Positions 1 to 64,000 of a stretch of DNA of 64,000 bases are shown piece after piece. The notes beneath the pieces are model-generated. The model searched no databases, was not told the origin of the DNA, and saw only the letters and a program-made list of their open reading frames with translations. Both the position numbers and the translations under genes were made by a program. Source of the DNA: Oceanobacillus zhaokaii (GTDB taxonomy: Bacteria; Bacillota; Bacilli; Bacillales; Amphibacillaceae); contig NZ_CP024848.1 of assembly GCF_003352005.1 (NCBI RefSeq), positions 505,001-569,000 of the forward strand. Direction: 5' to 3'. Positions within the stretch are counted from its first letter, which is position 1, and each line of letters opens with the position of its first letter.

Positions 1-1009
1 TAAAATATTCTTCCAGCGTGATTCCTTGATCCATGATTTCTTTAGCTGCTTTTTCACCGACATAGCGCAAGTGCCATGGTTCGAATTGATACTCAGTAAT
101 TTCTTCTTTTCCTTCAGGATAACGAATAATAAATCCAAATTCTGCTGCATGATCTTTTACCCATTTACCTTCTTCGGTATCACCAAAGTCAGTATCCAAA
201 AGGTAATTCACATCTACACTTGTAACATCCATTGCTAGGCCTGATTGATGCTCACTTTCTCCTGGGCGAGCACTGAATTTATTCGCAGCTTCCTCGCCAT
301 TAGCACTTACATAGTTGGCGAATAGTGACACTTGAGTATCATAGCCCCGGAAACCAGATTGAGCGTATAGCTCTATCCCAGCATCGTCCGCAGCTTGAAA
401 TAAGTCTTCTAATGCTCGTGCAGCTACTTCACGCATTTGTTTCTTTGGTAATTCTTCCGTAAATGGGAAGCGGACATTCGGTACAACAAGATCTTCCGGC
501 TCATAATCAGCTGGCAATGCATGTTCTTTATTGATTAATGCAAGCTGATCATATGGGTTTGCAATTACCGGTGTACCAGTTTCAGTTGAAACTGGTTCAG
601 CAACGAGTGGAAGTCCGGACCCGGCCTCTATTTTTCCCCCCTTCGCTAGTGAATCCGTTAGTACTTGCTGTGTTTCTTCATTATAGATACCTAAAGCCAT
701 TAGATTTTTATGCTGTAATTGAAAGTCTGTTACTGCCCATGTTGTTGCTTCATCAAAAGTTCCGTTAACGCTAATATCGTAACCGAGCTCATTTAAACTT
801 TCTTGCAGCAACTCGACCTGATCTCCCTGATCTTTCTTCTGAAGTTCACCATTTGGGATTGTTGCTGTATCTTCTTGATTTTCATTTGCATCAGCAGGTG
901 CTTCTGCACTGTCTTCTTCATTTTCGTTAGTATTTTCTGTTGAACATGCAAAGAGAATGGATAATAGCATGAACAAGCTAAAAAGTGTAATTCGTTTTTT
1001 CTTAAACAT
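1..1009 (-). CDS. D-alanyl-D-alanine carboxypeptidase lipoprotein, VanY/M15B family (partial, 3' end outside window)
   Basis: This zinc peptidase would trim the terminal D-Ala from peptidoglycan stem peptides outside the membrane. Reading back from the ATG at 1009 (AAGGAG nine bases upstream) gives 336 codons with no stop, so the C-terminus lies beyond base 1. The N-terminus is a signal peptide with a lipobox ending in Cys22, so the protein is probably a lipoprotein. An acidic linker and a peptidoglycan-binding-like segment (about residues 60-115) follow. The M15 domain carries the zinc-ligand motifs His254-x6-Asp261 (EHQSGLAMD) and His313 (EPWH). The layout resembles B. subtilis YodJ/VanY-type enzymes. 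The family assignment is firm; the exact cell-wall role is inferred. Confidence 0.9.
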   Translation of the reverse strand, partial: MFKKKRITLFSLFMLLSILFACSTENTNENEEDSAEAPADANENQEDTATIPNGELQKKDQGDQVELLQESLNELGYDISVNGTFDEATTWAVTDFQLQHKNLMALGIYNEETQQVLTDSLAKGGKIEAGSGLPLVAEPVSTETGTPVIANPYDQLALINKEHALPADYEPEDLVVPNVRFPFTEELPKKQMREVAARALEDLFQAADDAGIELYAQSGFRGYDTQVSLFANYVSANGEEAANKFSARPGESEHQSGLAMDVTSVDVNYLLDTDFGDTEEGKWVKDHAAEFGFIIRYPEGKEEITEYQFEPWHLRYVGEKAAKEIMDQGITLEEYF

Positions 1010-1238
1010 GATGAATAACTCCTTATGCATCTCATAATATAATACTACTAATCTATTCGACTGAAATCGAATGTAGCAAGGGTAAGCCGTAACTATTTTC
1101 TCATAGATTCTATTCGCAGCGCAATAGAAATAAAATATTACAGTAATTCTCAAGAAGAGCGAAGTTTAGATTTCTTTCTGTTATTCTATAGTAAGAATAC
1201 ACAGATAATAATTTCTCGCCTAAAAGGAGGAGCCGCGT

Positions 1239-1355
1239 GTGACCATAGTTGCGTTTGTGCTCGGTCTACTTGGTTTTATTTATGCTTTAGATAATCAATC
1301 AAAGCTAAAGAAACTGGTGGAGCGTGTGGAAGAATTAGAAGGGAAAGAACGATAA
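1239..1355 (+). CDS. small membrane protein, 38 aa, unknown function
   Basis: A short reading frame starts at GTG 1239, eight bases after a strong AAAAGGAGG ribosome site (1222-1230), and stops at 1355. The first half is one hydrophobic segment (IVAFVLGLLGFIYAL) and the second half is a charged, heptad-like helix rich in Lys and Glu. It therefore looks like a single-pass membrane peptide with a short coiled-coil tail. It lies 25 bases before the serine hydrolase and may share its transcript. The ribosome site and the membrane-plus-helix design support a real gene, but I recognise no named family. Confidence 0.6.
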   Translation: MTIVAFVLGLLGFIYALDNQSKLKKLVERVEELEGKER

Positions 1356-1380
1356 TTGAAGTCGTAGAAAGGGTGAGTTT

Positions 1381-2406
1381 ATGGACAAAAAATTAGAGGA
1401 ATCAATAAAGTCATTAGTGGAAAGGAATTCATTCTCGGGAGTAGTATTAGTGAAGAATAGTAAGGAAATAATACATCAATCTGCTTATGGTTACTCGAAT
1501 CGATCCGAAGCACTAAAAAATATGATAGATACCAGATTTGGCATTGCTTCAGGGTGCAAGTTATTTACTGCAGTCGGGATTTTAATGTTAGTTGAAAGTG
1601 GGAAACTAACTTATGAAACATACTTAAGGGATTGTTTAGCTATTCCTTTCCCGCACTTAGATGAGCATATTACCATTCATCAATTATTAACACATACATC
1701 AGGAATCCCTGATTATTTTGATGAAGCGGTAATGGATAATTTTGAGGAGCTTTGGGACGATTTGCCAATGTACAAGATGAATAGAGTCAAAGATTTCCTG
1801 CCGATGTTTCAAAATCGAGAAATGATGTTCCCCCCGGGTGGCAGATTTCATTATAATAATGCGGGCTATATTGTTTTAGGCTTAATTATCGAACAAGCTA
1901 CAGGAATGTCATTTACAGATTACATTGAAAAACACATCTTTCAAAAAATCGGGATGCTTAAATCGGGATATTTCTCGATGGATCAATTGCCAAAAAATAC
2001 TGCTCTTGGGTATATTAAAACCGATGAAAGTTGGAAAACGAATATTTACTCTGTACCAGTAAAAGGTGGTCCAGATGGTGGTGCTTTTGTCAGCGCAGCC
2101 GACATGATTCACTTCTGGGAAGCATTGTTTTCAAATCAATTTTTATCTGAAAAGATGAACCGTATCCTGTTAACCCCTCATGTTAAAAGTGAAGATAATA
2201 CGTATTATGGTTACGGTATTTGGATTGATAAGGTAGATGATGAGATATTGAAATATCATGTGATGGGTTATGATCCTGGGGTTAGTTTTCATTCTGCAGT
2301 ATATCCCGAAAGTGAAATTAAGCTAGCTATATTATCAAACAAAAGTAGTGGTGCTTATGATTTGATGGAAGTGATTGAAGAATCACTATTAAGTGAAAAT
2401 AAATAA
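1381..2406 (+). CDS. serine hydrolase, beta-lactamase/class C penicillin-binding protein-like family
   Basis: This 341-residue protein has the active-site layout of class C beta-lactamase-like esterases and D-peptidases. The nucleophile motif SxxK is Ser57-Gly-Cys-Lys60, the YxN motif is Tyr158-Asn-Asn160, and the family sequence QLLTHTSGIPDY lies near residues 101-112. A C-terminal HVMGYDPG stretch sits where the third (KTG/HTG-like) motif is expected. I see no signal peptide, so it is probably cytoplasmic. The substrate cannot be read from sequence; members include esterases, peptidases and PBP-like proteins. The start at 1381 follows a weak AAAGGGTGAG site, and the gene ends at a hairpin shared with convergent pepT. 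Confidence 0.85.
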   Translation: MDKKLEESIKSLVERNSFSGVVLVKNSKEIIHQSAYGYSNRSEALKNMIDTRFGIASGCKLFTAVGILMLVESGKLTYETYLRDCLAIPFPHLDEHITIHQLLTHTSGIPDYFDEAVMDNFEELWDDLPMYKMNRVKDFLPMFQNREMMFPPGGRFHYNNAGYIVLGLIIEQATGMSFTDYIEKHIFQKIGMLKSGYFSMDQLPKNTALGYIKTDESWKTNIYSVPVKGGPDGGAFVSAADMIHFWEALFSNQFLSEKMNRILLTPHVKSEDNTYYGYGIWIDKVDDEILKYHVMGYDPGVSFHSAVYPESEIKLAILSNKSSGAYDLMEVIEESLLSENK

Positions 2407-2435
2407 GTCCGATTCCAAAATAGAATCGGACTTTC
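2404..2435. terminator. bidirectional intrinsic terminator between serine hydrolase and pepT
   Basis: The arms AGTCCGATTC (2406-2415) and GAATCGGACT (2423-2432) form a 10-bp stem with a 7-base loop. The short intergenic gap between two convergent genes holds only this element. Confidence 0.75.
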
Positions 2436-2439
2436 ATTA

Positions 2440-3669
2440 TTATTTCTTAGCAAACAAGCGACAAATCTCAACAATCACTTTTGCAGCTTTCTCCATCGTT
2501 TCAACGGAAACATACTCGAATTTACCATGGAAGTTCTCTCCACCAGCAAATATATTCGGTGTTGGAAGTCCCATGAATGATAATTGCGAGCCATCCGTGC
2601 CGCCACGGATTGGCTCAATGATTGGTTCAATGTCTAAATTCTTCATTGCTTCGCTTGCAATATCGACAATTTCCATCACCGGCTCGATCTTTTCACGCAT
2701 GTTGTAGTACTGATCGCTTAATTCAAGCTCAACATTTGCCTCCCCATATTTTCCCTTCATTTCATTGACATATTTCTCTAATGTTGCTTTTCTGGCTTCA
2801 AAGCTGTCTCTGTCATGATCACGAATAATGTAATATACTTGTGTTTTTTCTACTTCACCATGAATGGAAATAAGATGGTAGAAGCCTTCATGTCCTTCTG
2901 TATGTTCTGGTGCTTCTTGTTCCGGGAACTTTCCAATAAATTCTGTAGCAAGCTTGCCGGCGTTAATCATTTTATTCTTCGCTGTTCCAGGATGAACACT
3001 GCTTCCTTTAAATGTTACTTTTGCTGCTGCAGCATTAAAGCTTTCGTATTGTAATTCTCCAAGTGGACCACCATCCATTGTGTAAGCGAAAGTTGCATCG
3101 AAACGCTCCACATCGAATTTATGTGGCCCACGGCCGATTTCCTCATCAGGAGTAAACGCGACACGAATACGTCCGTGTTCGATTTCCGGATTCTGGATTA
3201 AGTAATTCATCGCTGTCATAATTTCTGTGATACCTGCTTTATCATCGGCACCGAGCAATGTTGTCCCATCTGTAGTAATTAAAGTTTGCCCTTTATAGCT
3301 TGGAAGCTCTGGGAAATCCTTGGCAGATAATACAATATTCAATTTTTCATTAAGTGTAAGATCATTTCCATCAAAGTTTTCCACAATTTGCGGATTGACA
3401 TTTTTCCCTGTGAAATCTGTTGCCGTATCCACATGTGCTAAAAAGCCAATCGTTGGAATTTCTTTGTCTGTATTTGCAGGAAGGGTTGCCATTAAATAGC
3501 CGTTTTCATCAAGCTCCACATCCTCCATGCCAATTTCTTTTAATTCTTCTACAAGTACATGAAGCAGATCAAATTGTCCCGGAGTAGAAGGGGTTGTATT
3601 CGAATCTTCATTTGATTGTGTATCAATTTTTGCATATGTAGTAAAGCGCTTAATTAGTTCCTCTTTCAT
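2440..3669 (-). CDS. pepT: peptidase T (tripeptide aminopeptidase, M20B)
   Basis: PepT is a cytoplasmic di-zinc aminopeptidase that releases the N-terminal residue of tripeptides. The 409-residue length is normal for the family. The metal-site and catalytic motifs are visible in order: His79-x-Asp81 (AHVDTA), GADDKAG near residue 141, the general-base region PDEEIG near 173, MDGG, and the C-terminal [11 protein letters not shown]. The start at 3669 has a GAGCGAA-like site upstream. The gene is single and faces the serine hydrolase across a shared terminator. The assignment is very secure. Confidence 0.97.
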
Positions 3670-3788
3670 TAGGTTATTCGCTCCTTCATTTGATATAATT
3701 GTATATTATCATACACGGCAGGGTTCACGAAATAAATTAAGAAGGATAATCCAGCTTTTTCACGAATAAATTATGAATATGAATTGGA

Positions 3789-4298
3789 ATGATGGCAATG
3801 ATTAGACAAGCATTACGAAGCGATGCAGAAGATTTAGCCGCATTGATCGGGCAAGTAGAAAGAGAAAGTCCCTATATGCTTTACGGAGCAGGAGAAAGGG
3901 AGATCTCGGCAGAAAAACAAGCGCAGATGATTGAAATATTAACAAAGAAGAGTAATTCAGAAATACTAGTATCAGTTGAAGATAATAAATTGGTCGGTTA
4001 TCTTTTTGCGATTGGCGGGAATACGATTAAAAATAAGCATTGTGCTTACATAGTAATCGGTATTTCAGCGGAAAATCGGGGAAGAGGTATTGGTACACGG
4101 TTATTTGAGGGACTAGAGAAATGGGCATTAAACAGTGGAATTCATAGATTAGAACTCACCGTTATTACAGAAAATATTGCAGGAATAAAGTTATACGAAA
4201 AGGCAGGCTTCAAGATTGAGGGAATAAAACAAGATTCACTATTTATGGATGGTAGATTTGTAGATGAATATTATATGAGCAAAATACTGGAGGGGTAA
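3789..4298 (+). CDS. GNAT-family N-acetyltransferase
   Basis: This 169-residue protein has one GNAT domain that would transfer an acetyl group from acetyl-CoA to an amine. The acetyl-CoA loop reads ENRGRGIGTRLFEGL (about residues 98-112), followed by the typical C-terminal LTVITENIAGIKLYEKAGFKIEG block. It resembles the PhnO/RimI-like group; the substrate is unknown. ATGs at 3789, 3792 and 3798 all fit and none has a strong ribosome site. Its stop is two bases before the sulfurtransferase ATG, so the two are probably co-translated. Confidence 0.85.
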   Translation: MMAMIRQALRSDAEDLAALIGQVERESPYMLYGAGEREISAEKQAQMIEILTKKSNSEILVSVEDNKLVGYLFAIGGNTIKNKHCAYIVIGISAENRGRGIGTRLFEGLEKWALNSGIHRLELTVITENIAGIKLYEKAGFKIEGIKQDSLFMDGRFVDEYYMSKILEG

Positions 4299-4300
4299 TC

Positions 4301-5143
4301 ATGTCTAATTTAATTAGTGTGGAACGATTGAAGAAGAGACTTGAGAACAATCTTGATAATACCGTAATTGTTGATGTTAGATTCCAATTAGATAATCCCG
4401 ATGCAGGAAGAAAAATGTATTTGGAAAGTCATCTTCCAGGTGCGGTCTACCTAGATTTAAATCGTGATTTATCCGGAAGGGCAGAGAAGCATGGCGGTGC
4501 CCATCCACTTCCAAACAGGGAGACTTTTACTGCAAAAATGGGCAATATCGGGATTGATGAAAATACAACTGTTGTGATTTATGACCAAGGAAATGGGATG
4601 TTTGCTGCTAGACTGTGGTGGCTGCTTGAAAATAGTGGACATGACAAGGTTTATCTCCTTGAGGGAGGATATAAGCGCTGGGTTGAAGATGGAAATGACG
4701 TTACGAAGGAAATCTCCAGATTGCAGCGGAAAAAGTTTAAGCCAAAATACCGTAATGATCAAACAGTAACGATGGAAGAAGTAAAAGAAAAGACGGAGAA
4801 TCAAACAGCTATATTAATCGACTCCCGTGCAAAAGAACGTTACTTAGGTGAAATCGAGACTTTATATAGTAAGGCAGGACATATCCCAGGGGCGAAGAAT
4901 TATTTTTGGAAAGGGGTACTTGCAGGAGAAGGTGTATGGAAAAAAGGGAAAGAGCTTGAGCAGCACTTTGCTGCCTTACCAAAAGATGAGGAAATTATTG
5001 TCTCCTGTGGTTCAGGAGTATCAGCATGTCCGAATATCCTTGCATTAAAAGCTGCTGGCTATACGAATGTGAAACTATATCCAGGAAGCTTTAGTGACTG
5101 GATCTCTTATGACAAAAATGACATAGAATTGGATGAAAGCTAA
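4301..5143 (+). CDS. sulfurtransferase with two rhodanese domains (3-mercaptopyruvate/thiosulfate type)
   Basis: The enzyme moves sulfane sulfur from 3-mercaptopyruvate or thiosulfate to an acceptor. At 280 residues it has the usual tandem layout, with an inactive N-terminal rhodanese domain (about 1-140) and a catalytic C-terminal domain (about 150-280). The active loop is Cys236-Gly-Ser-Gly-Val-Ser-Ala. The CGSGVxA form is typical of 3-mercaptopyruvate sulfurtransferases rather than the CRKGVTA of classical rhodaneses, so that substrate is more likely. The ATG at 4301 has GGAGGGG just upstream. The 3' end of this gene recurs in front of the second tag copy (about 5750-5785). Confidence 0.9.
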   Translation: MSNLISVERLKKRLENNLDNTVIVDVRFQLDNPDAGRKMYLESHLPGAVYLDLNRDLSGRAEKHGGAHPLPNRETFTAKMGNIGIDENTTVVIYDQGNGMFAARLWWLLENSGHDKVYLLEGGYKRWVEDGNDVTKEISRLQRKKFKPKYRNDQTVTMEEVKEKTENQTAILIDSRAKERYLGEIETLYSKAGHIPGAKNYFWKGVLAGEGVWKKGKELEQHFAALPKDEEIIVSCGSGVSACPNILALKAAGYTNVKLYPGSFSDWISYDKNDIELDES

Positions 5144-6340
5144 GATGGAACGGAAGCGATGTGCATGGGTTACAACAGACCCAATTTATTTGGAGTATCA
5201 TGATAAAGAATGGGGCGTTCCTCTTCATGACGATCGGAAATTATTCGAAATGCTTACGCTTGAAGGAGCGCAAGCAGGTTTAAGTTGGATTACAATTCTT
5301 AAACGCAGGGAGAATTACCGAGAAGCATTTGATAATTTTGACCCAGAAGTAATAATGAACTATGACGAGGCAAAAGTAGAGGAGTTAAGGCAAAACGAAG
5401 GGATTATTAGAAACAAGCTAAAAATTAATTCTGTTATTACAAATGCAAAAGCATTCTTGAAAGTAAAAGCACAATTTGGCACATTTGACGCGTATATCTG
5501 GCAGTTTGTTGATGGCAGGCCAATTATTAATCAATGGGAAGAACATGGGCAAGTGCCAGCATCTACTGAAGAGTCAGAGCGAATGAGTAATGATTTAAAG
5601 AAACGGGGATTCAAATTTGTCGGTCCTACGATCTGCTATGCATTTATGCAAGCGACGGGAATGGTGAATGACCATACAAAGGATTGTTTTAGGTACTCTA
5701 AGCATATGGAATGAATAATGGGCCTCCCGATAAACGGTAGGGTAGAGTTCCTTTGATAAAAAAGACATAGAATTGGATGAGAGCTAAGATGGAACAAAAA
5801 CGATGTGAGTGGGTTACAACAGACTCAATTTATTTGGATTATCACGACGAGGAATGGGGTGTCCCTCTTCATGACGATCATAAATTATTCGAAATGCTTT
5901 CGCTTGGAGGAGCACAAGCAGGTTTAAGCTGGATTACAATCCTTAAACGCAGGGAGAATTACAGGGAAGCATTTGATAATTTTGATCCGGAAATCATTAT
6001 GAACTATGATGAGCCGAAAGTAGAGGAATTAAGGCAAAACGAAGGCATTATTAGAAATAAGCTAAAAATCAATTCCGTTATCTCTAATTCAAAAGCATTC
6101 TTGAATGTGCAAGCAGAATTCGGCACATTTGACGCGTATATCTGGCAGTTTGTTGATGGCAAGCCAATTATCAATCATTGGGAGGAAAGTAGGCAGATCC
6201 CTGTGTCTACACCAGAATCGGAGCGGATGAGTAAAGATCTAAAAAAACGCGGCTTTAAATTTGTCGGACCAACGATTTGCTATGCATTTATGCAAGCGAC
6301 AGGAATGGTAAATGATCATACGAAGGGTTGTTTTAGACAT
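5111..6340 (+). repeat. tandem gene duplication covering the sulfurtransferase 3' end and tag
   Basis: Two direct copies of about 600 bp lie side by side. Unit 1 runs from about 5111, inside the last codons of the sulfurtransferase, to about 5700. Unit 2 runs from about 5750 to about 6340. Both open with GACATAGAATTGGATGA followed by the tag reading frame. The stub of the sulfurtransferase tail before copy 2 shows that the duplication was local and not imported. The junction (5715-5749) is unrelated sequence. Confidence 0.85.
5145..5714 (+). CDS. tag: DNA-3-methyladenine glycosylase I, copy 1
   Basis: Tag excises 3-methyladenine from alkylated DNA in base-excision repair. From the ATG at 5145 the protein starts MERKRCAW like the E. 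coli enzyme and is 189 residues long. An in-frame ATG at 5133 would add four residues and overlap the sulfurtransferase stop. The zinc ligands of the family are present: Cys6, His19 (YHDKEWG) and the C-terminal His-x3-Cys of NDHTKDC. Glu40 (LEGAQAG) matches the E. coli Glu38 that contacts the damaged base, and Trp48 is kept. This copy looks fully functional and is coupled to the sulfurtransferase. Confidence 0.95.
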   Translation: MERKRCAWVTTDPIYLEYHDKEWGVPLHDDRKLFEMLTLEGAQAGLSWITILKRRENYREAFDNFDPEVIMNYDEAKVEELRQNEGIIRNKLKINSVITNAKAFLKVKAQFGTFDAYIWQFVDGRPIINQWEEHGQVPASTEESERMSNDLKKRGFKFVGPTICYAFMQATGMVNDHTKDCFRYSKHME

Positions 6341-6379
6341 CCTGATCATGTGAAAAATGGGACCTTCGATTTAAAATAA
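5789..6379 (+). CDS. DNA-3-methyladenine glycosylase I-like paralog, copy 2 (recognition glutamate lost)
   Basis: This is a tandem paralog of the preceding gene, 196 residues from ATG 5789 (an in-frame ATG at 5777 also exists) and similar to copy 1 along its whole length. The zinc-site residues Cys6, His19 and the C-terminal His-x3-Cys (NDHTKGC) remain, as does Trp48. The conserved LEGAQAG has become LGGAQAG, a GAA to GGA change at residue 40, so the glutamate that contacts 3-methyladenine in E. coli Tag is replaced by Gly. The C-terminus is a few residues longer. It may have reduced or altered specificity, or be on the way to decay, but the frame is intact. Confidence 0.88.
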   Translation: MEQKRCEWVTTDSIYLDYHDEEWGVPLHDDHKLFEMLSLGGAQAGLSWITILKRRENYREAFDNFDPEIIMNYDEPKVEELRQNEGIIRNKLKINSVISNSKAFLNVQAEFGTFDAYIWQFVDGKPIINHWEESRQIPVSTPESERMSKDLKKRGFKFVGPTICYAFMQATGMVNDHTKGCFRHPDHVKNGTFDLK

Positions 6380-6439
6380 TGAGAATAGAGTCTTACCTGT
6401 GTTCAGTTACTGAGGTGAAACAACTAACTAAAATACTAT

Positions 6440-6476
6440 AAAAGGTGCAAATTAATACGATCTGTACCTTTTTTTG
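6440..6476 (+). terminator. intrinsic terminator after the tag pair
   Basis: The arms AAGGTGCA and TGTACCTT pair with one mismatch across a loop and are followed by seven T residues (6469-6475). It closes the acetyltransferase-sulfurtransferase-tag-tag unit. Confidence 0.7.
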
Positions 6477-6592
6477 TATAATCACTTAAACTGATTATTT
6501 TAAAAAATATGTTTCTCTATAATTTTCTTTATTGGTATCTAACTGAACCAGCCAATTGTTTCTGGCAGGTTACTTAAAAAGGGGATAATGAA

Positions 6593-6904
6593 ATGATATT
6601 GGAAGCTGTTATGCTACATGTTAAGAAAGGTATGGGAGCTGAATATGAGGAAGCGTTTCGTGAAGCATCAGAAATTATTTCATCAATGACAGGTTATGTT
6701 TCACACGAATTACAACGCTGTATAGAATCGGAAGGGAAATATCTACTGTTAGTTAAATGGGAAACATTAGAGGACCATACAGTAGGGTTTAGACAATCAG
6801 AAGAATATCAAGAATGGAAAAAACAATTACATAAATATTATGACCCATTTCCAACAGTGGAACACTTTGAGCAAGTTCATCTTGATGAGGATTATAGTGT
6901 TTGA
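6593..6904 (+). CDS. antibiotic biosynthesis monooxygenase (ABM) domain protein
   Basis: A 103-residue single-domain protein of the dimeric alpha/beta-barrel ABM fold. The pattern is typical: a first strand MILEAVMLHVKKG, a helix with the acidic EYEEAFREA, then SHELQRCIESEGKYLLLVKWETLEDH, FRQSEEYQEWKK and a final HFEQV strand. Family members act as cofactor-free monooxygenases or heme/quinone-related enzymes, and many have no known role. The ATG is well placed behind AAAAGGGGATAATGAA. The next acetyltransferase starts about 30 bases after its stop and probably shares the transcript. Confidence 0.85.
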   Translation: MILEAVMLHVKKGMGAEYEEAFREASEIISSMTGYVSHELQRCIESEGKYLLLVKWETLEDHTVGFRQSEEYQEWKKQLHKYYDPFPTVEHFEQVHLDEDYSV

Positions 6905-6935
6905 AAATGAATTAGAGGGAGTGGTGCAGGATAGT

Positions 6936-7472
6936 ATGGTTGAACTAACATATTTTGAACCGTCGGACTTCAAGCAACTTATCAATTGGATTCATTCACC
7001 TGAGTTCCTGCTTCAATGGGGTGGACCTGAGTTTGTTTACCCTTTGGATGAAAAACAACTAGAAAAATACATTGAAAATGCCAATAGTGATAACTCAGCA
7101 ACGTTGATTTATAAAGTTTTTGAAAAGGAATCAGGGGATGCTATTGGACATATCTCTCTTGGAAGAATTGATAGAAAAAACAAATCTGCAAGAGTAGGAA
7201 AAGTATTAGTAGGTAATAAAGATACAAGAGGTAAGGGAATAGGTCAGCAAATGATTAAGGAACTCCTTAATATTGCATTTAAGGGGCTTCAATTACATCG
7301 AGTTAGTCTCGGAGTTTTTGATTTAAATGTTTCTGCCATCGCTTGTTACGAAAAAGCAGGATTCATAAAAGAGGGGTTGCATAGAGATTCAAGGAAAAAT
7401 GGTGATGAATACTGGAGTTTATGGGAAATGAGCATTTTAGAAGATGAATGGTTGGAAATTCAGAAGGCTTAA
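6936..7472 (+). CDS. GNAT-family N-acetyltransferase (RimJ/RimL-like)
   Basis: A GNAT protein of about 178 residues. The acetyl-CoA motif reads DTRGKGIGQQMIKELL, followed by LHRVSLGVFDLNVSAIACYEKAGFIKEG and a C-terminal DEYWSLWEMSILEDEW, as in RimJ/RimL-type enzymes. The frame is open back to 6840, overlapping the ABM gene, but homologous N-termini begin near MVELTYFEP, so I place the start at ATG 6936. GTG 6921 or 6924, next to AGAGGGA, is an alternative. The substrate is unknown. Confidence 0.82.
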   Translation: MVELTYFEPSDFKQLINWIHSPEFLLQWGGPEFVYPLDEKQLEKYIENANSDNSATLIYKVFEKESGDAIGHISLGRIDRKNKSARVGKVLVGNKDTRGKGIGQQMIKELLNIAFKGLQLHRVSLGVFDLNVSAIACYEKAGFIKEGLHRDSRKNGDEYWSLWEMSILEDEWLEIQKA

Positions 7473-7538
7473 GTCTTATAGTATCAGAAATAAAAGAATA
7501 TCTAATATAGGGGTTCGATCGTAAGGAGTTACTTTATT

Positions 7539-8094
7539 GTGTTAAATGAAAAAACAATTGTTAGACTTATTAAAGAAGATCAATGGATGATGGAAATATT
7601 AGATAGTGCCAAGTCATTGAATTTGTCTGATTGGTGGATTTGTGCTGGATTTATAAGATCAAAGATATGGGATGCTTTACATAATTTTAAAGATAGAACC
7701 CCCCTTCTCGATATTGATGTCATTTATTTTGACCCAACAAATATCGATGAATTAGAAGAAAAGAAGCTCGAACAGAAATTATTAGCGCTTAGACCGGATA
7801 TTCCTTGGTCGGTGAAGAATGAAGCCAGAATGCACCTTAGAAATAATGTCCCTCCTTATCGTTCTTCTGTTGATGCTATCTCAAAGTTCCCAGAAACTGC
7901 AACAGCTTTAGGTGTAAAGTTGGCTGAAGAAAACCATGTTATTTTAACAGCTCCATTTGGAATTAATGATCTAATCAATTTAGAAGTGAAACCAACTCCC
8001 AGAAACTGAGAAACGCTTGGAAATTTACCAAGAAAGAATAAGTAAAAAGAATTGGAAATCTAATTGGGATAATTTAAAGATCTACTACAAATAG
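7539..8094 (+). pseudogene. nucleotidyltransferase family protein (DUF925/NTP_transf_6), frameshifted near the 3' end
   Basis: The first 156 codons (7539-8009, GTG start after AAGGAG) match the DUF925 nucleotidyltransferase-like family. They include WWICAGFIRSKIWD, the metal-binding DIDVIYFD and the conserved WSVKNEARMHLRNN, YRSSVDAISKFPETATALGV and LEVKPTP stretches. The frame stops at 8007, but the +1 frame continues from about 7999 with ETEKRLEIYQERISKKNW and ends at 8094, which is how this family normally finishes. A small indel at about 7997-8003 explains this. The product is either truncated by about 30 residues or inactive. A sequencing error cannot be excluded. Confidence 0.8.
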
Positions 8095-8221
8095 AGTTAG
8101 GCTCACCAGCTCCTCTAAGGTTTGCGCAGTGTATTTTCCAAGCGATTAGCCTGTAAGCATCCATCATCCTAACGTCACACTTTACATCAATCGTTCATTA
8201 TGAGGAAAATAAATAATGGAA

Positions 8222-8250
8222 TAAAAAAGCTCAGAAATTCTGAGCTTTTT
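8222..8250. terminator. bidirectional intrinsic terminator
   Basis: AAAAAGCTCAGAA pairs perfectly with TTCTGAGCTTTTT around a one-base centre, with A and T tracts on either side. It sits in the 253-bp gap between the frameshifted nucleotidyltransferase and the convergent chemoreceptor. Confidence 0.8.
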
Positions 8251-8251
8251 A

Positions 8252-8334
8252 AGTAGATAAGTAAAGTATTATAGCTTTCTTAACATTAAAGTGCACTCAG
8301 GGTGTCACCTAAAGTCTTGATGACAACCTATTCA
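8252..8334 (+). repeat. dispersed repeat family A, degenerate copy
   Basis: The segment has the order of the family seen best at 21252 and 51703: GTAGATAA start, an imperfect A/T-rich hairpin, AAGTGCACT in place of AAGTGCAACT, and a second hairpin GGTGTCA...TGACAACC. It is clearly decayed. The upstream stretch 8118-8150 also contains GCAGTGTATTTTCCAAGCG, which looks like a remnant of repeat family B. Confidence 0.55.
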
Positions 8335-8347
8335 AATCACTTTAAAA

Positions 8348-10090
8348 CTAAAGTCTAAACAGATTTATTTCATAGTTCATTTGTTCTGCTAGATCTGCTA
8401 ACTCGTCCGCATTGTGTGAAACTTCTTCCATAGAACTAGCAGATTGTTGTGTGGAAGCAGCAACCTGTTCCACTCCAGCAGCTGATTCTTCTGAGACAGA
8501 AGCGATATCTTCTATAACATTATTCATATTACTGCTTGTAGTTGTGATTTCATTTAGGTTGTTTGATATGGCATCAATTTTTGTAGCCATATCGGAAACC
8601 GCAGCATTAATGGATGCAAAGCTTTTTCCTGTTGCTTCAATTTGGGTTGTTCCTTCTTGAACCTCGTGATAGCCAGCACTTAATGTGTTGACAACTTGAA
8701 CAGTTTCCGTTTGAATTGCTGTAACAATTGTTTTAATTCCTTCTACAGAAGAGGCTACTTGATCCGCGAGCTTTCTCACTTCGTCAGCAACAACAGCAAA
8801 GCCTTTACCATGCTCTCCAGCCCTCGCCGCCTCAATCGCCGCATTCAATGATAGTAAATTGGTTTGGTCTGCAATATCACGAATGACAGTCACCAGCTTC
8901 GAAATCTCTGCAGATTGTTTATCTAAATTCTTAACCTTTTCAACAGCGTCGGAAACGATGGTATCGATTTGTTTCATCTGTGAAACCGAGTTATTCATAA
9001 GCGTGGTGCCATTACTTGTTAAGGATAAAATATCGAATGAACTTGCTGCAATTTCATTGCCGCTTTGTTCTGATAATAATACACGCTTTACAAAATCAGA
9101 CATATTTTCTGCTAAATCCGATGCACCATTTGCCTGTGTTTCTGCACCAGCAGATAGCTCCTCCATTGTCCTAGCAATCTGAATGTTTCCTTCTTTTACT
9201 TCTTTTGCAGATTGTGTTAAATTCTCACTTCTCGTTGAAACGGAATTTGCTACATTTGCTATGTTAGTTAAAATGTGTTTAAGGCTGTCCTTCATTTGAT
9301 TAACAGTGGCTGCTAATTGGCCAATCTCATCTTTACCGTCATAGTCAATTGAGTCAACTTGCAGATTCCCATCTGCTACTTCTTTCGTTAGTTTCACTAA
9401 GTTTGATAGTCCGACTGCAATCTTTCGACTAACAAATAGCATTAGTATTGTTCCAATTACCACTACGGTAAAAATAGCAATAAACAAAATGAGCATGCTG
9501 CTATTGATATTATTTGTAGATGTTTTAACTAGTTCTTCCTGTTCCTTCTTAACATCGTTTGTTAAATGTTCTACTTGTTCAAGAATTTCATTTCGATATT
9601 TTGATGAATAGCTTCGTAGTGAGGTAGCATATACAACTAAATCCTCTTCCACTGCAGGAACCATTTTATTCAGAAAGGTATCCTTTATCCCATTAATATT
9701 ATCTTGAATTGTATTAAATGTTTCTTTCTGTTCCTTTGTCGTTAATGCTGGTGTCAAATCCGCGATTATAGTATTGATTTGTTCTGTGTATGCATTATAT
9801 GTATCAATATACTGTTCTTCCTGTGTTAATAAATATTCTGCAATTTGAAAATCTTGCAATTGGATGAGTGAGGACAGCTGTGTCATTTCATTTACCCATT
9901 CATTTTGTTTTTCCATTGCCTTAATGTTATCTTCTGTTTTATTTAATTGCAGGAAGACGATAAAGCTAGCGATAATAATTAGTCCTACTGTCGTGAAAAA
10001 TGCGAATAAATACTTTTGACCAATTCTAATATCTTTCCATGTGAATCTGCTTTTCTTTTTATCTTTTTGTTTTCTCTGTTTGTTTTTCAT
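8348..10090 (-). CDS. methyl-accepting chemotaxis protein
   Basis: A 580-residue chemoreceptor. It has a basic cytoplasmic N-terminus, a first membrane helix (about 28-48), an extracellular helical sensor of about 150 residues (4HB_MCP-like), a second membrane helix (about 200-222), a HAMP domain (about 223-275) and a long signalling coil. The hairpin tip that binds CheA/CheW is intact: [20 protein letters not shown], then [14 protein letters not shown]. The ligand is unknown. The gene is single, with an AGGGGGG-like ribosome site before its ATG at 10090. It diverges from the ABC-F leader. Confidence 0.95.
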
Positions 10091-10222
10091 AATATTCCCC
10101 CCAGATTACCTATGAAACTTATTTAACTAGAATAATACAAAATGTAGCTTTATTTTATATCGTCCTTAAAATTAGAATTGTTAAGTTAATGTTAAGTATT
10201 TTTTCCTGTTATAAAATAACTA

Positions 10223-10252
10223 TTGACATCATAATTATATTTATCATAATAT
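10223..10252 (+). promoter_or_regulatory. sigma-A-type promoter of the ABC-F leader
   Basis: A consensus TTGACA (10223-10228) is followed after 16-18 bp by CATAAT/TAATAT (10245-10252). Transcription from here would begin a few bases before the leader peptide ribosome site, giving a leader of about 260 nt ahead of the ABC-F gene. Confidence 0.65.
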
Positions 10253-10282
10253 TAAGATGTATATTTAAAGGAGGTGGGTAAG

Positions 10283-10405
10283 ATGGAATTTGCTGGTAGT
10301 GGTGTAGTGAAACTTAGAGAGTACCTATGTATTCGCTATGCTATTTTTGCTGCATTTTTGTTCAACGGGATTAGTCTGTCCTTTTTCAGAACAATAGAGC
10401 AGTAA
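10283..10405 (+). CDS. putative 40-aa leader peptide of the ABC-F gene
   Basis: A 40-codon frame starts at ATG 10283 behind a very strong AAAGGAGGTGGG site (10267-10278) and ends at 10405, 37 bases before an intrinsic terminator and 117 bases before the ABC-F start. Near its start it reads VVKLREYLC, which contains Lys-Leu-Arg, a match to the (R/K)x(R/K) motif at which macrolide-bound ribosomes are known to stall. The rest is hydrophobic. The strong ribosome site and its place before an attenuator suggest a sensor peptide for ribosome-targeting drugs. The inducer is inferred, and a small membrane protein is the alternative. Confidence 0.6.
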   Translation: MEFAGSGVVKLREYLCIRYAIFAAFLFNGISLSFFRTIEQ

Positions 10406-10441
10406 AAATACCAGTGAGAGACATCTGCCTGCGGTCGGAAT

Positions 10442-10477
10442 AAAGACGTTAGGAGGTTCACTTCCTGACGTCTTTTT
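10442..10477 (+). terminator. leader terminator (attenuator) upstream of the ABC-F gene
   Basis: AAAGACGTTAGGAG pairs with CTTCCTGACGTCTTT (one G-U pair and one bulge) and is followed by TTTTT. It lies inside the 5' leader, after the leader peptide and before the ABC-F ribosome site, the arrangement of transcription-attenuated resistance genes. GAGAGACA (10415-10422) can pair with TGTCTCTT (10494-10501), which could form an outer or competing helix. Confidence 0.75.
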
Positions 10478-10521
10478 GATATGCATAAAACAGTGTCTCT
10501 TCTATATCGGAGGAAGAGAAA

Positions 10522-12156
10522 ATGATCATTTGCAGTTTAAATAATGTTACACAAACGTACGGAGCAAATACGATATTCAGTGAAATGACATGTGAAATTA
10601 AACAAGGAAACCGGATTGGATTAATTGGCAGAAATGGCGAAGGAAAGACGACATTATTGCATTTAATCGCCAGAAAAACAGAGCCTGCATTGGGAGTAAT
10701 TACTTGGAAAAAGGGGCTAACGATTGGGTTATTGGAACAGAGTCCTGAAATTGATGGAGAAACTAAATCTGTGACACTTCTCTATAATGTCTTTTCTGAT
10801 TTAAATAAATTACGAGCTAAGATGATGGAATTAGAGGAAAAAATGAGTACTGAAACAAATCCAGATCGATTAACAAGCTATATAGAAAAATATGGAGATT
10901 TACAAGAGAAATTCCAAGAAGATGGCGGCTATGAAGTGGATGCACAGGTGAGGAGAATTATGGCTGGTCTTCAGATTGAGGATTTAGCGAATAAGGAATG
11001 GAGAACCTTGAGCGGTGGTGAAAGAACAAAGATCGGATTGGCTAGGCTGCTGCTTTCAGCACCGGATTTATTACTACTTGATGAACCAACAAATCATTTG
11101 GATTTTCTGGCAATTGAATGGCTGACTGAATTTATCAAGCAGTACGCTGGAACCGTCATTATCGTATCCCATGATCGATATTTTTTAGATGAAACAGTTA
11201 CGTCTATTCTGGAAATCGATCAGGGAGAATTAATTACCTATCAGACAAATTACTCAAACTATGTAATTGAGAGGGAAACGCGTTTGCTTCAGGAATTTCA
11301 GCATTACCAGGATCAGCAAAAAAAAATAAAGAAAATGAAAGAAACAATCAAGCGATTGAAGGAATGGGCAAATCAGGCCAATCCACCAAATGACGGGCTG
11401 CATCGGCGGGCAAAAAGCATGGAAAAAGCACTTGAGAGAATCGAAGTGCTTAAGCGGCCAATATTAGAACAGAAAAAGATTAGTCTCGACTTTCAGATTA
11501 ACAATCGAAGTGGTAGGGATGTTGTCATATTCGAAAATGTTCGCAAGCAATTTGCAGATAAAAAGCTATTCGATTCGGTGAATATGCATGTTCGTTTCCA
11601 GGAAAGGATTGCGATTATTGGAGGAAATGGAACAGGGAAATCAAGTCTATTAAACATTATCTTGGGAAAAGAATACGCGGATAGTGGAGCGGTTAAAATA
11701 GGCAGCAATTTATCGGTTGGTTTTCTTTCCCAGCATGTATTGGAGCTTAATAGCGATCAAACAATTTTAGAGGAGTTCCGTGACCATGTGCATGTTGCAG
11801 AAGGGGAAGCTAGGGCAATATTAGCAAAATTCCTATTCTATGGTAAAACTGTGTTTCAAAAAGTGAAAGATCTAAGTGGTGGAGAGAAAATGCGCCTAAG
11901 ATTAGCAGAACTTGTTCATCAAAATCATAATCTCTTAATCTTAGATGAACCAACAAACCATTTGGATATTGAGTCGAAGGAAGTATTAGAGGAGGCACTT
12001 AATTTATTTGATGGAACGATCATCGCTGTTTCACACGACAGGTATTTCTTGGATCGACTTTTTCCAATCACATATTTACTTGCAAATCAGACACTAACTA
12101 GATATGAAGGGAACTTCACATTTGCAAGAAATAAATGGAAGGAGTCGCAATTTTAA
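10522..12156 (+). CDS. ABC-F family ATPase, ribosomal-protection type
   Basis: A soluble protein of 544 residues with two ATPase domains and no membrane segment, as in ABC-F translation factors and antibiotic resistance proteins. Domain 1 has Walker A GRNGEGKTT (36-44), LSGGERTK and LLLLDEPTNHLD. Domain 2 has GGNGTGKSS (about 367), LSGGEKMRLRLAE and LLILDEPTNHLD. Between them lies a highly charged arm/linker (about 255-325) that would reach the ribosomal P/E site. Both Walker B glutamates are present. The length is close to VmlR of B. subtilis, but it lacks a long C-terminal extension. The upstream leader peptide and terminator favour a drug-inducible resistance role over a housekeeping one; the drug class is unknown. 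Confidence 0.88.
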   Translation: MIICSLNNVTQTYGANTIFSEMTCEIKQGNRIGLIGRNGEGKTTLLHLIARKTEPALGVITWKKGLTIGLLEQSPEIDGETKSVTLLYNVFSDLNKLRAKMMELEEKMSTETNPDRLTSYIEKYGDLQEKFQEDGGYEVDAQVRRIMAGLQIEDLANKEWRTLSGGERTKIGLARLLLSAPDLLLLDEPTNHLDFLAIEWLTEFIKQYAGTVIIVSHDRYFLDETVTSILEIDQGELITYQTNYSNYVIERETRLLQEFQHYQDQQKKIKKMKETIKRLKEWANQANPPNDGLHRRAKSMEKALERIEVLKRPILEQKKISLDFQINNRSGRDVVIFENVRKQFADKKLFDSVNMHVRFQERIAIIGGNGTGKSSLLNIILGKEYADSGAVKIGSNLSVGFLSQHVLELNSDQTILEEFRDHVHVAEGEARAILAKFLFYGKTVFQKVKDLSGGEKMRLRLAELVHQNHNLLILDEPTNHLDIESKEVLEEALNLFDGTIIAVSHDRYFLDRLFPITYLLANQTLTRYEGNFTFARNKWKESQF

Positions 12157-12204
12157 AGAAATATGATAAACTAAAACCAATACGGTTAGAGAGGATGCGA
12201 TAAT

Positions 12205-13029
12205 ATGCAAAACATTACACTAAACAATGGTCTAGAGATGCCACAATTAGGTTTTGGCGTCTGGCAGGTACCCGACGAAGAAGCAACTGCAGCAGTAGAA
12301 AAGGCATTTGAATCTGGCTATCGTTCCATCGATACAGCGAAGGTTTACGGAAACGAAGCAGGCGTTGGCAGAGCAATTGCGAATAGCAATATTCCTAGAG
12401 AAGAACTTTTTATTACAACTAAAGTTTGGAATGCAGACCATGGCTATGAAAATACATTAAAAGCATTTGATGCAAGTTTAGAAAGACTCGGGCTGGATTA
12501 TGTGGATCTATACCTAATCCACTGGCCAACTCCTAAATTTGATGAATATGTGGAAACGTATAAGGCGCTGGAAAAGCTCTATAAAGATGGGCGTGTAAAG
12601 GCAATTGGTGTTTGTAACTTTGCTATCGAGCATCTAGAGCGTATTTTAAATGAATGCGAAATCGTTCCAGCGATTAACCAAGTGGAATGTCATCCATACT
12701 TACAGCAAAAAGAATTAAAGGAATTCTGTCAAAAACATGGAATTCTAGTTGAAGCATATAGTCCGTTAATGAATGGAAGAGATGTCCTGGAAGACGACGT
12801 TGTGAGAGAATTAGCTGAACAATACAGGAAGACGCCTGCACAAGTCATTCTTCGCTGGCATTTGCAAACAGGCGTTGTCGTCATTCCCAAATCTGTCACA
12901 CCTTCAAGAATCGAGGAAAATATCGATGTATTCGGCTTCGAGCTAAGTGAAGCAGACATGAAGAAACTCGCAACACTAGATCGCAACATCCGTATAAATA
13001 AAGCACCAAATGAAAATAATAATCGATAA
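12205..13029 (+). CDS. aldo/keto reductase
   Basis: An NADPH-dependent oxidoreductase with a TIM-barrel fold, 274 residues, close to the B. subtilis YvgN/YtbE group that reduces methylglyoxal and other aldehydes. The catalytic tetrad can be seen: Asp and Tyr in DTAKVYGNEAGVG (about 46-51), Lys in TTKVWN (about 76) and His in LIHWPTP (about 109). The cofactor phosphate-binding segment VIPKSVTPSRIEEN is near the C-terminus. The ATG follows AGAGGATGCGATA. It lies 48 bp after the ABC-F gene and may be read through from it, with its own terminator downstream. Confidence 0.95.
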   Translation: MQNITLNNGLEMPQLGFGVWQVPDEEATAAVEKAFESGYRSIDTAKVYGNEAGVGRAIANSNIPREELFITTKVWNADHGYENTLKAFDASLERLGLDYVDLYLIHWPTPKFDEYVETYKALEKLYKDGRVKAIGVCNFAIEHLERILNECEIVPAINQVECHPYLQQKELKEFCQKHGILVEAYSPLMNGRDVLEDDVVRELAEQYRKTPAQVILRWHLQTGVVVIPKSVTPSRIEENIDVFGFELSEADMKKLATLDRNIRINKAPNENNNR

Positions 13030-13036
13030 TTAATAG

Positions 13037-13073
13037 GGAATCAGATGTGTAAATATGCACATCTGATTTTTTT
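13037..13073 (+). terminator. intrinsic terminator after aldo/keto reductase
   Basis: AATCAGATGTG and CACATCTGATT form an 11-bp stem with an 8-base loop, followed by seven T residues. Confidence 0.85.
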
Positions 13074-13295
13074 ATGGCGATTTTCTATGGGTTATTGCTT
13101 TATATATAAATAGTGAGAATGATGCAATCTGGGCGAAGAAAGCTCATTCCTGCAACACCACTTCAGCTAGATTCTTAGCCGCTGATTTTTCCCTTTTAGT
13201 CTAACTTCCTGTCCTTCTCTGCAATCAATCGCTGTAAGAGTGAAAAATGTAATTCTTTTTGAAAAGGGTTTACAAATTATATATAATGCACCACC

Positions 13296-13360
13296 CCAGC
13301 GAAGGAAATACACGAAGACTCCAGCTCCCCGCGGAAAGCGTAGTGTATTTTCGCAGCGAC
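13296..13360 (+). repeat. dispersed repeat family B (short copy)
   Basis: A GAAATACACGAAGACTCC block, CCCCGCGGAAAGCG and an inverted GTGTATTTTCGCAGCG end form a short element with inverted ends. Related copies are at 35845 and 45541. The 480-bp gap 13030-13509 otherwise holds the aldo/keto reductase terminator, A/T-rich sequence and the ribosome site of the 23-codon ORF. The longer open frames crossing this element are accidental. Confidence 0.75.
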
Positions 13361-13509
13361 TGGCCAGAAGGAATAGTCGTCCTAGATGATGCAGCATTTT
13401 ATATTAACCAAGATGACAACCTTTTTTATGAAATAATTCGCACAATTACTCTGTTTTGTAGTAAACTAGTAAAAAATAGGTTCATCCATTTAGAAAGGTG
13501 TGATGCAGT

Positions 13510-13581
13510 ATGATTGAAACTCAAATTTTAACAATCGAAATCAAATACACTAGCGGAAAAATGGAGGAACAGTCGGTTTAG
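13510..13581 (+). CDS. 23-aa upstream ORF (possible leader peptide) before rsgA
   Basis: ATG 13510 follows AAAGGTG (13494-13500) by nine bases, and the 23-codon frame ends at TAG 13579-13581, 37 bases before the GTPase start. The peptide is polar, ends KMEEQSV and resembles no family I know. Its last seven codons overlay the 5' arm (13561-13568) of a hairpin that competes with a second one over the rsgA ribosome site, so translation of this ORF could control rsgA. It may also be a chance frame. Confidence 0.45.
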   Translation: MIETQILTIEIKYTSGKMEEQSV

Positions 13582-13613
13582 GTGACTTTTCCTCCATAAA
13601 AACAGGAGGAAAG
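13561..13613 (+). promoter_or_regulatory. mutually exclusive hairpins controlling the rsgA ribosome site (predicted)
   Basis: ATGGAGGA (13561-13568) is complementary to TCCTCCAT (13590-13597). The overlapping TTTTCCTCC (13587-13595) is also complementary to GGAGGAAAG (13605-13613), which contains the rsgA ribosome site, through eight Watson-Crick pairs and a terminal wobble around a 9-base loop. Only one hairpin can form at a time. The first leaves the ribosome site free and the second buries it. The pairings are read directly; the regulatory role is inferred. Confidence 0.5.
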
Positions 13614-13618
13614 TAAAA

Positions 13619-14677
13619 TTGAATAATCTTATTAAACTTGGTTGGGAAAGCTCGAATACAGCAATAAACACGGAGTTTATTGCCCGTGTAATCACCGTAC
13701 AGAAAAACAGCTATCGTATATCTGACGGGGAAATCGAATATTTAGCACATCTTAGTGGTAAATTCCTTAATGATGCAGCCACAGCACTCGATTTTCCAGC
13801 AGTTGGAGATTGGATAGAGGTACAAAAGCTAACTGATGAACAGAAGGCCGTTATTAAGCAGGTACTGCCACGGAAGAGTCAGTTTGTCAGACAGGCAGCA
13901 GGTCTAAGAACAGAGGCGCAAATCGTCGCGACGAATATTGATACGATATTTATCGTCAATTCGCTAAACCATGATTTGAATATGAGACGAATCGAACGTT
14001 ATGTGCTAGCGGCATACGAAAGTGGTGCTTCACCTGTCATTGTTCTGACAAAGAAGGATGAATGCTCTCAAGAAGAAGTTGAGACTGCGATTGCTGAAGT
14101 GGAATCAGTTGCCATTGGAATCCCCATAATAGCGGTCAGCAGTTTAACGAAGGACGGTATCGAGGAGTTACTGGAGCTCTTGCCGGCTGGTCGGACAGCG
14201 GCGCTGCTCGGATCTTCGGGTGTAGGGAAGTCAACCTTAGTGAATACATTGCTTGAAAAAGAGGTGCAAGATACGAAGGGTATTCGTGAATCTGACAGTA
14301 AGGGACGCCATACGACGACACATCGGGAAATGTTCATGCTGCCAAATGGAGCACTCATGATTGATACACCCGGAATGAGGGAGCTGCAATTATGGGAGGG
14401 CGAGTCAGCAATCGATGCGACATTCCAAGATGTAGAAGGATTAGCAGTGAATTGCCGATTTGCAAATTGCAGACATGAGTCAGAGCCAGGCTGCGCTGTA
14501 AGAGAAGCCTTAGAAAATGGAGAGCTGCCTGAAGGACGCTTTCACAATTATTTGAAGCTCCAGCGCGAACTCGCATATGAGAAAAGAAAGCAGGATCAGA
14601 AGGCACAGCAGGAAGAAAGAAACAAATGGAAGCAGGTTTCTAAGGATTTGAAAAGTAAATATAAGCGTCGTGGCTGA
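13619..14677 (+). CDS. rsgA: ribosome small subunit-dependent GTPase A (RsgA family, probable second paralog)
   Basis: RsgA GTPases act in late maturation of the 30S subunit. The motifs are in the circularly permuted order of the family: OB-fold N-terminus (1-80), G4 TKKD (144-147), G1 GSSGVGKST (198-206) and G3 DTPG (249-252). A C-terminal zinc knuckle has Cys279, Cys284, His286 and Cys292. The 352 residues are longer than the roughly 300-residue B. subtilis RsgA, which lies in the prpC-prkC operon. As no such neighbours exist here, this is probably an additional copy. Translation starts at TTG 13619, nine bases after AGGAGG, downstream of a short ORF and alternative hairpins. Confidence 0.9.
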   Translation: MNNLIKLGWESSNTAINTEFIARVITVQKNSYRISDGEIEYLAHLSGKFLNDAATALDFPAVGDWIEVQKLTDEQKAVIKQVLPRKSQFVRQAAGLRTEAQIVATNIDTIFIVNSLNHDLNMRRIERYVLAAYESGASPVIVLTKKDECSQEEVETAIAEVESVAIGIPIIAVSSLTKDGIEELLELLPAGRTAALLGSSGVGKSTLVNTLLEKEVQDTKGIRESDSKGRHTTTHREMFMLPNGALMIDTPGMRELQLWEGESAIDATFQDVEGLAVNCRFANCRHESEPGCAVREALENGELPEGRFHNYLKLQRELAYEKRKQDQKAQQEERNKWKQVSKDLKSKYKRRG

Positions 14678-14703
14678 TACGCCGAGTCGGTTTATGATTA
14701 GAG

Positions 14704-14744
14704 AAAAAGAGAAGCAAGTAGTAAATAATTTGCTTCTCTTTTTT
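14704..14744. terminator. intrinsic terminator after rsgA
   Basis: AGAGAAGCAA (14708-14717) pairs with TTGCTTCTCT (14730-14739) and is followed by T residues on the plus strand, with an A-rich run on the other side. Confidence 0.85.
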
Positions 14745-14893
14745 AGTACGCTATGGTTAATTGTCCAATACAATAACATGTTTCAAAGTAGGGTAATAGC
14801 TACTGGAGGTACAAACATAAAATGAAACAATCAATCCAAACTATTCCTAATCTTACTATTTATATTAATGAGTTGTTCACAGGAATGTAGTTA

Positions 14894-15433
14894 TTACCGA
14901 AAAACACGCTGCACAGCAAGTTCATATTTTCTAAAATATTCAGGAATATCCTCCTCATCCAACCCAGTATACATATTCTCCGCAATCGACTCGTTATACC
15001 ATTTCTGCTTGTCAATCCCGGCATTGAAGTTATTCCAAACGATATCTCCCTGTTTTTTAAGATCCTGTTCGAGACCAAGCAGATTATCGAGTTTATCCGC
15101 AACAATTAAATATTTTATTTCCTTTTCAGCACTTTTAACCGTATCAATTGTATGCTGTTTACGTTCCTGCCAGGATTCTGATTTATCTTCCGTGTGAGCA
15201 GCAACGAGCTCTGCCACTTCTTTCCCGAATTCCCTTTCAATATCCTCAATTTCAACTAGTGTATCTTCCACGACATCATGGAGATAGCCAGCACAGATTA
15301 ATGCTTCTCTAAATCCGGATTTCTGTAATCTCTCGGCAACTCGAATCGGATGGGTGATATAAGGAACATCAGAATTTTTTCTCACTTGGCCTTCGTGTGC
15401 TTTTGCTGCAAATGCTTTTGCTTTCTCTATCAT
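14894..15433 (-). CDS. HD-domain phosphohydrolase, small alarmone hydrolase-like (RelA/SpoT HD family)
   Basis: A 179-residue protein consisting of a single HD domain of the RelA/SpoT hydrolase type. The metal-binding signatures are ITHPIRVA (His), GYLHDVVEDT (His-Asp) and the later ADKLDNL (Asp). There is no synthetase or regulatory domain. Proteins of this size and type include small alarmone hydrolases (MESH1-like) and other nucleotide phosphohydrolases. Hydrolysis of (p)ppGpp is plausible but not shown. ATG 15433 is preceded by AAAGGAGAAAATTT. The gene is single. Confidence 0.85.
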   Translation of the reverse strand: MIEKAKAFAAKAHEGQVRKNSDVPYITHPIRVAERLQKSGFREALICAGYLHDVVEDTLVEIEDIEREFGKEVAELVAAHTEDKSESWQERKQHTIDTVKSAEKEIKYLIVADKLDNLLGLEQDLKKQGDIVWNNFNAGIDKQKWYNESIAENMYTGLDEEDIPEYFRKYELAVQRVFR

Positions 15434-15717
15434 AAATTTTCTCCTTTATTTAGTAGTTAAGAAAGGATAAAATAATTCCAATTGTGTTGTGAAATAGTGG
15501 AGTAGGACTCCTACAGAAAGCCTGGCTTCTTTAGCGTACAGAAGCATGTTTAAATTCATCACGAATGATGACCTTCCATGTTGCTTAAGCGATTTGTATT
15601 TTTCTTTATTCATGGTTAATTATTATTGGCATACTCTTAGTATAACACGGCTGTATTATATAAAAGTATTATGCTACATTATCTTTAGAGGAAATCCATT
15701 TGCAAAGGGGAAGTGAA
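15434..15717. other. intergenic region with a possible repeat remnant
   Basis: Between the divergent HD and membrane-protein genes I see A/T-rich promoter-like sequence. A stretch near 15508-15530 (GACTCCTACAGAAAGC) resembles the GACTCC...GGAAAGC part of repeat family B. No reading frame or strong structured element stands out. Confidence 0.35.
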
Positions 15718-16260
15718 ATGGTCGGTTATGTGATTATCGCTTGTGAAATTTTGTTCTGGGTACTCGTAATAGCTGGTCTAGTTGCTAGGTATATCTTTAA
15801 AATGAAAAAACTTGGAGCATTATTATTGATTTGTACACCACTTGTAGATTTGCTCCTATTAATTGTAACTGTGATTGATTTGAAAAACGGGGCGATTGCG
15901 ACTACGGTACATGGAATAGCAGCGATTTATATCGGGGTTAGTATTGCATTTGGCCACCAGATGATTAAATGGGCAGACGAACATTTTGCAGCTAGATTTG
16001 CAAACGGTGAGAAGCCAGTGAAGAGAAAGAAATACGGGAAAGAATATGCGAAGTCTGAACGTTCCGGATGGTATCGGCATTTACTGGCATGGTGTATTGG
16101 CAGTGCTTTTTTAGCAGGAATTATTTTCTTTATCAACAATCGAGAGCAGACGGAAGCATTATACGGTACACTTCGTCTATGGTCAATCGTATTGGCTGCT
16201 GATTTCCTGATTAGTTTCAGTTATACAATTTTTCCCAAGAAGGATCCACGATCTAATTAA
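15718..16260 (+). CDS. conserved integral membrane protein (YmcC-like)
   Basis: About 180 residues from ATG 15718, which has AAGGGG eight bases upstream; the frame is also open a few codons further back. There are five likely membrane helices, about residues 5-27, 34-55, 60-80, 122-140 and 155-173. A strongly basic loop (VKRKKYGKEYAK) between helices 3 and 4 probably faces the cytoplasm. The size and pattern recall B. subtilis YmcC, an uncharacterised membrane protein; this resemblance is from memory. Function unknown. Confidence 0.7.
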   Translation: MVGYVIIACEILFWVLVIAGLVARYIFKMKKLGALLLICTPLVDLLLLIVTVIDLKNGAIATTVHGIAAIYIGVSIAFGHQMIKWADEHFAARFANGEKPVKRKKYGKEYAKSERSGWYRHLLAWCIGSAFLAGIIFFINNREQTEALYGTLRLWSIVLAADFLISFSYTIFPKKDPRSN

Positions 16261-16338
16261 CTCGATTTCCTTTTATTTTGATTGGGAAACAAGTACACTA
16301 TTAAATGTGGATTATTTTAGTAAAGTGAGGTACCTTAT

Positions 16339-17394
16339 ATGGAAAAGGGAATCAATCAACGAAAAACGGAGCATATTCGTCTCTGTTTAACTGGAAAAGT
16401 TGAAGGTGTAAATAAATCAACGGGTCTTGAAGGGATCCATTTTATACATAATGCATTACCAGAGATTAATTTTGATGACATCGAAATTAAGACAAGCTTT
16501 TTAAATAGAGCGTTAAGGGCTCCTTTTTTAGTAAGCTCAATGACAGGCGGATCTGATTTAGCTGTTACGATTAATCAAAACCTAGCAATAGCTGCCGAAG
16601 AGAAGGGATGGGCTCTTGCAATTGGTTCAACACGAGCATTTCTTGAGAGTGATGCATATAAAGAATCTTTCTTAATTCGTGAGCAAGCACCAAATACACC
16701 ATTAATCGTAAACCTCGGTGCTGTTCAATTAAATTATGGTTATGGTGCTGAAGAATGTCAGCGCATCATAGACAAAACAAGTGCAGATTCGATTGTACTA
16801 CATTTGAATAGCCTACAGGAAGTCGTTCAAGATGGTGGAGATTTGAACTTTGAAAGTCTCTTGCCGAAAATAGAGCAAGTTTGTAAGACGCTTGAAGTAC
16901 CAGTCGGTGTGAAAGAAGTAGGTTTTGGTATTGATGGTACCGTTGCAGAAAAATTATATAATGCAGGAATTTCATATATTGATGTTGCAGGTGCAGGTGG
17001 AACGTCTTGGAGTCAGGTTGAAAAGCTGCGTTCAAGAACTCCATTAAGAAAAGCAGCAGCAGAAGCATTTAATAATTGGGGAATACCAACGAAGGATTGT
17101 CTCGTATCTGTTAGAAGTAAATTACCTGAAGTACCACTTGTTGCCAGCGGTGGGATGAAAAATGGTGTCGAAGCGGCTAAAGCAATAACGATTGGCGCGG
17201 ACATGATTGGCTTCGCACGTCACTTACTGAAGGCTGCAACAGAATCAGCAGAATCAGTTATCGAAACAATGGAGCAAATTGAGTTAGAATTGAAAATGAC
17301 GATGTTTGGTATTGGTGTGAAAAACCTCGAGGAATTGAAGAATACGAATCGAGTGAGCATCATGGGCCAATCATTATTAGATGAAAACAGCTAA
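16339..17394 (+). CDS. fni: isopentenyl-diphosphate delta-isomerase, type 2 (FMN-dependent)
   Basis: The enzyme interconverts IPP and DMAPP at the end of isoprenoid precursor synthesis, using reduced FMN and Mg2+. The 351 residues show the type 2 motifs: N-terminal RKTEHIRLCL, FLVSSMTGGSD, AIGSTRAFLES, VNLGAVQLN, HLNSLQE, GVKEVGFGI, the flavin phosphate region VAGAGGTSWSQVE, and the C-terminal VASGGMKNGVEAAKAITIGA. ATG 16339 follows GTGAGGTACCTTAT. Type 2 isomerases are standard in Bacillaceae that use the MEP pathway. Confidence 0.97.
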   Translation: MEKGINQRKTEHIRLCLTGKVEGVNKSTGLEGIHFIHNALPEINFDDIEIKTSFLNRALRAPFLVSSMTGGSDLAVTINQNLAIAAEEKGWALAIGSTRAFLESDAYKESFLIREQAPNTPLIVNLGAVQLNYGYGAEECQRIIDKTSADSIVLHLNSLQEVVQDGGDLNFESLLPKIEQVCKTLEVPVGVKEVGFGIDGTVAEKLYNAGISYIDVAGAGGTSWSQVEKLRSRTPLRKAAAEAFNNWGIPTKDCLVSVRSKLPEVPLVASGGMKNGVEAAKAITIGADMIGFARHLLKAATESAESVIETMEQIELELKMTMFGIGVKNLEELKNTNRVSIMGQSLLDENS

Positions 17395-17417
17395 AGCAGA
17401 TTGCTTTAGCTGTTTTT
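17387..17417 (+). terminator. intrinsic terminator overlapping the fni stop codon
   Basis: AACAGCTAAAGCA and TGCTTTAGCTGTT form a 13-bp stem with a small loop followed by six T residues. The 5' arm includes the last fni codons. Confidence 0.88.
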
Positions 17418-17533
17418 TACATGATTACCTTGATTTATCATATGATAAAATGTAAGTGCAACGAGCAAGCACATAATTTTTGTCAAAAGAAATGCTGTGC
17501 TACAATAGCATTTAGAAAAGGAGTGTGTAATAT

Positions 17534-18256
17534 ATGAAGATCGAGGTATGGTCTGATTTTGTTTGCCCATTTTGTTATATTGGAAAACGCAGATTAGAAA
17601 ATGCAATGCAACAGTTTGAACATAGTGATGACATAACTGTCGAATATAAAAGCTATCAGCTTGACCCAACGGCAAAACATATTCCTGGGAAAGATTTTTA
17701 CGAAACTTTCTCTGAATTAAAAGGTATTCCACTGGATCAGGTAAAGGTAATGAATAACCAAGTTGGGCAGCAAGCGGCTGCAGAAGGATTAACTTATAAT
17801 TTTGATACGATGCAATATGCAAATACCTTCGATGCCCACCGCGTTGCTAAATATGCAACGAAGCTTGGAAAGGGAAAAGAAATAACAGAAAGATTTTTGC
17901 ATGCCTATTTTACAGAGTCTAGACTAATGAGCGATCATGATACATTAATCGAACTAGCCGCTGAGGTTGGTTTAAATAAAGAAGAGGTTAAAGAGATTCT
18001 TCAATCAAATGATTATATGAAGGCTGTCCAAAATGACATTACAGTAGCACGTCAAATTGGAGTGCAGGGTGTGCCGTTTTTCGTCTTCAATGAGAAATAT
18101 GCTGTGTCAGGTGCTCAACCTGCAGAGGTATTTTCTGAAGTACTTGAAAAAGTATGGGAAGAGGAAAATAAAGAGCAAGTATTGCAATCATTGAATCCGA
18201 AGAAAACGGAAACTTCTTATTGTACTGATGAAGGCTGCGACGTTAAAGAATCATAA
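17534..18256 (+). CDS. DsbA-family oxidoreductase (FrnE-like)
   Basis: A 240-residue cytoplasmic thioredoxin-fold protein without a signal peptide. The redox motif Cys11-Pro-Phe-Cys14 follows WSDFVCPFCYIGKRRLE, a helical insertion follows (about 65-150), and the cis-Pro loop reads GVQGVPFFVFN. This matches the FrnE/YwbO group linked to polyketide enzymes, disulfide chemistry and oxidative stress. The C-terminal tail has two further cysteines (SYCTDEGCD), which fits the FrnE subgroup. ATG 17534 follows AAAAGGAGTG. Confidence 0.9.
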   Translation: MKIEVWSDFVCPFCYIGKRRLENAMQQFEHSDDITVEYKSYQLDPTAKHIPGKDFYETFSELKGIPLDQVKVMNNQVGQQAAAEGLTYNFDTMQYANTFDAHRVAKYATKLGKGKEITERFLHAYFTESRLMSDHDTLIELAAEVGLNKEEVKEILQSNDYMKAVQNDITVARQIGVQGVPFFVFNEKYAVSGAQPAEVFSEVLEKVWEEENKEQVLQSLNPKKTETSYCTDEGCDVKES

Positions 18257-18361
18257 GGAAAGTGGGACTAACTTGTTGCGATATATTGCGATGGGTTAGT
18301 TTTTTTGATTTGGCTTACTTTTGTAAGCGGATTAAATATTTATAATAATGATTTCTTTATA

Positions 18362-18426
18362 TTGACGATACCCAGATTTCTGATATACTATAATTAAGAA
18401 TCTAATTGATAATGAATATCATTCTT
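18362..18426 (+). promoter_or_regulatory. promoter and Fur box of the yclNOP siderophore transporter
   Basis: TTGACG (18362-18367) and TATACT (18384-18389) form a promoter with a 16-bp spacer. Just downstream, GATAATGAATATCATTCTT (18408-18426) matches the 19-bp Fur consensus at nearly every position. Iron-dependent repression of the downstream transporter is strongly expected. Confidence 0.88.
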
Positions 18427-18556
18427 ATTTAGATTCATTAGAAGTTAATAATTATTATTACGTTATTATACGTACAAATAAACATATTAGTTGGATAAAG
18501 GCTAATCTTGAGATTGTAATATATCGCTAGATCAGTTTTGAAGAGAAGGGCAGTCT

Positions 18557-19510
18557 ATGAAGATATGGTATTTAGTATTAGCACTTATTGTTCTTTCTGT
18601 AACGTCTATTTTTATAGGTGTTTCTGATGTTGCGTTACTCGATTTATTTAGCTTAACAGATGAACAAATACAGATTTTAATGGTTAGTAGAGTACCAAGG
18701 TTAATCAGCATTGTCATCGCTGGAATGAGTATGAGTATTGTTGGCTTAATTATGCAGCAGCTGAGCAGAAATCGCTTTGTATCGCCTACAACCGCGGGAA
18801 CAATGGATGCAGCGAGACTTGGAGTACTTATCTCATTGATGATTTTTACATCGGCTACACCATTGCAAAAAATGTCAGTATCGTTTGTCTTTGCGCTTTT
18901 AGGTACGGTTATCTTTATGAAGATATTAGAAAAAATAAAGTTCAAGGATGCTGTATTTATTCCACTTGTCGGATTAATGTTTGGTAATATCATTAGCTCT
19001 ATCTCTACATTTATCGCATATCAGAATGATCTTATTCAGAATATGTCTTCCTTTATGCAGGGCGACTTTTCAATGATCATGAGTGGAAATTATGAATTAA
19101 TGTTTGTTAGTATCCCGGTTCTAATTATCGCCTATCTATTCGCAAATAAGTTTACGATTGCGGGTATGGGTGAGGATTTCTCAAAAAACCTAGGATTAAA
19201 TTATCGGCAAGTCGTAAATATCGGCTTGATTATCAGTGCACTTGTTACAGCCTCCGTTATACTTTCGGTTGGTGTTATTCCTTTCTTAGGGTTAATCGTA
19301 CCGAATATCGTAACCATTTATTTAGGTGATAACTTGAAGAAAACATTAATACATACAGCATTGCTAGGTGCGGTATTTGTACTTGTTTGCGATATTATCG
19401 GCAGAATTATCATTTATCCTTATGAAATTCCAATTAGTTTAACCGTTGGGGTAATAGGTAGTGCAATCTTCATCTATCTATTGATAAGGAGAAGAAAGTA
19501 TGGCATATAA
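18557..19510 (+). CDS. yclN: iron-siderophore ABC transporter permease (YclN/FecCD family)
   Basis: One of two permeases of a ferric-siderophore importer. Its 317 residues contain eight or more hydrophobic helices and the FecCD landmarks VSRVPRLISIVIAGMSMSIVGLIMQ (first 20 residues: VSRVPRLISIVIAGMSMSIV) and GVIPFLGLIVPNIV, close to the ATPase-coupling region. The order N-O-P with a separate Q lipoprotein matches B. subtilis yclNOPQ, the petrobactin importer, so ferric petrobactin or another catecholate is the likely substrate. A Fur box lies about 130 bp upstream. It overlaps yclO by 11 bases. Confidence 0.93.
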   Translation: MKIWYLVLALIVLSVTSIFIGVSDVALLDLFSLTDEQIQILMVSRVPRLISIVIAGMSMSIVGLIMQQLSRNRFVSPTTAGTMDAARLGVLISLMIFTSATPLQKMSVSFVFALLGTVIFMKILEKIKFKDAVFIPLVGLMFGNIISSISTFIAYQNDLIQNMSSFMQGDFSMIMSGNYELMFVSIPVLIIAYLFANKFTIAGMGEDFSKNLGLNYRQVVNIGLIISALVTASVILSVGVIPFLGLIVPNIVTIYLGDNLKKTLIHTALLGAVFVLVCDIIGRIIIYPYEIPISLTVGVIGSAIFIYLLIRRRKYGI

Positions 19511-20450
19511 GAGAAAAATAATCATTTTAGCCGGTATCGCATTATTACTAGCATTGTTATACATTTTCTATGATTTAAGTGGAAACATCGATTATATATT
19601 ACCCAGAAGAATTACAAAGGTAGTTACCATTATCTTGACTGGCGGAGCAATCGCCTTTGCGACAACATTGTTCATGACGGTTACAAATAATCGAATCTTA
19701 ACACCTAGTATATTAGGACTTGATTCCCTTTATTTATTGATTCAAACCGTAATTGTCTTCGTATTTGGTTCACATACACTTGCAATGATGAGCGGCAATA
19801 CAAACTTCCTGGTCTCAGTTGGGTTGATGATATTATTTACATTGATTCTCTATCACTTCTTATTTAAAGGTGAGAATAAGAGTATCTATTTCTTACTATT
19901 AATTGGGATGATTCTAGGAACATTCTTCAATAGTTTTTCATCTTTTATGCAAGTATTGATTGACCCTAATGAATTTACGATTGTGCAAGATAAGATGTTT
20001 GCAAGTATTAATAACGTAAACTCCGAACTTGTCGGTGTCTCGATTATCTTAATTGTCGTCACAATAATCTTCTTTATCCCGTACTACAAATATTTAGATG
20101 TCATGGCATTAGGGAAGGATCAAGCAATTAATTTAGGCGTTCCATATGATCGGATCGTCAAACGACTGTTAATTATTGTTGCAGTACTGATTTCCGTTTC
20201 AACAGCGTTGATTGGCCCAATTACTTTTCTGGGGTTACTTGTAGTAAATTTGGCATATGAATTGATGAAGACATACCGGCATGCATACATATTACTTGCT
20301 GCTGTTTTAATAAGTATTATTGCATTACTTGGTGGACAATTTATCGTGGAAAAGATATTTACGTTCAGCACAACAATTAGCGTTATTATTAACCTTATTG
20401 GTGGAATTTACTTTATATTTCTTTTACTAAAGGAGAATAAATCGTGGTAA
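19500..20450 (+). CDS. yclO: iron-siderophore ABC transporter permease (YclO/FecCD family)
   Basis: Second permease of the siderophore importer, 316 residues with about eight or nine hydrophobic helices. The family motifs include RRITKVVTIILTGGAIAF and TALIGPITFLGLLVVNLAYE, the latter being the segment that contacts the ATPase. It overlaps yclN by 11 bases and yclP by 7 bases, which indicates translational coupling. It would pair with YclN as a heterodimer in the membrane. Confidence 0.93.
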   Translation: MAYKRKIIILAGIALLLALLYIFYDLSGNIDYILPRRITKVVTIILTGGAIAFATTLFMTVTNNRILTPSILGLDSLYLLIQTVIVFVFGSHTLAMMSGNTNFLVSVGLMILFTLILYHFLFKGENKSIYFLLLIGMILGTFFNSFSSFMQVLIDPNEFTIVQDKMFASINNVNSELVGVSIILIVVTIIFFIPYYKYLDVMALGKDQAINLGVPYDRIVKRLLIIVAVLISVSTALIGPITFLGLLVVNLAYELMKTYRHAYILLAAVLISIIALLGGQFIVEKIFTFSTTISVIINLIGGIYFIFLLLKENKSW

Positions 20451-21199
20451 ATATAAAAAATGTATTTAAATCGTATCAAAATAAACCTGTTATTGAGGAT
20501 GTTTCTCTGGAAATTGAAAGAGGAAAAATCACATCGTTTATTGGGCCGAATGGTGCTGGAAAAAGTACGTTAATTTCTATGATTAGTCGCTTAATTGTAA
20601 GAGATGAAGGGCAAATTTCAATTGATGGCATGGACATTCTTAGCGTGAAGAATAATGAGCTTGCTAAGAAAATTTCTATCTTAAAACAATCGAATCAAAT
20701 TAATTTGAAGCTGACGGTTCGCGAACTTGTCTCATTTGGTCGTTTTCCGTATTCACAAGGAAGATTATCAAAGGAAGATGTAGCTAAGATCGAAGAAGCA
20801 ATTGATTATATGGAGCTTCGCGATATGCAAGATAAATACTTAGATGAATTAAGTGGCGGTCAGCGCCAGCGAGCACATATTGCAATGGTTATTGCTCAGG
20901 ATACGGAGTATATTCTACTTGATGAACCACTAAACAACCTGGATATGCGTCATTCTGTATCAATCATGAAGACTCTAAGGAAATTAGTAGATGAGATGGG
21001 TAAAACCATTGTTATCGTTATTCATGATATCAATTTCGCATCTTGCTATTCAGATAACATTGTTGCACTTAAGGATGGCAAGATTGTAAAAGAAGGTCGA
21101 ACATGTGATGTGATAGATAAATGTGTATTAAAAGAAATCTATGACATGGACATCGAGATCAAAGAAATTGATAATCAACGTATTTGTGTTTATTTCTAA
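20444..21199 (+). CDS. yclP: iron-siderophore ABC transporter ATP-binding protein (YclP)
   Basis: The ATPase of the siderophore importer, 251 residues. Walker A is GPNGAGKST (about 34-42), the signature is LSGGQRQRAHIAM, Walker B is YILLDEPLNNLD, and the switch histidine is in IVIHDINFA. It follows yclO with a GTG start inside the yclO stop region (AATCGTGGTAAATA) and ends the tightly packed N-O-P unit. The lipoprotein gene follows after 447 bp. Confidence 0.95.
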   Translation: MVNIKNVFKSYQNKPVIEDVSLEIERGKITSFIGPNGAGKSTLISMISRLIVRDEGQISIDGMDILSVKNNELAKKISILKQSNQINLKLTVRELVSFGRFPYSQGRLSKEDVAKIEEAIDYMELRDMQDKYLDELSGGQRQRAHIAMVIAQDTEYILLDEPLNNLDMRHSVSIMKTLRKLVDEMGKTIVIVIHDINFASCYSDNIVALKDGKIVKEGRTCDVIDKCVLKEIYDMDIEIKEIDNQRICVYF

Positions 21200-21251
21200 T
21201 AACGGTTGATGGATGAAGAAAATGGATAGAAGGGGAGCATTCATTTTCCTG

Positions 21252-21333
21252 GTAGATAAGAAAGTAAAAAAACTTTCTCACTACAAGTGCAACTAAGACT
21301 GTCGCAAAAGGCTTGGCGACAGTCAAGTTTTCT
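21252..21333 (+). repeat. dispersed repeat family A, good copy
   Basis: The element starts GTAGATAAGAAAGT, folds a small AAGT/ACTT hairpin, continues CACTACAAGTGCAACTAAG, forms a perfect CTGTCGC/GCGACAG stem around AAAAGGCTTG, and ends CAAGTTTTCT. Other copies lie at 8252, 25244, 51703 and 62961, all in this orientation. It splits yclQ from yclNOP. The rest of the 447-bp gap 21200-21646 holds the palindrome at 21473 and the yclQ ribosome site. Confidence 0.85.
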
Positions 21334-21472
21334 AAGAGAAGGAAAAAAAATCCCCTTATAATGGAAGCTCATAAAATATGAACAATCCACTATAAAGGAA
21401 CCCTCAATTCTTATCATACCTTACATTTGAGATTAGGTAAATGGATTTGTTTCATAATATGACTTTATAAGG

Positions 21473-21500
21473 ATACATGTCTCGAGCGCTCGGCATGTAT
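21473..21500. other. inverted repeat in the yclP-yclQ gap
   Basis: ATACATG and CATGTAT arms with inner CGAGC/GCTCG form a near-perfect 28-bp palindrome with a single-base asymmetry on each side and no T tract. It may be a protein-binding site or a remnant of a mobile element. It does not resemble a Fur box. Confidence 0.45.
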
Positions 21501-21646
21501 ACGTTCTTAATAAATCAGCTCATTTGCTGCGAATTAATGACTTTCTCTACTTTGAGGATGGATGTTTTCTCCAATTTATTCATAAGTATTCATACGTCAA
21601 TGGTTATTGTTAATAATAAATTTTTACTTAAAAAGGAGAGAAAGAA

Positions 21647-22615
21647 ATGAAGAAATTAGGACTATTACTTATTACGAGTTTACTGCTATTTATTATTGCT
21701 GCCTGTGGTTCTGCTGAGGAAGGCGAACAAGATACAAGTACAGGTAATGAAACACCAAGTACTGAAGAATCTTCAGATACTGTGACAGTTAAGCACGAAC
21801 TTGGTGAAACTGATGTACCGGTAAATCCAGAAAACATTGTCGTATTCGACTTTGGAATCTTAGACACTCTTGATAAATTAGGAATTGACGTAGCAGGTAT
21901 TGCTCAAGCAGGAACAGTACCAACTTATTTAGAAAAGTACGCTGGTGAAGATTATACAAATATCGGTAGTTTAAAAGAGCCAGACCTTGAAGCAATCTCA
22001 GGAATTGACCCAGGACTAATCATCATCTCGGGTCGTCAAGCGGATATGTATGATGAGTTTAGTAAAATTGCACCAACAATTCATCTTGGTGTAGATACAA
22101 CAAGATACATGGATTCATTTAAAGAAAATATGGCTATCATCGGTGATATTTTTGATAAGCAAGAAGAAATTGATGCAGAAATTGCAACGATCGAAGAATC
22201 AATTGCAGCAGTTAATGAGAAAGCTACAGCTTCTGCTGAAAAGGGACTTATTATTTTAGCAAATGATGATAAGATTAGTGCATACGGTGCAAATTCACGA
22301 TTTGGGATTATCCATGATGTACTTGGAGTAGCTCAAGCAGACGAAAATATTGAAGCATCTACACACGGAATGAACGTTACGTTTGAATATGTTGTTGAAC
22401 AAGATCCAGATATTCTATATGTCGTTGACCGCGCAGCTGCTGTTGGTGGCGAAACAGCTGCACCACAATTAGTAGAGAATGAATTGGTTGAGAATACAAA
22501 AGCATATAAAAATGATAAAATTGTTTATTTAAATCCTGAATATTGGTACCTGTCTGGCGGCGGACTGGTTTCAGTGGCTCAAATGATTCAGGATATTGAT
22601 GATAGCTTGAATTAA
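21647..22615 (+). CDS. yclQ: siderophore-binding lipoprotein (YclQ)
   Basis: The extracellular receptor of the siderophore importer, 322 residues. The signal peptide ends in the lipobox IAAC (Cys20), and an acidic, Ser/Thr-rich linker follows. The mature part is a type III (periplasmic binding-like, BtuF/FecB) fold with NPENIVVFDFGILDTLDKLG near the start of the first lobe and YWYLSGGGLVS near the end. ATG 21647 has AAAAAGGAGAG upstream. It is separated from yclP by a repeat element, so it may have its own promoter. No clear Fur box is seen immediately before it. Confidence 0.93.
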   Translation: MKKLGLLLITSLLLFIIAACGSAEEGEQDTSTGNETPSTEESSDTVTVKHELGETDVPVNPENIVVFDFGILDTLDKLGIDVAGIAQAGTVPTYLEKYAGEDYTNIGSLKEPDLEAISGIDPGLIIISGRQADMYDEFSKIAPTIHLGVDTTRYMDSFKENMAIIGDIFDKQEEIDAEIATIEESIAAVNEKATASAEKGLIILANDDKISAYGANSRFGIIHDVLGVAQADENIEASTHGMNVTFEYVVEQDPDILYVVDRAAAVGGETAAPQLVENELVENTKAYKNDKIVYLNPEYWYLSGGGLVSVAQMIQDIDDSLN

Positions 22616-22623
22616 TATGAAAA

Positions 22624-22660
22624 AATGACAGGTTGCCTTAAGGGTTGCCTGTTATTTTTT
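22624..22660 (+). terminator. probable terminator after yclQ
   Basis: ACAGG and CCTGT arms with a partly paired TTGCC/GGGTT interior are followed by TTATTTTTT. The stem is imperfect, so confidence is moderate. Confidence 0.55.
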
Positions 22661-22753
22661 GCTTTGGAAAGGGAAATGCTGATATAATCTGGAAATAGCT
22701 GATATGAACTGAACACGCTGCAAAAAGTGTATTAGAGATGATAATGATTATGC
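22659..22753 (+). promoter_or_regulatory. promoter with a Fur-box-like site upstream of the SurA-like lipoprotein
   Basis: TTGCTT (22659-22664) and a perfect TATAAT (22683-22688) are 18 bp apart. About 50 bp downstream, TGATAATGATTATGC (22739-22753) matches 13 of 15 positions of the 7-1-7 Fur motif. It sits about 170 bp before the lipoprotein gene, in a gap with no other feature. Fur control of that gene is a guess. Confidence 0.5.
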
Positions 22754-22920
22754 TGATATCTGACAAGTGTTTTAGATAAACAATGAAAGCACTATAGATA
22801 CCAACACTAATTCCAGCTGAATTAAGTAATCGCCGAAGCAGATTTTCCGATGCTAAACTTGAAATTCGGTATTCATTTATGTTTGTATAAGAGAAGAATC
22901 ATGAAATGAGGGAAGTTTTA

Positions 22921-23631
22921 ATGAGGAAATATATTACATTAGCTCTTATGCTAAGTATTGCTTTACTTGCGGCAGCATGCAGTGATGGAACTGCAGATAA
23001 ACAGGAAAGTACACCAGAGGATGCAACATCGGAACAGCAAAAAAAGGAACTGACTTTTGATAATAAAGAACGTGTGGCTGAGGATACTTCGGTGGTTTCA
23101 GTTAATGGTAACGAGATTAAGGGTGACGATTATAATTCTGTTTACACACGCGTGAAAACGATGCTGCATAATTATGGACAGGATGTTTCCGACTTAGATT
23201 TTATTAAGGAACAAACGATTACACTTCTAGTTGATGAGGAGCTAATAAGACAAGATGCAGCGGATAAGGGCATCGAAGTTACAGAAGAGGAAGCGCAAAC
23301 GGAATTAGAAGCAATCAAAAAAGAAACTGGTGAAGAGCAATTCAATAATATGTTAGAACAGTTTCAAATGAATGAGGAAGACTTTAAAGATCAGCTAATA
23401 AATGATTTAATTACCGTGCAATACATGGATAATCAATTTGAAATCGAAGTAACGGACGAAGAAATCCAGGAATATTATGATAAGCTAAAAGAACAGAACG
23501 AAGAAATTGAGGAGTTAGCAGAGATTAAAGAAAGAATCGAATCTGCAATCTATAGTCAAAAGCAAAGTGAACAGCTACAAGTTAAGGTTGAGGAACTGAG
23601 AAAAGATGCTGAAGTGGAGACCTTAATATAA
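22921..23631 (+). CDS. SurA N-terminal domain lipoprotein (PrsA/SurA-like chaperone without PPIase domain)
   Basis: A 236-residue secreted lipoprotein from ATG 22921 (GAGGGA ribosome site). The signal peptide ends at LAAAC (Cys20) and a Ser/Glu-rich linker follows. The next block, SVVSVNGNEIKGDDYNSVY, continues into a long acidic helical region (about 60-230) with the LLVDEELIRQDAADKGIEVTEEEA pattern of SurA_N domains (core LLVDEELIRQDAADKG). The parvulin-type isomerase domain of PrsA is absent. A role in folding exported proteins is inferred. It lies next to the iron importer, but a functional link is only suggested by a Fur-like site. Confidence 0.82.
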   Translation: MRKYITLALMLSIALLAAACSDGTADKQESTPEDATSEQQKKELTFDNKERVAEDTSVVSVNGNEIKGDDYNSVYTRVKTMLHNYGQDVSDLDFIKEQTITLLVDEELIRQDAADKGIEVTEEEAQTELEAIKKETGEEQFNNMLEQFQMNEEDFKDQLINDLITVQYMDNQFEIEVTDEEIQEYYDKLKEQNEEIEELAEIKERIESAIYSQKQSEQLQVKVEELRKDAEVETLI

Positions 23632-23636
23632 ATAAT

Positions 23637-23674
23637 AAAAAAGCATCGTCCATATATAAGGGCGATGCTTTTAC
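23637..23674 (+). terminator. intrinsic terminator
   Basis: AAAAAAGCATCGTCC pairs with GGGCGATGCTTTT (one wobble) around an A/T loop and ends in T residues. Confidence 0.85.
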
Positions 23675-23730
23675 TATAAAATAGGAATGCATAAAAGATT
23701 TCCAGTTATTATTCACGTGATAAGAGAAGC

Positions 23731-23996
23731 CACGTCCAGCTCCAGCGCCCGTGCTCCTAGCGAGACTTCCCTCACCTCCGTACGATAAAGAAGACTTGCC
23801 GATTGGTTACACATGAGGCTTAGTCGCACTTATACCCTTGTGGTGAAAGTCAACATCGATTCCTGGTATTAAGGAAGGCCGACTAAAAGCAGGCTTCGCC
23901 AACGTCGGCTACCCCTAAAGCGAAGGGGCATGTTTCCTTTATCTCCTACGGTTCAGTCCAGTCCGTACGTCGCTAAACGGGCGCTTGCGCTTTTGT
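23731..23996. repeat. dispersed repeat family C, about 265 bp with inverted ends
   Basis: The element opens CCAGCTCCAGCGCCCGT and ends AAACGGGCGCTTGCGCTTTT, so GCGCCCGT and ACGGGCGC form short inverted ends. The G+C-rich interior contains ACATGAGGCTTAGTCGCACTT and AGTCAACATCGATTCCTGG, which I recognise as recurring Bacillaceae intergenic sequence. It abuts the stop codon of the ATP-grasp gene and fills the 367-bp gap. I see no protein-coding frame in it. A remnant (CAGCTGCAGCGCCCTGTCAG) lies near 32127 in front of hisZ. Confidence 0.75.
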
Positions 23997-23998
23997 GC

Positions 23999-25228
23999 TT
24001 ATAACGGTGGATACTTTTTAAATTTCCGATAGAAATTAAACGTTGAAACAATTACATATAATAGTCGCTTGATACTTTTCTCAACGGAAAAATAGAACAT
24101 TGGATTCTTTACACGTTTTTCCTTATATAAAGTATTCACTCTGTCCCGCAATTGCTTATCCTTTAGATGCTTCATAAGCAATCCCTTAGGAACGATAGTA
24201 TAAATCATTTCTTTTTCTGCAACAGTGTAGGAAAGGGGCTGATTTTCGAGGTAATCCTTTATGTAATATTCTACAGGATTATGCCCACCGGTTGTTACAT
24301 AATAATTACTTCTCCCAAGACGGGGATTCAATTCAAAGAACTTATATTTCCCATCTCGTGAATCGTATTTTAAATCAAAATTCGCAAACCCGATATATCC
24401 AACTTTTTTAACAAGCCGTGTTGCTTGTTCAACAGCTTCATCATTACGAAGGGTGCGTATTGCGACAGGGTTGCCGATTCCACCAGGTGTATGGTCCTCC
24501 AGCAATGTTTGTCCAAAGGAAGCCAGTTTAACCTCTCCATCTTGCGCGATATAGATTGTGAGGATATACATTGCAGTGTCGTCGCCTGGAATAAATTCTT
24601 GAACAATCAATTCATCAAGATAACCAGCATTTCTTATTAAATCGATAATTTGTTCAAGCTCCTGCCGATCCTTTGCAGTAAATACCTTCTTTTTACCAGT
24701 GAACTTCAAATTTTCATAAGCAACTCTACTAGTAGGTTTGATAACTACTGGAAATGAAAATGGAAGTTCCGTATCTAGCGTCTGGTTGCTATCGAACGCA
24801 ATATACTTGGGATAATCAACCTCTAAACTGTCGCATAGCTCATAAAATTTGGCTTTATCAATGACAGTATGCAAGCTCTCCCTGTCTGTATATGGGACAA
24901 TCCAATTTCCCACAAGCTTATCTCTTAAGTCGACCACCATCTCTACATGCCAATCATCACTACCAATGATTATCTTCGGGATATCCGGATATGTTTGCAT
25001 GATATTATTTAAGCTAGCGAGCAATGCCTCCGCATCCTCCATGTCGGGTTCAAGCACGGGAACGATAATTGCAGAATGCTTAACTGGACCAATAAGCTGT
25101 CTTGAGACACTGATTGATTTCACTCCGTACGCTTCGTGGAAAGAACGTGCAGTACTGTAAACACCAATACTCGCACCTAAAATTACTGGTATAAATGATT
25201 GTTTTGATAGAATTAAATCTTGTTCCAT
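23999..25228 (-). CDS. ATP-grasp carboxylate-amine ligase family protein
   Basis: About 409 residues from ATG 25228, which has AAAGGAGAAAAT upstream. The frame is open further into a repeat element, but that part is not gene. It has an N-terminal pre-ATP-grasp fold (VILGASIGVYSTARSFHEAYG), a central ATP-grasp lid (PVVIKPTSRVAYE, ELIVQEFIPGDDT) and the metal-binding FFELNPRLGRSNYY. Such ligases join a carboxylate to an amine via an acyl phosphate. Homologs are annotated as carboxylate-amine or D-aspartate ligases, so a cell-wall or small-peptide role is possible. The gene is single and gives no pathway clue. Confidence 0.82.
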   Translation of the reverse strand: MEQDLILSKQSFIPVILGASIGVYSTARSFHEAYGVKSISVSRQLIGPVKHSAIIVPVLEPDMEDAEALLASLNNIMQTYPDIPKIIIGSDDWHVEMVVDLRDKLVGNWIVPYTDRESLHTVIDKAKFYELCDSLEVDYPKYIAFDSNQTLDTELPFSFPVVIKPTSRVAYENLKFTGKKKVFTAKDRQELEQIIDLIRNAGYLDELIVQEFIPGDDTAMYILTIYIAQDGEVKLASFGQTLLEDHTPGGIGNPVAIRTLRNDEAVEQATRLVKKVGYIGFANFDLKYDSRDGKYKFFELNPRLGRSNYYVTTGGHNPVEYYIKDYLENQPLSYTVAEKEMIYTIVPKGLLMKHLKDKQLRDRVNTLYKEKRVKNPMFYFSVEKSIKRLLYVIVSTFNFYRKFKKYPPL

Positions 25229-25243
25229 ATTTTCTCCTTTCTT

Positions 25244-25325
25244 AGCAGATAGGAAAGGATAACACTTTCTCACTGCATATGTGCAACTATGGTTTATACC
25301 TAAAAAGCTTGGCACACTTTATGTC
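25244..25325 (+). repeat. dispersed repeat family A, degenerate copy
   Basis: The copy runs GCAGATAGGAAAG, CACTTTCTCACTGCATATGTGCAACTA, AAAAAGCTTGGCACAC, following the order of the 21252 copy, but the second stem is eroded. It lies directly upstream of the ATP-grasp gene, on the opposite orientation to that gene. The 318-bp gap 25229-25546 otherwise contains the his terminator. Confidence 0.65.
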
Positions 25326-25459
25326 TTTACTAAATAATATTATTCGTTGTCTAAGGGTTATTTAGGGTATGTTACATTTTAAACTAATTTGATCAGAAAG
25401 TGAAACCTGCATCTAATAGGGAAATCTCACTCACACTATATGTAATTCTAGCATATAAA

Positions 25460-25499
25460 GAAAAAAATCAGTATTAGAAACAATCGTTCCAATACTGAT
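25460..25499 (-). terminator. his operon terminator
   Basis: Read on the minus strand, ATCAGTATTGGAA pairs with TTCTAATACTGAT (one wobble) and is followed by seven T residues. It is 48 bp after the hisI stop. Confidence 0.88.
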
Positions 25500-25546
25500 G
25501 TTCAAGTTTTTGACAAAATTCGGGGAGTGACAGGCACTCAAGTAGC

Positions 25547-26185
25547 TTACTTTTCTTGGCCTTCCTTCTGTATATGGCGCTTTTTCAATTCGTTCTTAAT
25601 GTCGCCTACAGATACATCCATTAATTCCATTAATACGAGTGTATGATAGGTAAGATCAGCGATTTCGCTTGTGACTTCTGCTTTATCATTATTTTTCGCG
25701 CCGATGAGTACTTCACTAGTTTCCTCGCCAATTTTCTTAAGGATTTTATCCATTCCTTTTTCAAAAAGATAGGCTGTATAGGATCCTTCCGTTGGATTCT
25801 CGCGGCGTTGTTTAATTTTTGCAACGACATCAGAAACGATTTGATTTGAAGGTGTATCTTTCGTGAGAAGGTCGTTATTAAAGCATGTTTCTTCCCCAGT
25901 ATGGCATGCAGGACCAAGTGGCTTGACTTGAACTAATAATGCATCGGCATCACAGTCAAAGGCGATTTTCTTCACTTCTTGCTTATTTCCCGATGTTTCT
26001 CCTTTATTCCATAGCTCGAGTCTGCTGCGACTAAAAAACCATGTTTCAGTTGTTTCAATCGTTTTATTTAGGGATTCTTCGTTCATGTATGCTAACGTTA
26101 ATACTTTTCCAGTTTCCGCATCTTGCACGATTGCAGGGATAAGTCCGCTTGTATCGAATTTAAGCTGGTCAATATTTATTTCCAT
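25547..26185 (-). CDS. hisI: bifunctional phosphoribosyl-AMP cyclohydrolase / phosphoribosyl-ATP pyrophosphatase
   Basis: HisIE catalyses steps 2 and 3 of histidine synthesis. The 212 residues hold the HisI cyclohydrolase domain (1-115) with [30 protein letters not shown], the metal-binding [11 protein letters not shown] and CHTGEETCF. The HisE domain (about 120-212) has [19 protein letters not shown] and [15 protein letters not shown] (pyrophosphohydrolase metal-binding glutamates). It overlaps hisF by 10 bases and is the last gene of the operon, followed by a strong terminator. Confidence 0.97.
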
Positions 26186-26949
26186 TCGATTTCACTCCTA
26201 ACGGTAATTGCTTCCGATTGTAAGTATTTCTTCAGTTCAGGTATGCTTATTTCCTCGTAATGAAAAACGGATGCGGCCAAGGCTGCATCTGCGGCACCTT
26301 CTGTTAAAACTTTTGAAAAATGCTGGATTGTTCCAGCACCGCCGCTGGCAACGATTGGAATGTTAACCGCATCGGCTATAGCCTTCGTTAATGCGATGTT
26401 ATAGCCATCTTTCTCTCCATCAGCATCGATTGCATTTATGACAATTTCTCCCGCTCCGAGCTGTTCGCCACGTTTTGCCCATTCAATTGCATCGATTCCA
26501 GTGTTTGTTCTTCCACCATTAATATAGACCTGCCAATTATTTGCCGTAACTTGTTTTGCATCGATGGAGAGGACGATACATTGACTGCCAAATTTCAATG
26601 CCGCTTCCTTTATGATTTCGGGATTTGATACTGCAGCACTGTTTATCGATACTTTATCTGCACCCGAACGTAACACTTTATGAATATCTTCTATTGTCCG
26701 TATTCCACCACCAACGGTAAAGGGAATGGCAATCTCTCGTGCAACATTCTCCACTACATCGAGGAAAATATCGCGCTTTTCATTTGATGCCGTTATATCA
26801 TAGAAAACAAGCTCATCGGCGCCAGCCTCATTATAGCGTTTCGCTAACTCTACCGGATCAGCGACATCTTGGATATTTTGAAACTTTCTTCCTTTCACAA
26901 CGCGGCCTTTATCAACGTCCAAACATGGAATAATTCGTTTAGCAAGCAT
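26176..26949 (-). CDS. hisF: imidazole glycerol phosphate synthase, cyclase subunit
   Basis: HisF joins PRFAR with ammonia from HisH to form IGP and AICAR. From ATG 26949 (GGAGG nine bases upstream) the protein is 257 residues and starts [20 protein letters not shown], where the Asp of CLD is catalytic. The second catalytic Asp is in VLSIDAK. Phosphate-binding loops VGGGIRT and VASGGAG complete the barrel. The open frame extends 20 codons further into hisA but the family start is clear. hisA and hisF overlap by 11 bases. Confidence 0.97.
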
Positions 26950-27661
26950 GCGTATCATCCTCCAGAAGTTCTGTGAATTCAATTGTTCCATCGTATAATG
27001 CCTTGCCAATAATTGCCCCGTAAAGATTCTGTGATGTTAATTTCGCGATATCTTCCTTAGAGGAGACACCACCTGAGGCAATAACATTTATCGATGTTGC
27101 TTCATTAATTGTTTGCAATTCGTCAAAATTAGGGCCTTGAAGCATACCGTCCTTTAAAATATCCGTATAAACAATTGTTTCTACGCCAATATCTTCTAAC
27201 AACTTGACGAGGTTTAGTGCCTTAACTGTACTCGTTTCTGTCCAGCCATCGGTTGCAACGAACCCATTTCTAGCATCTATTGAGACAGCGATTTTAGATC
27301 CATACTGAGCGACCGCTTTTCTTAAAAATTCTTCGTCATTAATTGCAGCAGTACCGATAATTACACGCTCCACACCTGACGAAATATACGCTTCGATTAC
27401 GGATAGCGAACGAATTCCGCCACCAACTTGAACAGGAATTTTCGTATTTGCTGCAATTTCCTTAATTAATGATTGGTTAATCGACTCTCCAGATTTTGCT
27501 CCATCAAGGTCAACGATATGGACATATTCTGCTCCTTTATTTTCCCAGTCTCTAGCAACATCAATTGGTGCGTTACTATAAACCTTCTCTTTATTATAAT
27601 CACCTTGAATGAGGCGAACACATTTGCCTCCTCGTATATCGATTGCTGGAAATAAAATCAT
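26939..27661 (-). CDS. hisA: ProFAR isomerase (phosphoribosylformimino-AICAR ribotide isomerase)
   Basis: HisA performs the Amadori rearrangement of ProFAR to PRFAR. This 240-residue TIM barrel begins [20 protein letters not shown] with the catalytic Asp8. The second acid is in YTDILKDGM, and the phosphate loops QVGGGIRS and ASGGVSS are intact. It overlaps hisH by four bases (ATGA type) and hisF by 11, so translation is coupled. Confidence 0.97.
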
Positions 27662-28266
27662 GAAATCAGCTCCCCGTAATTTTTTAATAGTTGGATACCT
27701 GTCGTTCCGCTTTTTTCAGGATGAAATTGCATACCGACAATATTGCCCTTTTTCACGATTGCCGGAATGGTCCCGCCGTATTGTGCACTTGCAACAAGTG
27801 TATCTTTTTCAAAATCCTCTCCTACTGCATAGGAGTGAACGAAGTATACAGAAGGATTATCTGTTAGGTTATTAAGTAAAGAGCTTTCCTGATGCGATGT
27901 CAGCGTGTTCCAACCCATATGAGGAACCTTTACTGTATCTGTTATTCGATTGACACTGCCTTTTAGAAAACCAAGTCCTTCCCAGCTTCCATCTTCAAAT
28001 CCCTGTTCATAGAATAATTGCATGCCTAGACAAATTCCGAGAATCGGTTTCCCAGCATTAATTTCCCGTTTTAATACGGTTACTAAATCCAGTTCGATTA
28101 ATGCATCCATCGCATCCTTAAATGCGCCTACACCCGGAAGAATAATCGATTTCGCATCACGAATGACTTTTGGATCTATTGTCAATTCTGATTCAAGATT
28201 AAGCTTGTCTAAGGCAAATTGCAGGCTTTTAATGTTACCAGCGCCATAATCGATAATTGCAATCAT
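27658..28266 (-). CDS. hisH: imidazole glycerol phosphate synthase, glutaminase subunit
   Basis: HisH is the class I glutaminase that feeds ammonia to HisF. The 202 residues contain the start IAIIDYGAGNIKSL, the oxyanion strand LPGVGAF, the nucleophile Cys in GICLGMQLFYE and the His-Glu pair in MQFHPEKSG. It is translationally coupled to hisA. The 54-bp gap from hisB is the longest internal spacing in the operon. Confidence 0.97.
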   Translation of the reverse strand: MIAIIDYGAGNIKSLQFALDKLNLESELTIDPKVIRDAKSIILPGVGAFKDAMDALIELDLVTVLKREINAGKPILGICLGMQLFYEQGFEDGSWEGLGFLKGSVNRITDTVKVPHMGWNTLTSHQESSLLNNLTDNPSVYFVHSYAVGEDFEKDTLVASAQYGGTIPAIVKKGNIVGMQFHPEKSGTTGIQLLKNYGELIS

Positions 28267-28320
28267 TGTTCATTCCCCTGTTCTTATTCAAAGTTTAACT
28301 TTCCTATGCATCGTCTATAA

Positions 28321-28905
28321 TTAAAGCGATCCCTTTGTCGATGGGACACCTTCAATTCTTGGATTTATCATACTTGCTTGATCAAGTGCACGGCCAACTC
28401 CTTTAAAGATCGATTCAATGATATGGTGTGTGTTTCTTCCGTATTCGAGATTGATATGGAGGTTCACCTTCGCGTTGCTTACAAAGGCTTGAAAGAACTC
28501 CTCGACAAGCTCCGTATCGAAATTGCCAACCTTATCTTTCAATCCATCTACATTGAAAACAAGATAGGACCGGCCACTAATATCAAGCGTAACATTTGAT
28601 AATGCTTCGTCCATGGGTGTTGTAATATTTGCGTAACGGGTAATTCCTTCTTTATTTCCTAATGCTTCATTAAATGCTTGCCCGAGCGCGATACCAATAT
28701 CCTCTACTGAATGATGCTGATCGACTTCTAAATCGCCATCACAACGAACATCGAGATTAAACAAACCATGCTTCGTCATTAGTGTTAACATATGATCGAA
28801 GAAGCCTACGCCAGTATTAATAGAGGAAGTACCATTTCCATCTATATAAAAATCTAATTGGATTGCGGTTTCCTTTGTTGTTCGAGTAATTTTCGCATTA
28901 CGCAT
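28321..28905 (-). CDS. hisB: imidazoleglycerol-phosphate dehydratase
   Basis: HisB is the Mn-dependent dehydratase of step 6; no phosphatase domain is fused, as usual in Firmicutes. From ATG 28905 (AGAAAGG nine bases upstream) it is 194 residues. ATG 28914 is an alternative. The metal-binding motifs are GFFDHMLT, DQHHSVEDIGIALG, and EYGRNTHHIIESIFKGV. The Tyr-Arg seen in EYGRNTHH is a small variation on the usual ...ARNxHH. The 5' end overlaps hisD. Confidence 0.95.
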   Translation of the reverse strand: MRNAKITRTTKETAIQLDFYIDGNGTSSINTGVGFFDHMLTLMTKHGLFNLDVRCDGDLEVDQHHSVEDIGIALGQAFNEALGNKEGITRYANITTPMDEALSNVTLDISGRSYLVFNVDGLKDKVGNFDTELVEEFFQAFVSNAKVNLHINLEYGRNTHHIIESIFKGVGRALDQASMINPRIEGVPSTKGSL

Positions 28906-30184
28906 TTGGCTCATCCTTTCTAATTGCAATCGAATTCGCATGTGCTGTTAAACCTTCCACATTTGCTATCGTTATAATCGAATCACTAGCTCTTTGTAAT
29001 GCTTCCTTCGAATAGCGAATAATGCTGGATTTCTTTACAAAATCATATACACCAAGTGGGGAAGCGAAACGTGCAGTTCCATTCGTTGGTAATGTATGAT
29101 TTGGTCCGGCAAAGTAATCACCAAGTGGTTCAGGTGAATAATTGCCGAGGAAAATAGCCCCAGCATGTTTAATCTCATCTAAACTTTCAGTCGGATTGGA
29201 AATCATTAACTGTAAATGCTCGGGTGCAATTTCATTTACGATATCAAGTGCTGCTTTTAGTGAATCGGCGACGATGATTTTTCCATTTTGTTCTACTGAT
29301 TGTTGAATAATTGCTTTTCTTTCAAGAGATTCTGTCTGACTTTCTACTTCTGCTTTTATTTTCTCTGCTATTTCCTTGCTTGTCGTCACACAGATTGCAC
29401 TTGCTGATTCATCATGCTCTGCCTGTGATAGCAGGTCAGCTGCAATAAAGCTAGGTGGGGCTGTTTCGTCTGCTACGACACATATTTCACTTGGACCAGC
29501 AATCATATCAATTGCTACATCACCGAAAACCCATTTCTTTGCACGGGCGACAAAGGCGTTCCCTGGACCGACAATTTTATCGACTTTATGGACCGTTTCT
29601 GTCCCGTAAGCAAGAGCGGCAATTGCTTGGGCACCACCAACCTTATAAATCGTCTTGATACCGAGCATGTCAGCTGCAACAAGGACGTATGGATTAACCT
29701 TTCCATCTGTTTGTGGAGGTGTAGTGATAACAATGTTTCCTACTCCAGCTATTTGAGCAGGGATGACATTCATCAAAACGGTTGATGGATAGGCAGCCTT
29801 GCCACCGGGAATATAGATACCAGCATGATCGAGTGGTGTAAGTTTTTGTCCTAAGAGAATTCCGGGTTGTTTATTGATAAACCAAGAGTTTTCCTTTTGT
29901 GCAAGATGAAAGTCTGTAATATTATGTCTAGCTTGTTGTAATGCAGGTAAAAAACTGGCATCAACAAGGGCTCTTGCTTCGCCAAATTCTTCCGCAGTGA
30001 CGATGAAGTTTTCCAATCTAATTCCATCGAAATTCTCCGTATAGGATTGAAGAGCTTGGTCCCCATTTGCTCGGACCTGATTAATGATTTCCAAAACTGC
30101 TTGATCAAGTGCCGCTTCATTCTCAATGACAGTGGAGCGGTCTTTAGTTGCTTTCCAGAACTGTTCTGCTGTTACGATTCTCAT
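28898..30184 (-). CDS. hisD: histidinol dehydrogenase
   Basis: HisD makes the last two oxidations, histidinol to histidine, with NAD and zinc. The 428 residues are full length. The key motifs are IPGGKAAYPSTVLMN, VGGAQAIAALAYGT, KIVGPGNAFVARAKK, MIAGPSEICVVAD, the zinc-site LLSQAEHDESA, PEHLQLM and GPNHTLPT. hisB overlaps its 3' end, and hisG lies 6 bases upstream. Confidence 0.97.
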   Translation of the reverse strand: MRIVTAEQFWKATKDRSTVIENEAALDQAVLEIINQVRANGDQALQSYTENFDGIRLENFIVTAEEFGEARALVDASFLPALQQARHNITDFHLAQKENSWFINKQPGILLGQKLTPLDHAGIYIPGGKAAYPSTVLMNVIPAQIAGVGNIVITTPPQTDGKVNPYVLVAADMLGIKTIYKVGGAQAIAALAYGTETVHKVDKIVGPGNAFVARAKKWVFGDVAIDMIAGPSEICVVADETAPPSFIAADLLSQAEHDESASAICVTTSKEIAEKIKAEVESQTESLERKAIIQQSVEQNGKIIVADSLKAALDIVNEIAPEHLQLMISNPTESLDEIKHAGAIFLGNYSPEPLGDYFAGPNHTLPTNGTARFASPLGVYDFVKKSSIIRYSKEALQRASDSIITIANVEGLTAHANSIAIRKDEPNA

Positions 30185-30190
30185 TCCAAA

Positions 30191-30817
30191 TCACTCCAAT
30201 GCCCGCTTTAATTGATTGATAAACTGATTGACTTGCATTGACTTTGTTGCAAAGCTTGCTTTATTAACAATTAATCTCGTACTGATCGTTTCAATATCCT
30301 CCAGGACAGATAAGTCGTTTTCTCTCAAAGTATTACCTGTTTCAACGATATCGACAATATAATCGGCTAAGCCAATCAATGGCGCTAATTCAACAGAACC
30401 ATTTAATTTTACGATTTCAATCGGTTGCCCTTTTTTCTTGAAATGCTTCTTTGCAATGTTCGGGTACTTAGTTGCTATTGTTAGTTTCTGATTGTCTGAT
30501 GGTTGATGGTCAGCCTTTCCAGCAACAGAAAATTTACATTTACCAATCTTTAAATCTAGTAATTCATATACATCTGCAAGTGATTCTAAAATATTATCCT
30601 TACCGACGATGCCAATATCTGCAGCACCTTTCTCTACATAGGTTGGGACGTCTACAGCTTTCACAAAAATTACCTTAATTGATTGATCTAAATTATGAAA
30701 AACTAGCTTCCTGCTTTCTTCAGTCAGCTCGGGGAAATGCTCGCCGGTTTTTTCAAGCAGGGAAATCGTTTGCTTTGCAGGTCTCCCTTTTGCTAAAGCT
30801 AATGTGATCTGTTCCAA
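30191..30817 (-). CDS. hisG: ATP phosphoribosyltransferase catalytic subunit, short form
   Basis: HisG makes phosphoribosyl-ATP, the first committed step. At 208 residues it is the short form, which lacks the C-terminal regulatory domain and needs HisZ for activity and feedback control. Motifs include ALAKGRPAKQTISLL, GIVGKDNI, and the PRPP-binding stretch ADYIVDIVETGNTLREN (E-T-G-N-T-L core). The stop of hisZ and the start of hisG are adjacent, as expected for subunits of one complex. Confidence 0.96.
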   Translation of the reverse strand: MEQITLALAKGRPAKQTISLLEKTGEHFPELTEESRKLVFHNLDQSIKVIFVKAVDVPTYVEKGAADIGIVGKDNILESLADVYELLDLKIGKCKFSVAGKADHQPSDNQKLTIATKYPNIAKKHFKKKGQPIEIVKLNGSVELAPLIGLADYIVDIVETGNTLRENDLSVLEDIETISTRLIVNKASFATKSMQVNQFINQLKRALE

Positions 30818-32047
30818 TTATTTCCCCTCCTTAATAGTTAGACACTTGCTTACAAGATCATCGGCACTTGCAAAGGCATATGATTCTTTTTCAGTAATTA
30901 GCTGCTGCTCAGCTTCTGTATAATTTACGATAGCGGTTTTGGCACTATTTGTATCAGCGTCCTCTATTAAATAAGTTAATACCTGTAATCCTTCATTCCG
31001 TAATCGGTATGCTGTTTGAAGGGCAGCCTTTTGCTTGGTTTTGTCATATTTAATAATAAAATCAGGCCCAATTTCTACAATTGCTTTCCCTTGCTGTTGC
31101 AATGCATGGACAAGGTAATCGACCTCGAATGCAAAGCCAATAGCGGGAGTCGCATCTCCAAATTGCTTCCCGAGATGGTCATAGCGTCCACCCATTAAGA
31201 CTGGCTTCCCGATACTATCGAGAAATCCTTGAAAGATGATGCCAGAATAATAATCCATATTGTTAATTAATCCAAGATTCAATACAATGGAATCAGCAAC
31301 ACCGTAATCCTCAAGTACATCATATACATCTATGATATTTTGCAGCACCTGTTGCATTGAAGCGTTTCGGATAATTTTTCTTGCTTCGTTGATAACGTCC
31401 GCTGGATTACCATACATCATTGGAATCAACTGAATCGCATTTCGTAAATCATCTGCAAGGCCAAGCCCTTTTAGAAAAGGCTCGATTTCAACCAAGTTTT
31501 TTGAATGAATATATGTTTGCAGCGTCTCAAACTGGGTTTGATTTAAGTCTGCTTGTTGAATTAATTCTTTGAAAAAACCAGCATGGCCCAGCTCAATCTT
31601 AAAATTCTTAAAGCCTAAATCTTTTAATGTGTGAATCGCCAAGACGATTACTTCCGCATCAGCCTCAGGACTTCTATCACCAAAGAGTTCTACCCCAGCC
31701 TGTGTACTTTCTTTTTGATCAATTTGTTCAATTGACTGGCGGAAAACATCCAGTACATAGAAGAGTCGCTGGTTGGTTGTTGCTGTGTTCATTCGAGCAA
31801 GCGGAATCGTAACATCCGGTCTAAGCACTAATACTTTTCCAGAAGTATCGATGACTTTAATCATCTCATCTTTATTTACGGTACCAGTAATATTGGAATA
31901 CAAGTCATATTGCTCAAAGGTAGAAGTTCTTACTTGTTTATATCCGTATGTAGAAAAGCGATTTATAAAAGTTGCGATGAGCTGCTCTCTCATTTGAAAA
32001 TCTTCAACGTTTGAATTTTTATTCTGACTTAGAACATACTTTTGCAT
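30818..32047 (-). CDS. hisZ: ATP phosphoribosyltransferase regulatory subunit
   Basis: HisZ is a histidyl-tRNA synthetase-like protein without the anticodon domain that forms a hetero-octamer with short HisG and senses histidine. The 409 residues contain HisRS-like motif 2 VLRPDVTIPLARM, the ELGHAGFFKEL helix, MDYYSGIIFQGF and GGRYDHLGKQFG. It is the first gene of the hisZGDBHAFI operon. ATG 32047 has AAAGGAGAATCG upstream, and the promoter is about 240 bp further away. Confidence 0.95.
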   Translation of the reverse strand: MQKYVLSQNKNSNVEDFQMREQLIATFINRFSTYGYKQVRTSTFEQYDLYSNITGTVNKDEMIKVIDTSGKVLVLRPDVTIPLARMNTATTNQRLFYVLDVFRQSIEQIDQKESTQAGVELFGDRSPEADAEVIVLAIHTLKDLGFKNFKIELGHAGFFKELIQQADLNQTQFETLQTYIHSKNLVEIEPFLKGLGLADDLRNAIQLIPMMYGNPADVINEARKIIRNASMQQVLQNIIDVYDVLEDYGVADSIVLNLGLINNMDYYSGIIFQGFLDSIGKPVLMGGRYDHLGKQFGDATPAIGFAFEVDYLVHALQQQGKAIVEIGPDFIIKYDKTKQKAALQTAYRLRNEGLQVLTYLIEDADTNSAKTAIVNYTEAEQQLITEKESYAFASADDLVSKCLTIKEGK

Positions 32048-32408
32048 TACGATTCTCCTTTATGTCTTAATAAGAAAGTCTAGAATTCCTTCGTATAATT
32101 GTTTTGATAGATCGGCCTATCTCAGCTGCAGCGCCCTGTCAGACCTCTCTCAATACATGAAAATCCGTTTCTTCATGAAAGAGTTTCTCTTACTCAGTGC
32201 AGCGCAATATATACGCAATTTAACAGGTGCTTTCGCTCTTAATAATTTCACTTCATTACTTTATCGCTTTATCTCACTAAAGTTATATAGTATTATATTC
32301 AGTATAATTAAAATTGTCAAGAACAAAAGCGGAAGTGACTGTTTCTGCATTAGAGGTATTACAGTCAAATTTTATAATTTCTTAACTTAAGTAAAGGGAG
32401 TGTTATTT
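32048..32408. promoter_or_regulatory. his operon leader and promoter; hisZ-hisJ divergent region
   Basis: On the minus strand TTGACA (32320-32315) and TATAAT (32297-32292) are exactly 17 bp apart, a perfect consensus promoter for hisZ. The predicted transcript has an untranslated leader of about 240 nt. It contains small hairpins (CATGAA/TTCATG near 32165 and GATAG/CTATC near 32115), a stretch at 32122-32160 like the start of repeat family C, but no T-box core AGGGTGG. hisJ starts on the other side behind AAAGGGAG. Confidence 0.75.
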
Positions 32409-33206
32409 ATGTTTGATTACCATATTCATAGTGATTTTTCTGCTGATTGTGAAACGAAAATGGAGACAACAATTGAGAAGGCAATTGAAATTGGACTAGA
32501 GGAAATCTGTTTCACGGAGCATATTGATTATGATTATCCAGACAAGGATTGGATTTTTGAATTTGATTTAGCAGCATATGATCAAAAAATCAAAAGAATG
32601 CAGGATATATATGAAGGCCGGATTCGAATTAAAAAAGGAGTAGAAATTGGACTTCAGCCCCATTTGCTCGATCGATACGAAGCATTAATGAATCAAGAGT
32701 CATTTGATTTTGTTATTTGCTCCATGCATGCGACAGAGGGGAAGGATCTTCATTCAGGTGAATTTTTCCAAGGGAAAACAGTGGAGGATGCATATCAAAT
32801 CTATTATGAAGAATTACTAAGCTGTATTAAGAAATATAAGGAATTTAGTATCTTGGGACATCTGGATTTAGTAAAGCGCTATACAAAGGAAAAGAGCAGC
32901 GATAATTTTCATTCGATTATTCGGGAGATCTTTAATGAAATTATTCCTGCTGGAAAAGGGATTGAATTAAATACATCAGGCTACCGCTATGGACTCGAAG
33001 GTGGTATGCCAAGCGCGGATATATTGACAATGTATAAGGAGTGTGGCGGCGAAATTATCACACTTGGATCTGATTCTCACGTTGAAACAACGCTTGCTTA
33101 TGAGTTTAAACAATCACTTGTGTTATTGCAGGAAATTGGCTTTCGTCATGTTGCAACATTTGATCATGGAAAACCAACGTATCATTCGATTGAGAAGTTA
33201 ATCTAG
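32409..33206 (+). CDS. hisJ: histidinol-phosphatase, PHP family
   Basis: HisJ removes phosphate from histidinol phosphate, the step missing from the adjacent operon. From ATG 32409 (AAAGGGAG nine bases upstream) it has 265 residues; GTG 32400 is also in frame. PHP metal-site motifs are present: DYHIHSDFSAD, FTEHIDYD, GVEIGLQPH, ICSMHATEG, LGHLDLV, and GSDSHVE. It is transcribed divergently from hisZ across a shared 360-bp region, so co-regulation is likely. Confidence 0.93.
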   Translation: MFDYHIHSDFSADCETKMETTIEKAIEIGLEEICFTEHIDYDYPDKDWIFEFDLAAYDQKIKRMQDIYEGRIRIKKGVEIGLQPHLLDRYEALMNQESFDFVICSMHATEGKDLHSGEFFQGKTVEDAYQIYYEELLSCIKKYKEFSILGHLDLVKRYTKEKSSDNFHSIIREIFNEIIPAGKGIELNTSGYRYGLEGGMPSADILTMYKECGGEIITLGSDSHVETTLAYEFKQSLVLLQEIGFRHVATFDHGKPTYHSIEKLI

Positions 33207-33295
33207 TGTTCATATAATAGTTAAATCTCCAACCGATATTATTAATGTTTCATGTTATAATGTGGTTAAAATATAATTTTAGCTGGTGTTAAATC

Positions 33296-33676
33296 ATGAT
33301 TCATTTGAAAAAGGCATTATTAATAATCGCAGGTACAATTTCATTAGGTTTAGGCATATTAGGTATCTTTCTACCGCTGCTTCCGACAACGCCTCTCCTG
33401 CTGCTTGCGGCTGCATGCTATGTACGCAGTTCCGAACGCTTATATAATTGGTTAATTACGAATAAATATTTTGGTCCATATATATTAAATTATCGACAAG
33501 GAAAAGGAATCCCGTTACAAGCGAAGGTCGTTGCTGTTTCCGTATTGTGGATTTCGATGTTATTTACGATTATCTTCGTCATTCCATTAATGGCAGTTAA
33601 AATATTGTTATTCTTAATTGGGTCTTATTTTACATGGTTTATTTTGAAGCAGAAAACATTAAAGAAAAACGCTTAA
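33296..33676 (+). CDS. YbaN-like membrane protein (DUF454)
   Basis: A 126-residue inner-membrane protein with the DUF454/YbaN signature GIFLPLLPTTPLLLLAAACY and SSERLYNWL. Membrane helices are at about 8-30, 33-45 and 75-115. The function of the family is unknown. Its 3' end lies in front of the alpha/beta hydrolase with no gap, so the two are probably one transcript. Confidence 0.88.
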   Translation: MIHLKKALLIIAGTISLGLGILGIFLPLLPTTPLLLLAAACYVRSSERLYNWLITNKYFGPYILNYRQGKGIPLQAKVVAVSVLWISMLFTIIFVIPLMAVKILLFLIGSYFTWFILKQKTLKKNA

Positions 33677-33690
33677 ATGAGGGGTATTTT

Positions 33691-34494
33691 TTGAAACAAA
33701 GAAGTAAGATAAGTATTGCGATACTAATTGCCATTATTATTTGTGGAATGGTAGAGATTAGACAGGCAAGGACTGAATTATCCTTAACAGATCCAATTGT
33801 ATTTGTCCATGGCTATAAAGGGACAGAGAATTCCTTTGGCTATATGCTCGATCGTTTTGAAAAAGAATACCACTTTGGGAATAAAGGGCTTCTTTATTAT
33901 GTAAGCGCCAATGGACATCTGCATGATTATATTATAGATGCAGAGAAATCTGGCCCAAATTTCATTCAAGTCGTATTGGAGAATAATCGTGATGATTTCG
34001 CTGATAGTACAGATTACCTCGCCTCCGTTATGCACCATCTAAAGGAGAAATATGGAATTGAATCAGTCAACCTTGTTGGCCATTCAATGGGTGGAATTAT
34101 TTCAATGAAATATATAATGGGATATATGGGGCAAGAGTATCCGAACGTTGATAAATTAATCACAATTGGCAGTCCGTTTGATGGGATATATAGCCAAGAA
34201 TACTTTCAAATAAACGTTGATGAAGCGGCAACTGATTTGATGCCTAATTCACTTGCACTTGAGCTGCTTCACGCTAGTACCTTTCCTAAAGGTGTGAATG
34301 TGTTAAGTATTGGCAGCACAGGTGATGTAGTGGCTGTTCCTGAAAGTGTAGCGACGTTAAGAAGCATTGTTCCCGAACAACAATTACAGGAAGTAATGAT
34401 TAAGGATGAGAATCTTGGTCATAGTGCATTGCATGAAAGTGCAGAAGTAGATAAATTAATTCACTCATTTTTGTGGCAAGATGGGCTGCAATAA
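33691..34494 (+). CDS. alpha/beta hydrolase, DUF915 family
   Basis: About 267 residues. I place the start at TTG 33691, behind AATGAGGGG; the open frame extends back into the YbaN-like gene. An N-terminal membrane helix or uncleaved signal (about 5-22) is followed by an alpha/beta hydrolase domain. The oxyanion strand is VFVHGYKG, the nucleophile elbow is GHSMGG, and the catalytic His is likely in NLGHSALH. DUF915 proteins are extracellular lipase/esterase-like enzymes of Firmicutes. The substrate is unknown. Confidence 0.86.
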   Translation: MKQRSKISIAILIAIIICGMVEIRQARTELSLTDPIVFVHGYKGTENSFGYMLDRFEKEYHFGNKGLLYYVSANGHLHDYIIDAEKSGPNFIQVVLENNRDDFADSTDYLASVMHHLKEKYGIESVNLVGHSMGGIISMKYIMGYMGQEYPNVDKLITIGSPFDGIYSQEYFQINVDEAATDLMPNSLALELLHASTFPKGVNVLSIGSTGDVVAVPESVATLRSIVPEQQLQEVMIKDENLGHSALHESAEVDKLIHSFLWQDGLQ

Positions 34495-34516
34495 CTTACA
34501 ATATAGAAATGCAATA

Positions 34517-34546
34517 ATGGATCACCATTTTTATGGTGATCTTTTG
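34517..34546 (+). terminator. intrinsic terminator
   Basis: GATCACCAT (34520-34528) and ATGGTGATC (34533-34541) form a 9-bp stem with a four-base loop, followed by TTTT. Confidence 0.8.
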
Positions 34547-34660
34547 GGCAGGGTAAAAAGTCTAAGCTTCTTGCTGTATTAATACAAATCAGGCTGGACA
34601 TAAGATTAATTTTAGAATCGAATAATCTTAAGGAATATCTAATTTAAAGGAATGATAGGT

Positions 34661-35578
34661 TTGGCTAACAATCATCATATTTATGATAAATTAATAAATA
34701 TTACAGCTGCAGAGCATGTGCTTGTGAATGAACAGTTAAAGCATCATACGTACACACACCTTGGTGGCATGGCTGATTTCTATGTGACACCGGAAAGCTA
34801 TGAGCAGGTACAGGAAATTGTAAAACTGGCAAACGAAGAAAATATTGCTTTCACATTATTAGGCAATGGGTCGAATCTTATAGTTAAAGATGGCGGCATT
34901 CGCGGGATTGTCATGAACTTGCAAAAGTTAAATGAGGTTAGAATAGAGGGTAATAATCTGATTGCTCAAAGTGGTGCACGAATAATTGATGCTTCAAGGG
35001 AGGCACTTCAAGTGAATCTTTCTGGTCTAGAATTTGCGTGCGGAATCCCTGGATCTGTCGGTGGTGCTTTATTCATGAACGCAGGAGCATACGGCGGGGA
35101 AGTAAAAGACGTGCTAGTGAGTACACTGGTTGTTAATCGAGAAGGCGATCTCCTTACTTTATCTGCAGAAGAGTTAGATTTAGCATACCGCACGAGCAAC
35201 ATTCCAGATAATGGTTATATCGTACTCGAAGCTAATTTTGCATTAAAGGAAGCACAATATGAAGCGATTAAGGAAGTAATGGATGATCTGACCTATAAAC
35301 GGGAATCGAAGCAACCATTAGAGTATCCATCTTGTGGAAGTGTCTTTAAACGCCCACCAGGTTATTTTGCAGGAAAACTAATCCAAGATAGTAACCTGCA
35401 AGGTAAGCAAATAGGCGGAGCACAAGTATCGCTTAAGCATGCCGGCTTTATTGTCAACAAGGATAATGCAACAGCAAAGGAATATATCAACTTGATTCAA
35501 TACGTGCAAGCGACCGTTAAAGAGAAGTTCGGTGTTGAACTGGAACGTGAAGTAAAAATTATCGGTGAAGATTTATAG
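34661..35578 (+). CDS. murB: UDP-N-acetylenolpyruvoylglucosamine reductase
   Basis: MurB reduces UDP-GlcNAc-enolpyruvate to UDP-MurNAc, an essential step of peptidoglycan synthesis, with FAD and NADPH. The frame of about 305 residues has the FAD motifs THLGGMADFYV, LLGNGSNLIVKDGGIRG and GLEFACGIPGSVGGALFMNAGAYGGE (core IPGSVGGALFMNAGAYGG), and the catalytic Ser in PSCGSVFKRP. I choose TTG 34661 because AAAGG is at a proper distance. ATG 34652 is only one base after it. Single gene with its own terminator. Confidence 0.95.
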   Translation: MANNHHIYDKLINITAAEHVLVNEQLKHHTYTHLGGMADFYVTPESYEQVQEIVKLANEENIAFTLLGNGSNLIVKDGGIRGIVMNLQKLNEVRIEGNNLIAQSGARIIDASREALQVNLSGLEFACGIPGSVGGALFMNAGAYGGEVKDVLVSTLVVNREGDLLTLSAEELDLAYRTSNIPDNGYIVLEANFALKEAQYEAIKEVMDDLTYKRESKQPLEYPSCGSVFKRPPGYFAGKLIQDSNLQGKQIGGAQVSLKHAGFIVNKDNATAKEYINLIQYVQATVKEKFGVELEREVKIIGEDL

Positions 35579-35582
35579 AAAA

Positions 35583-35625
35583 AACAAAAACTGCAATCAT
35601 CAAAAGATGGCTGCGGTTTTTTTCT
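35583..35625 (+). terminator. intrinsic terminator after murB
   Basis: AAACTGCAATCATC pairs with GATGGCTGCGGTTT through a 14-bp stem including wobble pairs, around AAAA, and is followed by a T tract. Confidence 0.8.
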
Positions 35626-35844
35626 AGGCTTTTTTGTAGGGTCTGTTGCAATATAACTAAACAGTGAACTAGTTGTGATGTGAATTTCTAAAGAAAAATC
35701 TTTGTGGCTGTAATGCAACTTCGTTAGAAAATGTTCCTTCATTTTTGAATATGTCTTCTGTCTTCGGCTTCAATAAATAGCTATGTGAGAGGGAAATGCT
35801 GTCTTATTTAATAAGGAGATAAAATTTGTTTTTCTCGCACTATC

Positions 35845-35928
35845 TCAGCGGAGAAAATACACGAAGACTCCTGCTGGAGGAAGGGTCACCAGCCCCCCGC
35901 GGAAAGCGTAGTGTATTTTCGGAGCGGT
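35845..35928 (+). repeat. dispersed repeat family B
   Basis: The element runs CTCAGCGGAGAAAATACACG, AAGACTCCTGC, CCCCGCGGAAAGCG, and closes with inverted AGTGTATTTTCGGAGCGG. It fills the middle of the 491-bp gap 35579-36069. The flanks hold the murB terminator and A/T-rich sequence before a 54-codon gene; I see nothing else there. Confidence 0.8.
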
Positions 35929-36069
35929 AAGCAAGGAAGTCATAAAATCTGCCAATTGGAAAATAAATAATCAGAGATTTGAAATTGCCAGTAGAATTAT
36001 TGAAAATGCTTTCGTAGTAGGTTAAGCTAATAGATGTATGGACAGTAAACATGAGGGGAGAAATAGGGA

Positions 36070-36234
36070 ATGGGTGCTTATATTATTGCTGGGGTTGCTT
36101 CGTTAGCTTTTGTAGCAATGGTTTTCTACCTTTCTATGAAACAGATATCGAAAGGATATAGCTATAAACACTCCATTGATCCGCTTCCAGATAACGAAAA
36201 CGAAAATAGTACAGAAATGGGCGAGATAAAATGA
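36070..36234 (+). CDS. small membrane protein, 54 aa, coupled to the oxidoreductase
   Basis: A 54-codon frame at ATG 36070 follows AGGGGAG (36053-36059) and ends with ATGA, overlapping the start of the Gfo/Idh/MocA gene (36231). It has one hydrophobic helix (residues 3-22), then a basic segment (KQISKGYSYKH) and an acidic tail. The overlap and ribosome site make it a convincing gene. I recognise no family; it may be a membrane-anchored accessory or simply a leader for coupled translation. Confidence 0.7.
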   Translation: MGAYIIAGVASLAFVAMVFYLSMKQISKGYSYKHSIDPLPDNENENSTEMGEIK

Positions 36235-37211
36235 AATTTTCTACAATTGGAACTAGCTGGATAACGGAAGCGTTTATTAAAGCTGCAAATCATTTTAAAG
36301 AAATGGAAATTGCATCTGTTTATTCCCGGTCAGAGGAAACGGCAAGAAGCTTTGCAACGAAGCACGGTGCGAAAGAATGGTTTACAAGTATAGAAGAGAT
36401 GCTAGAAACCAATATTGACTTTGTTTATATTGCATCACCAAATATCATGCATTATGAGCATGTGCTAGCATGTATTGAACATAAAAAGAACGTCTTTTGT
36501 GAGAAACCATTGGTATTAAATGAACAGCAATGGCAAGTGATTCAGGAACGTGCAAAGCAATATGATGTTTATGTTTTTGAAGGGTACAGGCATTTATTCT
36601 CACCAAACTTTAAAATACTGAAAGATTCTCTAAAGCAGATTGGACAGATTCGTAGTGTGATGCTCCAATATGTGCAGTATTCATCGAAATATGATGCATT
36701 TAAAGATGGAAACATTGCAAATGTATTTACGAAGGAGTTTGCAGGTGGAGCTCTTATGGATTTAGGGGTATACCCATTGAGTATGGCGATTGATTTATTT
36801 GGTGAACCGAATGATGTGTCCTATTTTCCAACTCTACTAGAAAATGGTATCGATGGAAGCGGAACTCTTGTATTAACATATGAAGCCTTCAATGTGACGA
36901 TTCTCTGCTCAAAAATTGCCCAAGCAAATATGCCATCGGAAATCCATGGGGAGGACGGATCAATCACAGTCGATCATATTGCTCCGATTAAACAACTAGC
37001 AGTCTATAACCGAAAGACAAAGGAAACTGTAAATGTTGCTGAAGAACAGCTGGATTTAGACATGGTTTATGAGGTAGAAGCGTTTCTTGGAATGGTGAAG
37101 GAAAGAAATATGGAGCATCATCAATTATGGCTAGAAAGAAGTAGATTGGTTGCCAAATGCTTAGAAGTTGCTAGAAAAAAACAGGGAAGCCTACTGTTTC
37201 CAGGAGAATAA
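36231..37211 (+). CDS. Gfo/Idh/MocA family oxidoreductase
   Basis: An NAD(P)-dependent oxidoreductase of 326 residues. The N-terminal Rossmann part (1-120) starts FSTIGTSWITEAFIKAA, with YIASPNIMHYEHVLACIEH and the dinucleotide/sugar-site EKPLVLNE. The C-terminal part (about 125-325) has GGALMDLGVYPLSMAIDLFG, which carries the usual substrate-site residues. Family members act on sugars, inositols or diols; the substrate is unknown. It overlaps the 54-aa membrane protein by four bases. Confidence 0.93.
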   Translation: MKFSTIGTSWITEAFIKAANHFKEMEIASVYSRSEETARSFATKHGAKEWFTSIEEMLETNIDFVYIASPNIMHYEHVLACIEHKKNVFCEKPLVLNEQQWQVIQERAKQYDVYVFEGYRHLFSPNFKILKDSLKQIGQIRSVMLQYVQYSSKYDAFKDGNIANVFTKEFAGGALMDLGVYPLSMAIDLFGEPNDVSYFPTLLENGIDGSGTLVLTYEAFNVTILCSKIAQANMPSEIHGEDGSITVDHIAPIKQLAVYNRKTKETVNVAEEQLDLDMVYEVEAFLGMVKERNMEHHQLWLERSRLVAKCLEVARKKQGSLLFPGE

Positions 37212-37243
37212 AACAGATCGCACTATTAGTGCGATCTGTTTGT
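37210..37243. terminator. bidirectional terminator overlapping the dioxygenase 3' end
   Basis: AAACAGATCGCAC and GTGCGATCTGTTT make a 13-bp stem with a 5-base loop. The convergent dioxygenase stop codon (37226) lies within it. Confidence 0.82.
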
Positions 37244-38203
37244 ATATAATGGAGAAACTTTCGCTTCAATCTTCGAGCGTTGGTTTTCAAGATAGGGTGG
37301 AAGTGCTAATGCTTCACCTAAATGTTCGACATCTTCATCCACTGAAAATCCTGGACCATCTGTTGCAAGCTCAAATAAAATGCCGTTTGCATCTCTAAAG
37401 TATACCGATTTAAAGTAAAAACGTTCCACTAATCCTGAGTTTGGAAGCTGGATTTCTTCTAGGCGGTTTTTCCATTTTATTAGTTCATCATTATTATCTA
37501 CGCGTAACGCCACGTGGTGGACACTACCTCTTCCTGGACGTTCTTGAGGTAAATCATCGCGCACTTCTAAATGTATCTCTGCACCTGTTCCACCTTCACC
37601 TGTAGAGAATATAAGTATATCTGCTTGACCTGAAACAGAATTCGGATAGCTGCCGGTCTGTTTAAAGGTAAGGAGCTCCGTTAAGATGCGGATGGTTGCA
37701 TCAGGCTTTCTAACTGTTAGTTTCGTTGGACCAAGGCCAATAATACCCTTATCAGCTGGGACACTGCTATGCTCCCAGACCTTACCACCAGAAACACCTT
37801 GATTGGTTTCATCTGAAACTAATGTTAAACGCTGTCCTTCAGGATCGCGGAAGTTGATGATATTACGCTCTCCTTGCCTCATAATCCCATCGTGGTCAAC
37901 ATTGAATTCTGTTAATCGTTCCTGCCAATATTTTAAAGCAGTATTATCTGGCACACGCAGTGATGTTCCAGAGATACTGCTTGTTCCTGGATATGTATGC
38001 CCGGCATTTGGTATTTCAAAGAAGGTGAAATCGGTGCCGGGATTACCAACCTCATCTGCATAGAATAGATGATACATTGAGGTATCATCCTGATTGACAG
38101 TCTTCTTAACAAGCCTCATCCCGAGCACTTCTGTATAAAAATGGAAGTTTTTCTTTGCATTTGCAGTAATTGCAGATACGTGGTGGACGCCTTTTATTTC
38201 CAT
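37226..38203 (-). CDS. ring-cleaving dioxygenase, VOC family (MhqO/MhqA-like)
   Basis: A metal-dependent extradiol-type dioxygenase of 325 residues with two vicinal-oxygen-chelate modules. The expected metal ligands are in IKGVHHVSAI, in SVHHVALRV and in GILFELATDGPGF. It is closest to the B. subtilis MhqA/MhqE/MhqO proteins, which are induced by quinones and thiol-reactive electrophiles. No MhqR-like regulator is nearby. ATG 38203 has TAGGAGGAATATT upstream. Confidence 0.92.
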   Translation of the reverse strand: MEIKGVHHVSAITANAKKNFHFYTEVLGMRLVKKTVNQDDTSMYHLFYADEVGNPGTDFTFFEIPNAGHTYPGTSSISGTSLRVPDNTALKYWQERLTEFNVDHDGIMRQGERNIINFRDPEGQRLTLVSDETNQGVSGGKVWEHSSVPADKGIIGLGPTKLTVRKPDATIRILTELLTFKQTGSYPNSVSGQADILIFSTGEGGTGAEIHLEVRDDLPQERPGRGSVHHVALRVDNNDELIKWKNRLEEIQLPNSGLVERFYFKSVYFRDANGILFELATDGPGFSVDEDVEHLGEALALPPYLENQRSKIEAKVSPLYTNRSH

Positions 38204-38233
38204 AATATTCCTCCTAATTTTACAACGTTAACT

Positions 38234-38815
38234 TTATCCGTTGATATCTATTACTTCAGTAGCTGGACGCATTCCATCTTGTAACTGGCGAATACTTAGT
38301 CCAAAGGTCATTTGCAGATGTGGATAATCTTTGAAACCTGACCAATCTCCACCCCATTCGAAGCCTAAATCCTTCGCAAGGTCGGCAACTTCGAACCAAT
38401 CGGATTCGCCATTATTATTTCCATCAAATGTTGTATCCCAAATATAATCGCCAGCTTCATTTATTAGTGCATAGTCGATTGCTAATCCATAATTATGATA
38501 GGTTTCCCCAGCTCTTGCGTTTGTAACGATATTACCTTGTGTGGTTCTTCCACGTTCATATAATGCATTCTGTTCTTCGAATGTACGGATTTCATCAGTA
38601 ATTACGAGATTGATATTTAAATCTGTAGCTTGCTGCAGCAATAAATTTTTCTTTTCCTCCACTAGTGGGTGGAGCTGTGTTGGTTGTGGGGCGTCTTCTC
38701 CTAAATATAAATAATTATTATCAATTGATCGATTATAGAAGAATCCAAGAATAATAAGAAAGAGGAAGATGAGTCCCCAAGTTATGATCAATTTGCTGAA
38801 TTTCTTCACGTACAA
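38234..38815 (-). CDS. membrane-anchored M15 peptidase (CwlK-like L-Ala-D-Glu / D,D-peptidase)
   Basis: A zinc peptidase of 193 residues acting on cell-wall peptides. An N-terminal membrane anchor (about 8-27) leads into the M15C/VanY-like domain. Its motifs are TDEIRTFEEQNALYERGR, the zinc-site TYHNYGLAIDYAL (His-x6-Asp), GFEWGGDW and the second His in DYPHLQM. This matches CwlK of B. subtilis, an L-alanyl-D-glutamate endopeptidase. The start has AAGGAGAAA upstream. It lies 30 bp before the dioxygenase and may be co-transcribed, without a clear functional link. Confidence 0.9.
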   Translation of the reverse strand: MYVKKFSKLIITWGLIFLFLIILGFFYNRSIDNNYLYLGEDAPQPTQLHPLVEEKKNLLLQQATDLNINLVITDEIRTFEEQNALYERGRTTQGNIVTNARAGETYHNYGLAIDYALINEAGDYIWDTTFDGNNNGESDWFEVADLAKDLGFEWGGDWSGFKDYPHLQMTFGLSIRQLQDGMRPATEVIDING

Positions 38816-38913
38816 AATTTCTCCTTCATGTAGCTATATATCTATTATATCAGATTTCAAACTGCATCGCTTTCTGGAATTCTTGACAAAGGAAGGAAGA
38901 TGCTTAAAAAAAC

Positions 38914-38976
38914 TTGACTAATAAAGCGGTTGCAATTAAGATAAATTAATAGTTTGTTTAATAAACAAACTATTAA
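38914..38976 (+). promoter_or_regulatory. promoter followed by a 31-bp perfect palindrome (operator-like)
   Basis: TTGACT (38914-38919) and TAAGAT (38937-38942) lie 17 bp apart. Directly downstream, 38946-38976 is a palindrome with 15 paired positions on each side of one central base; its core is AGTTTGTTTAATAAACAAAC. No T tract follows, so it looks like a repressor operator (TetR-type length), not a terminator. The next gene is 330 bp away and no regulator gene is adjacent. The rest of the 491-bp gap 38816-39306 is A/T-rich without other clear signals. Confidence 0.6.
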
Positions 38977-39306
38977 AACGAGATAGAAAGTTTTAATATG
39001 TAATCCTCAATCTAATTTAGCTAGTCATTGCAAATCGGAAAGATACGTATATTTACATTTAACAAAAATACAATAGAAAAGGTTATGTAACATGGAAAAT
39101 ATTTTGAAAAATATTCTTACTTATAAATTGCAATATGACTGATAGCTAAAACTTAAAAAACAGCCAATTTATTCAAAGAAAGACACATGTTTCTTGAGAA
39201 TTGATGATAGAATGTGGAGTAGTGATTTGTACTGAGAGTCAAACGAGGTAAGCGGCTAAATATATAAGTAATCCATAACTAAAAAATCTAATAGGAGAAT
39301 TATCAT

Positions 39307-40908
39307 ATGAATAAAAGTTTACTTTTCATTACAGTAACATTAGTTCTTTCAATTCTTATATTAAGTGCTTGTTCTGCTAAAGGAAACGTAGGGCAACAAG
39401 ATAGACAACAGGTAAAAGATGAATTGATTCTAGCGATTGGTGGGGAACCAGAAGATGGATTTGACCCAACAACAGGGTGGGGACGATACGGTTCACCACT
39501 GTTTCAAAGTACATTACTAAAGTATGACAAAGATTTTAATATCGAGAATGATCTAGCAACTGATTACAATGTAAGTGAAGACGGTAAAACATGGACAGTA
39601 GGACTTCGTGATGATGTGAAGTTCTCCGACGGGGAATCTCTTACTGCTGATGACGTTGTATTTACATTTGAAACCGCTAAAACTAGTGGCTCGGTTATTG
39701 ACTTAAGCAATTTGGAAAAAGTTGAAAGTATGGATAATCATACCGTGCAATTTACATTGGTTGAACCAGCATCTACTTTTATTTATTTACTTGTATCAAC
39801 TGGAATTGTACCTGAACATGCTTATGACGATACTTACAATGAAAACCCGATTGGCTCTGGACCATTTACACTCGTACAATGGGATAAAGGACAACAAATT
39901 ATTGTTGAGGAAAATCCTTATTATTATGGAGAAAAGCCATCTTTTAGTAAGCTAACATTTTTATTTTTAGCTGAAGATGCTGCTTTTGCGGCTGCTAAAG
40001 CAGGAGAAGTTGATGTCGTATCTGTACCGCCAACCTTCGCTAAAGAAGAAGTTGAAGGTATGGAGTTAGTTAAATTGGATACCGTTGATAATCGTGGCGT
40101 TATGTTCCCATATGTCCCTGCAGGTGAAGTGACAGATACAGGAGCACCAATCGGAAATGATGTAACGGCGGATATAGCAATCCGAAAAGCAATAAATGTT
40201 GGCGTTGATCGTCAGGCGTTTGTTGATGGTGTAGTCGAAGGATTTGGAACACCAGCATACTCTGTTGCTGACAATCTTCCATGGTGGAATCCTCATACAG
40301 TGATAGAGGATAATAATGTGGAGCAGGCAAAGCAATTATTAGATGAAGCCGGCTGGAAAGAAAATGAAAATGGTATTAGGGAAAAAGACGGATTAGCAGC
40401 AGAATTCACCTTATTGTATCCAGCGGGTGATCAAATCCGCCAATCCCTATCCATTCTTTTTGCCGATATGATGAAACCGCTTGGGATTGATGTCAGTACA
40501 GAAGGGAAAAGCTGGAATGAATTAGAAAATCTAATGTACTCGAACCCAGTGATGATGGGCTGGGGAAGTCATGATCCAATCGAAATGTTTAATTTATATA
40601 GCAGTGGAACAAGAGGAATTGGCTATTATAATGCCAACTACTATGCAAATGATGTTGTCGATGAATATATGAATCAAGCATTGCATGCGACAACAGAAGA
40701 AGAGGCAAAAAGCTACTGGCAAAAAGCGCAGTGGGACGGAGAAACAGGCTTCTCAGCACAGGGTGACGCCCCGTGGGCATGGCTCGTAAATATCCAACAT
40801 TTATATTTTGTGAATGAAGACTTAGAAATTGGTGAACAGAAGATACAGCCACATGGGCATGGCTGGCCAGTTACTGATATTATTGAGCAGTGGCATTGGA
40901 AAGAGTAA
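39307..40908 (+). CDS. peptide/nickel-type ABC transporter substrate-binding lipoprotein
   Basis: The extracellular receptor of a Dpp/Nik-type importer, 533 residues (SBP_bac_5 family). The signal peptide ends in the lipobox LSAC (Cys21). The domain I motif GKTWTVGLRDDVKFSDGESL is typical, as is NPIGSGPFTLVQWDKGQ. The C-terminus HGHGWPVTDIIEQWHW is His/Trp rich, which could point to a metal or metal chelate ligand, but peptide is equally possible. ATG 39307 follows AGGAGAATTATC. It is the first gene of a five-gene run ending with a PlsY-like protein. Confidence 0.88.
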   Translation: MNKSLLFITVTLVLSILILSACSAKGNVGQQDRQQVKDELILAIGGEPEDGFDPTTGWGRYGSPLFQSTLLKYDKDFNIENDLATDYNVSEDGKTWTVGLRDDVKFSDGESLTADDVVFTFETAKTSGSVIDLSNLEKVESMDNHTVQFTLVEPASTFIYLLVSTGIVPEHAYDDTYNENPIGSGPFTLVQWDKGQQIIVEENPYYYGEKPSFSKLTFLFLAEDAAFAAAKAGEVDVVSVPPTFAKEEVEGMELVKLDTVDNRGVMFPYVPAGEVTDTGAPIGNDVTADIAIRKAINVGVDRQAFVDGVVEGFGTPAYSVADNLPWWNPHTVIEDNNVEQAKQLLDEAGWKENENGIREKDGLAAEFTLLYPAGDQIRQSLSILFADMMKPLGIDVSTEGKSWNELENLMYSNPVMMGWGSHDPIEMFNLYSSGTRGIGYYNANYYANDVVDEYMNQALHATTEEEAKSYWQKAQWDGETGFSAQGDAPWAWLVNIQHLYFVNEDLEIGEQKIQPHGHGWPVTDIIEQWHWKE

Positions 40909-40929
40909 CAATTAATAAAATTTATTTAT

Positions 40930-40949
40930 GGAGGACTTTTATGTCCTCC
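40930..40949 (+). other. intercistronic hairpin between receptor and permease genes
   Basis: GGAGGAC (40930-40936) and GTCCTCC (40943-40949) form a 7-bp G+C-rich stem with a six-base loop but lack a T tract. Such hairpins after binding-protein genes often stabilise the 5' message, so the receptor is made in excess. That role is inferred. Confidence 0.55.
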
Positions 40950-40999
40950 TAATTATAAATTTGGGATCAGGATTAAAGCTGTGAGAAAGGAGATAGAAA

Positions 41000-41989
41000 T
41001 TGTACTATCAACAACTTGCATTATACATTCTTAAAAAATTTGGGAAATTAATAACATTATTAGTAGCAGTTAGCATTCTATCCTTCACGCTGATTAGTCT
41101 TTCTCCGATAGATCCTATTAGGTCCTATATAGGTGCAGATATGACAAGAGTAAGCCCGGAACAACGAGAGAATATCGCGGAATATTGGGGCTTGAATGAG
41201 TCGAAAGTACAGCAGTTTCTGAATTGGGGAAGTCATTTATTGCAGGGGGATTTAGGTACATCCTTGTTATATCGTAGTCCGGTAGCTGCTATTATAGCCG
41301 AAAGATTCCTGGCTTCATTAGCATTAATGGGATTGGCCTGGGTGTTCTCAGGCCTTTTTGGTTTTATAATTGGCAGTATCGCTGGTATGAAAGAGGGAAC
41401 ATGGATTGATAGAATCATCAAGGGTTATTGTTATACCCTCGCATCAACACCTGCGTTTTGGTTAGGACTATTATTAGTGACGATTTTTTCTGTTAGCTTA
41501 GGCTGGTTTCCAATTGGACTAGGAACACCAGCGGGCGTATTAGCAGGAGACGTTTCTATATTTGAGCGCCTGCGACATTTATTTTTACCTGCACTAACAT
41601 TGAGTATTGTTAGTGTGGCAAACGTTGCCTTACATACGAGGCAAAAGCTAATTGAGGTGCTTGAAAGCGATTATGTCCGTTATGCAAATGCTAAAGGAGA
41701 GCATGGATTTATATTGTTCAGGCGCCATGGAGTACGTAATATAGCATTACCTGCAATTTCGCTGCATTTTGCCTCTTTCGGTGAGCTTTTTGGGGGAGCG
41801 GTATTAGCAGAACAAGTCTTTTCCTATCCTGGTCTAGGTCAAGCAGTAGTGCAGGCTGGATTAGGTGGAGATATCCCACTGTTGTTAGGAATTGTTTTAT
41901 TCATGACGATTTTCGTATTTATAGGAAATTTAATAGCTGATACCCTCTATAAACTGGTTGATCCACGCATTAGAAGGAGGGATTTCTAA
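41000..41989 (+). CDS. ABC transporter permease (DppB/NikB type)
   Basis: First membrane subunit, 329 residues with six likely helices. It begins at TTG 41000 behind AAAGGAGATAGAAA. The N-terminal helix is followed by the long extracytoplasmic segment typical of DppB/OppB. The ATPase-contact (EAA) loop reads DYVRYANAKGEHGFILFRRH, and the C-terminal LADTLYKLVDPRIR is characteristic. The stop codon overlaps the next permease start. Confidence 0.93.
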   Translation: MYYQQLALYILKKFGKLITLLVAVSILSFTLISLSPIDPIRSYIGADMTRVSPEQRENIAEYWGLNESKVQQFLNWGSHLLQGDLGTSLLYRSPVAAIIAERFLASLALMGLAWVFSGLFGFIIGSIAGMKEGTWIDRIIKGYCYTLASTPAFWLGLLLVTIFSVSLGWFPIGLGTPAGVLAGDVSIFERLRHLFLPALTLSIVSVANVALHTRQKLIEVLESDYVRYANAKGEHGFILFRRHGVRNIALPAISLHFASFGELFGGAVLAEQVFSYPGLGQAVVQAGLGGDIPLLLGIVLFMTIFVFIGNLIADTLYKLVDPRIRRRDF

Positions 41990-42825
41990 TGAAGGGGATA
42001 ACAGAGAAATTAAATCTTAGACAACGAACGATAACAAAAATTATTCTAGCAATCCTACTTCTAGCTGCGATCATTGTCAGTGGCTTGCTAATCGGTAATG
42101 AAAAACTTTCGATTCAGTTGGATATGAAAAATAGTGCACCATCTCTAGCACATCTATTTGGTACAGATTGGTTAGGACGTGACATGCTTGCACGTACTTT
42201 GAAGGGACTTACAATCAGCCTCGGAGTGGGATTACTTGCTGCATTTCTGAGCTCGTTAATTGCACTAGTCTTAGGTTTATTAGCCTCATGGAATAAAAGA
42301 ATGGATGCACTCGTTACATGGCTAATTGATCTCTTTTTGAGTGTTCCGCACCTTGTATTGCTAATCTTAATCTCATTTGCTGTTGGTGGCGGGTTTACAG
42401 GCGTTGTAATAGGACTTTCGCTTACACATTGGCCAAGTCTGACAAGATTATTAAGAGGAGAAATGCTGCAAATAAAGTCAGCAGAATATGTAGGAATCTC
42501 AAGGCGACTAGGAAAAAGCAGATGGTGGATTGCAAGGCATCATTTAATTCCGCATTTATTGCCCCAATTATTTGTTGGCATGGTACTATTATTCCCACAT
42601 GCGATTTTACATGAGGCAGCCATTACATTTCTTGGGTTCGGGTTATCAACAGAACAGCCAGCAATTGGGATTATTTTATCAGAATCAATGCGTTATCTGT
42701 CAACTGGCATGTGGTGGCTTGCATTCTTCCCAGGGTTTTCGCTATTAATTATGGTTGGCATCTTTGATATACTAGGGAAAAATATACGGAAATTAATAGA
42801 TCCATTTCACGGACAGAAAGGGTGA
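41989..42825 (+). CDS. ABC transporter permease (DppC/NikC type)
   Basis: Second membrane subunit, 278 residues with six likely helices. Typical DppC/NikC features are HLFGTDWLGRDMLARTLKG near the N-terminus, the EAA loop AEYVGISRRLGKSRWWIARH, HEAAITFLGFGL and the C-terminal FDILGKNIRKLIDP. Start and stop of the two permeases overlap by one base, and the fused ATPase gene follows after 14 bases. Confidence 0.93.
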   Translation: MKGITEKLNLRQRTITKIILAILLLAAIIVSGLLIGNEKLSIQLDMKNSAPSLAHLFGTDWLGRDMLARTLKGLTISLGVGLLAAFLSSLIALVLGLLASWNKRMDALVTWLIDLFLSVPHLVLLILISFAVGGGFTGVVIGLSLTHWPSLTRLLRGEMLQIKSAEYVGISRRLGKSRWWIARHHLIPHLLPQLFVGMVLLFPHAILHEAAITFLGFGLSTEQPAIGIILSESMRYLSTGMWWLAFFPGFSLLIMVGIFDILGKNIRKLIDPFHGQKG

Positions 42826-42839
42826 GAAGGGGTTAGCGT

Positions 42840-44291
42840 ATGGAAAAAAAAAGAAGCAGTAAGCCATTATTAGAAGTGAAGGACTTTTCCCTCTCCTTTC
42901 GTCAATATAAAAAAGGACTACATGAAACCAAATTGCAAGTCGTACGTAATTTAAATATGTGTATTCGTGAAGGGGAAATTATTGCAATTGTTGGTGCAAG
43001 CGGCTCGGGGAAAAGTCTGCTTGCAAATGCAATCCTCGGTATTCTCCCCGCTAATACCATTCAACATGGGGAACTTAATTATAAAGGAATTCCACTTACT
43101 AGCGAAAAACAGAAACAAATTCGTGGAAAGGAAATTGCGCTAATTCCCCAATCTGTAAATGCACTTGATCCTCTAATGGAGACAGCGAAGCAAGTGCAAG
43201 CTGTGATACGTGAAGGAAATAGGCAGGAAATCCAGGAGAATATTTTTCTTGATGTAGGATTGCCGATTGAAACGGGAAAGAAATATCCATTTGAACTATC
43301 AGGAGGTATGGCAAGACGTGTTCTTGCAGCAGTGGCGATGGTTAGTGGGGCAGATTTGATTATTGCTGATGAGCCAACACCAGGGTTAGATCCGAAAGCA
43401 CTAAATGAAACGGTAGCAATAATCAAGCAGCTTGCAGCAGCTGGAAAAGGTGTTATGTTTATTACACATGATATTGATACGGCAGTAAAAATTGCGGATA
43501 AGGTTGTTGTTTTTAATCAAGGAGAAACAGTTGAAATTGCGGATGTGGCAGACTTTTCAGGACATGGTGACAAGTTAAAGCATCCCTTCACAAAAGCATT
43601 ATGGAATGCATTACCGCAAAATGATTTCTGGGGGAATGATCTACCAGAGGAAATCGAGGCAAATACGAAATCGTCGGCAGAACGATTAGAAATTGATGGC
43701 ATAACCTTTCGTTATAAAAAGGGTCCCTATCTTTTTAAAAATCTACATTTAGTTGTTAATCCCGGCGAGGTAGTTGGCATACATGGCTATAGTGGTTCGG
43801 GAAAAACAACAATGGCACAGATTATTGCTGGGTATATAAAAGCAGAAACAGGAAATGTATTGGTAGATAGAAAGAAAGGAAAGCATTCAGGAATGAATCC
43901 TGTTCAACTCATCTGGCAGCATCCAGAGAAGGCAATAAATCCAAGATGGCAAATGAAGAAGGTGCTTGCGGAGTGCGGAATGTTAGACAATGAGCTTCTT
44001 GCAGAATTAGGAATCAAACAGGAATGGTTCTCACGTTATCCTAGCGAGTTATCTGGTGGTGAATTACAACGATTCTGTGTTGCACGTGCATTACATCTGA
44101 ATGTAAAGTACATTATTGCTGATGAAATCACAACAATGCTAGATGCAATTACACAAGCAAGGCTTTGGAAAACAATCGTAAAGCTTGCAAAAATGAGAAG
44201 TGTAGGGGTACTTGTAATTAGTCATGACGTGCAGCTTCTAAATAAAATATGTGACAGACAAATAGACTTTGAGGATATTACGAATGTGTAA
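42840..44291 (+). CDS. fused two-domain ABC transporter ATPase (DppD-DppF/NikD-NikE type)
   Basis: One polypeptide of 483 residues carries both ATPases of the importer, which are usually two genes. Domain 1 (about 5-250) has Walker A GASGSGKSL, signature LSGGMARRV and Walker B LIIADEPTPGLD. Domain 2 (about 285-483) has Walker A GYSGSGKTT, signature LSGGELQRF and Walker B YIIADEITTMLD, where Ile replaces the usual Pro after the catalytic Glu. The C-terminal Dpp/Opp extensions with the oligopeptide tail are short. The fusion enforces 1:1 stoichiometry. The substrate is unknown. Confidence 0.92.
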   Translation: MEKKRSSKPLLEVKDFSLSFRQYKKGLHETKLQVVRNLNMCIREGEIIAIVGASGSGKSLLANAILGILPANTIQHGELNYKGIPLTSEKQKQIRGKEIALIPQSVNALDPLMETAKQVQAVIREGNRQEIQENIFLDVGLPIETGKKYPFELSGGMARRVLAAVAMVSGADLIIADEPTPGLDPKALNETVAIIKQLAAAGKGVMFITHDIDTAVKIADKVVVFNQGETVEIADVADFSGHGDKLKHPFTKALWNALPQNDFWGNDLPEEIEANTKSSAERLEIDGITFRYKKGPYLFKNLHLVVNPGEVVGIHGYSGSGKTTMAQIIAGYIKAETGNVLVDRKKGKHSGMNPVQLIWQHPEKAINPRWQMKKVLAECGMLDNELLAELGIKQEWFSRYPSELSGGELQRFCVARALHLNVKYIIADEITTMLDAITQARLWKTIVKLAKMRSVGVLVISHDVQLLNKICDRQIDFEDITNV

Positions 44292-44308
44292 AGAAGAGGA
44301 GGGGCAGT

Positions 44309-44932
44309 ATGTATTATGTGATCGCTAGTCTAATTGGGTATCTATTTGGCTGCATTCATGGTTCTCAATTGGTGGGGAAATATAAGAAGGTTGATATAAA
44401 AAATGCAGGCGTCAAAAATGCTGGTGCATCGAATACGACAATTTTACTTGGGTGGAAGTATGGCATTTTAGTTGCTTTTATCGATATTTTCAAAGCGACA
44501 ATAGCAATCTTACTGGTATTATTTATTTTAAATGAAAATGGCATTGTCGGTGAAAGTCAAACATTATTCGTTTATATAACGGCATTATTTGTTATTATTG
44601 GTCATAATTATCCCATTACAATGAGATTCAGTGGTGGGAAAGGAACGGCATCACTCGTTGGTGCATTACTTGCAATCGATTGGAAGGTTGCAGTAATTGG
44701 CATTGGGATTTTACTTCTGTTTACGTTTACGACTGATTATTTAGTAGTTGGTGTCTTATTCATGTATCTTTCCTTTTTGGTTACAACCTATATATTCTTC
44801 GGAATGGAACCAGCAATCATCGTCGTGTTATTATCAATATTAAGTGTTATGAAACATATAGAAAATTATAAACGGATATTTAATAAGGAAGAGACGAAGT
44901 TATCCAGTATGTTTAAGAAAAAAGTATCCTAG
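44309..44932 (+). CDS. glycerol-3-phosphate acyltransferase, PlsY family
   Basis: PlsY-type enzymes acylate glycerol-3-phosphate with acyl-phosphate at the start of phospholipid synthesis. The 207 residues contain five or more hydrophobic helices and the three PlsY motifs in diverged form: IGYLFGCIHGSQLVGK, NAGASNTTILLGWK (usual form GSGNxGxTNxxRxxG) and GHNYPITMRFSGGKGTAS. The changes in motif 2 suggest a second, specialised copy in place of the housekeeping PlsY. It starts 17 bp after the fused ATPase and may belong to the transporter transcript. Confidence 0.85.
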   Translation: MYYVIASLIGYLFGCIHGSQLVGKYKKVDIKNAGVKNAGASNTTILLGWKYGILVAFIDIFKATIAILLVLFILNENGIVGESQTLFVYITALFVIIGHNYPITMRFSGGKGTASLVGALLAIDWKVAVIGIGILLLFTFTTDYLVVGVLFMYLSFLVTTYIFFGMEPAIIVVLLSILSVMKHIENYKRIFNKEETKLSSMFKKKVS

Positions 44933-44976
44933 GCAGATAAGAAGGTTTGCTAATAGTTTGATGATTGGAGGAAATG

Positions 44977-45462
44977 ATGGTAGATATTCTAATTTGGATT
45001 GTCATTGCAGCATTATTTATTTTAAGTTTCGTGGGATTAATTTATCCTATTATTCCAGGGGTACTTGTATTATGGGTTGGGTTCTTGCTCTATCAATTTT
45101 TCATTAATGCCGATGAGCTTAATTTAATCTTCTGGATTGCGATGGGGTTATTTACTGTAGCTCTATTTGTCGCTGATATTATTGCCAATAGTTACTTTGT
45201 AAAGAAGTACGGTGGAAGTAAATGGGGAGAGCGGGGTGCAGCAATTGCTGTAATCATTGGTTCGTTCATTATTCCACCATTTGGTATTATTATTGTGCCT
45301 TTTGTCGTTGTATTTATTATTGAAATGCTGCAGCAACGAACTTTAATGGATGCATTTAAAGCATCGATTGGCTCATTGTTTGGCTTCTTAGGCGGTACGA
45401 TAGCGAAATTTGTTATTCAAGTTATTATGATTATTTGGTTTTTTGTCGTAGTATTATTTTAA
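44977..45462 (+). CDS. DUF456 family membrane protein
   Basis: About 161 residues from ATG 44977 with GGAGG upstream; TTG 44965 and ATG 44974 are also in frame. Four or five hydrophobic helices are present, with the DUF456 pattern GLIYPIIPGVLVLWVGFLLY, then NSYFVKKYGGSKWGERGAAI and glycine-rich hydrophobic helices. No function is known for the family. It follows the PlsY-like gene after a short gap containing a fragment that resembles the start of repeat family A (GGCAGATAAGAA, 44934). Confidence 0.85.
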   Translation: MVDILIWIVIAALFILSFVGLIYPIIPGVLVLWVGFLLYQFFINADELNLIFWIAMGLFTVALFVADIIANSYFVKKYGGSKWGERGAAIAVIIGSFIIPPFGIIIVPFVVVFIIEMLQQRTLMDAFKASIGSLFGFLGGTIAKFVIQVIMIIWFFVVVLF

Positions 45463-45540
45463 AGTGGCTTATTTCGTATAATTAGTTCCTTTCTAGATAA
45501 TGCGAAAAGCCTGGGGAGAGGAGTGCTCACGGGATTATTG

Positions 45541-45719
45541 TTCCGGAAATACACTGCGCTTTCCGCGGGCGGCTGGTGAGCCTCTTCGTGCTTCCGCACT
45601 TCAGAGTCTCACCGAGGCCTTTCCTCCCGCAGGACAAGGAAAGCTTCGGCAGCGTTACATCGCACGAAGAAAATGGAACTTTATTTTCGAGGAGTCTCCG
45701 TGTATTTCCTCCGCTGGGA
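45541..45719. repeat. dispersed repeat family B, long composite copy
   Basis: The element begins CCGGAAATACACTGCGCTTTCCGCGGG and closes CGTGTATTTCCTCCGCTGGG (short excerpts: GGAAATACACTGCGCTTTCC and GTGTATTTCCTCCG), so its ends are inverted. The interior is G+C-rich, with CTTCGTGCTTCCGCACTTC and CCTCCCGCAGGACAAGGAAAG. It lies reversed relative to the 35845 copy. The open frames crossing it are not genes. It occupies most of the 461-bp gap 45463-45923; the remainder is A/T-rich sequence before pdxK. Confidence 0.8.
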
Positions 45720-45923
45720 TTGTGGGTATACTTTGCATTTTACATAAACTACGAAGTTATCGTCCATCACATGGTAAATAAGAGTTTTTTCACTGCTAAG
45801 GCTGTTACCGTATGGTTAATAAAGTAACAGACTTTTTCGTGGGACGAGTATAGCACACCTCTAATCTCTAAGAATACTATTTTTAAATATTAAACATGTT
45901 ACTAAAAGAAAGGGATATCAAAT

Positions 45924-46766
45924 ATGAATTATCCATCACGTGTTATTACGATTGCGGGTTCTGCTGCTGGGGGCAGTGCGGGGATCCAGGCGGATTTAAA
46001 AACATTTCAGGAATTAGATGTATATGGCATGAGTGTTGTTACTGCAATTGTTGGAAGACATCCAGAAACAAATAAAAATGTTCATATCCAAACCGTCGAG
46101 GCAATCGAAGCACAGTTTGCAACTGCGATAAATCAAGTCGGTGCTGATGGACTGAAAACTGGAATGTTATTTTCCAAGGAAGTTATTGAAACGGTTGCAA
46201 ACTTAATTGAGCATGCTTCAATTAAAACGATTGTTGTCGATCCGGTCATGATTGGGAAGATGAATTCTAAGTTGTTGAAGGATGATGCAATCGAAGCGTT
46301 AAAAAGTGTGCTTATACCATTGGCAACGATAATTACACCAAACGTACCAGAAGCGTCTGTACTACTTGGAGACCGAGAAATTCAGAGTGTCGATGAGTTA
46401 AAACAAGCTGCAGTCGATTTGTATTCACTTGGTGCAAAAATTGTGTTAGTAAAAGGCGGCAGACTAGAGGGACCGGCAGTTGATGTTCTGTATGATGGCA
46501 AACAACTGATTACATATGAAGCGCCACGGATCGATACGGTTAATACTAGTGGTGCAGGCTGTACTTATTCTGCAGCGATTGCCGCTTTTCTAACAAAGGG
46601 TCTACCAGTACAGGAGGCAGTGCGCCTTGCAAAAAGCTTTGTTACAACTGCAATTGAGCATGGATTTTCATATACAGAGATCGTTGGTCCAACTTATCAT
46701 GCAGCAGAACGAAAATATGGAGAAGCACATCAAATAATTGTAAATGGGGGAGAACATAATGAGTAA
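45924..46766 (+). CDS. pdxK: pyridoxine/pyridoxal/pyridoxamine kinase (ThiD-like PdxK)
   Basis: The enzyme phosphorylates B6 vitamers in the salvage pathway. The 280 residues match the Firmicute PdxK group, which descends from ThiD. Motifs include TIAGSAAGGSAGIQADLKTF, DPVMIGKMNSKLL, the strand TPNVPEASVLLG, LVKGGR and the C-terminal anion hole SGAGCTYSAAIAAFL with GAGC in place of GTGC. ThiD (HMP kinase) is the main alternative. It overlaps the nicotinamidase gene by eight bases, forming a small cofactor salvage pair. Confidence 0.88.
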   Translation: MNYPSRVITIAGSAAGGSAGIQADLKTFQELDVYGMSVVTAIVGRHPETNKNVHIQTVEAIEAQFATAINQVGADGLKTGMLFSKEVIETVANLIEHASIKTIVVDPVMIGKMNSKLLKDDAIEALKSVLIPLATIITPNVPEASVLLGDREIQSVDELKQAAVDLYSLGAKIVLVKGGRLEGPAVDVLYDGKQLITYEAPRIDTVNTSGAGCTYSAAIAAFLTKGLPVQEAVRLAKSFVTTAIEHGFSYTEIVGPTYHAAERKYGEAHQIIVNGGEHNE

Positions 46767-47310
46767 ACGTGCATTGGTTAATGTTGATTACACTTATGAT
46801 TTTGTAGCAGAAAATGGTGCACTTACAGCAGGTAAACCAGGTCAAGAAATTGAGGACAAAGTTGTTGCATTAACAAAAGAATTTATTGAAGCGGGAGATT
46901 ATGTTGCGTTTGCAATCGATATTCATTATGAAGGGGATAAGCAGCATCCGGAAACAGCACTATTTCCTCCGCATAATATCGCAGATACACCGGGAAGAGA
47001 ATTATATGGAAAATTAGCGGATGTTTATGAGGAAAATAAGAACAGAGAAAATGTTTATTATTACGATAAAACACGTTACAGTGCATTTGCTGGAACTGAC
47101 CTGGAAATTAAACTCCGTGAACGAGGGATTAATGAAATTCATATCATCGGTGTGTGCACAGATATTTGTGTTCTCCATACTGCAGTAGATGCCTATAACA
47201 AAGGATTTAAGATTGTTGTTCATAAAGATGCTGTTGCAAGCTTTAATCAAGCGGGACATGACTGGGCATTAGGTCATTTTACAAATACTTTGGGTGCTGA
47301 GGTTAGATAA
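46759..47310 (+). CDS. pncA: nicotinamidase/pyrazinamidase-like cysteine hydrolase
   Basis: Converts nicotinamide to nicotinate for NAD salvage. From ATG 46759 (GGGGGAGAACATA upstream) it has 183 residues. The isochorismatase-fold triad is visible: Asp in NVDYTYDF, Lys in YDKTRYSAF and Cys in IGVCTDICVLH. The metal-binding loop is DIHYEGDKQHPE. It is translationally coupled to pdxK. The assignment as nicotinamidase rests on the motif set and the cofactor-salvage neighbour. Confidence 0.88.
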   Translation: MSKRALVNVDYTYDFVAENGALTAGKPGQEIEDKVVALTKEFIEAGDYVAFAIDIHYEGDKQHPETALFPPHNIADTPGRELYGKLADVYEENKNRENVYYYDKTRYSAFAGTDLEIKLRERGINEIHIIGVCTDICVLHTAVDAYNKGFKIVVHKDAVASFNQAGHDWALGHFTNTLGAEVR

Positions 47311-47332
47311 AATTTAAATATTTGGTATCAAT

Positions 47333-47370
47333 ACACGCTATTTCAAATTTGAAATAGCGTGTTTGTTTTT
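47333..47370 (+). terminator. intrinsic terminator after pncA
   Basis: ACACGCTATTTCAAA and TTTGAAATAGCGTGT form a perfect 30-bp palindrome (47333-47362) followed by TTGTTTTTT. Confidence 0.9.
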
Positions 47371-47505
47371 TAGGAGTATAGAAAGTCTCTCAATAAACTA
47401 CTAATTCGCAAGAGATAAACTAATGTCGTTAGTTTAAGATAAAAAGTCCAGAATTTAGTGTATAATAAAATTATTTTATAAATGAAGTTATTAGTGGGGG
47501 GAAAA

Positions 47506-47955
47506 ATGATGGAAATATCTCAAGCTACAGTTGAAGATTTAGAAGGAGTATCACATTTATTTAATTTGTATCGAATGTTTTATCAACAAGAATCGGATTT
47601 AGAAGGTGCTATGACTTACATTAAAAAGCGTATAGAAAGCAAAGAGTCTGTTATATTTGTTGTTAAAGACAAACAATGTTATATCGGCTTTACGCAACTT
47701 TATCCTACATTTTCATCTATATCTATGAAAAGAGCTTGGATATTAAATGACTTATATGTTGATGCAAAAGCAAGAAAACAAGGGGTAGCAGAAATGCTCT
47801 TACATAAAGCAAGGGACTACGCAATTGAAACAGGAGCTATAAGTCTTAGTTTGAGTACTGCACCAGATAATTATTCTGCTCAAAAATTATATGAAAAAAG
47901 TGGGTACGAACGGGATTCTCAATTCTATCATTATGAATTAGATTTAGCTGAGTAA
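47506..47955 (+). CDS. GNAT-family N-acetyltransferase
   Basis: About 149 residues from ATG 47506 (GGGGGG upstream); the frame opens at 47482 but without a ribosome site. The acetyl-CoA motif reads ARKQGVAEMLLHKARDYA, with WILNDLYVD before it and NYSAQKLYEKSGYERD after it, as in common GNAT proteins. The substrate is unknown. The isochorismatase-like gene follows after 41 bases. Confidence 0.85.
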   Translation: MMEISQATVEDLEGVSHLFNLYRMFYQQESDLEGAMTYIKKRIESKESVIFVVKDKQCYIGFTQLYPTFSSISMKRAWILNDLYVDAKARKQGVAEMLLHKARDYAIETGAISLSLSTAPDNYSAQKLYEKSGYERDSQFYHYELDLAE

Positions 47956-47996
47956 CATTGACCATGTACTGAACAGCAATTAATGGGGGAATTATC

Positions 47997-48554
47997 ATAG
48001 ATAATAAAAATAAAGCTTTACTAATAATTGATGTACAAAAAGCATTTGATGATAAGGAATGGGGAGAAAGAAACAATTTAATGGCAGAAGAAAACATTAG
48101 CAGGATCCTAACGATGTGGAGAGAGAAGGGCTGGCAAGTAGTGCATATTCAACATAAGTCGGATAATCCTGATTCTTTTTTTCATCCAAGAAATGAAGGA
48201 TTTACGATAAAAGAATTGGTTAAACCTATTAAAGGAGAAACAGTTATCACAAAGAAAGTAAATAGTAGTTTTATTGGTACAAATTTAGAAGCATTTTTAA
48301 AATCAAATGGTATTACAACAGTAGTAATAACTGGATTGACTACTCCCCATTGTGTATCTACTACTACAAGAATGAGTGGAAATTTAGGCTTTAATACATA
48401 CCTTATTTCAGATGCAACAGCAGCGTTCGGTTTAAACGGCCAAAATAATAACTACTATGACGCCGAGACTATACATAATATATCTCTAGCTACTTTAAAT
48501 GAAGAGTTCGCTACTATTCTTACAACAGAACAATTGATGAATGAATTACAATAA
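47997..48554 (+). CDS. isochorismatase-family cysteine hydrolase with an ATA in the start position
   Basis: A 185-residue cysteine hydrolase. The N-terminal ALLIIDVQKAF contains the catalytic Asp, the Lys is in ITKKVNSSFIGT, and the Cys is in GLTTPHCVSTTTRMS. The homologous frame begins at 47997 with ATA, six bases after a good TGGGGGA site; no ATG, GTG or TTG lies between the upstream stop (47970) and 48081. The first ATG (48081) would remove the catalytic Asp strand. So either AUA initiation is used or the start codon was lost. The natural substrate is unknown. Confidence 0.78.
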   Translation: MDNKNKALLIIDVQKAFDDKEWGERNNLMAEENISRILTMWREKGWQVVHIQHKSDNPDSFFHPRNEGFTIKELVKPIKGETVITKKVNSSFIGTNLEAFLKSNGITTVVITGLTTPHCVSTTTRMSGNLGFNTYLISDATAAFGLNGQNNNYYDAETIHNISLATLNEEFATILTTEQLMNELQ

Positions 48555-48556
48555 TA

Positions 48557-48594
48557 TTCAGCTCCATCGGTAGTAAGCCCCTTCCGATGGAGCT
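48557..48594 (+). terminator. hairpin terminator after isochorismatase-like gene
   Basis: CAGCTCCATCGG and CCGATGGAGCTG form a 12-bp stem with a 13-base loop. The T tract is short (TATTT). Confidence 0.65.
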
Positions 48595-48709
48595 GTATTT
48601 CCTATGCGGTATGTCTGTGAGCGCTCATCACCTTATATAAGCTTGCATTTTATATCAACTAATCGATATTGGTGTCAATTAGTTGAAAGGAATTTCCTGC
48701 ATAATCAGC

Positions 48710-49984
48710 TTAATTCGATTGATCAGCTAACTCCTCATCGAAATCTAAACCGAATGCTTTAGGTGATAAATCCTCGGCTTTTGGCAGGCCGCGTAATCTT
48801 GGGTGAAGGAACCAAATGATGGATAGAAGCGCTAAGCCAAGTCCTGTTAACGCAAAAATTAGTGTACTGTTAGTAATACTTGCCAAATAACCACCTGCTA
48901 ACGAACCGATTGGCATTGCAATTGTACCCATACTTGCTGATACAGTGTTTACTCGGCCAAGAATATGATTCGGAACAACTGTTTGGACAGTAGCGGCAAA
49001 AATAACATTTGTTCCACCGATTGGAATCCAAGCTATACCGAATAATAGTACGCCAAGGAATGTCCACGGTACGATGGAGGAAAATACCCAACAAATAGAT
49101 GAAAACAGGAATGAGAGGATAACAAAAGTTCCTATACGAAATTTCCCCATCTGATTTGCTAGTAGTGCGCCAACCAGTGCCCCAGTAGACATTGCTGCTA
49201 GGTAAAATCCATATATTTCCGACCCTCCCAGATGATCAGCAAATGCTGGAAGAATCGCCATTGCTCCACCGATAGCAAAGTTAGCTACTATCGAGCCAAT
49301 TAAAAAGGTTGCCATAAGAGAGCCGAATACAATTGAAAATCCCTCTCTTAGTTCGAAAAAATACTTTTTTAACCCTTGTTTTAATCCTTTGTTTTGAAGG
49401 AGCGTTTTTTCTTTAGTCTGTGGAATCTTTAATAGAGTAAAAAGGATAGCTGCAACAGCAAACGTAACGGAGTCAACCAGAAATAATGTAACAGCTCCAA
49501 CAAAGGCTACCAGTATCCCAGCCGCTGCATTAAATACTAAATCAATCCCTTGATAGGCAAAGGAAAAATAGGAATTCCCTTTTAACAAATCCTTCTTTGG
49601 AAGAATAAGTGGCAATGCTTTTGTTTGGGATGGGTAGGCAAACTGTTCAATAAACGCTACAATCGGCATAACAATAAGTACGATTTGGACAGTTAGCACA
49701 CCAAAGTAGTATGTAATCGGAATGATTAATATTAGAATTGCTTGCAAAACCTGTGTAATGATAAGCGTTCGTTTCACGGGCCAGCGATCGACGAATGGAC
49801 CTGTAATAAATTGAAGGGAGACAGGCAGTAAAGTTAAAAAACCAGCTAAACCGGAATAAAAAGCATTGCCACCTAAACTATATACGAGCCACATCGCTGC
49901 AATGTAATAAATACTGTCTCCAATATTTGTAACGATTCTTCCTATAAGTAAGAATAAAAAGTTCTTATTTTTTAGTAACCCCAT
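48710..49984 (-). CDS. MFS transporter (drug/macrolide efflux-like)
   Basis: A 424-residue major facilitator with about 12 hydrophobic helices. The N-terminus FLFLLIGRIVTNIGDSIYYIAAMWLVY and the loop GPFVDRWPVKRTLIITQ (the family D-R-x2-R/K-R motif) place it with the MefA-like MFS_3 efflux group. The C-terminal half has IPIGGTNVIFAATVQTVVP and NHILGRVNTVSASMGTIAMP, also typical. It lies 25 bp downstream of its likely regulator and is probably controlled by it. The exported compound is unknown. Confidence 0.9.
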   Translation of the reverse strand: MGLLKNKNFLFLLIGRIVTNIGDSIYYIAAMWLVYSLGGNAFYSGLAGFLTLLPVSLQFITGPFVDRWPVKRTLIITQVLQAILILIIPITYYFGVLTVQIVLIVMPIVAFIEQFAYPSQTKALPLILPKKDLLKGNSYFSFAYQGIDLVFNAAAGILVAFVGAVTLFLVDSVTFAVAAILFTLLKIPQTKEKTLLQNKGLKQGLKKYFFELREGFSIVFGSLMATFLIGSIVANFAIGGAMAILPAFADHLGGSEIYGFYLAAMSTGALVGALLANQMGKFRIGTFVILSFLFSSICWVFSSIVPWTFLGVLLFGIAWIPIGGTNVIFAATVQTVVPNHILGRVNTVSASMGTIAMPIGSLAGGYLASITNSTLIFALTGLGLALLSIIWFLHPRLRGLPKAEDLSPKAFGLDFDEELADQSN

Positions 49985-50009
49985 TTGTTTTCCCCTTTTC
50001 TAAGATTGC

Positions 50010-50618
50010 TTAGGAATCTTTTTTCTCACGTTTTTTAAATGCAAATTCTTGTACTTGGAAGCCCAGATTAAAGAAATAATAGATATTTTTTTCTTCTTCA
50101 GTTTCCTCACCCATTTTTTCGAGTTCATCCATTAATGCAAAATATTTATTAGTCCATTGTTTAAATTGTGCTTCACTAGCTTCAATTTCCATTGCTGTTG
50201 ACATATAGCCCCAATCTTCTGGATTCTCGCTATTATTTTTCTTTTCAAAAGCTTCCTTTGGCGCTGTTTGCACCCTCTTTTTCGCGCGATCAATCATACT
50301 GTAAATGATTTGTCTTGTCGTTTGGTCAACTTCATGGAATGGAAGCAGTTCTTCGGAAATTGTGAAGCCATTAGCAACGGAACGATAAAACTTTTGTACG
50401 ATGCCATTTTTTTCTTCTTTTTTTACTATTTCGATGATGTTGTTTTTTTCAAGTTCTTTTAGATGATAGTGGATTTTTCCTCTTGGGATATCCAATGTCT
50501 CTGAAAGTTGTTGCCCAGTATAGGGACCTTCACAAAGATACATCATCATCTCTGCACGTAGCGGGTCACCGATAGCCTTTAATTGATTATATGTTTCGAT
50601 TGTCATAATTTGTTTCAT
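50010..50618 (-). CDS. winged-helix transcriptional regulator (ArsR-like HTH) of the MFS gene
   Basis: A 202-residue regulator. The N-terminal winged helix (about 8-75) reads LKAIGDPLRAEMMMYLCEGP, QQLSETLDIPRGKIHYHLKELEKNNIIE, as in ArsR/HTH_20 proteins, and the rest is a charged helical domain that may bind ligand or dimerise. It precedes the MFS transporter in the same direction, forming a regulator-efflux pair. A 16-bp palindrome at 50654 in its upstream region is a candidate operator. Confidence 0.86.
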   Translation of the reverse strand: MKQIMTIETYNQLKAIGDPLRAEMMMYLCEGPYTGQQLSETLDIPRGKIHYHLKELEKNNIIEIVKKEEKNGIVQKFYRSVANGFTISEELLPFHEVDQTTRQIIYSMIDRAKKRVQTAPKEAFEKKNNSENPEDWGYMSTAMEIEASEAQFKQWTNKYFALMDELEKMGEETEEEKNIYYFFNLGFQVQEFAFKKREKKDS

Positions 50619-50653
50619 AAGATCTACCTCTCTTTGTTAAGAAAATTTATACG

Positions 50654-50669
50654 GTTAAATTTATTTAAC
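50654..50669. promoter_or_regulatory. candidate operator of the ArsR-like regulator
   Basis: GTTAAAT-TT-ATTTAAC is a perfect 16-bp inverted repeat located 36 bp before the regulator start. A shorter TTAAGAA lies next to it. Autoregulation through this site is inferred from position. Confidence 0.5.
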
Positions 50670-50808
50670 ATATGATATCACTAATAAAATGAGAAGTAAA
50701 TATTTAAATTGCATGAAAATTCCAGTGCATAATTTTTTCAAAGGTTATTTGATTATTTTCCTATATCTAATATAAAATCAACTTAGCAATAGGAGGAGGT
50801 AGGAATCA

Positions 50809-51348
50809 TTGTTCAGAACATATGAATTTGATAATTATACGGTTAGAATAGCGGGAGAGAATGACACAGAATCTGTTATACGGTTATTGCAGGATACTGC
50901 TAGCAACTTGCAGAAAAAAGGGGTTTTGCAATGGGAGTATTTGCTTCAAGGCGAAGATACAAAAGAGATTGAACAGGGGATTCTAGCAGGGACGACATAT
51001 GTTGCTGAAGCAAACGGAAAAATGGTTGCTACTTTTAATTTCTCTAGTAAGCAAAATGACTGGGATATTACACTGTGGGGGGAGCGGGATGATGCTGCCT
51101 ATTATATCCATCGACTCGCAGTGAATCCTAGATATCGCCATCAGCAAATAGGAAGGATGCTATTAAGCTGGATGGATAGTAATCTGAAGTTAGTGGAGGG
51201 GTATGTTAGACTTGATTGTATTGCAAATAATCCTGTATTAAATAAATTTTATCAGGATGCAGGTTTTACTTTTGTTGGTTACGCCAAGCAGGAGGAAGAG
51301 AACTTTTCAAAGTATGAAAAGATTTATCAAGTTGAGAAGCAAGATTAG
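50809..51348 (+). CDS. GNAT-family N-acetyltransferase
   Basis: A 179-residue GNAT protein starting at TTG 50809, ten bases after AGGAGGAGG. The acetyl-CoA motif region is YIHRLAVNPRYRHQQIGRML, followed by VRLDCIANNPVLNKFYQDAGF. The N-terminal ESVIRLLQDTASNLQKKGVLQW resembles the YkkB/streptothricin-type subgroup. The substrate is unknown. The gene is single, upstream of the proS T-box. Confidence 0.87.
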   Translation: MFRTYEFDNYTVRIAGENDTESVIRLLQDTASNLQKKGVLQWEYLLQGEDTKEIEQGILAGTTYVAEANGKMVATFNFSSKQNDWDITLWGERDDAAYYIHRLAVNPRYRHQQIGRMLLSWMDSNLKLVEGYVRLDCIANNPVLNKFYQDAGFTFVGYAKQEEENFSKYEKIYQVEKQD

Positions 51349-51474
51349 GAATTTTTCTTATTCTTTTTTTAAAACAAGGTAAGCCATGTTGAGCTTCAAG
51401 TCAATTATTTAGTAGGTCTTGACTTTATAAAAGCATACATATATATTAAGAATGATATAGGAAACATTGATGGG

Positions 51475-51700
51475 GATTAGTATGATTTATTTGTCTTTCT
51501 AAGAGAGGAAATGGTTGCTGGGAATTTCCAAAGACATAAGTTAGAACCTGCTCCTGAGTTCGCCATCGAAAAGGCAAAATTGCTATAAGATGTGCGCGGT
51601 TTATGACCGTTATCAAGTGAAGTGTGCAAGGGGTTCATCCTTTGCAAACAAGGGTGGTACCACCAGGCCTCGGTCCCTTTTTTGGACGCGGGGATTTTTT
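51475..51700 (+). ncRNA. T-box riboswitch of proS
   Basis: The conserved T-box sequence AGGGTGGTACCACC (51651-51664) is followed by a terminator helix (about 51667-51700) ending in TTTTTT. Upstream is a stem I region with AGTA (51478-51481), a probable specifier loop TTAGAACCTGCTCC and a stem III. A CCT proline codon at 51547-51549 is the likely specifier. The variable T in TGGT would pair with discriminator A of tRNA-Pro. Uncharged tRNA-Pro should promote antitermination into proS. Confidence 0.9.
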
Positions 51701-51702
51701 GG

Positions 51703-51786
51703 TTGTTAAGAAAGTAAAAAACTTTCTTACTACATAAGTGCAACTAGGACAGTCACCGAAAGGCTTGGTGACTGTCCAGTTTTCTA
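51703..51786 (+). repeat. dispersed repeat family A between the T-box and proS
   Basis: TTAAGAAAGTAAAAAACTTTCTTA folds a first hairpin (stem AAGAAAGT/ACTTTCTT), then CTACATAAGTGCAACTAGG follows. A perfect GACAGTCACC/GGTGACTGTC stem around GAAAGGCTT and CAGTTTTCT close the element. Its second stem differs from the 21252 copy by paired changes. It lies within the proS leader, downstream of the riboswitch terminator, so it is transcribed in antiterminated messages. Confidence 0.85.
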
Positions 51787-51822
51787 ATGTTTACAATAAT
51801 TTTAAATAAAGAGGTGTTTAGC

Positions 51823-53262
51823 TTGGGTAAGAAGAACAAGCAATTTGTTGAGAAAATCACGGCAATGGAAGACGATTTCGCACAATGGTATACCGATGTT
51901 GTGAAGCAAGCGGAATTAGTTGATTATGGACAAGTTCGCGGAACAATGATTATTAAGCCATATGGTTTTGCAATCTGGGAAAATATTCGCGATGAACTAG
52001 ATCGTCAAATAAAGGCAACAGGGCATTCAAATGTTGCTTTCCCATTATTTATTCCTGAGAGCCTGCTGCAAAAGGAGAAAGACCATGTCGTTGGTTTTGC
52101 GCCTGAGGTTGCTTGGGTAACTCATGGTGGAGATGAAGAATTAGCAGAGCGAATTGCAGTTCGTCCAACATCAGAAGTGCTTTTCTGTGATTATTATTCA
52201 AAAAATATTCATTCTTACCGTGACTTGCCAATGCTATATAACCAATGGGCAAACGTTGTAAGATGGGAAAAGACAACACGTCCATTCTTACGTTCTTCTG
52301 AGTTCCACTGGCAGGAAGGTCATACTGCACATGCGACAGATGCCGATGCAGCAGCTGAAACAGATAAAATGTTAGGAGTATATGTTGATCTTGTCGAAAA
52401 CTATCTTGCAATTCCCGTAATAAAAGGTCGTAAAACCGATAAAGAAAAATTCGCAGGTGCGAAATATACCTTAACAATCGAAAGCTTGATGCACGATGGA
52501 AAAGCATTGCAATCTGGAACATCCCATCACTTTGGTTCAGGTTTTGCAGAAGCATTTGATATTACGTATTTAGATGAAAATGGTGAAAGCCAATTTGTAC
52601 ACCAAACATCTTGGGGGCTCTCAACTCGAATTATGGGTGCATTAATCATGGTACATGGTGATAATCGCGGATTGGTAATTCCACCAAAAATTGCGCCAAC
52701 ACAGGCAATGATCGTACCAATTGCCCAGCATAAAGAAGGCGTATTGGATAAAGCATACGAGCTTCGCGATCAGTTGAAAAATCTTGTCCGTGTTGATATT
52801 GATGCAAGTGATAAGATGCCAGGATGGAAATTCAATGAATACGAAATGAAAGGTATTCCAGTACGAATTGAAATGGGTCCAAAAGACATTGAGAAGGAGC
52901 AAGTTGTCCTTGTACGCCGTGACACAGGGGAGAAGGAATTTGTAGCCCTTAGTGAATTAGAGACGCGTCTACCGGCACTATTAGAAGAAATTCAGTCGAA
53001 TTTATTCAATGAGGCACTTGAACATCGCAACGAAAAAACATCAACAGCTAAGAATATGGATGAGTTCAAACAAAACCTTGAGGAAAAGGGTGGCTTCATC
53101 AAAGCAATGTGGTGTGGTGATTTGGCTTGTGAGGAACAAATAAAAGAAGAAACAACTGCAACTTCACGTTGTATTCCGTTTGAGCAAGAGCAAGTTGCAG
53201 AAACATGCGTATGCTGTGGCAAAGAAGCGAAAGAATTAGTAATCTGGGCAAAAGCATATTAA
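51823..53262 (+). CDS. proS: proline--tRNA ligase, archaeal/eukaryote-like (short) type
   Basis: ProRS charges tRNA-Pro. This is the type without the bacterial editing insertion, 479 residues from TTG 51823 (AAAGAGGTG upstream). Class II motifs include [36 protein letters not shown] (motif 2; core [16 protein letters not shown]) and [21 protein letters not shown]-terminal zinc-binding domain carries cysteines in [10 protein letters not shown] and [10 protein letters not shown]. It is the ProS2-like form found in Bacillus, where it can accompany a housekeeping ProRS. Expression is under T-box control. Confidence 0.96.
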
Positions 53263-53267
53263 TAGTG

Positions 53268-53298
53268 AGAACGAGCATTCTTAGGAGTGCTCGTTTTT
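53268..53298 (+). terminator. intrinsic terminator after proS
   Basis: ACGAGCA and TGCTCGT form a 7-bp stem around TTCTTAGGAG, followed by TTTT. Confidence 0.75.
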
Positions 53299-53337
53299 GT
53301 ATAGTTAGAATTGAAAAAAATCCCAAGTGAATAGCTT

Positions 53338-53915
53338 TCACTTAGGATGTGATAATACTTTCAATTGCTTAATTAATACCATTCCACCATCGGTTAGGAT
53401 GTTCTGTCCAGTAATATAATCAGAAGAGGGAGATGCTAGGAATGAAACAAGATTTGTTACATCTTCAGGAGTTTGAGAAGGAATACCCTCAGTGAATTTT
53501 GCGAATGCTTCTCCCTTTTTAGTACCCATATGTTCCATCATCTTCTCATCCAAGCGTTCCCACATTACAGTTCCTACAATCCCTGGGCAATAAGGGTTAA
53601 CCGTGATTTTATCTTTCGCAAGTTCTTTTGCAGCAGTTTGTGTTAGCCCTTTTACTGCAAATTTGGTTGCAGAATAAACGCCCAACATTTCAAAACCTTG
53701 TTGTCCTGCAATAGCACAAGCGTTAATGATTTTACACCGCCATTACCCTGCTTTTTCATTTGGTTTCCATCTGCTTGAATACCGTAAATAGTACCTTTTA
53801 TATTCACATCTAATGTAAAGTCCACTTGTTTTGGATCAGCGCTTGTAAGTGGTCCAACTTGTCCTTCTACACCAGCATTATTAATGAATACTAAAGTATT
53901 AATAAACTTTTTTTA
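53338..53915 (-). pseudogene. acetoin reductase/butanediol dehydrogenase-like SDR, truncated and frameshifted
   Basis: The C-terminal 116 codons (53688-53338) read [33 protein letters not shown] and [14 protein letters not shown], as in BudC-type acetoin reductases of the SDR family. Upstream in another frame is FINNAGVEGQVGPLTSADPK and VNIKGTIYGIQA. A shift at about 53735 separates the two parts. The Rossmann start with the TGxxxGxG motif is missing, since homology ends near 53915. The catalytic Ser expected in ACSxAG is Ala (ACAIAG). It is a decayed gene remnant. Confidence 0.85.
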
Positions 53916-53923
53916 AAAAGCTA

Positions 53924-53979
53924 TTGCATAAATATACATTATTATGATATAAATATACATACGAACTAATAAATATACA
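53924..53979 (+). promoter_or_regulatory. promoter region with three direct repeats before the M20/ABC operon
   Basis: The 10-mer TAAATATACA occurs at 53929, 53950 and 53970, with start-to-start distances of 21 and 20 bp, close to two helical turns. A possible promoter, TTGCAT (53924-53929) and TATAAA (53948-53953), overlaps the first two copies. This looks like an array of binding sites on one face of the DNA for a regulator of the amidohydrolase-transporter operon. The regulator is unknown. Confidence 0.6.
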
Positions 53980-53998
53980 AAATACCGGAGGAACTACC

Positions 53999-55162
53999 GT
54001 GAAAAATAAACTGCAACAAGAAATGGAGAAAATCCAAGCAGAGCTTTGGACAATGAGCGATCATTTATATGATCATCCTGAACTAGGTGATCAAGAATAT
54101 GAATCTATGAAGCTCTTAACTAACTTTTTAAAAGAACATAACTTTAATATAGAAACTGGAATTGTAAGTAGACCGACAGCTTTTAAAGCAGAATATAAAA
54201 GTGGAAAGCCAGGTCCAACGATTGCATATTTAGCAGAATATGATGCACTTCCTGGAGTGGGACATGGATGTGGGCATAATTTAATTGGCACCATGAGCGT
54301 TGGTGCTGGAGTTGCCTTAAGTAAAGTAATTGAGGAAATTGGCGGATCTGTCATAGTTTTCGGTACACCTGCAGAAGAAACGAATGGTGCAAAAGTGCCG
54401 ATGAGTGAACAGGGAATATTTAAAGATATTGATGTTGCAATGATTGTTCATCCTGGGGATCAGTCTTATGAAAGTGGAGAGTCACTTGCGATGGATGCCA
54501 TTCAATATTCATACAGTGGAAAAACTGCTCATGCTGCTGCCGCACCGGAAGAAGGGATTAATGCATTAGATAGTGTTATTCAATTATTTAATGGAATCAA
54601 TGCACTTCGTCAGCATGTAACATCCGATGTGAGAATTCACGGGATTATCGCTGAAGGTGGACAAGCAGCAAATGTTGTTCCAGACAAAGCGGTGGCACAG
54701 TTTTATATTCGTGCTAAAGATCGCACATATTTGAATGGGGTTGTGAAAAAGGTAAATAATATTGCAGAAGGTGCTGCAATAATGACTGGCGCAACTTTAG
54801 AGATATCGAATTATGAACTGAGCTATGACAATATGATTACCAATAAAGCATTATCAAATGCCTTCACAATGAATTTAAGTGAAGTGAGCACCGAACCCGT
54901 TTACCCAGCGAAGCAAAGTATTGGTTCAATTGATATGGGAAATGTAAGTCAGGTTGTACCTGCTATCCATCCATATATAAGTCTGAAACAACCTGGATTA
55001 ATTGCCCATACTACTGAATTCGCCAATAAAACAATAACGGAAGATGGCCATGAAGCACTCGTTAGTGGTACATTAGCTTTGGCACAAACTGGGTATGAGG
55101 TAATAACAGATTCTGAACTGCTAAAAAACATTCAAGAAGAATTTGCAAATAAGGAAAAATAG
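53999..55162 (+). CDS. M20-family amidohydrolase (N-acyl amino acid / aminobenzoyl-glutamate hydrolase type)
   Basis: A di-metal hydrolase of 387 residues that cuts an acyl-amide bond of an N-acylated amino acid or similar. It starts at GTG 53999 behind GGAGGA. The motifs are DHLYDHPELGDQEYES, the metal-binding GHGCGHNLIGT with its Cys and His, GTPAEETNGAK with the catalytic Glu pair, and later HPGDQ. The AAAPEEGINALD segment is in the dimerisation domain. Its place just before an amino-acid importer resembles the B. subtilis YxeP-YxeMNO arrangement, suggesting uptake and deacylation of a conjugated amino acid. Confidence 0.9.
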   Translation: MKNKLQQEMEKIQAELWTMSDHLYDHPELGDQEYESMKLLTNFLKEHNFNIETGIVSRPTAFKAEYKSGKPGPTIAYLAEYDALPGVGHGCGHNLIGTMSVGAGVALSKVIEEIGGSVIVFGTPAEETNGAKVPMSEQGIFKDIDVAMIVHPGDQSYESGESLAMDAIQYSYSGKTAHAAAAPEEGINALDSVIQLFNGINALRQHVTSDVRIHGIIAEGGQAANVVPDKAVAQFYIRAKDRTYLNGVVKKVNNIAEGAAIMTGATLEISNYELSYDNMITNKALSNAFTMNLSEVSTEPVYPAKQSIGSIDMGNVSQVVPAIHPYISLKQPGLIAHTTEFANKTITEDGHEALVSGTLALAQTGYEVITDSELLKNIQEEFANKEK

Positions 55163-55174
55163 GGAGAGATAACA

Positions 55175-55957
55175 ATGAAATCATCTTTTAGTAAATTATT
55201 AGTGTTAGCATTTATGATTGCAGTACTTGCAGCATGTGGTTCAACGAATAATGAGGGAACAGATTCAAATGCTAGTGAAGGAGGAGATAAAAAAGTATTA
55301 AAAATGGCGACATCTGCTGACTTTCCTCCATTTGAGTCGCGTGATACAAAAGGGAATTTCGAAGGGTTTGACATTGACCTAGCGAATTTAATTGCGGATG
55401 AACTTGGTTATGAACTCGAAATTGAAGATATGAAATTCGATGGATTAGTTGGTGCACTTCAATCCAATCGTGTTGATATGGTATTAGCCGGAATGAGTGC
55501 AGACGAAAAGCGTAAGAAAAATGTTGATTTCTCTACGGAATATCATCGTTCAGGAGAAATGTTCTTAACGAAACCAGATTCAGCGATTAAGGATCTTGAA
55601 GCACTGAAAGGAAAAGTTGTTGGGGTTCAGCTGGGAACAATCCAAGAAGAGGGTGCAGATGCACTTAGTGAGGAATATGGCTTTGAAGTGAAGAAAGTAG
55701 ATAACGCTGGAATTTTAATTCAAGAAATTAATTCAAACCGCATTGATGTTGCTTATATGGATAAAGAAGTTGCGACAGGATATATGGAAAAACAAGGGCT
55801 AATCGGCTTTGATGACCCTACTACTAGTTCACCAGGAATGGCGGTTGCCTTTCCTAAGGGAAGTGAGCTCGTCGAAGATGTGAATGGTGTTCTTGAAGAA
55901 CTAGAAGCTAGTGGAAAGATTCAAGAGTTAAGGGATAAATGGGAATTGGCAGAATAA
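55175..55957 (+). CDS. amino-acid ABC transporter substrate-binding lipoprotein
   Basis: The receptor of a polar amino-acid importer, 260 residues (SBP_bac_3). The lipobox is LAAC (Cys21), followed by a Ser/Asn/Glu linker. The mature protein starts KVLKMATSADFPPFESRDTK and has GFDIDLANLIADELGYELEI, typical of cystine/glutamine/arginine receptors. It begins 12 bp after the amidohydrolase stop with a GGGAGAGATAACA site. The exact ligand, perhaps an N-acyl or S-modified amino acid given the neighbour, is inferred. Confidence 0.92.
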   Translation: MKSSFSKLLVLAFMIAVLAACGSTNNEGTDSNASEGGDKKVLKMATSADFPPFESRDTKGNFEGFDIDLANLIADELGYELEIEDMKFDGLVGALQSNRVDMVLAGMSADEKRKKNVDFSTEYHRSGEMFLTKPDSAIKDLEALKGKVVGVQLGTIQEEGADALSEEYGFEVKKVDNAGILIQEINSNRIDVAYMDKEVATGYMEKQGLIGFDDPTTSSPGMAVAFPKGSELVEDVNGVLEELEASGKIQELRDKWELAE

Positions 55958-55990
55958 AAATTGAACGCTATAGAAATGAGGTGCTAAGGC

Positions 55991-56650
55991 ATGAATTTGG
56001 ATTTTAGCCAAATCGTGCCTTATATTCCTTTTATGATAGAAGGAATATGGGTTACGTTAGGATTTGTATTTGTTTCGATATTAATCGGATTAATTTTAGG
56101 AATCATTTTAGCATTATTTAAAATAACAAAGAGCAAATTTTTAACAGGAATTGCGGATATATACACCTCGATTTTCCGAGGGACACCACTAATATTACAA
56201 TTGATGATTATTTATTTTGCTATCCCACAATTAACTGGATACGATATTGAGCCATTCGTCTCGGCAATTATGGCATTCGGTCTGAACTCTGCTGCATACG
56301 TCTCCGAGATTATTCGTGCAGGTATTATGGCGGTTGATCGAGGTCAAATCGAGGCTGCAGAAGCATTAGGTGTATCGTATCGACCAATGATGCAAAATAT
56401 TATTTTACCGCAGGCAGTGAAAAACATTTTACCAGCATTGATGAATGAATTCATCACATTAACAAAGGAATCTGCAATTGTATCGACGATTGGCTACTTA
56501 GATCTGATGCGTCGTGCACAAATTGTTGGGGCAGACATTTATCGTAACTTTGAACCTCTCTTGTTCGTTGGGGCGATTTACTGGGTGATGGTTTTCATTC
56601 TAACAAAACTTGGGAAGGCAGCAGAGCGGAGGTTGAGACAAAGTGATTAA
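55991..56650 (+). CDS. amino-acid ABC transporter permease
   Basis: A 219-residue permease of the HisM/GlnP type with four or five hydrophobic helices. [17 protein letters not shown] N-terminus ([16 protein letters not shown]), [21 protein letters not shown] and the ATPase-contact loop [20 protein letters not shown] are characteristic. It probably forms a homodimer. It overlaps the ATPase gene by eight bases. Confidence 0.94.
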
Positions 56651-57365
56651 AGCAATGAACATAACAAAAGATTTTGGAACAAACACGGTATTAAAAGATA
56701 TATCGACAACGATCAAGCAAGGTGAGGTCGTGGCAATTATCGGTCCATCAGGATCAGGGAAATCTACATTTCTAAGATGTCTCAATTTGCTGGAAGAGCC
56801 GACATCAGGAGATATCTTTATTAATGATAAAAAAATTACAGACAAAAAAATAGATAAACTGGCGATTCGAAAAAACATTGGGATGGTATTTCAGCATTTT
56901 CATCTATTTCCGCATATGACTGTATTGGAAAATGTTGCTTATGCACCACAAAAGGTGAAAAAATTATCAAAGACAGAAGCGGAATCGATTGCAAAAAAAT
57001 TACTTGATAAAGTAGGGTTAACAGATAAAGTAGCAGCATATCCAAATCGCTTATCTGGCGGTCAAAAACAGAGGGTAGCAATCGCTAGAGCATTAGCGAT
57101 GGAACCGGAAATTATGCTATTTGATGAACCAACATCAGCGCTTGACCCAGAAATGGTGAAAGAAGTGCTTGATGTAATGAAGGATTTAGTCGATACAGGA
57201 ATGACAATGGTAATCGTCACACATGAAATGAATTTTGCTAAAGAAGTAGCAGATAAGGTGCTGTTTTTGGCTGATGGAATGTTAGTAGAAGAGGGAGAAC
57301 CACAAGAATTCTTTGAACATCCAAAAACCGAACGTGCACAGGATTTCTTAGCAAAAGTATTATAA
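56643..57365 (+). CDS. amino-acid ABC transporter ATP-binding protein (GlnQ-like)
   Basis: The ATPase of the amino-acid importer, 240 residues, GTG start inside the permease gene. Walker A is GPSGSGKST (about 35-43), the Q-loop [18 protein letters not shown], the signature [14 protein letters not shown], Walker [15 protein letters not shown] and the switch His in VTHEMNFA. It is the last gene of the amidohydrolase-transporter operon. A weak hairpin with a T-poor tail follows. Confidence 0.95.
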
Positions 57366-57517
57366 ATAAAAAACCATTCAACTTCTAAAATGAGGGGTTC
57401 GGTTTAAGATTACAAAACTTAAAATAGTAAACCTTTTGGCAGTTCGATTAGTACATAAATTGGACTGCTTATTTTGTTGATTTATAAAGAAAAAATAGAA
57501 CTTATAAGATAATTGAG

Positions 57518-57583
57518 GTGTAAAATATGTTTGACAACTCATTTGTCTTATTTTATAATCAGGGTGTAAAGGATGTTTTACAC
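57518..57583 (+). promoter_or_regulatory. consensus promoter flanked by GTGTAAA operator-like repeats
   Basis: TTGACA (57531-57536) and TATAAT (57554-57559) are 17 bp apart, a perfect sigma-A promoter. GTGTAAAGGATGTTTTACAC (57564-57583) lies at the predicted start point as a 7-bp inverted repeat. A third GTGTAAA half-site lies just upstream of the -35 box (57518-57524). This layout suits a repressor that brackets the promoter, most simply the XRE protein encoded 27 bp downstream. Confidence 0.7.
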
Positions 57584-57609
57584 TTAGCGGAATATAAAGG
57601 TGGCTTAGT

Positions 57610-57822
57610 ATGGAGAATAGAATTAAGGAATATAGAGAAAAGAATGGTTTTTCACAAGGTAAATTAGGAGAATTGTGTAAAGTGACTAGGCAGACAATCA
57701 ATGCTATTGAAAATAATAAGTATGATCCAAGTTTAGAATTGGCATTTAATCTATCTTATGTTTTAGGTCTTCCTATCGAAGAATTGTTTGTTTTTAAATA
57801 TGAAAGGAATGGGGAAAAGTGA
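57610..57822 (+). CDS. XRE-family transcriptional regulator (short Cro/CI-like HTH)
   Basis: A 70-residue protein that is almost entirely a helix-turn-helix domain: MENRIKEYREKNGFSQGKLG, then VTRQTINAIENNKYDPSLELAF and LGLPIEELFVF. Such short XRE regulators usually precede and control a membrane protein gene, as here. The ATG follows AAAGGTGGCTTAGT. It overlaps the next gene by four bases (GTGA). Autoregulation through the GTGTAAA repeats is likely but inferred. Confidence 0.9.
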   Translation: MENRIKEYREKNGFSQGKLGELCKVTRQTINAIENNKYDPSLELAFNLSYVLGLPIEELFVFKYERNGEK

Positions 57823-58220
57823 CAACTGCAAAAAAAGTCAGTATAATCTGTTCTTTAGTTCTTATTACTGCAATTGGTGGCTATGGGATATATGAATGGA
57901 TTACAGAAGAAATAATTAACGCTTCAACACTCTTTTTTGTATTTTTAGGAGTTGGCTTTTTCTTCCAATCGATCACTTGGGGTGAAATGGATGGAAAACA
58001 CGAAAAAGAAAAGGATGAATTAGAGAAACATATAACCCTTTTAAGCTCAAAAATTAGTTATTATGTATTACTTTTATTAATGATAATCGTCTTAGTCGTT
58101 TCGGAAAGAGTAACTGCAATGAATGATATAAAGAATATCCCACTTGTTATTGTAATTGGACTAGCTTGGATTACTATGCCAATTACTGAATATGTAGTTT
58201 CAAAAAAATACCGTTATTAA
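57819..58220 (+). CDS. membrane protein of the XRE pair, unknown function
   Basis: A 133-residue protein with four likely membrane helices, about 8-24, 34-50, 78-97 and 107-124, and a charged loop GKHEKEKDELEKHI between helices 2 and 3. The GTG start overlaps the XRE stop. Two-gene units of a short XRE regulator and a small multi-pass protein are common in Firmicutes, but their function is mostly unknown. No family can be named with confidence. Confidence 0.75.
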   Translation: MTTAKKVSIICSLVLITAIGGYGIYEWITEEIINASTLFFVFLGVGFFFQSITWGEMDGKHEKEKDELEKHITLLSSKISYYVLLLLMIIVLVVSERVTAMNDIKNIPLVIVIGLAWITMPITEYVVSKKYRY

Positions 58221-58297
58221 TATGGAGAAATTTAAAAATCAAAAAACTGTATTTAAAATCACCTCTGCGTTACGGGTGTTTAATTGAATAAGGTGAT

Positions 58298-58337
58298 AAA
58301 AAAGCATAGAGTTGATTTTCAGCTCTATGCTTTTTTA
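58298..58337. terminator. bidirectional terminator
   Basis: AAAAAAGCATAGAG and CTCTATGCTTTTTT, with additional inner pairs TGA/TCA, form a strong stem between the convergent membrane-protein and glutathione peroxidase genes. Confidence 0.9.
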
Positions 58338-58382
58338 GCTATTTATATTTTGAACTCTCTGCTGTGCATTTGTTAGGGGCGA

Positions 58383-58868
58383 TTAATTACTGAACTGGAG
58401 CAATGCTTCGATTTCCTTTTCGATTGCTTCCGGCTTTTTTTGAGGTGCGAAACGATCGACTACTTTCCCGTTTTTGTCGATAAGGAATTTTGTAAAGTTC
58501 CATTTTATTTGCTCTGTAATTAATCCTTTTGCTTGCTGTATTAGATAGGAAAATAACCGGTCGGCATTTTCACCTTTCACATCAATCTTGCTAAACATTG
58601 GGAAGCTAACACCATAATTCTTCTGGCAAAAACTTGCAATATCTTCGTTAGTTCCAGGGTCTTGATTTCCAAATTGATTGCAAGGAAAGCCTAAGACGAT
58701 AAAATCCTGTTCTTTATATTTTTCATATAAACGTTGCAGCCCTTCGAATTGTGGAGTAAACCCACATTCACTCGCAGTATTAACGATAAGTAAAACTTTT
58801 CCTTTATAATCAGCTAGTGACTTTTCATTACCGTCCATTGTCAACACTGAATAACCATGTACGCTCAT
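58383..58868 (-). CDS. glutathione peroxidase-family thiol peroxidase
   Basis: A 161-residue peroxidase from ATG 58868 (AAAAGGAG upstream). The catalytic tetrad is present: Cys35 in [11 protein letters not shown], Gln in [12 protein letters not shown], Trp-Asn in KWNFTKFL. Cysteine replaces selenocysteine, as in bacterial BsaA/Gpx proteins that usually draw electrons from thioredoxin. A second cysteine in FPCNQ and one in ASFCQKNYG may act in resolution. The gene is single and would protect against peroxides. Confidence 0.94.
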
Positions 58869-59080
58869 TTTATTAACTCCTTTTATAAAAAGAGTAACAA
58901 CATAGGAAGTAGAAGTCAAAATAAATGAAATAATAGTTTACGATATATTCTGTTATTTGTGGATAATTATTCTTGTTAGGAACATAAATAAGGGGAAATA
59001 TTGACAGATAACTTAGGTGCTATAAAGGGTCATAATTTTATTTATTGTAGGACATAATAACAAGAAAAAGGAGGGATAAT

Positions 59081-59368
59081 TTGGAATTCCCAATTATTTA
59101 TACAAATTTCTGGGATGGTGTTATTGCTGTACCTGCTGTAGTTTTATTAACCCAATGCTTTAAACTATTCCCTATTCCCCGTCAATATTTTCCGACCATT
59201 GCAAGTATTATTGGATTTATTATTTCCATTTTTATTAGCCACAGAGGAGATTTATGGGCTGGTATTTTTATGGGGGCCTTTTATGGAGCAGCTGCAGTAG
59301 GAACCTATTCATCTTTAAAAACAGCATGGCTTGCTTTTAAAAATAGAAAAAGATCTTGGTCATTTTAG
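59081..59368 (+). CDS. small membrane protein, holin-like size, unknown function
   Basis: A 95-residue protein starting at TTG 59081 behind AAGGAGG. Three hydrophobic segments (about 12-28, 38-54 and 61-77) and a basic C-terminus (FKNRKRSWSF) are seen. The shape resembles small phage holins, but no lysis or phage genes are nearby. It is more likely a host membrane protein of unknown role. It ends at a strong bidirectional terminator. Confidence 0.72.
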   Translation: MEFPIIYTNFWDGVIAVPAVVLLTQCFKLFPIPRQYFPTIASIIGFIISIFISHRGDLWAGIFMGAFYGAAAVGTYSSLKTAWLAFKNRKRSWSF

Positions 59369-59458
59369 ATAAGCTTTAGATGTATCTTGGAAAAAATATT
59401 TCTGATTGAAGAGTTAAGTATATGCCCACATAGAATGTACTAGTTAGCAAAGAAATCA

Positions 59459-59500
59459 AAAATCGCCTGCGAAAAGATTTGTCGTTTCGCAGGCGATTTT
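59459..59500. terminator. bidirectional terminator upstream of the trhO 3' end
   Basis: AAAATCGCCTGCGAAA and TTTCGCAGGCGATTTT form a perfect 15-bp or longer stem between convergent genes. Confidence 0.9.
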
Positions 59501-59525
59501 AATTACAGAGGTCGTGCTTCGGTTG

Positions 59526-60497
59526 TTATGCTTCTTGTTTTAATGTTTCGCCAAGTACTGCAAGGCGTGCTTCTACTTCCTCTGCAGACAAGTTATGCTC
59601 TTGTACGTATAAATTACGTGGAGTTACACGGCATTCATGGGAGCAACCGCGCAAATGTTTATGTTCGTTTTCTTCAGAGCTTAGCATTTGGCGATTACAT
59701 TCAGGATTTGCACAATTTACATAGCGTTCACAAGGCGTGCCATCGAAATAATCCACGCCGACTACAACGTGTTCCTTACGATTGACTGGGACAGAGATTC
59801 GTTCGTCGAATACATATAATTGACCGTCCCATAATTGGCCTTGAACTTCAGGGTCTTTCCCGTAAGTTACAATTCCACCATGTAATTGACCTACATCCTC
59901 AAATCCTTCTTTCACCAACCAGCCTGAGAATTTTTCACAACGGATTCCACCAGTGCAATATGTTAACACTCGTTTACCTTCTAAAAGATGCTTATTATCG
60001 CGGACCCAGTTTGGTAATTCGCGAAATGTTTCAATATCAGGACGAACAGCGCCACGGAAATGACCTAAATCAAATTCATAGTCATTACGAGCATCCAAGA
60101 CAATTGTGTTTTCATCTTGCATTGCTTTGTAAAACTCACTTGGCTCTAAATACTTTCCAGTTGTTTCTAAAGGATTAACATCATCTTCTAGACGCAGTGT
60201 TACTAATTCTTTGCGTGGACGTACATGCATCTTCTTAAATGCATGTCCATCATGTGCATCAACTTTAAATACCATATCAGCAAAACGTGAATCGTTATGC
60301 ATTGCATCCATATATTTATTTGTTTGTTCGACCGTTCCAGAAACCGTTCCATTAATACCTTCTTGTGCAACTAATATACGGCCTTTTAATTCTAATTCCT
60401 TACAAAATTTAAGGTGCTCTGCAGCAAATGCTTCAGGATCTTCAATATGCACATAGTTGTAATACAATAATACTTGATAATTTGTAGTAGTTTCCAT
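59526..60497 (-). CDS. trhO: tRNA uridine(34) hydroxylase / rhodanese-related sulfurtransferase
   Basis: TrhO (YceA/YbfQ family) performs oxygen-dependent hydroxylation of U34 in certain tRNAs. From ATG 60497 (AGGTGG upstream) it has about 323 residues. The N-terminal ferredoxin-like part has [13 protein letters not shown], the central rhodanese domain has the active loop CTGGIRC, and a cysteine-rich C-terminal region contains [10 protein letters not shown] and GCSHECR. The length and motif set match the family closely. Confidence 0.93.
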
Positions 60498-60747
60498 TTT
60501 GTTTACCACCTATTCATTTATATTTGCAAGATACAAATGGTTGGTAGTCAATAATTCAATTTTATCTTGCAAGATAATATTTTATCATGTTTCTAACAAG
60601 TTTTCTACAACTCGAAAAAAAACAATTCTGAGCCGTTTTATGAAGCGGTTTCATTACCGGAAATTCATCAAGGTTTTTTCGACAAAAAATGTCGAAAAGA
60701 CAAGGAAAATGCAGTAAAATGTTTTACAAATATTTTTTTAAAAACGC

Positions 60748-60776
60748 TTGCATTTGTATATGAAAAAGGGTAACAT
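60748..60776 (+). promoter_or_regulatory. promoter of the cold-shock gene
   Basis: TTGCAT (60748-60753) and TAACAT (60771-60776) lie 17 bp apart. The message would have an untranslated leader of about 110 nt, as is usual for cold-shock genes that use leader structure for regulation. The rest of the 396-bp gap 60498-60893 shows only A/T-rich sequence. Confidence 0.6.
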
Positions 60777-60893
60777 ATAAGGTGCAAAAGGAAATTGGAG
60801 TTTGAATAATACTTTACGATCTCTTATTCAAGTGGTGTAAAAGTATTTATGATTCAATTACTTTGCAGCATATTGTATAAGGAGGTCATTTAC

Positions 60894-61091
60894 ATGACTG
60901 GTAAAGTAAAATGGTTTAATGCAGAAAAAGGTTTCGGTTTCATCGAGCGCGAAGACGGAGACGATGTATTCGTACATTTCTCAGCAATCCAAGCTGATGG
61001 TTTCAAAACTCTTGAAGAAGGTCAAGAAGTTGAGTTTGAAATCGTTGAAGGTAACCGTGGACCACAAGCTGCTAATGTAACTCGCTTATAA
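60894..61091 (+). CDS. cold-shock protein (CspB/CspD family)
   Basis: A 65-residue single-stranded nucleic acid-binding protein starting at ATG 60894, behind the near-perfect ribosome site AAGGAGGT (60879-60886). The RNA-binding motifs KGFGFI (RNP1) and VFVHF (RNP2) are intact. Upstream in-frame ATG 60849 is inside the leader and is unlikely to be used. It serves as an RNA chaperone. The gene is monocistronic with a long leader and a perfect terminator. Confidence 0.96.
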
Positions 61092-61102
61092 TAGATGATT
61101 TG

Positions 61103-61139
61103 GAAAGGTTTATCTCATTCGTGAGATAAACCTTTTTTT
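61103..61139 (+). terminator. intrinsic terminator of the cold-shock gene
   Basis: AAAGGTTTATCTCA and TGAGATAAACCTTT pair perfectly around TTCG and are followed by T residues. Confidence 0.92.
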
Positions 61140-61178
61140 GGTAAGAATAGGAACAATAGTAAAAAGTAGGTGAAAGAA

Positions 61179-61478
61179 TTGAGTAAAGAAGACGTTGAAA
61201 AGCGAATAGTCGAAAACTATAAAAATGATGAGAAAATGATGATTCTTATTTTCGTGCAATGGTGTGTGAATCATGATTTAGATCCTGTTGTACTATATGA
61301 AGATGCCTATCCCGGTCAACATAAAAACAATGTATTACTGGAAACGATTGAACAAGCAGTTCCTAAAAACGAAGCAGAGGAAGTATCAGATCAAACGGTA
61401 TTAAACGTATTGCAGCTTTTTGGAAATGATGATTTAGCCTTTACTGTTCAAGCAGAAATCGAAAAGCGAGGAAAATGA
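61179..61478 (+). CDS. conserved hypothetical protein, 99 aa
   Basis: A soluble acidic protein of about 99 residues. I favour TTG 61179 as the start because AGTAGGTG is at a suitable distance; GTG 61170 is in frame too. It reads as a helical protein with MILIFVQWCVNHDLDPVVLYEDAYPG near the start (core WCVNHDLDPVVLYEDAYPG) and QTVLNVLQLFGNDDLAFTVQ near the end. I cannot place it in a named family. It ends shortly before the convergent dehydrogenase. Confidence 0.75.
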   Translation: MSKEDVEKRIVENYKNDEKMMILIFVQWCVNHDLDPVVLYEDAYPGQHKNNVLLETIEQAVPKNEAEEVSDQTVLNVLQLFGNDDLAFTVQAEIEKRGK

Positions 61479-61499
61479 TGCTCTCCTCGCTTTAAGCTT

Positions 61500-62375
61500 C
61501 TATCGATCAAACAGCTTGATTAATGCCTGTGTGCCACTATCATTTTCTCCCTTTTCAGCAAGTTCCTTGTAAAGCTCTAGTGAAAGGGAAAGTCCTGGTG
61601 TTGCCATTCCTATTTCCTGTGCGGATTCCAATGCAATAGTCATGTCTTTAATAAAGTGTTTTACATAAAAGCCTGGTGCGTAGTCCCCCTTAAGCATTCG
61701 TGGACCGAGGTTCGAGAGTGAGAAGCTTGCAGCAGCTCCTGTCGAAATACTTTCGAGGACACGTTCGGGATTAAGACCTGCTTTTTTAGCATAAACAATT
61801 GCTTCACAAACGCCAACCATGTTCGATGCAATCGTAATTTGATTTGCTAATTTTGTATGCTGCCCAGCACCAGGGCCACCTTGTAAAATAATATTCTCAC
61901 CCAGTACTTCAAAAATTGGGTGCAGCTCGTCGAATGCTTGCTGGTCTCCACCGACCATAATTGCTAATTTTCCATTTTGTGCACCAATGTCACCACCAGA
62001 AACAGGGGCATCAAGAGAAAAGATACCTTTGGCAATTGCTGTTTCATATATCTTTATTGCAAGGGATGGTTTAGAGGTTGTCATATCAATGATATAAGTA
62101 CCTTTTTGGGCATTTTCTAAAATACCACTATCTCCAAAGTATACTTCCTCAACATCTGATGGATAGCCGACCATCGTAATAATCACATCTGAATCCTGTG
62201 CTAACTCTGCTACAGTATGTTTCCAATCGGCGCCTTGGCTGATTAATTCTTCTGCTTTTTCTTTTGTACGTGTATATACGTTTACTCGGTATCCTGCTGT
62301 CAGCAGGTTCTTTGCCATACTTTTGCCCATAACACCAGTACCAATAAATCCAATTTTTGTCTCTATTGTAACCAT
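61500..62375 (-). CDS. beta-hydroxyacid dehydrogenase family protein (YkwC-like)
   Basis: An NAD(P)-dependent dehydrogenase of 291 residues from ATG 62375 (AAGGGG upstream). The N-terminal Rossmann motif is GFIGTGVMGKSMAKNL. The substrate-binding DAPVSGGDIGAQNGKLAIMV and the catalytic Lys region GQHTKLANQI are typical of 3-hydroxyisobutyrate/2-hydroxy-3-oxopropionate reductases. It is close in size and motifs to B. subtilis YkwC. The exact acid is unknown. Confidence 0.93.
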   Translation of the reverse strand: MVTIETKIGFIGTGVMGKSMAKNLLTAGYRVNVYTRTKEKAEELISQGADWKHTVAELAQDSDVIITMVGYPSDVEEVYFGDSGILENAQKGTYIIDMTTSKPSLAIKIYETAIAKGIFSLDAPVSGGDIGAQNGKLAIMVGGDQQAFDELHPIFEVLGENIILQGGPGAGQHTKLANQITIASNMVGVCEAIVYAKKAGLNPERVLESISTGAAASFSLSNLGPRMLKGDYAPGFYVKHFIKDMTIALESAQEIGMATPGLSLSLELYKELAEKGENDSGTQALIKLFDR

Positions 62376-62960
62376 TACACTGATTCCCCTTTCTTTAATC
62401 AATATTCGACAGTATCCAGCTTAAACCCTTTTTGATGCTAACTAATGGTACAAAATTAGAAGTTGATATAAACTGCGAACTAAGTTTAGATGACAGTTAC
62501 CCACGATCAGTCGCTACAGAAAGCCTAGAGTATTTTCACCACTCGGGTTGTACAATAATAATAAATATGGTTGTTGATTACAGCGAAGAGAGGCAGACAA
62601 AAATGCCGATGAATTTTATTGGGGCAAATCGAGTTGCCATAAGATGAGCGACTGTTTGCAGCGGAAATAGACATTGCGGCTAGTTCGCAGTTTACGAAAG
62701 AAGCTAAAAGGGGATAGAAGTGAATAGAATGGCAAATGAAAACATTTCCTGAATCAGCAAATGAGGAATTATATCAACTGATGAAGTAATTGGAAGCTGC
62801 GGCACAAAAATCAGTTGGAGGAATTCTATTTTCAAGTGGATTCCAATTGTTCCAATGTTTAATTTAGAGGATGGAATTCCCGATATTGACATGATTTGGA
62901 GACGTAAATGAAGAATCATTCCACAGTAGTTACACATAGTATAGTTAGGAAATCATTTAT
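62376..62960 (+). other. gap with probable decayed coding sequence
   Basis: No intact gene is visible. The frame 62432-62647 is open but resembles nothing and lacks a convincing ribosome site. At about 62767-62910 one frame reads STDEVIGSCGTKISW and then IPIVPMFNLEDGIPDIDMIW, which looks like real protein but has no start. CAGTCGCTACAGAAAGC and AGTATTTTCACCACTCGGG (62508-62547) resemble repeat family B. This looks like a gene graveyard. Confidence 0.4.
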
Positions 62961-63032
62961 AGGCAGATAAGGAATTACTCACTGCATAAATGCAACTAAG
63001 GATGTCACTTAAAATCTCAGTCAAGTTTTCTG
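62961..63032 (+). repeat. dispersed repeat family A, shortened copy
   Basis: GGCAGATAAGGAA, CTCACTGCATAAATGCAACTAAGG, an eroded second stem and CAGTCAAGTTTTCT identify the family. The first hairpin is largely deleted. It lies directly before the yteA-like gene. Confidence 0.7.
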
Positions 63033-63068
63033 AAATTGTATAAACGCTAAATGGGAGGCTGTTGCTTA

Positions 63069-63728
63069 ATGATCACGAACGAACAATTACACCATTGTAA
63101 AGCTGCTTTGATGGAACGACAAACGGAATTAATCAATCATGTTCAGGACCACTTTGGATTAGAACTTGAATCGGCTAAAGAATCTGTTGGCGAGCTATCG
63201 AATTATGATAACCACCCAGCAGATTTAGGTACGGAATTATTTGAGAGAGGGAAAGACGTCGCCCTAAATGAACATGCGGAAAAAGAATTAGAAGAGATAA
63301 ATGAAGCACTCCATGCAATCGATGCAGGGACGTATGGTATATGTAAAACATGTGGAGCAGATATTCCTTATCAGCGCTTATTTGCAGTGCCAACTACAGA
63401 TCAATGTATCGAACATGCGAATGCTGATGTTTTTGAACGGAACAGACCGGTTGAGGAAGAAGTATTTTCTCCCAATATAACTGATGCCCAGTCATTGGAA
63501 GAAGAGAAAGTAGCTTATGATGCTGAGGATACATGGCAGGATGTAAGCAGATATGGAACATCAGAAACGGCATCTGATTTCTTTGGTGATCATCTGAACT
63601 ATGATGATATGTATCCAAATAGTGACGAGAACATTGGAACAGTTGAGGATTTAGAGAACTTTGTTTCCGCCGATATTAATGGAAAATATAATGGTGTAAC
63701 TCCAAACTTTAGAAAATATGAAGAATAG
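63069..63728 (+). CDS. yteA: TraR/DksA-type zinc-finger protein, YteA family
   Basis: A 219-residue protein from ATG 63069 (GGGAGG 11 bases upstream; the frame opens at 63051). The N-terminal coiled region includes the YteA-typical LSNYDNHPADLGTELFERGKD and NEHAEKELEEINEALHAIDAGTYG. The zinc finger is CKTCG plus CIEH (C-x2-C and C-x2-H), as in DksA/TraR relatives. The C-terminal DTWQDVSRYGTSETASDFFG is also family-specific. YteA proteins are linked to sporulation in Bacillus; the molecular role is unknown. Confidence 0.9.
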   Translation: MITNEQLHHCKAALMERQTELINHVQDHFGLELESAKESVGELSNYDNHPADLGTELFERGKDVALNEHAEKELEEINEALHAIDAGTYGICKTCGADIPYQRLFAVPTTDQCIEHANADVFERNRPVEEEVFSPNITDAQSLEEEKVAYDAEDTWQDVSRYGTSETASDFFGDHLNYDDMYPNSDENIGTVEDLENFVSADINGKYNGVTPNFRKYEE

Positions 63729-63735
63729 CAACATA

Positions 63736-63774
63736 AAAAATACTCCTTCTCTTTTGGGAAGGAGTATTTTTTAG
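63736..63774. terminator. bidirectional terminator
   Basis: AAAAAATACTCCTTC and GAAGGAGTATTTTTT form a perfect stem around an 8-base loop between yteA and the convergent membrane gene. Confidence 0.92.
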
Positions 63775-63777
63775 TTT

Positions 63778-63996
63778 TTACCAAATGCCGCCTAAGATGT
63801 CCCCCATAAAGATAGAGGCAATACTTTGTACTAGGAATGATGCTAAAATTAGACCGACAATATAAACGCCTATTAGCACATAAATTCGATCAAAACCTAC
63901 TGTCGGTAGCTCCATTAAAATAAAAGTAGGGACGATTAAAATCGGACCTATGAGACTTAGCGTAATTAATGTTCCTGAAAAAGGAATATTAAGCAT
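63778..63996 (-). CDS. small membrane protein, possibly partial at the window edge
   Basis: At least 72 residues with two or three hydrophobic segments (about 8-28, 37-58) and a Gly/Ile-rich C-terminus ending DILGGIW. The ATG at 63996 is only four bases from the window end and its ribosome site cannot be seen, so the true start may lie outside. I do not recognise the family. It converges on yteA across a shared terminator. Confidence 0.6.
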   Translation of the reverse strand: MLNIPFSGTLITLSLIGPILIVPTFILMELPTVGFDRIYVLIGVYIVGLILASFLVQSIASIFMGDILGGIW

Positions 63997-64000
63997 TGCT

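Follow-up and report, generated by a model that had tools for sequence, protein, structure and literature searches.

Architecture of the locus upstream of the ABC-F gene

What controls the ABC-F gene in the window (the whole 64,000-nucleotide stretch of Oceanobacillus zhaokaii DNA analyzed here)? The gene is preceded by a short ORF and an intrinsic terminator, and the preliminary description of this locus proposed that the two form a leader peptide attenuator that responds to drugs. The linkage of the leader family to ABC-F genes, a covarying helix that masks the leader start, and terminators downstream of 77 of 82 leaders together support the attenuator part of this proposal. Therefore, the ABC-F gene, which is chromosomal, is very probably under ribosome-mediated attenuation by a leader arranged like that of Bacillus subtilis vmlR, with a 40-codon peptide of the RAxF-45 family.

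The order of the parts given earlier (promoter, strong Shine-Dalgarno sequence [SD], 40-codon leader, terminator, and ABC-F SD) was re-read and confirmed (Table 1). The leader, the terminator, and the supporting helices were found to be kept in orthologs, so the attenuator proposed before the ABC-F gene stands. The outer helix, originally placed at 10415-10422 with 10494-10501, also exists, but its 5' strand had to be moved by one base. Features beyond those originally listed are a helix masking the leader SD and start, a hairpin masking the ABC-F SD, and a conserved element within the leader ORF.

Table 1. Features of the locus (positions in the window; all paired strands are given 5' strand first)
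Feature	Position	Strand	Basis and remarks
Divergent ORF, methyl-accepting chemotaxis type	8348-10090	-	By reading
Sigma-A-type promoter, -35 TTGACA	10223-10228	+	Read directly, consensus scan
Promoter -10, option CATAAT	10245-10250	+	Spacer 16; 11-of-12 consensus match
Promoter -10, option TAATAT	10247-10252	+	Spacer 18; aligns with orthologs
Leader SD AAGGAGGTGGG	10268-10278	+	Read directly
Leader-masking helix	10277-10279 with 10427-10429; 10281-10285 with 10422-10426	+	Fold, partner swap
Leader ORF MEFAGSGVVKLREYLCIRYAIFAAFLFNGISLSFFRTIEQ, 40 codons + TAA, NCBIfam RAxF-45 (NF041642)	10283-10405	+	Profile match
Conserved peptide motif EYLCIRYAIF, codons 13-22, candidate arrest site	10319-10348	+	88-leader alignment
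Outer stem of element hairpin	10358-10363 with 10389-10394	+	Partner shuffles, fold
Nucleotide-level element GGGATTAGTCTGTCCTTTTTC, small hairpin + T-run, proposed RNA polymerase pause site	10367-10387	+	Conservation
Outer helix	10416-10423 with 10494-10501	+	Centroid fold, alignment, partner shuffles
Candidate antiterminator	10425-10436 with 10445-10455	+	MFE -9.2 kcal/mol in window
Intrinsic terminator	10442-10456 with 10461-10475, T-run 10473-10477	+	Folding; 15 bp, 4-nt loop
Hairpin masking ABC-F SD	10496-10502 with 10513-10519	+	Folding, alignment
ABC-F SD GGAGG	10509-10513	+	Read directly
ABC-F gene, 544 aa, NF000355; ATG at 10522	10522-12156	+	Profile match

Of the two candidate -10 boxes, TAATAT lines up with TAATAT and TAAGAT of the two nearest orthologs, and TTGAC is present in all 14 upstream regions compared; promoter-like matches in the consensus scan are in total no more numerous than in shuffles. 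The folding energy of the leader RNA is 6.85 standard deviations below that of dinucleotide shuffles. No terminator was reported by a consensus scan, probably because the stem takes up the Us; folding reveals the 15-bp stem. At the gathering score, no Rfam family was detected at the locus. Elsewhere in the window, a T-box leader (RF00230, 126.4 bits) was identified at 51458-51681 on the forward strand.

The ABC-F protein matches NF000355 (ribosomal protection-like ABC-F) with 472.7 bits, against a cut-off of 380, and its nearest relative, from O. arenosus, is 93% identical. Among solved structures, the best match is VmlR (290 bits), followed by EttA (281 bits) and VmlR2 (273 bits). Orthology to VmlR and VmlR2 (ARE2) was rejected because their scores are similar to that of EttA. 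Judged by these scores, the protein is not closely related to one with a known drug spectrum. It may confer resistance, or it could be a housekeeping translation factor, as the description of NF000355 says just "ribosomal protection-like."

The leader peptide belongs to the RAxF-45 family

The translated leader matches the NCBIfam family RAxF-45 with 47.4 bits (E = 1.1e-12; curated cut-off, 27) and is thus a member. RAxF-45 matches at E values up to 0.001 are present in 88 of 147 related genomes, and 84 of the 147 carry matches over the cut-off, whereas there were none in the 14 control genomes. The gene that follows the 88 over-cut-off places in the 147 genomes encodes an ABC-F protein in 83 cases, an MFS protein in 3 (one identified by a Pfam scan, and two that on reading are nearly identical to it), and a peptidase S51 in 1; the remaining place is followed by an ABC-F remnant. 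Conversely, a RAxF-45 match is located within 1,000 nt upstream of 40 of the 45 best ABC-F places (41 to 100% identity, leaving out the more distant paralogs in the list), at distances of 112 to 445 nt. Among the five places that have no such match, four are at most 49% identical and one is at a contig end. A literature text search for "RAxF-45" returned no paper carrying that name; this previously unexplained family would gain a role as the leader peptides of ABC-F attenuators. One leader (L117) stands before a seemingly truncated ABC-F start and is a decayed copy; the same genome has an intact leader (L051).

Conservation along the peptide was read from an alignment of 88 of the 101 RAxF-45 places, from which 12 of the 13 places below the cut-off and the place before the ABC-F remnant were omitted. 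By this alignment, codons 13 to 22 are the most conserved part of the peptide and a candidate arrest site. A Leu is kept in 78 leaders through six codons, an Ala in 86, and a Phe in 77; the residue before the conserved Leu is F or Y in 72 of the 88, and the residue after it is aromatic in 66. The retention of Leu through six codons indicates peptide-level selection on the leader. In the same block, Phe is always encoded by TTT and Arg nearly always by CGT, and therefore an RNA constraint acts there too.

The preliminary description singled out a different part of the peptide, Lys-Leu-Arg, as a match to the (R/K)x(R/K) macrolide arrest motif (here, +x+). Such motifs are enriched in the family: 58 of the 88 leaders, which are related to each other, carry +x+ upstream of the element described below, compared with ∼18 expected and a maximum of 27 in 200 within-leader residue shuffles. 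K-L-R itself, however, is a feature of the subclade to which the leader of the window belongs and not the most conserved part. K-x-(K/R) occupies codons 10 to 12 in 18 of 26 close leaders (from 30 loci examined, 4 of them without an identified leader) and the same columns in 16 of the 88 leaders of the wider family, and K-L-R was accordingly rejected as a defining family motif. The assumption that +x+ is absent outside this subclade also proved wrong. R-A-K is found inside the RAxF block in 39 of the 88 leaders, never together with K-x-(K/R); 30 of the 88 have no +x+ at all before the element. Thus, the enrichment speaks mildly for the arrest motif proposed earlier, and +x+ arrest on the leader is possible, the motif being common but not universal.

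Leader-masking helix, terminator, and outer helix

The pairing of the leader SD and start with the RNA that follows the leader was compared with that of swapped partners in 82 leaders (the 88 minus 6 that have no element match). The own partners pair at -18.46 kcal/mol versus -15.50 kcal/mol for swapped ones, and 0 of 2,000 swapped-partner shuffles reached the own energy. When 28 intervals were scanned, only those at +40, +50, and +60 from the element stood out (z = -12.7, -13.5, and -5.9, respectively). Partner swapping does not remove the relatedness of the leaders; nevertheless, the other 25 intervals, which serve as controls, fall between z = -2.3 and +3.9. These comparisons strongly support a leader-masking helix that has been kept with strong compensatory change.

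A terminator of -15 kcal/mol or better is predicted downstream of 77 of the 82 leaders, compared with 7 of 246 first-order Markov controls. A search of 600 nt at each of the 30 close ABC-F orthologs (67 to 100% identity) recovered a block following the leader in 27 of them. Across these 27 orthologs, only 22 of 2,000 shuffles matched the own pairing of the outer helix (AAGAGACA:TGTCTCTT), which lends it modest support. The outer helix and the hairpin over the ABC-F SD compete with each other.

The candidate antiterminator cannot coexist with either the leader-masking helix or the terminator. Its pairs looked compensatory by eye (CCTG:CAGG and CCAC:GTGG) but failed the partner-swap test and the interval scan, and the helix was kept as a candidate. 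Covariation of the candidate was not found in the 27 orthologs, where 1,859 of 2,000 shuffles were as good, and none of 45 upstream intervals paired against the terminator arm in the wider family fell below z = -2.6. Pairing between the block and the arm reaches three pairs in 25 of 27 own combinations versus 487 of 810 shuffled blocks, a moderate excess. The antiterminator is therefore treated as an unproven step of the model.

A nucleotide-level element inside the leader ORF

The 3' part of the leader ORF contains a stretch of the form GGG-9nt-YCC-TTTTTT that is conserved at the nucleotide level. In 94 sequences, in which the block was picked by its amino acids (7 of the 101 places have no alignable block), the third codon positions at GGG, xGT, xTG, and YCC are constant in 92, 94, 94, and 92 cases, respectively, and first positions vary. 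The fixed third positions therefore point to selection on the nucleic acid.

A census of the reading frame covered 206 distinct places, of which 91 have no RAxF-kind leader. Of the 115 classed leaders, at least four of which are not RAxF ORFs, 98 carry the block in the usual frame. Among RAxF leaders, two (L306 and L211) have the block in a second frame and three (L115, L333, and L336) in the third; in L109 and in seven distinct loci of one genus, the leader has already stopped before the block begins. Hence, NGIRxSFF at the leader C terminus was rejected as a peptide motif, its third positions being fixed and the block persisting out of frame and beyond the stop codon. In genus g115 (L228 to L233 and L235 to L238), a 25-codon RAxF leader ends just before the element, and the element is kept outside the frame; the next gene encodes an ABC-F protein 46.6 to 48.9% identical to that of the window in nine comparable loci.

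The element can fold into a small hairpin that adjoins the T-run. For its outer stem, 5 of 9 pairs exceed partner shuffles in 81 RAxF leaders at z = 3.9 to 5.2, one does so at 2.3, and three do not; the outer stem of the window's own element is offset by one base. The loop bases GU.UG are fixed. The element of the window ends in TTTTTC, one base off TTNTTT, and T6 is the majority form in the relatives.

This arrangement resembles that of NusG-dependent pauses, in which TTNTTT at -11 to -6 is combined with an RNA hairpin 11 to 12 nt upstream of the 3' end; the review that gives this layout lists functional pauses of this type in the B. subtilis ribD, tlrB, and vmlR leaders and the roles of NusG residues N81 and T82 of the pro-pausing type (PMC12288461). 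The element would probably be such a NusG-type RNA polymerase pause site. The NusG of the genome itself reads RNTPGVTGF, an N-T pair of the pro-pausing type, which we take to correspond to N81 and T82 (B. subtilis numbering). The hairpin ending at T6 and this N-T pair fit the NusG layout, although the window has TTTTTC instead; a pause at the element is thus a prediction that the layout favors. A plain pause hairpin gives no explanation for the fixed loop GU.UG.

These results also bear on whether RAxF-45 might be a functional small protein that merely adjoins ABC-F genes, with the terminator ending its own transcript and the ABC-F gene served by read-through. The family is listed in NCBIfam as a protein subfamily and shows the peptide-level conservation described above. 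Yet its C-terminal third is under nucleotide-level constraint, and the sequence of that third changes with a frame shift or an early stop of the ORF; in addition, RNA downstream of the leader pairs and covaries with its SD, and 83 of 88 copies stand before an ABC-F gene. An independent small protein is thus highly improbable, and RAxF-45 is treated below as the leader peptide of an attenuator.

Occurrence of the element beyond RAxF-45 leaders

With one mismatch allowed, the pattern was found in 105 of the 147 related genomes, whereas its reversal matched 10 times, in 9 of these genomes. A mere pattern artifact was rejected on these counts, yet some of the matches are chance or other hairpins. 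Outside the order, the pattern is sparse: in a phylum-wide sample of 299 genomes, it occurred in 22 and its reversal in 9. Some genomes among the 22 contain several copies each that seem to be unrelated repeats. One viral contig also matches. In a literature text search for the sequence of the element, the text of the papers listed first matched an unrelated string, "raxf," and contained no description of the element.

At least 119 stretches with the element are present in the named genomes, and 86 among the matches listed have a complete next ORF (called mechanically). Of these 86, 48 match the ABC-F model NF000355 at E values up to 1e-15. Among the matches listed, the remaining next ORFs include seven Erm-type rRNA dimethylases, seven RlmA-type proteins, seven MFS_1 and two MATE proteins, and one chloramphenicol acetyltransferase, as well as SecA (2), RibD, PurE, and ribosomal protein S4. 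Many leaders among the matches listed are not of the RAxF kind: a short R-x-R-or-similar ORF, for example, MTHSMRLRFPTLNQ, stops 41 to 45 nt before the element in 46 of 114 named loci, and the element is therefore noncoding there. A terminator of -12 kcal/mol or better is predicted within ∼300 nt downstream in 93 of the 112 loci that have enough sequence, again among the matches listed, versus 21 of 224 Markov controls and 13 of 106 upstream stretches.

The element is also found in leaders that have an aptamer. In three ribD leaders and one purE leader (L289, L311, L205, and L221), an Rfam FMN or purine aptamer is located upstream of the element, and the folds contain a separate terminator further downstream, so the element stands between sensor and terminator. 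By contrast, behind the glycine-riboswitch aptamers of L206, L209, and L210, the T-run closes a longer hairpin that is apparently the riboswitch terminator, so the pattern alone does not prove membership. Leader ORFs of a different kind that contain the element were observed before a chloramphenicol acetyltransferase gene in Megasphaera (L304), and before MATE genes in Propionispora (L319) and at L390. In Lederbergia (L309), the element is located ∼380 nt upstream of the gene for ribosomal protein S4 (rpsD).

Instead of a pause site, GGG-N9-YCC-T6 could be an intrinsic terminator of low strength or a site that a protein, an sRNA, or a ligand binds in a sequence-specific manner. The hairpin and T-run are terminator-like, at -2.9 to -8.7 kcal/mol for four variants lacking the outer stem, and in the three glycine-riboswitch leaders the pattern coincides with an apparent terminator; the fixed loop bases GU.UG would be unnecessary for a plain hairpin. 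Nevertheless, a separate, stronger terminator is located downstream in most named loci (93 of 112 among the matches listed), and a terminator inside the leader ORF would fire on ribosome stalling, the wrong sign for induction. The stem and T-run also match the NusG pause layout (PMC12288461). This alternative appears possible, albeit doubtful.

We lean, with some reservation, toward the view that GGG-N9-YCC-TTTTTT is a portable, frame-independent pause cassette of Bacillales, placed between a sensor, either a drug-arrestable leader ORF of one of several unrelated kinds or a riboswitch aptamer, and a terminator. If so, a single signal would synchronize the polymerase with the ribosome or ligand across ABC-F, Erm, RlmA, MFS, MATE, and CAT resistance genes. 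The idea that polymerase pauses within or behind leaders that sense drugs has precedents; what would be new is one short nucleic acid signal shared by otherwise unrelated drug-responsive leaders. In Firmicutes, polymerase and ribosome are not tightly coupled. If the element is a pause site, their synchrony could be tested by placing one sequence in a range of contexts, and genomes could be searched with the signal for inducible resistance genes.

Predicted mechanism of attenuation

From the parts described above, the following course of events can be proposed. RNA polymerase would start near 10259 and pause at the element at 10367-10387 inside the leader ORF, allowing a ribosome to load; the leader SD would still be free at this time because the strand that masks it lies downstream. 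Without drug, the ribosome would complete the leader and leave, 10422-10429 would fold back on the leader SD and start, and the terminator at 10442-10475 would form, yielding only a leader RNA of ∼220 nt. A ribosome stalled at the leader start, at K-L-R, or at EYLCIRYAIF would instead keep the leader-masking helix open. The segment 10425-10436 would then be free to pair with the 5' arm of the terminator (10445-10455), resulting in read-through. In the read-through transcript, 10416-10423 would pair with 10494-10501, such that 10496-10502 could not mask the ABC-F SD.

Any stall on the leader would trigger such a switch, and the signal could in principle be amino acid shortage or general translation stress rather than an antibiotic. 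The leader contains six Phe among its 40 codons, although the sole adjacent Phe pair is encoded by the element. This reading is unlikely, given that the same element precedes genes of drug resistance or efflux types and that +x+ motifs are enriched in the leaders; induction by a drug that stalls the leader ribosome would be the preferred one.

Relation to known systems and to rliI

The principle of such regulation is already known from vmlR, tlrB, msrD, and hflXr, as described in the publications cited below. The closest parallel is the vmlR leader, which, according to PMC9226507, shares with this locus a uORF located in a hairpin whose base masks it, a pause signal (proposed for the window), a terminator, and a hairpin over the ABC-F SD together with a helix that relieves the masking; the leader-masking helix is the counterpart of the anti-antiterminator stem described there. 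In the same account, expression was altered by mutating the vmlR uORF, the hairpin around it, the terminator, or the pause motif, and a mutant of the SD-masking hairpin was near wild type. The differences are in the uORF, which is 3 codons (MIN) in vmlR (PMC9226507) and here a 40-codon RAxF-45 ORF with the pause-like element inside it, and in the gene, the ABC-F of the window not being the vmlR ortholog.

The B. subtilis tlrB (yxjB) leader, as reported in PMC6851288, likewise combines a leader peptide, a pause before the gene, a terminator, and SD masking. It differs in its 9-codon leader ending in RYR, in preceding an rRNA methyltransferase gene, and in a pause that was shown experimentally, whereas the pause here is proposed. 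With msrDL/msrD, as presented in PMC10314930, the locus shares an ABC-F gene, a leader peptide, a terminator, and a TTNTTT-like motif inside the leader ORF; the msrDL leader, however, has 6 codons (MYLIFM), with macrolide arrest at the stop codon, against the 40 codons found here. Finally, uORFC-6-1 before hflX in Bacillales, which contains an R-L-R uORF (PMC8632094), and rli80/hflXr (PMC6310831) share a uORF of drug-sensing type and a ribosome rescue gene; going by these two reports, they differ from the window in leader, gene, and RNA fold. As far as literature searches show, the novelty lies in the role assigned to RAxF-45, in the connection with rliI, and in the nucleotide element that the leaders have in common.

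The link to rliI (RF01487) emerged from a full-length match of this Rfam family to window positions 10262-10477 (E = 3.1e-8; 36.5 bits, below the gathering score of 45). The rliI consensus encodes MLLSNARTSTAKFLYIVRAIFSGIAVTLAKSAQKTA, which in turn matches RAxF_45 with E = 9.3e-5 and 22.1 bits, below the cut-off of 27. Among 200 genomes sampled across the class, 16 match rliI, none above the gathering score, compared with 0 of 14 control genomes; of the 16 matching places, 12 have a RAxF-like ORF with an SD, and in 14 the next gene is an ABC-F gene. In catalogs, rliI is listed as an sRNA that acts in trans on lmo1035-lmo1036. According to a review, Term-seq points to rliI as a putative conditional terminator for lmo2760, which encodes the ATP-binding part of an ABC transporter (PMC8079631). 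The full-length match, the RAxF-like ORFs, the ABC-F neighbors, and the Term-seq report thus suggest that rliI is most readily understood as related to this kind of attenuator, although not a member by the curated rule. The T-run of the element is missing from the Listeria rliI.

Elsewhere in this genome, beyond the window, an element-like copy with 2 mismatches (L134; G000:C1:411709) follows a 15-codon R-L-R leader, MASIRLRLQSLKYVN, and precedes the gene for a GTPase of the HflX type (Pfam GTP-bdg_N, GTP-bdg_M, and MMR_HSR1). This leader resembles the published uORFC-6-1 and hflXr leaders.
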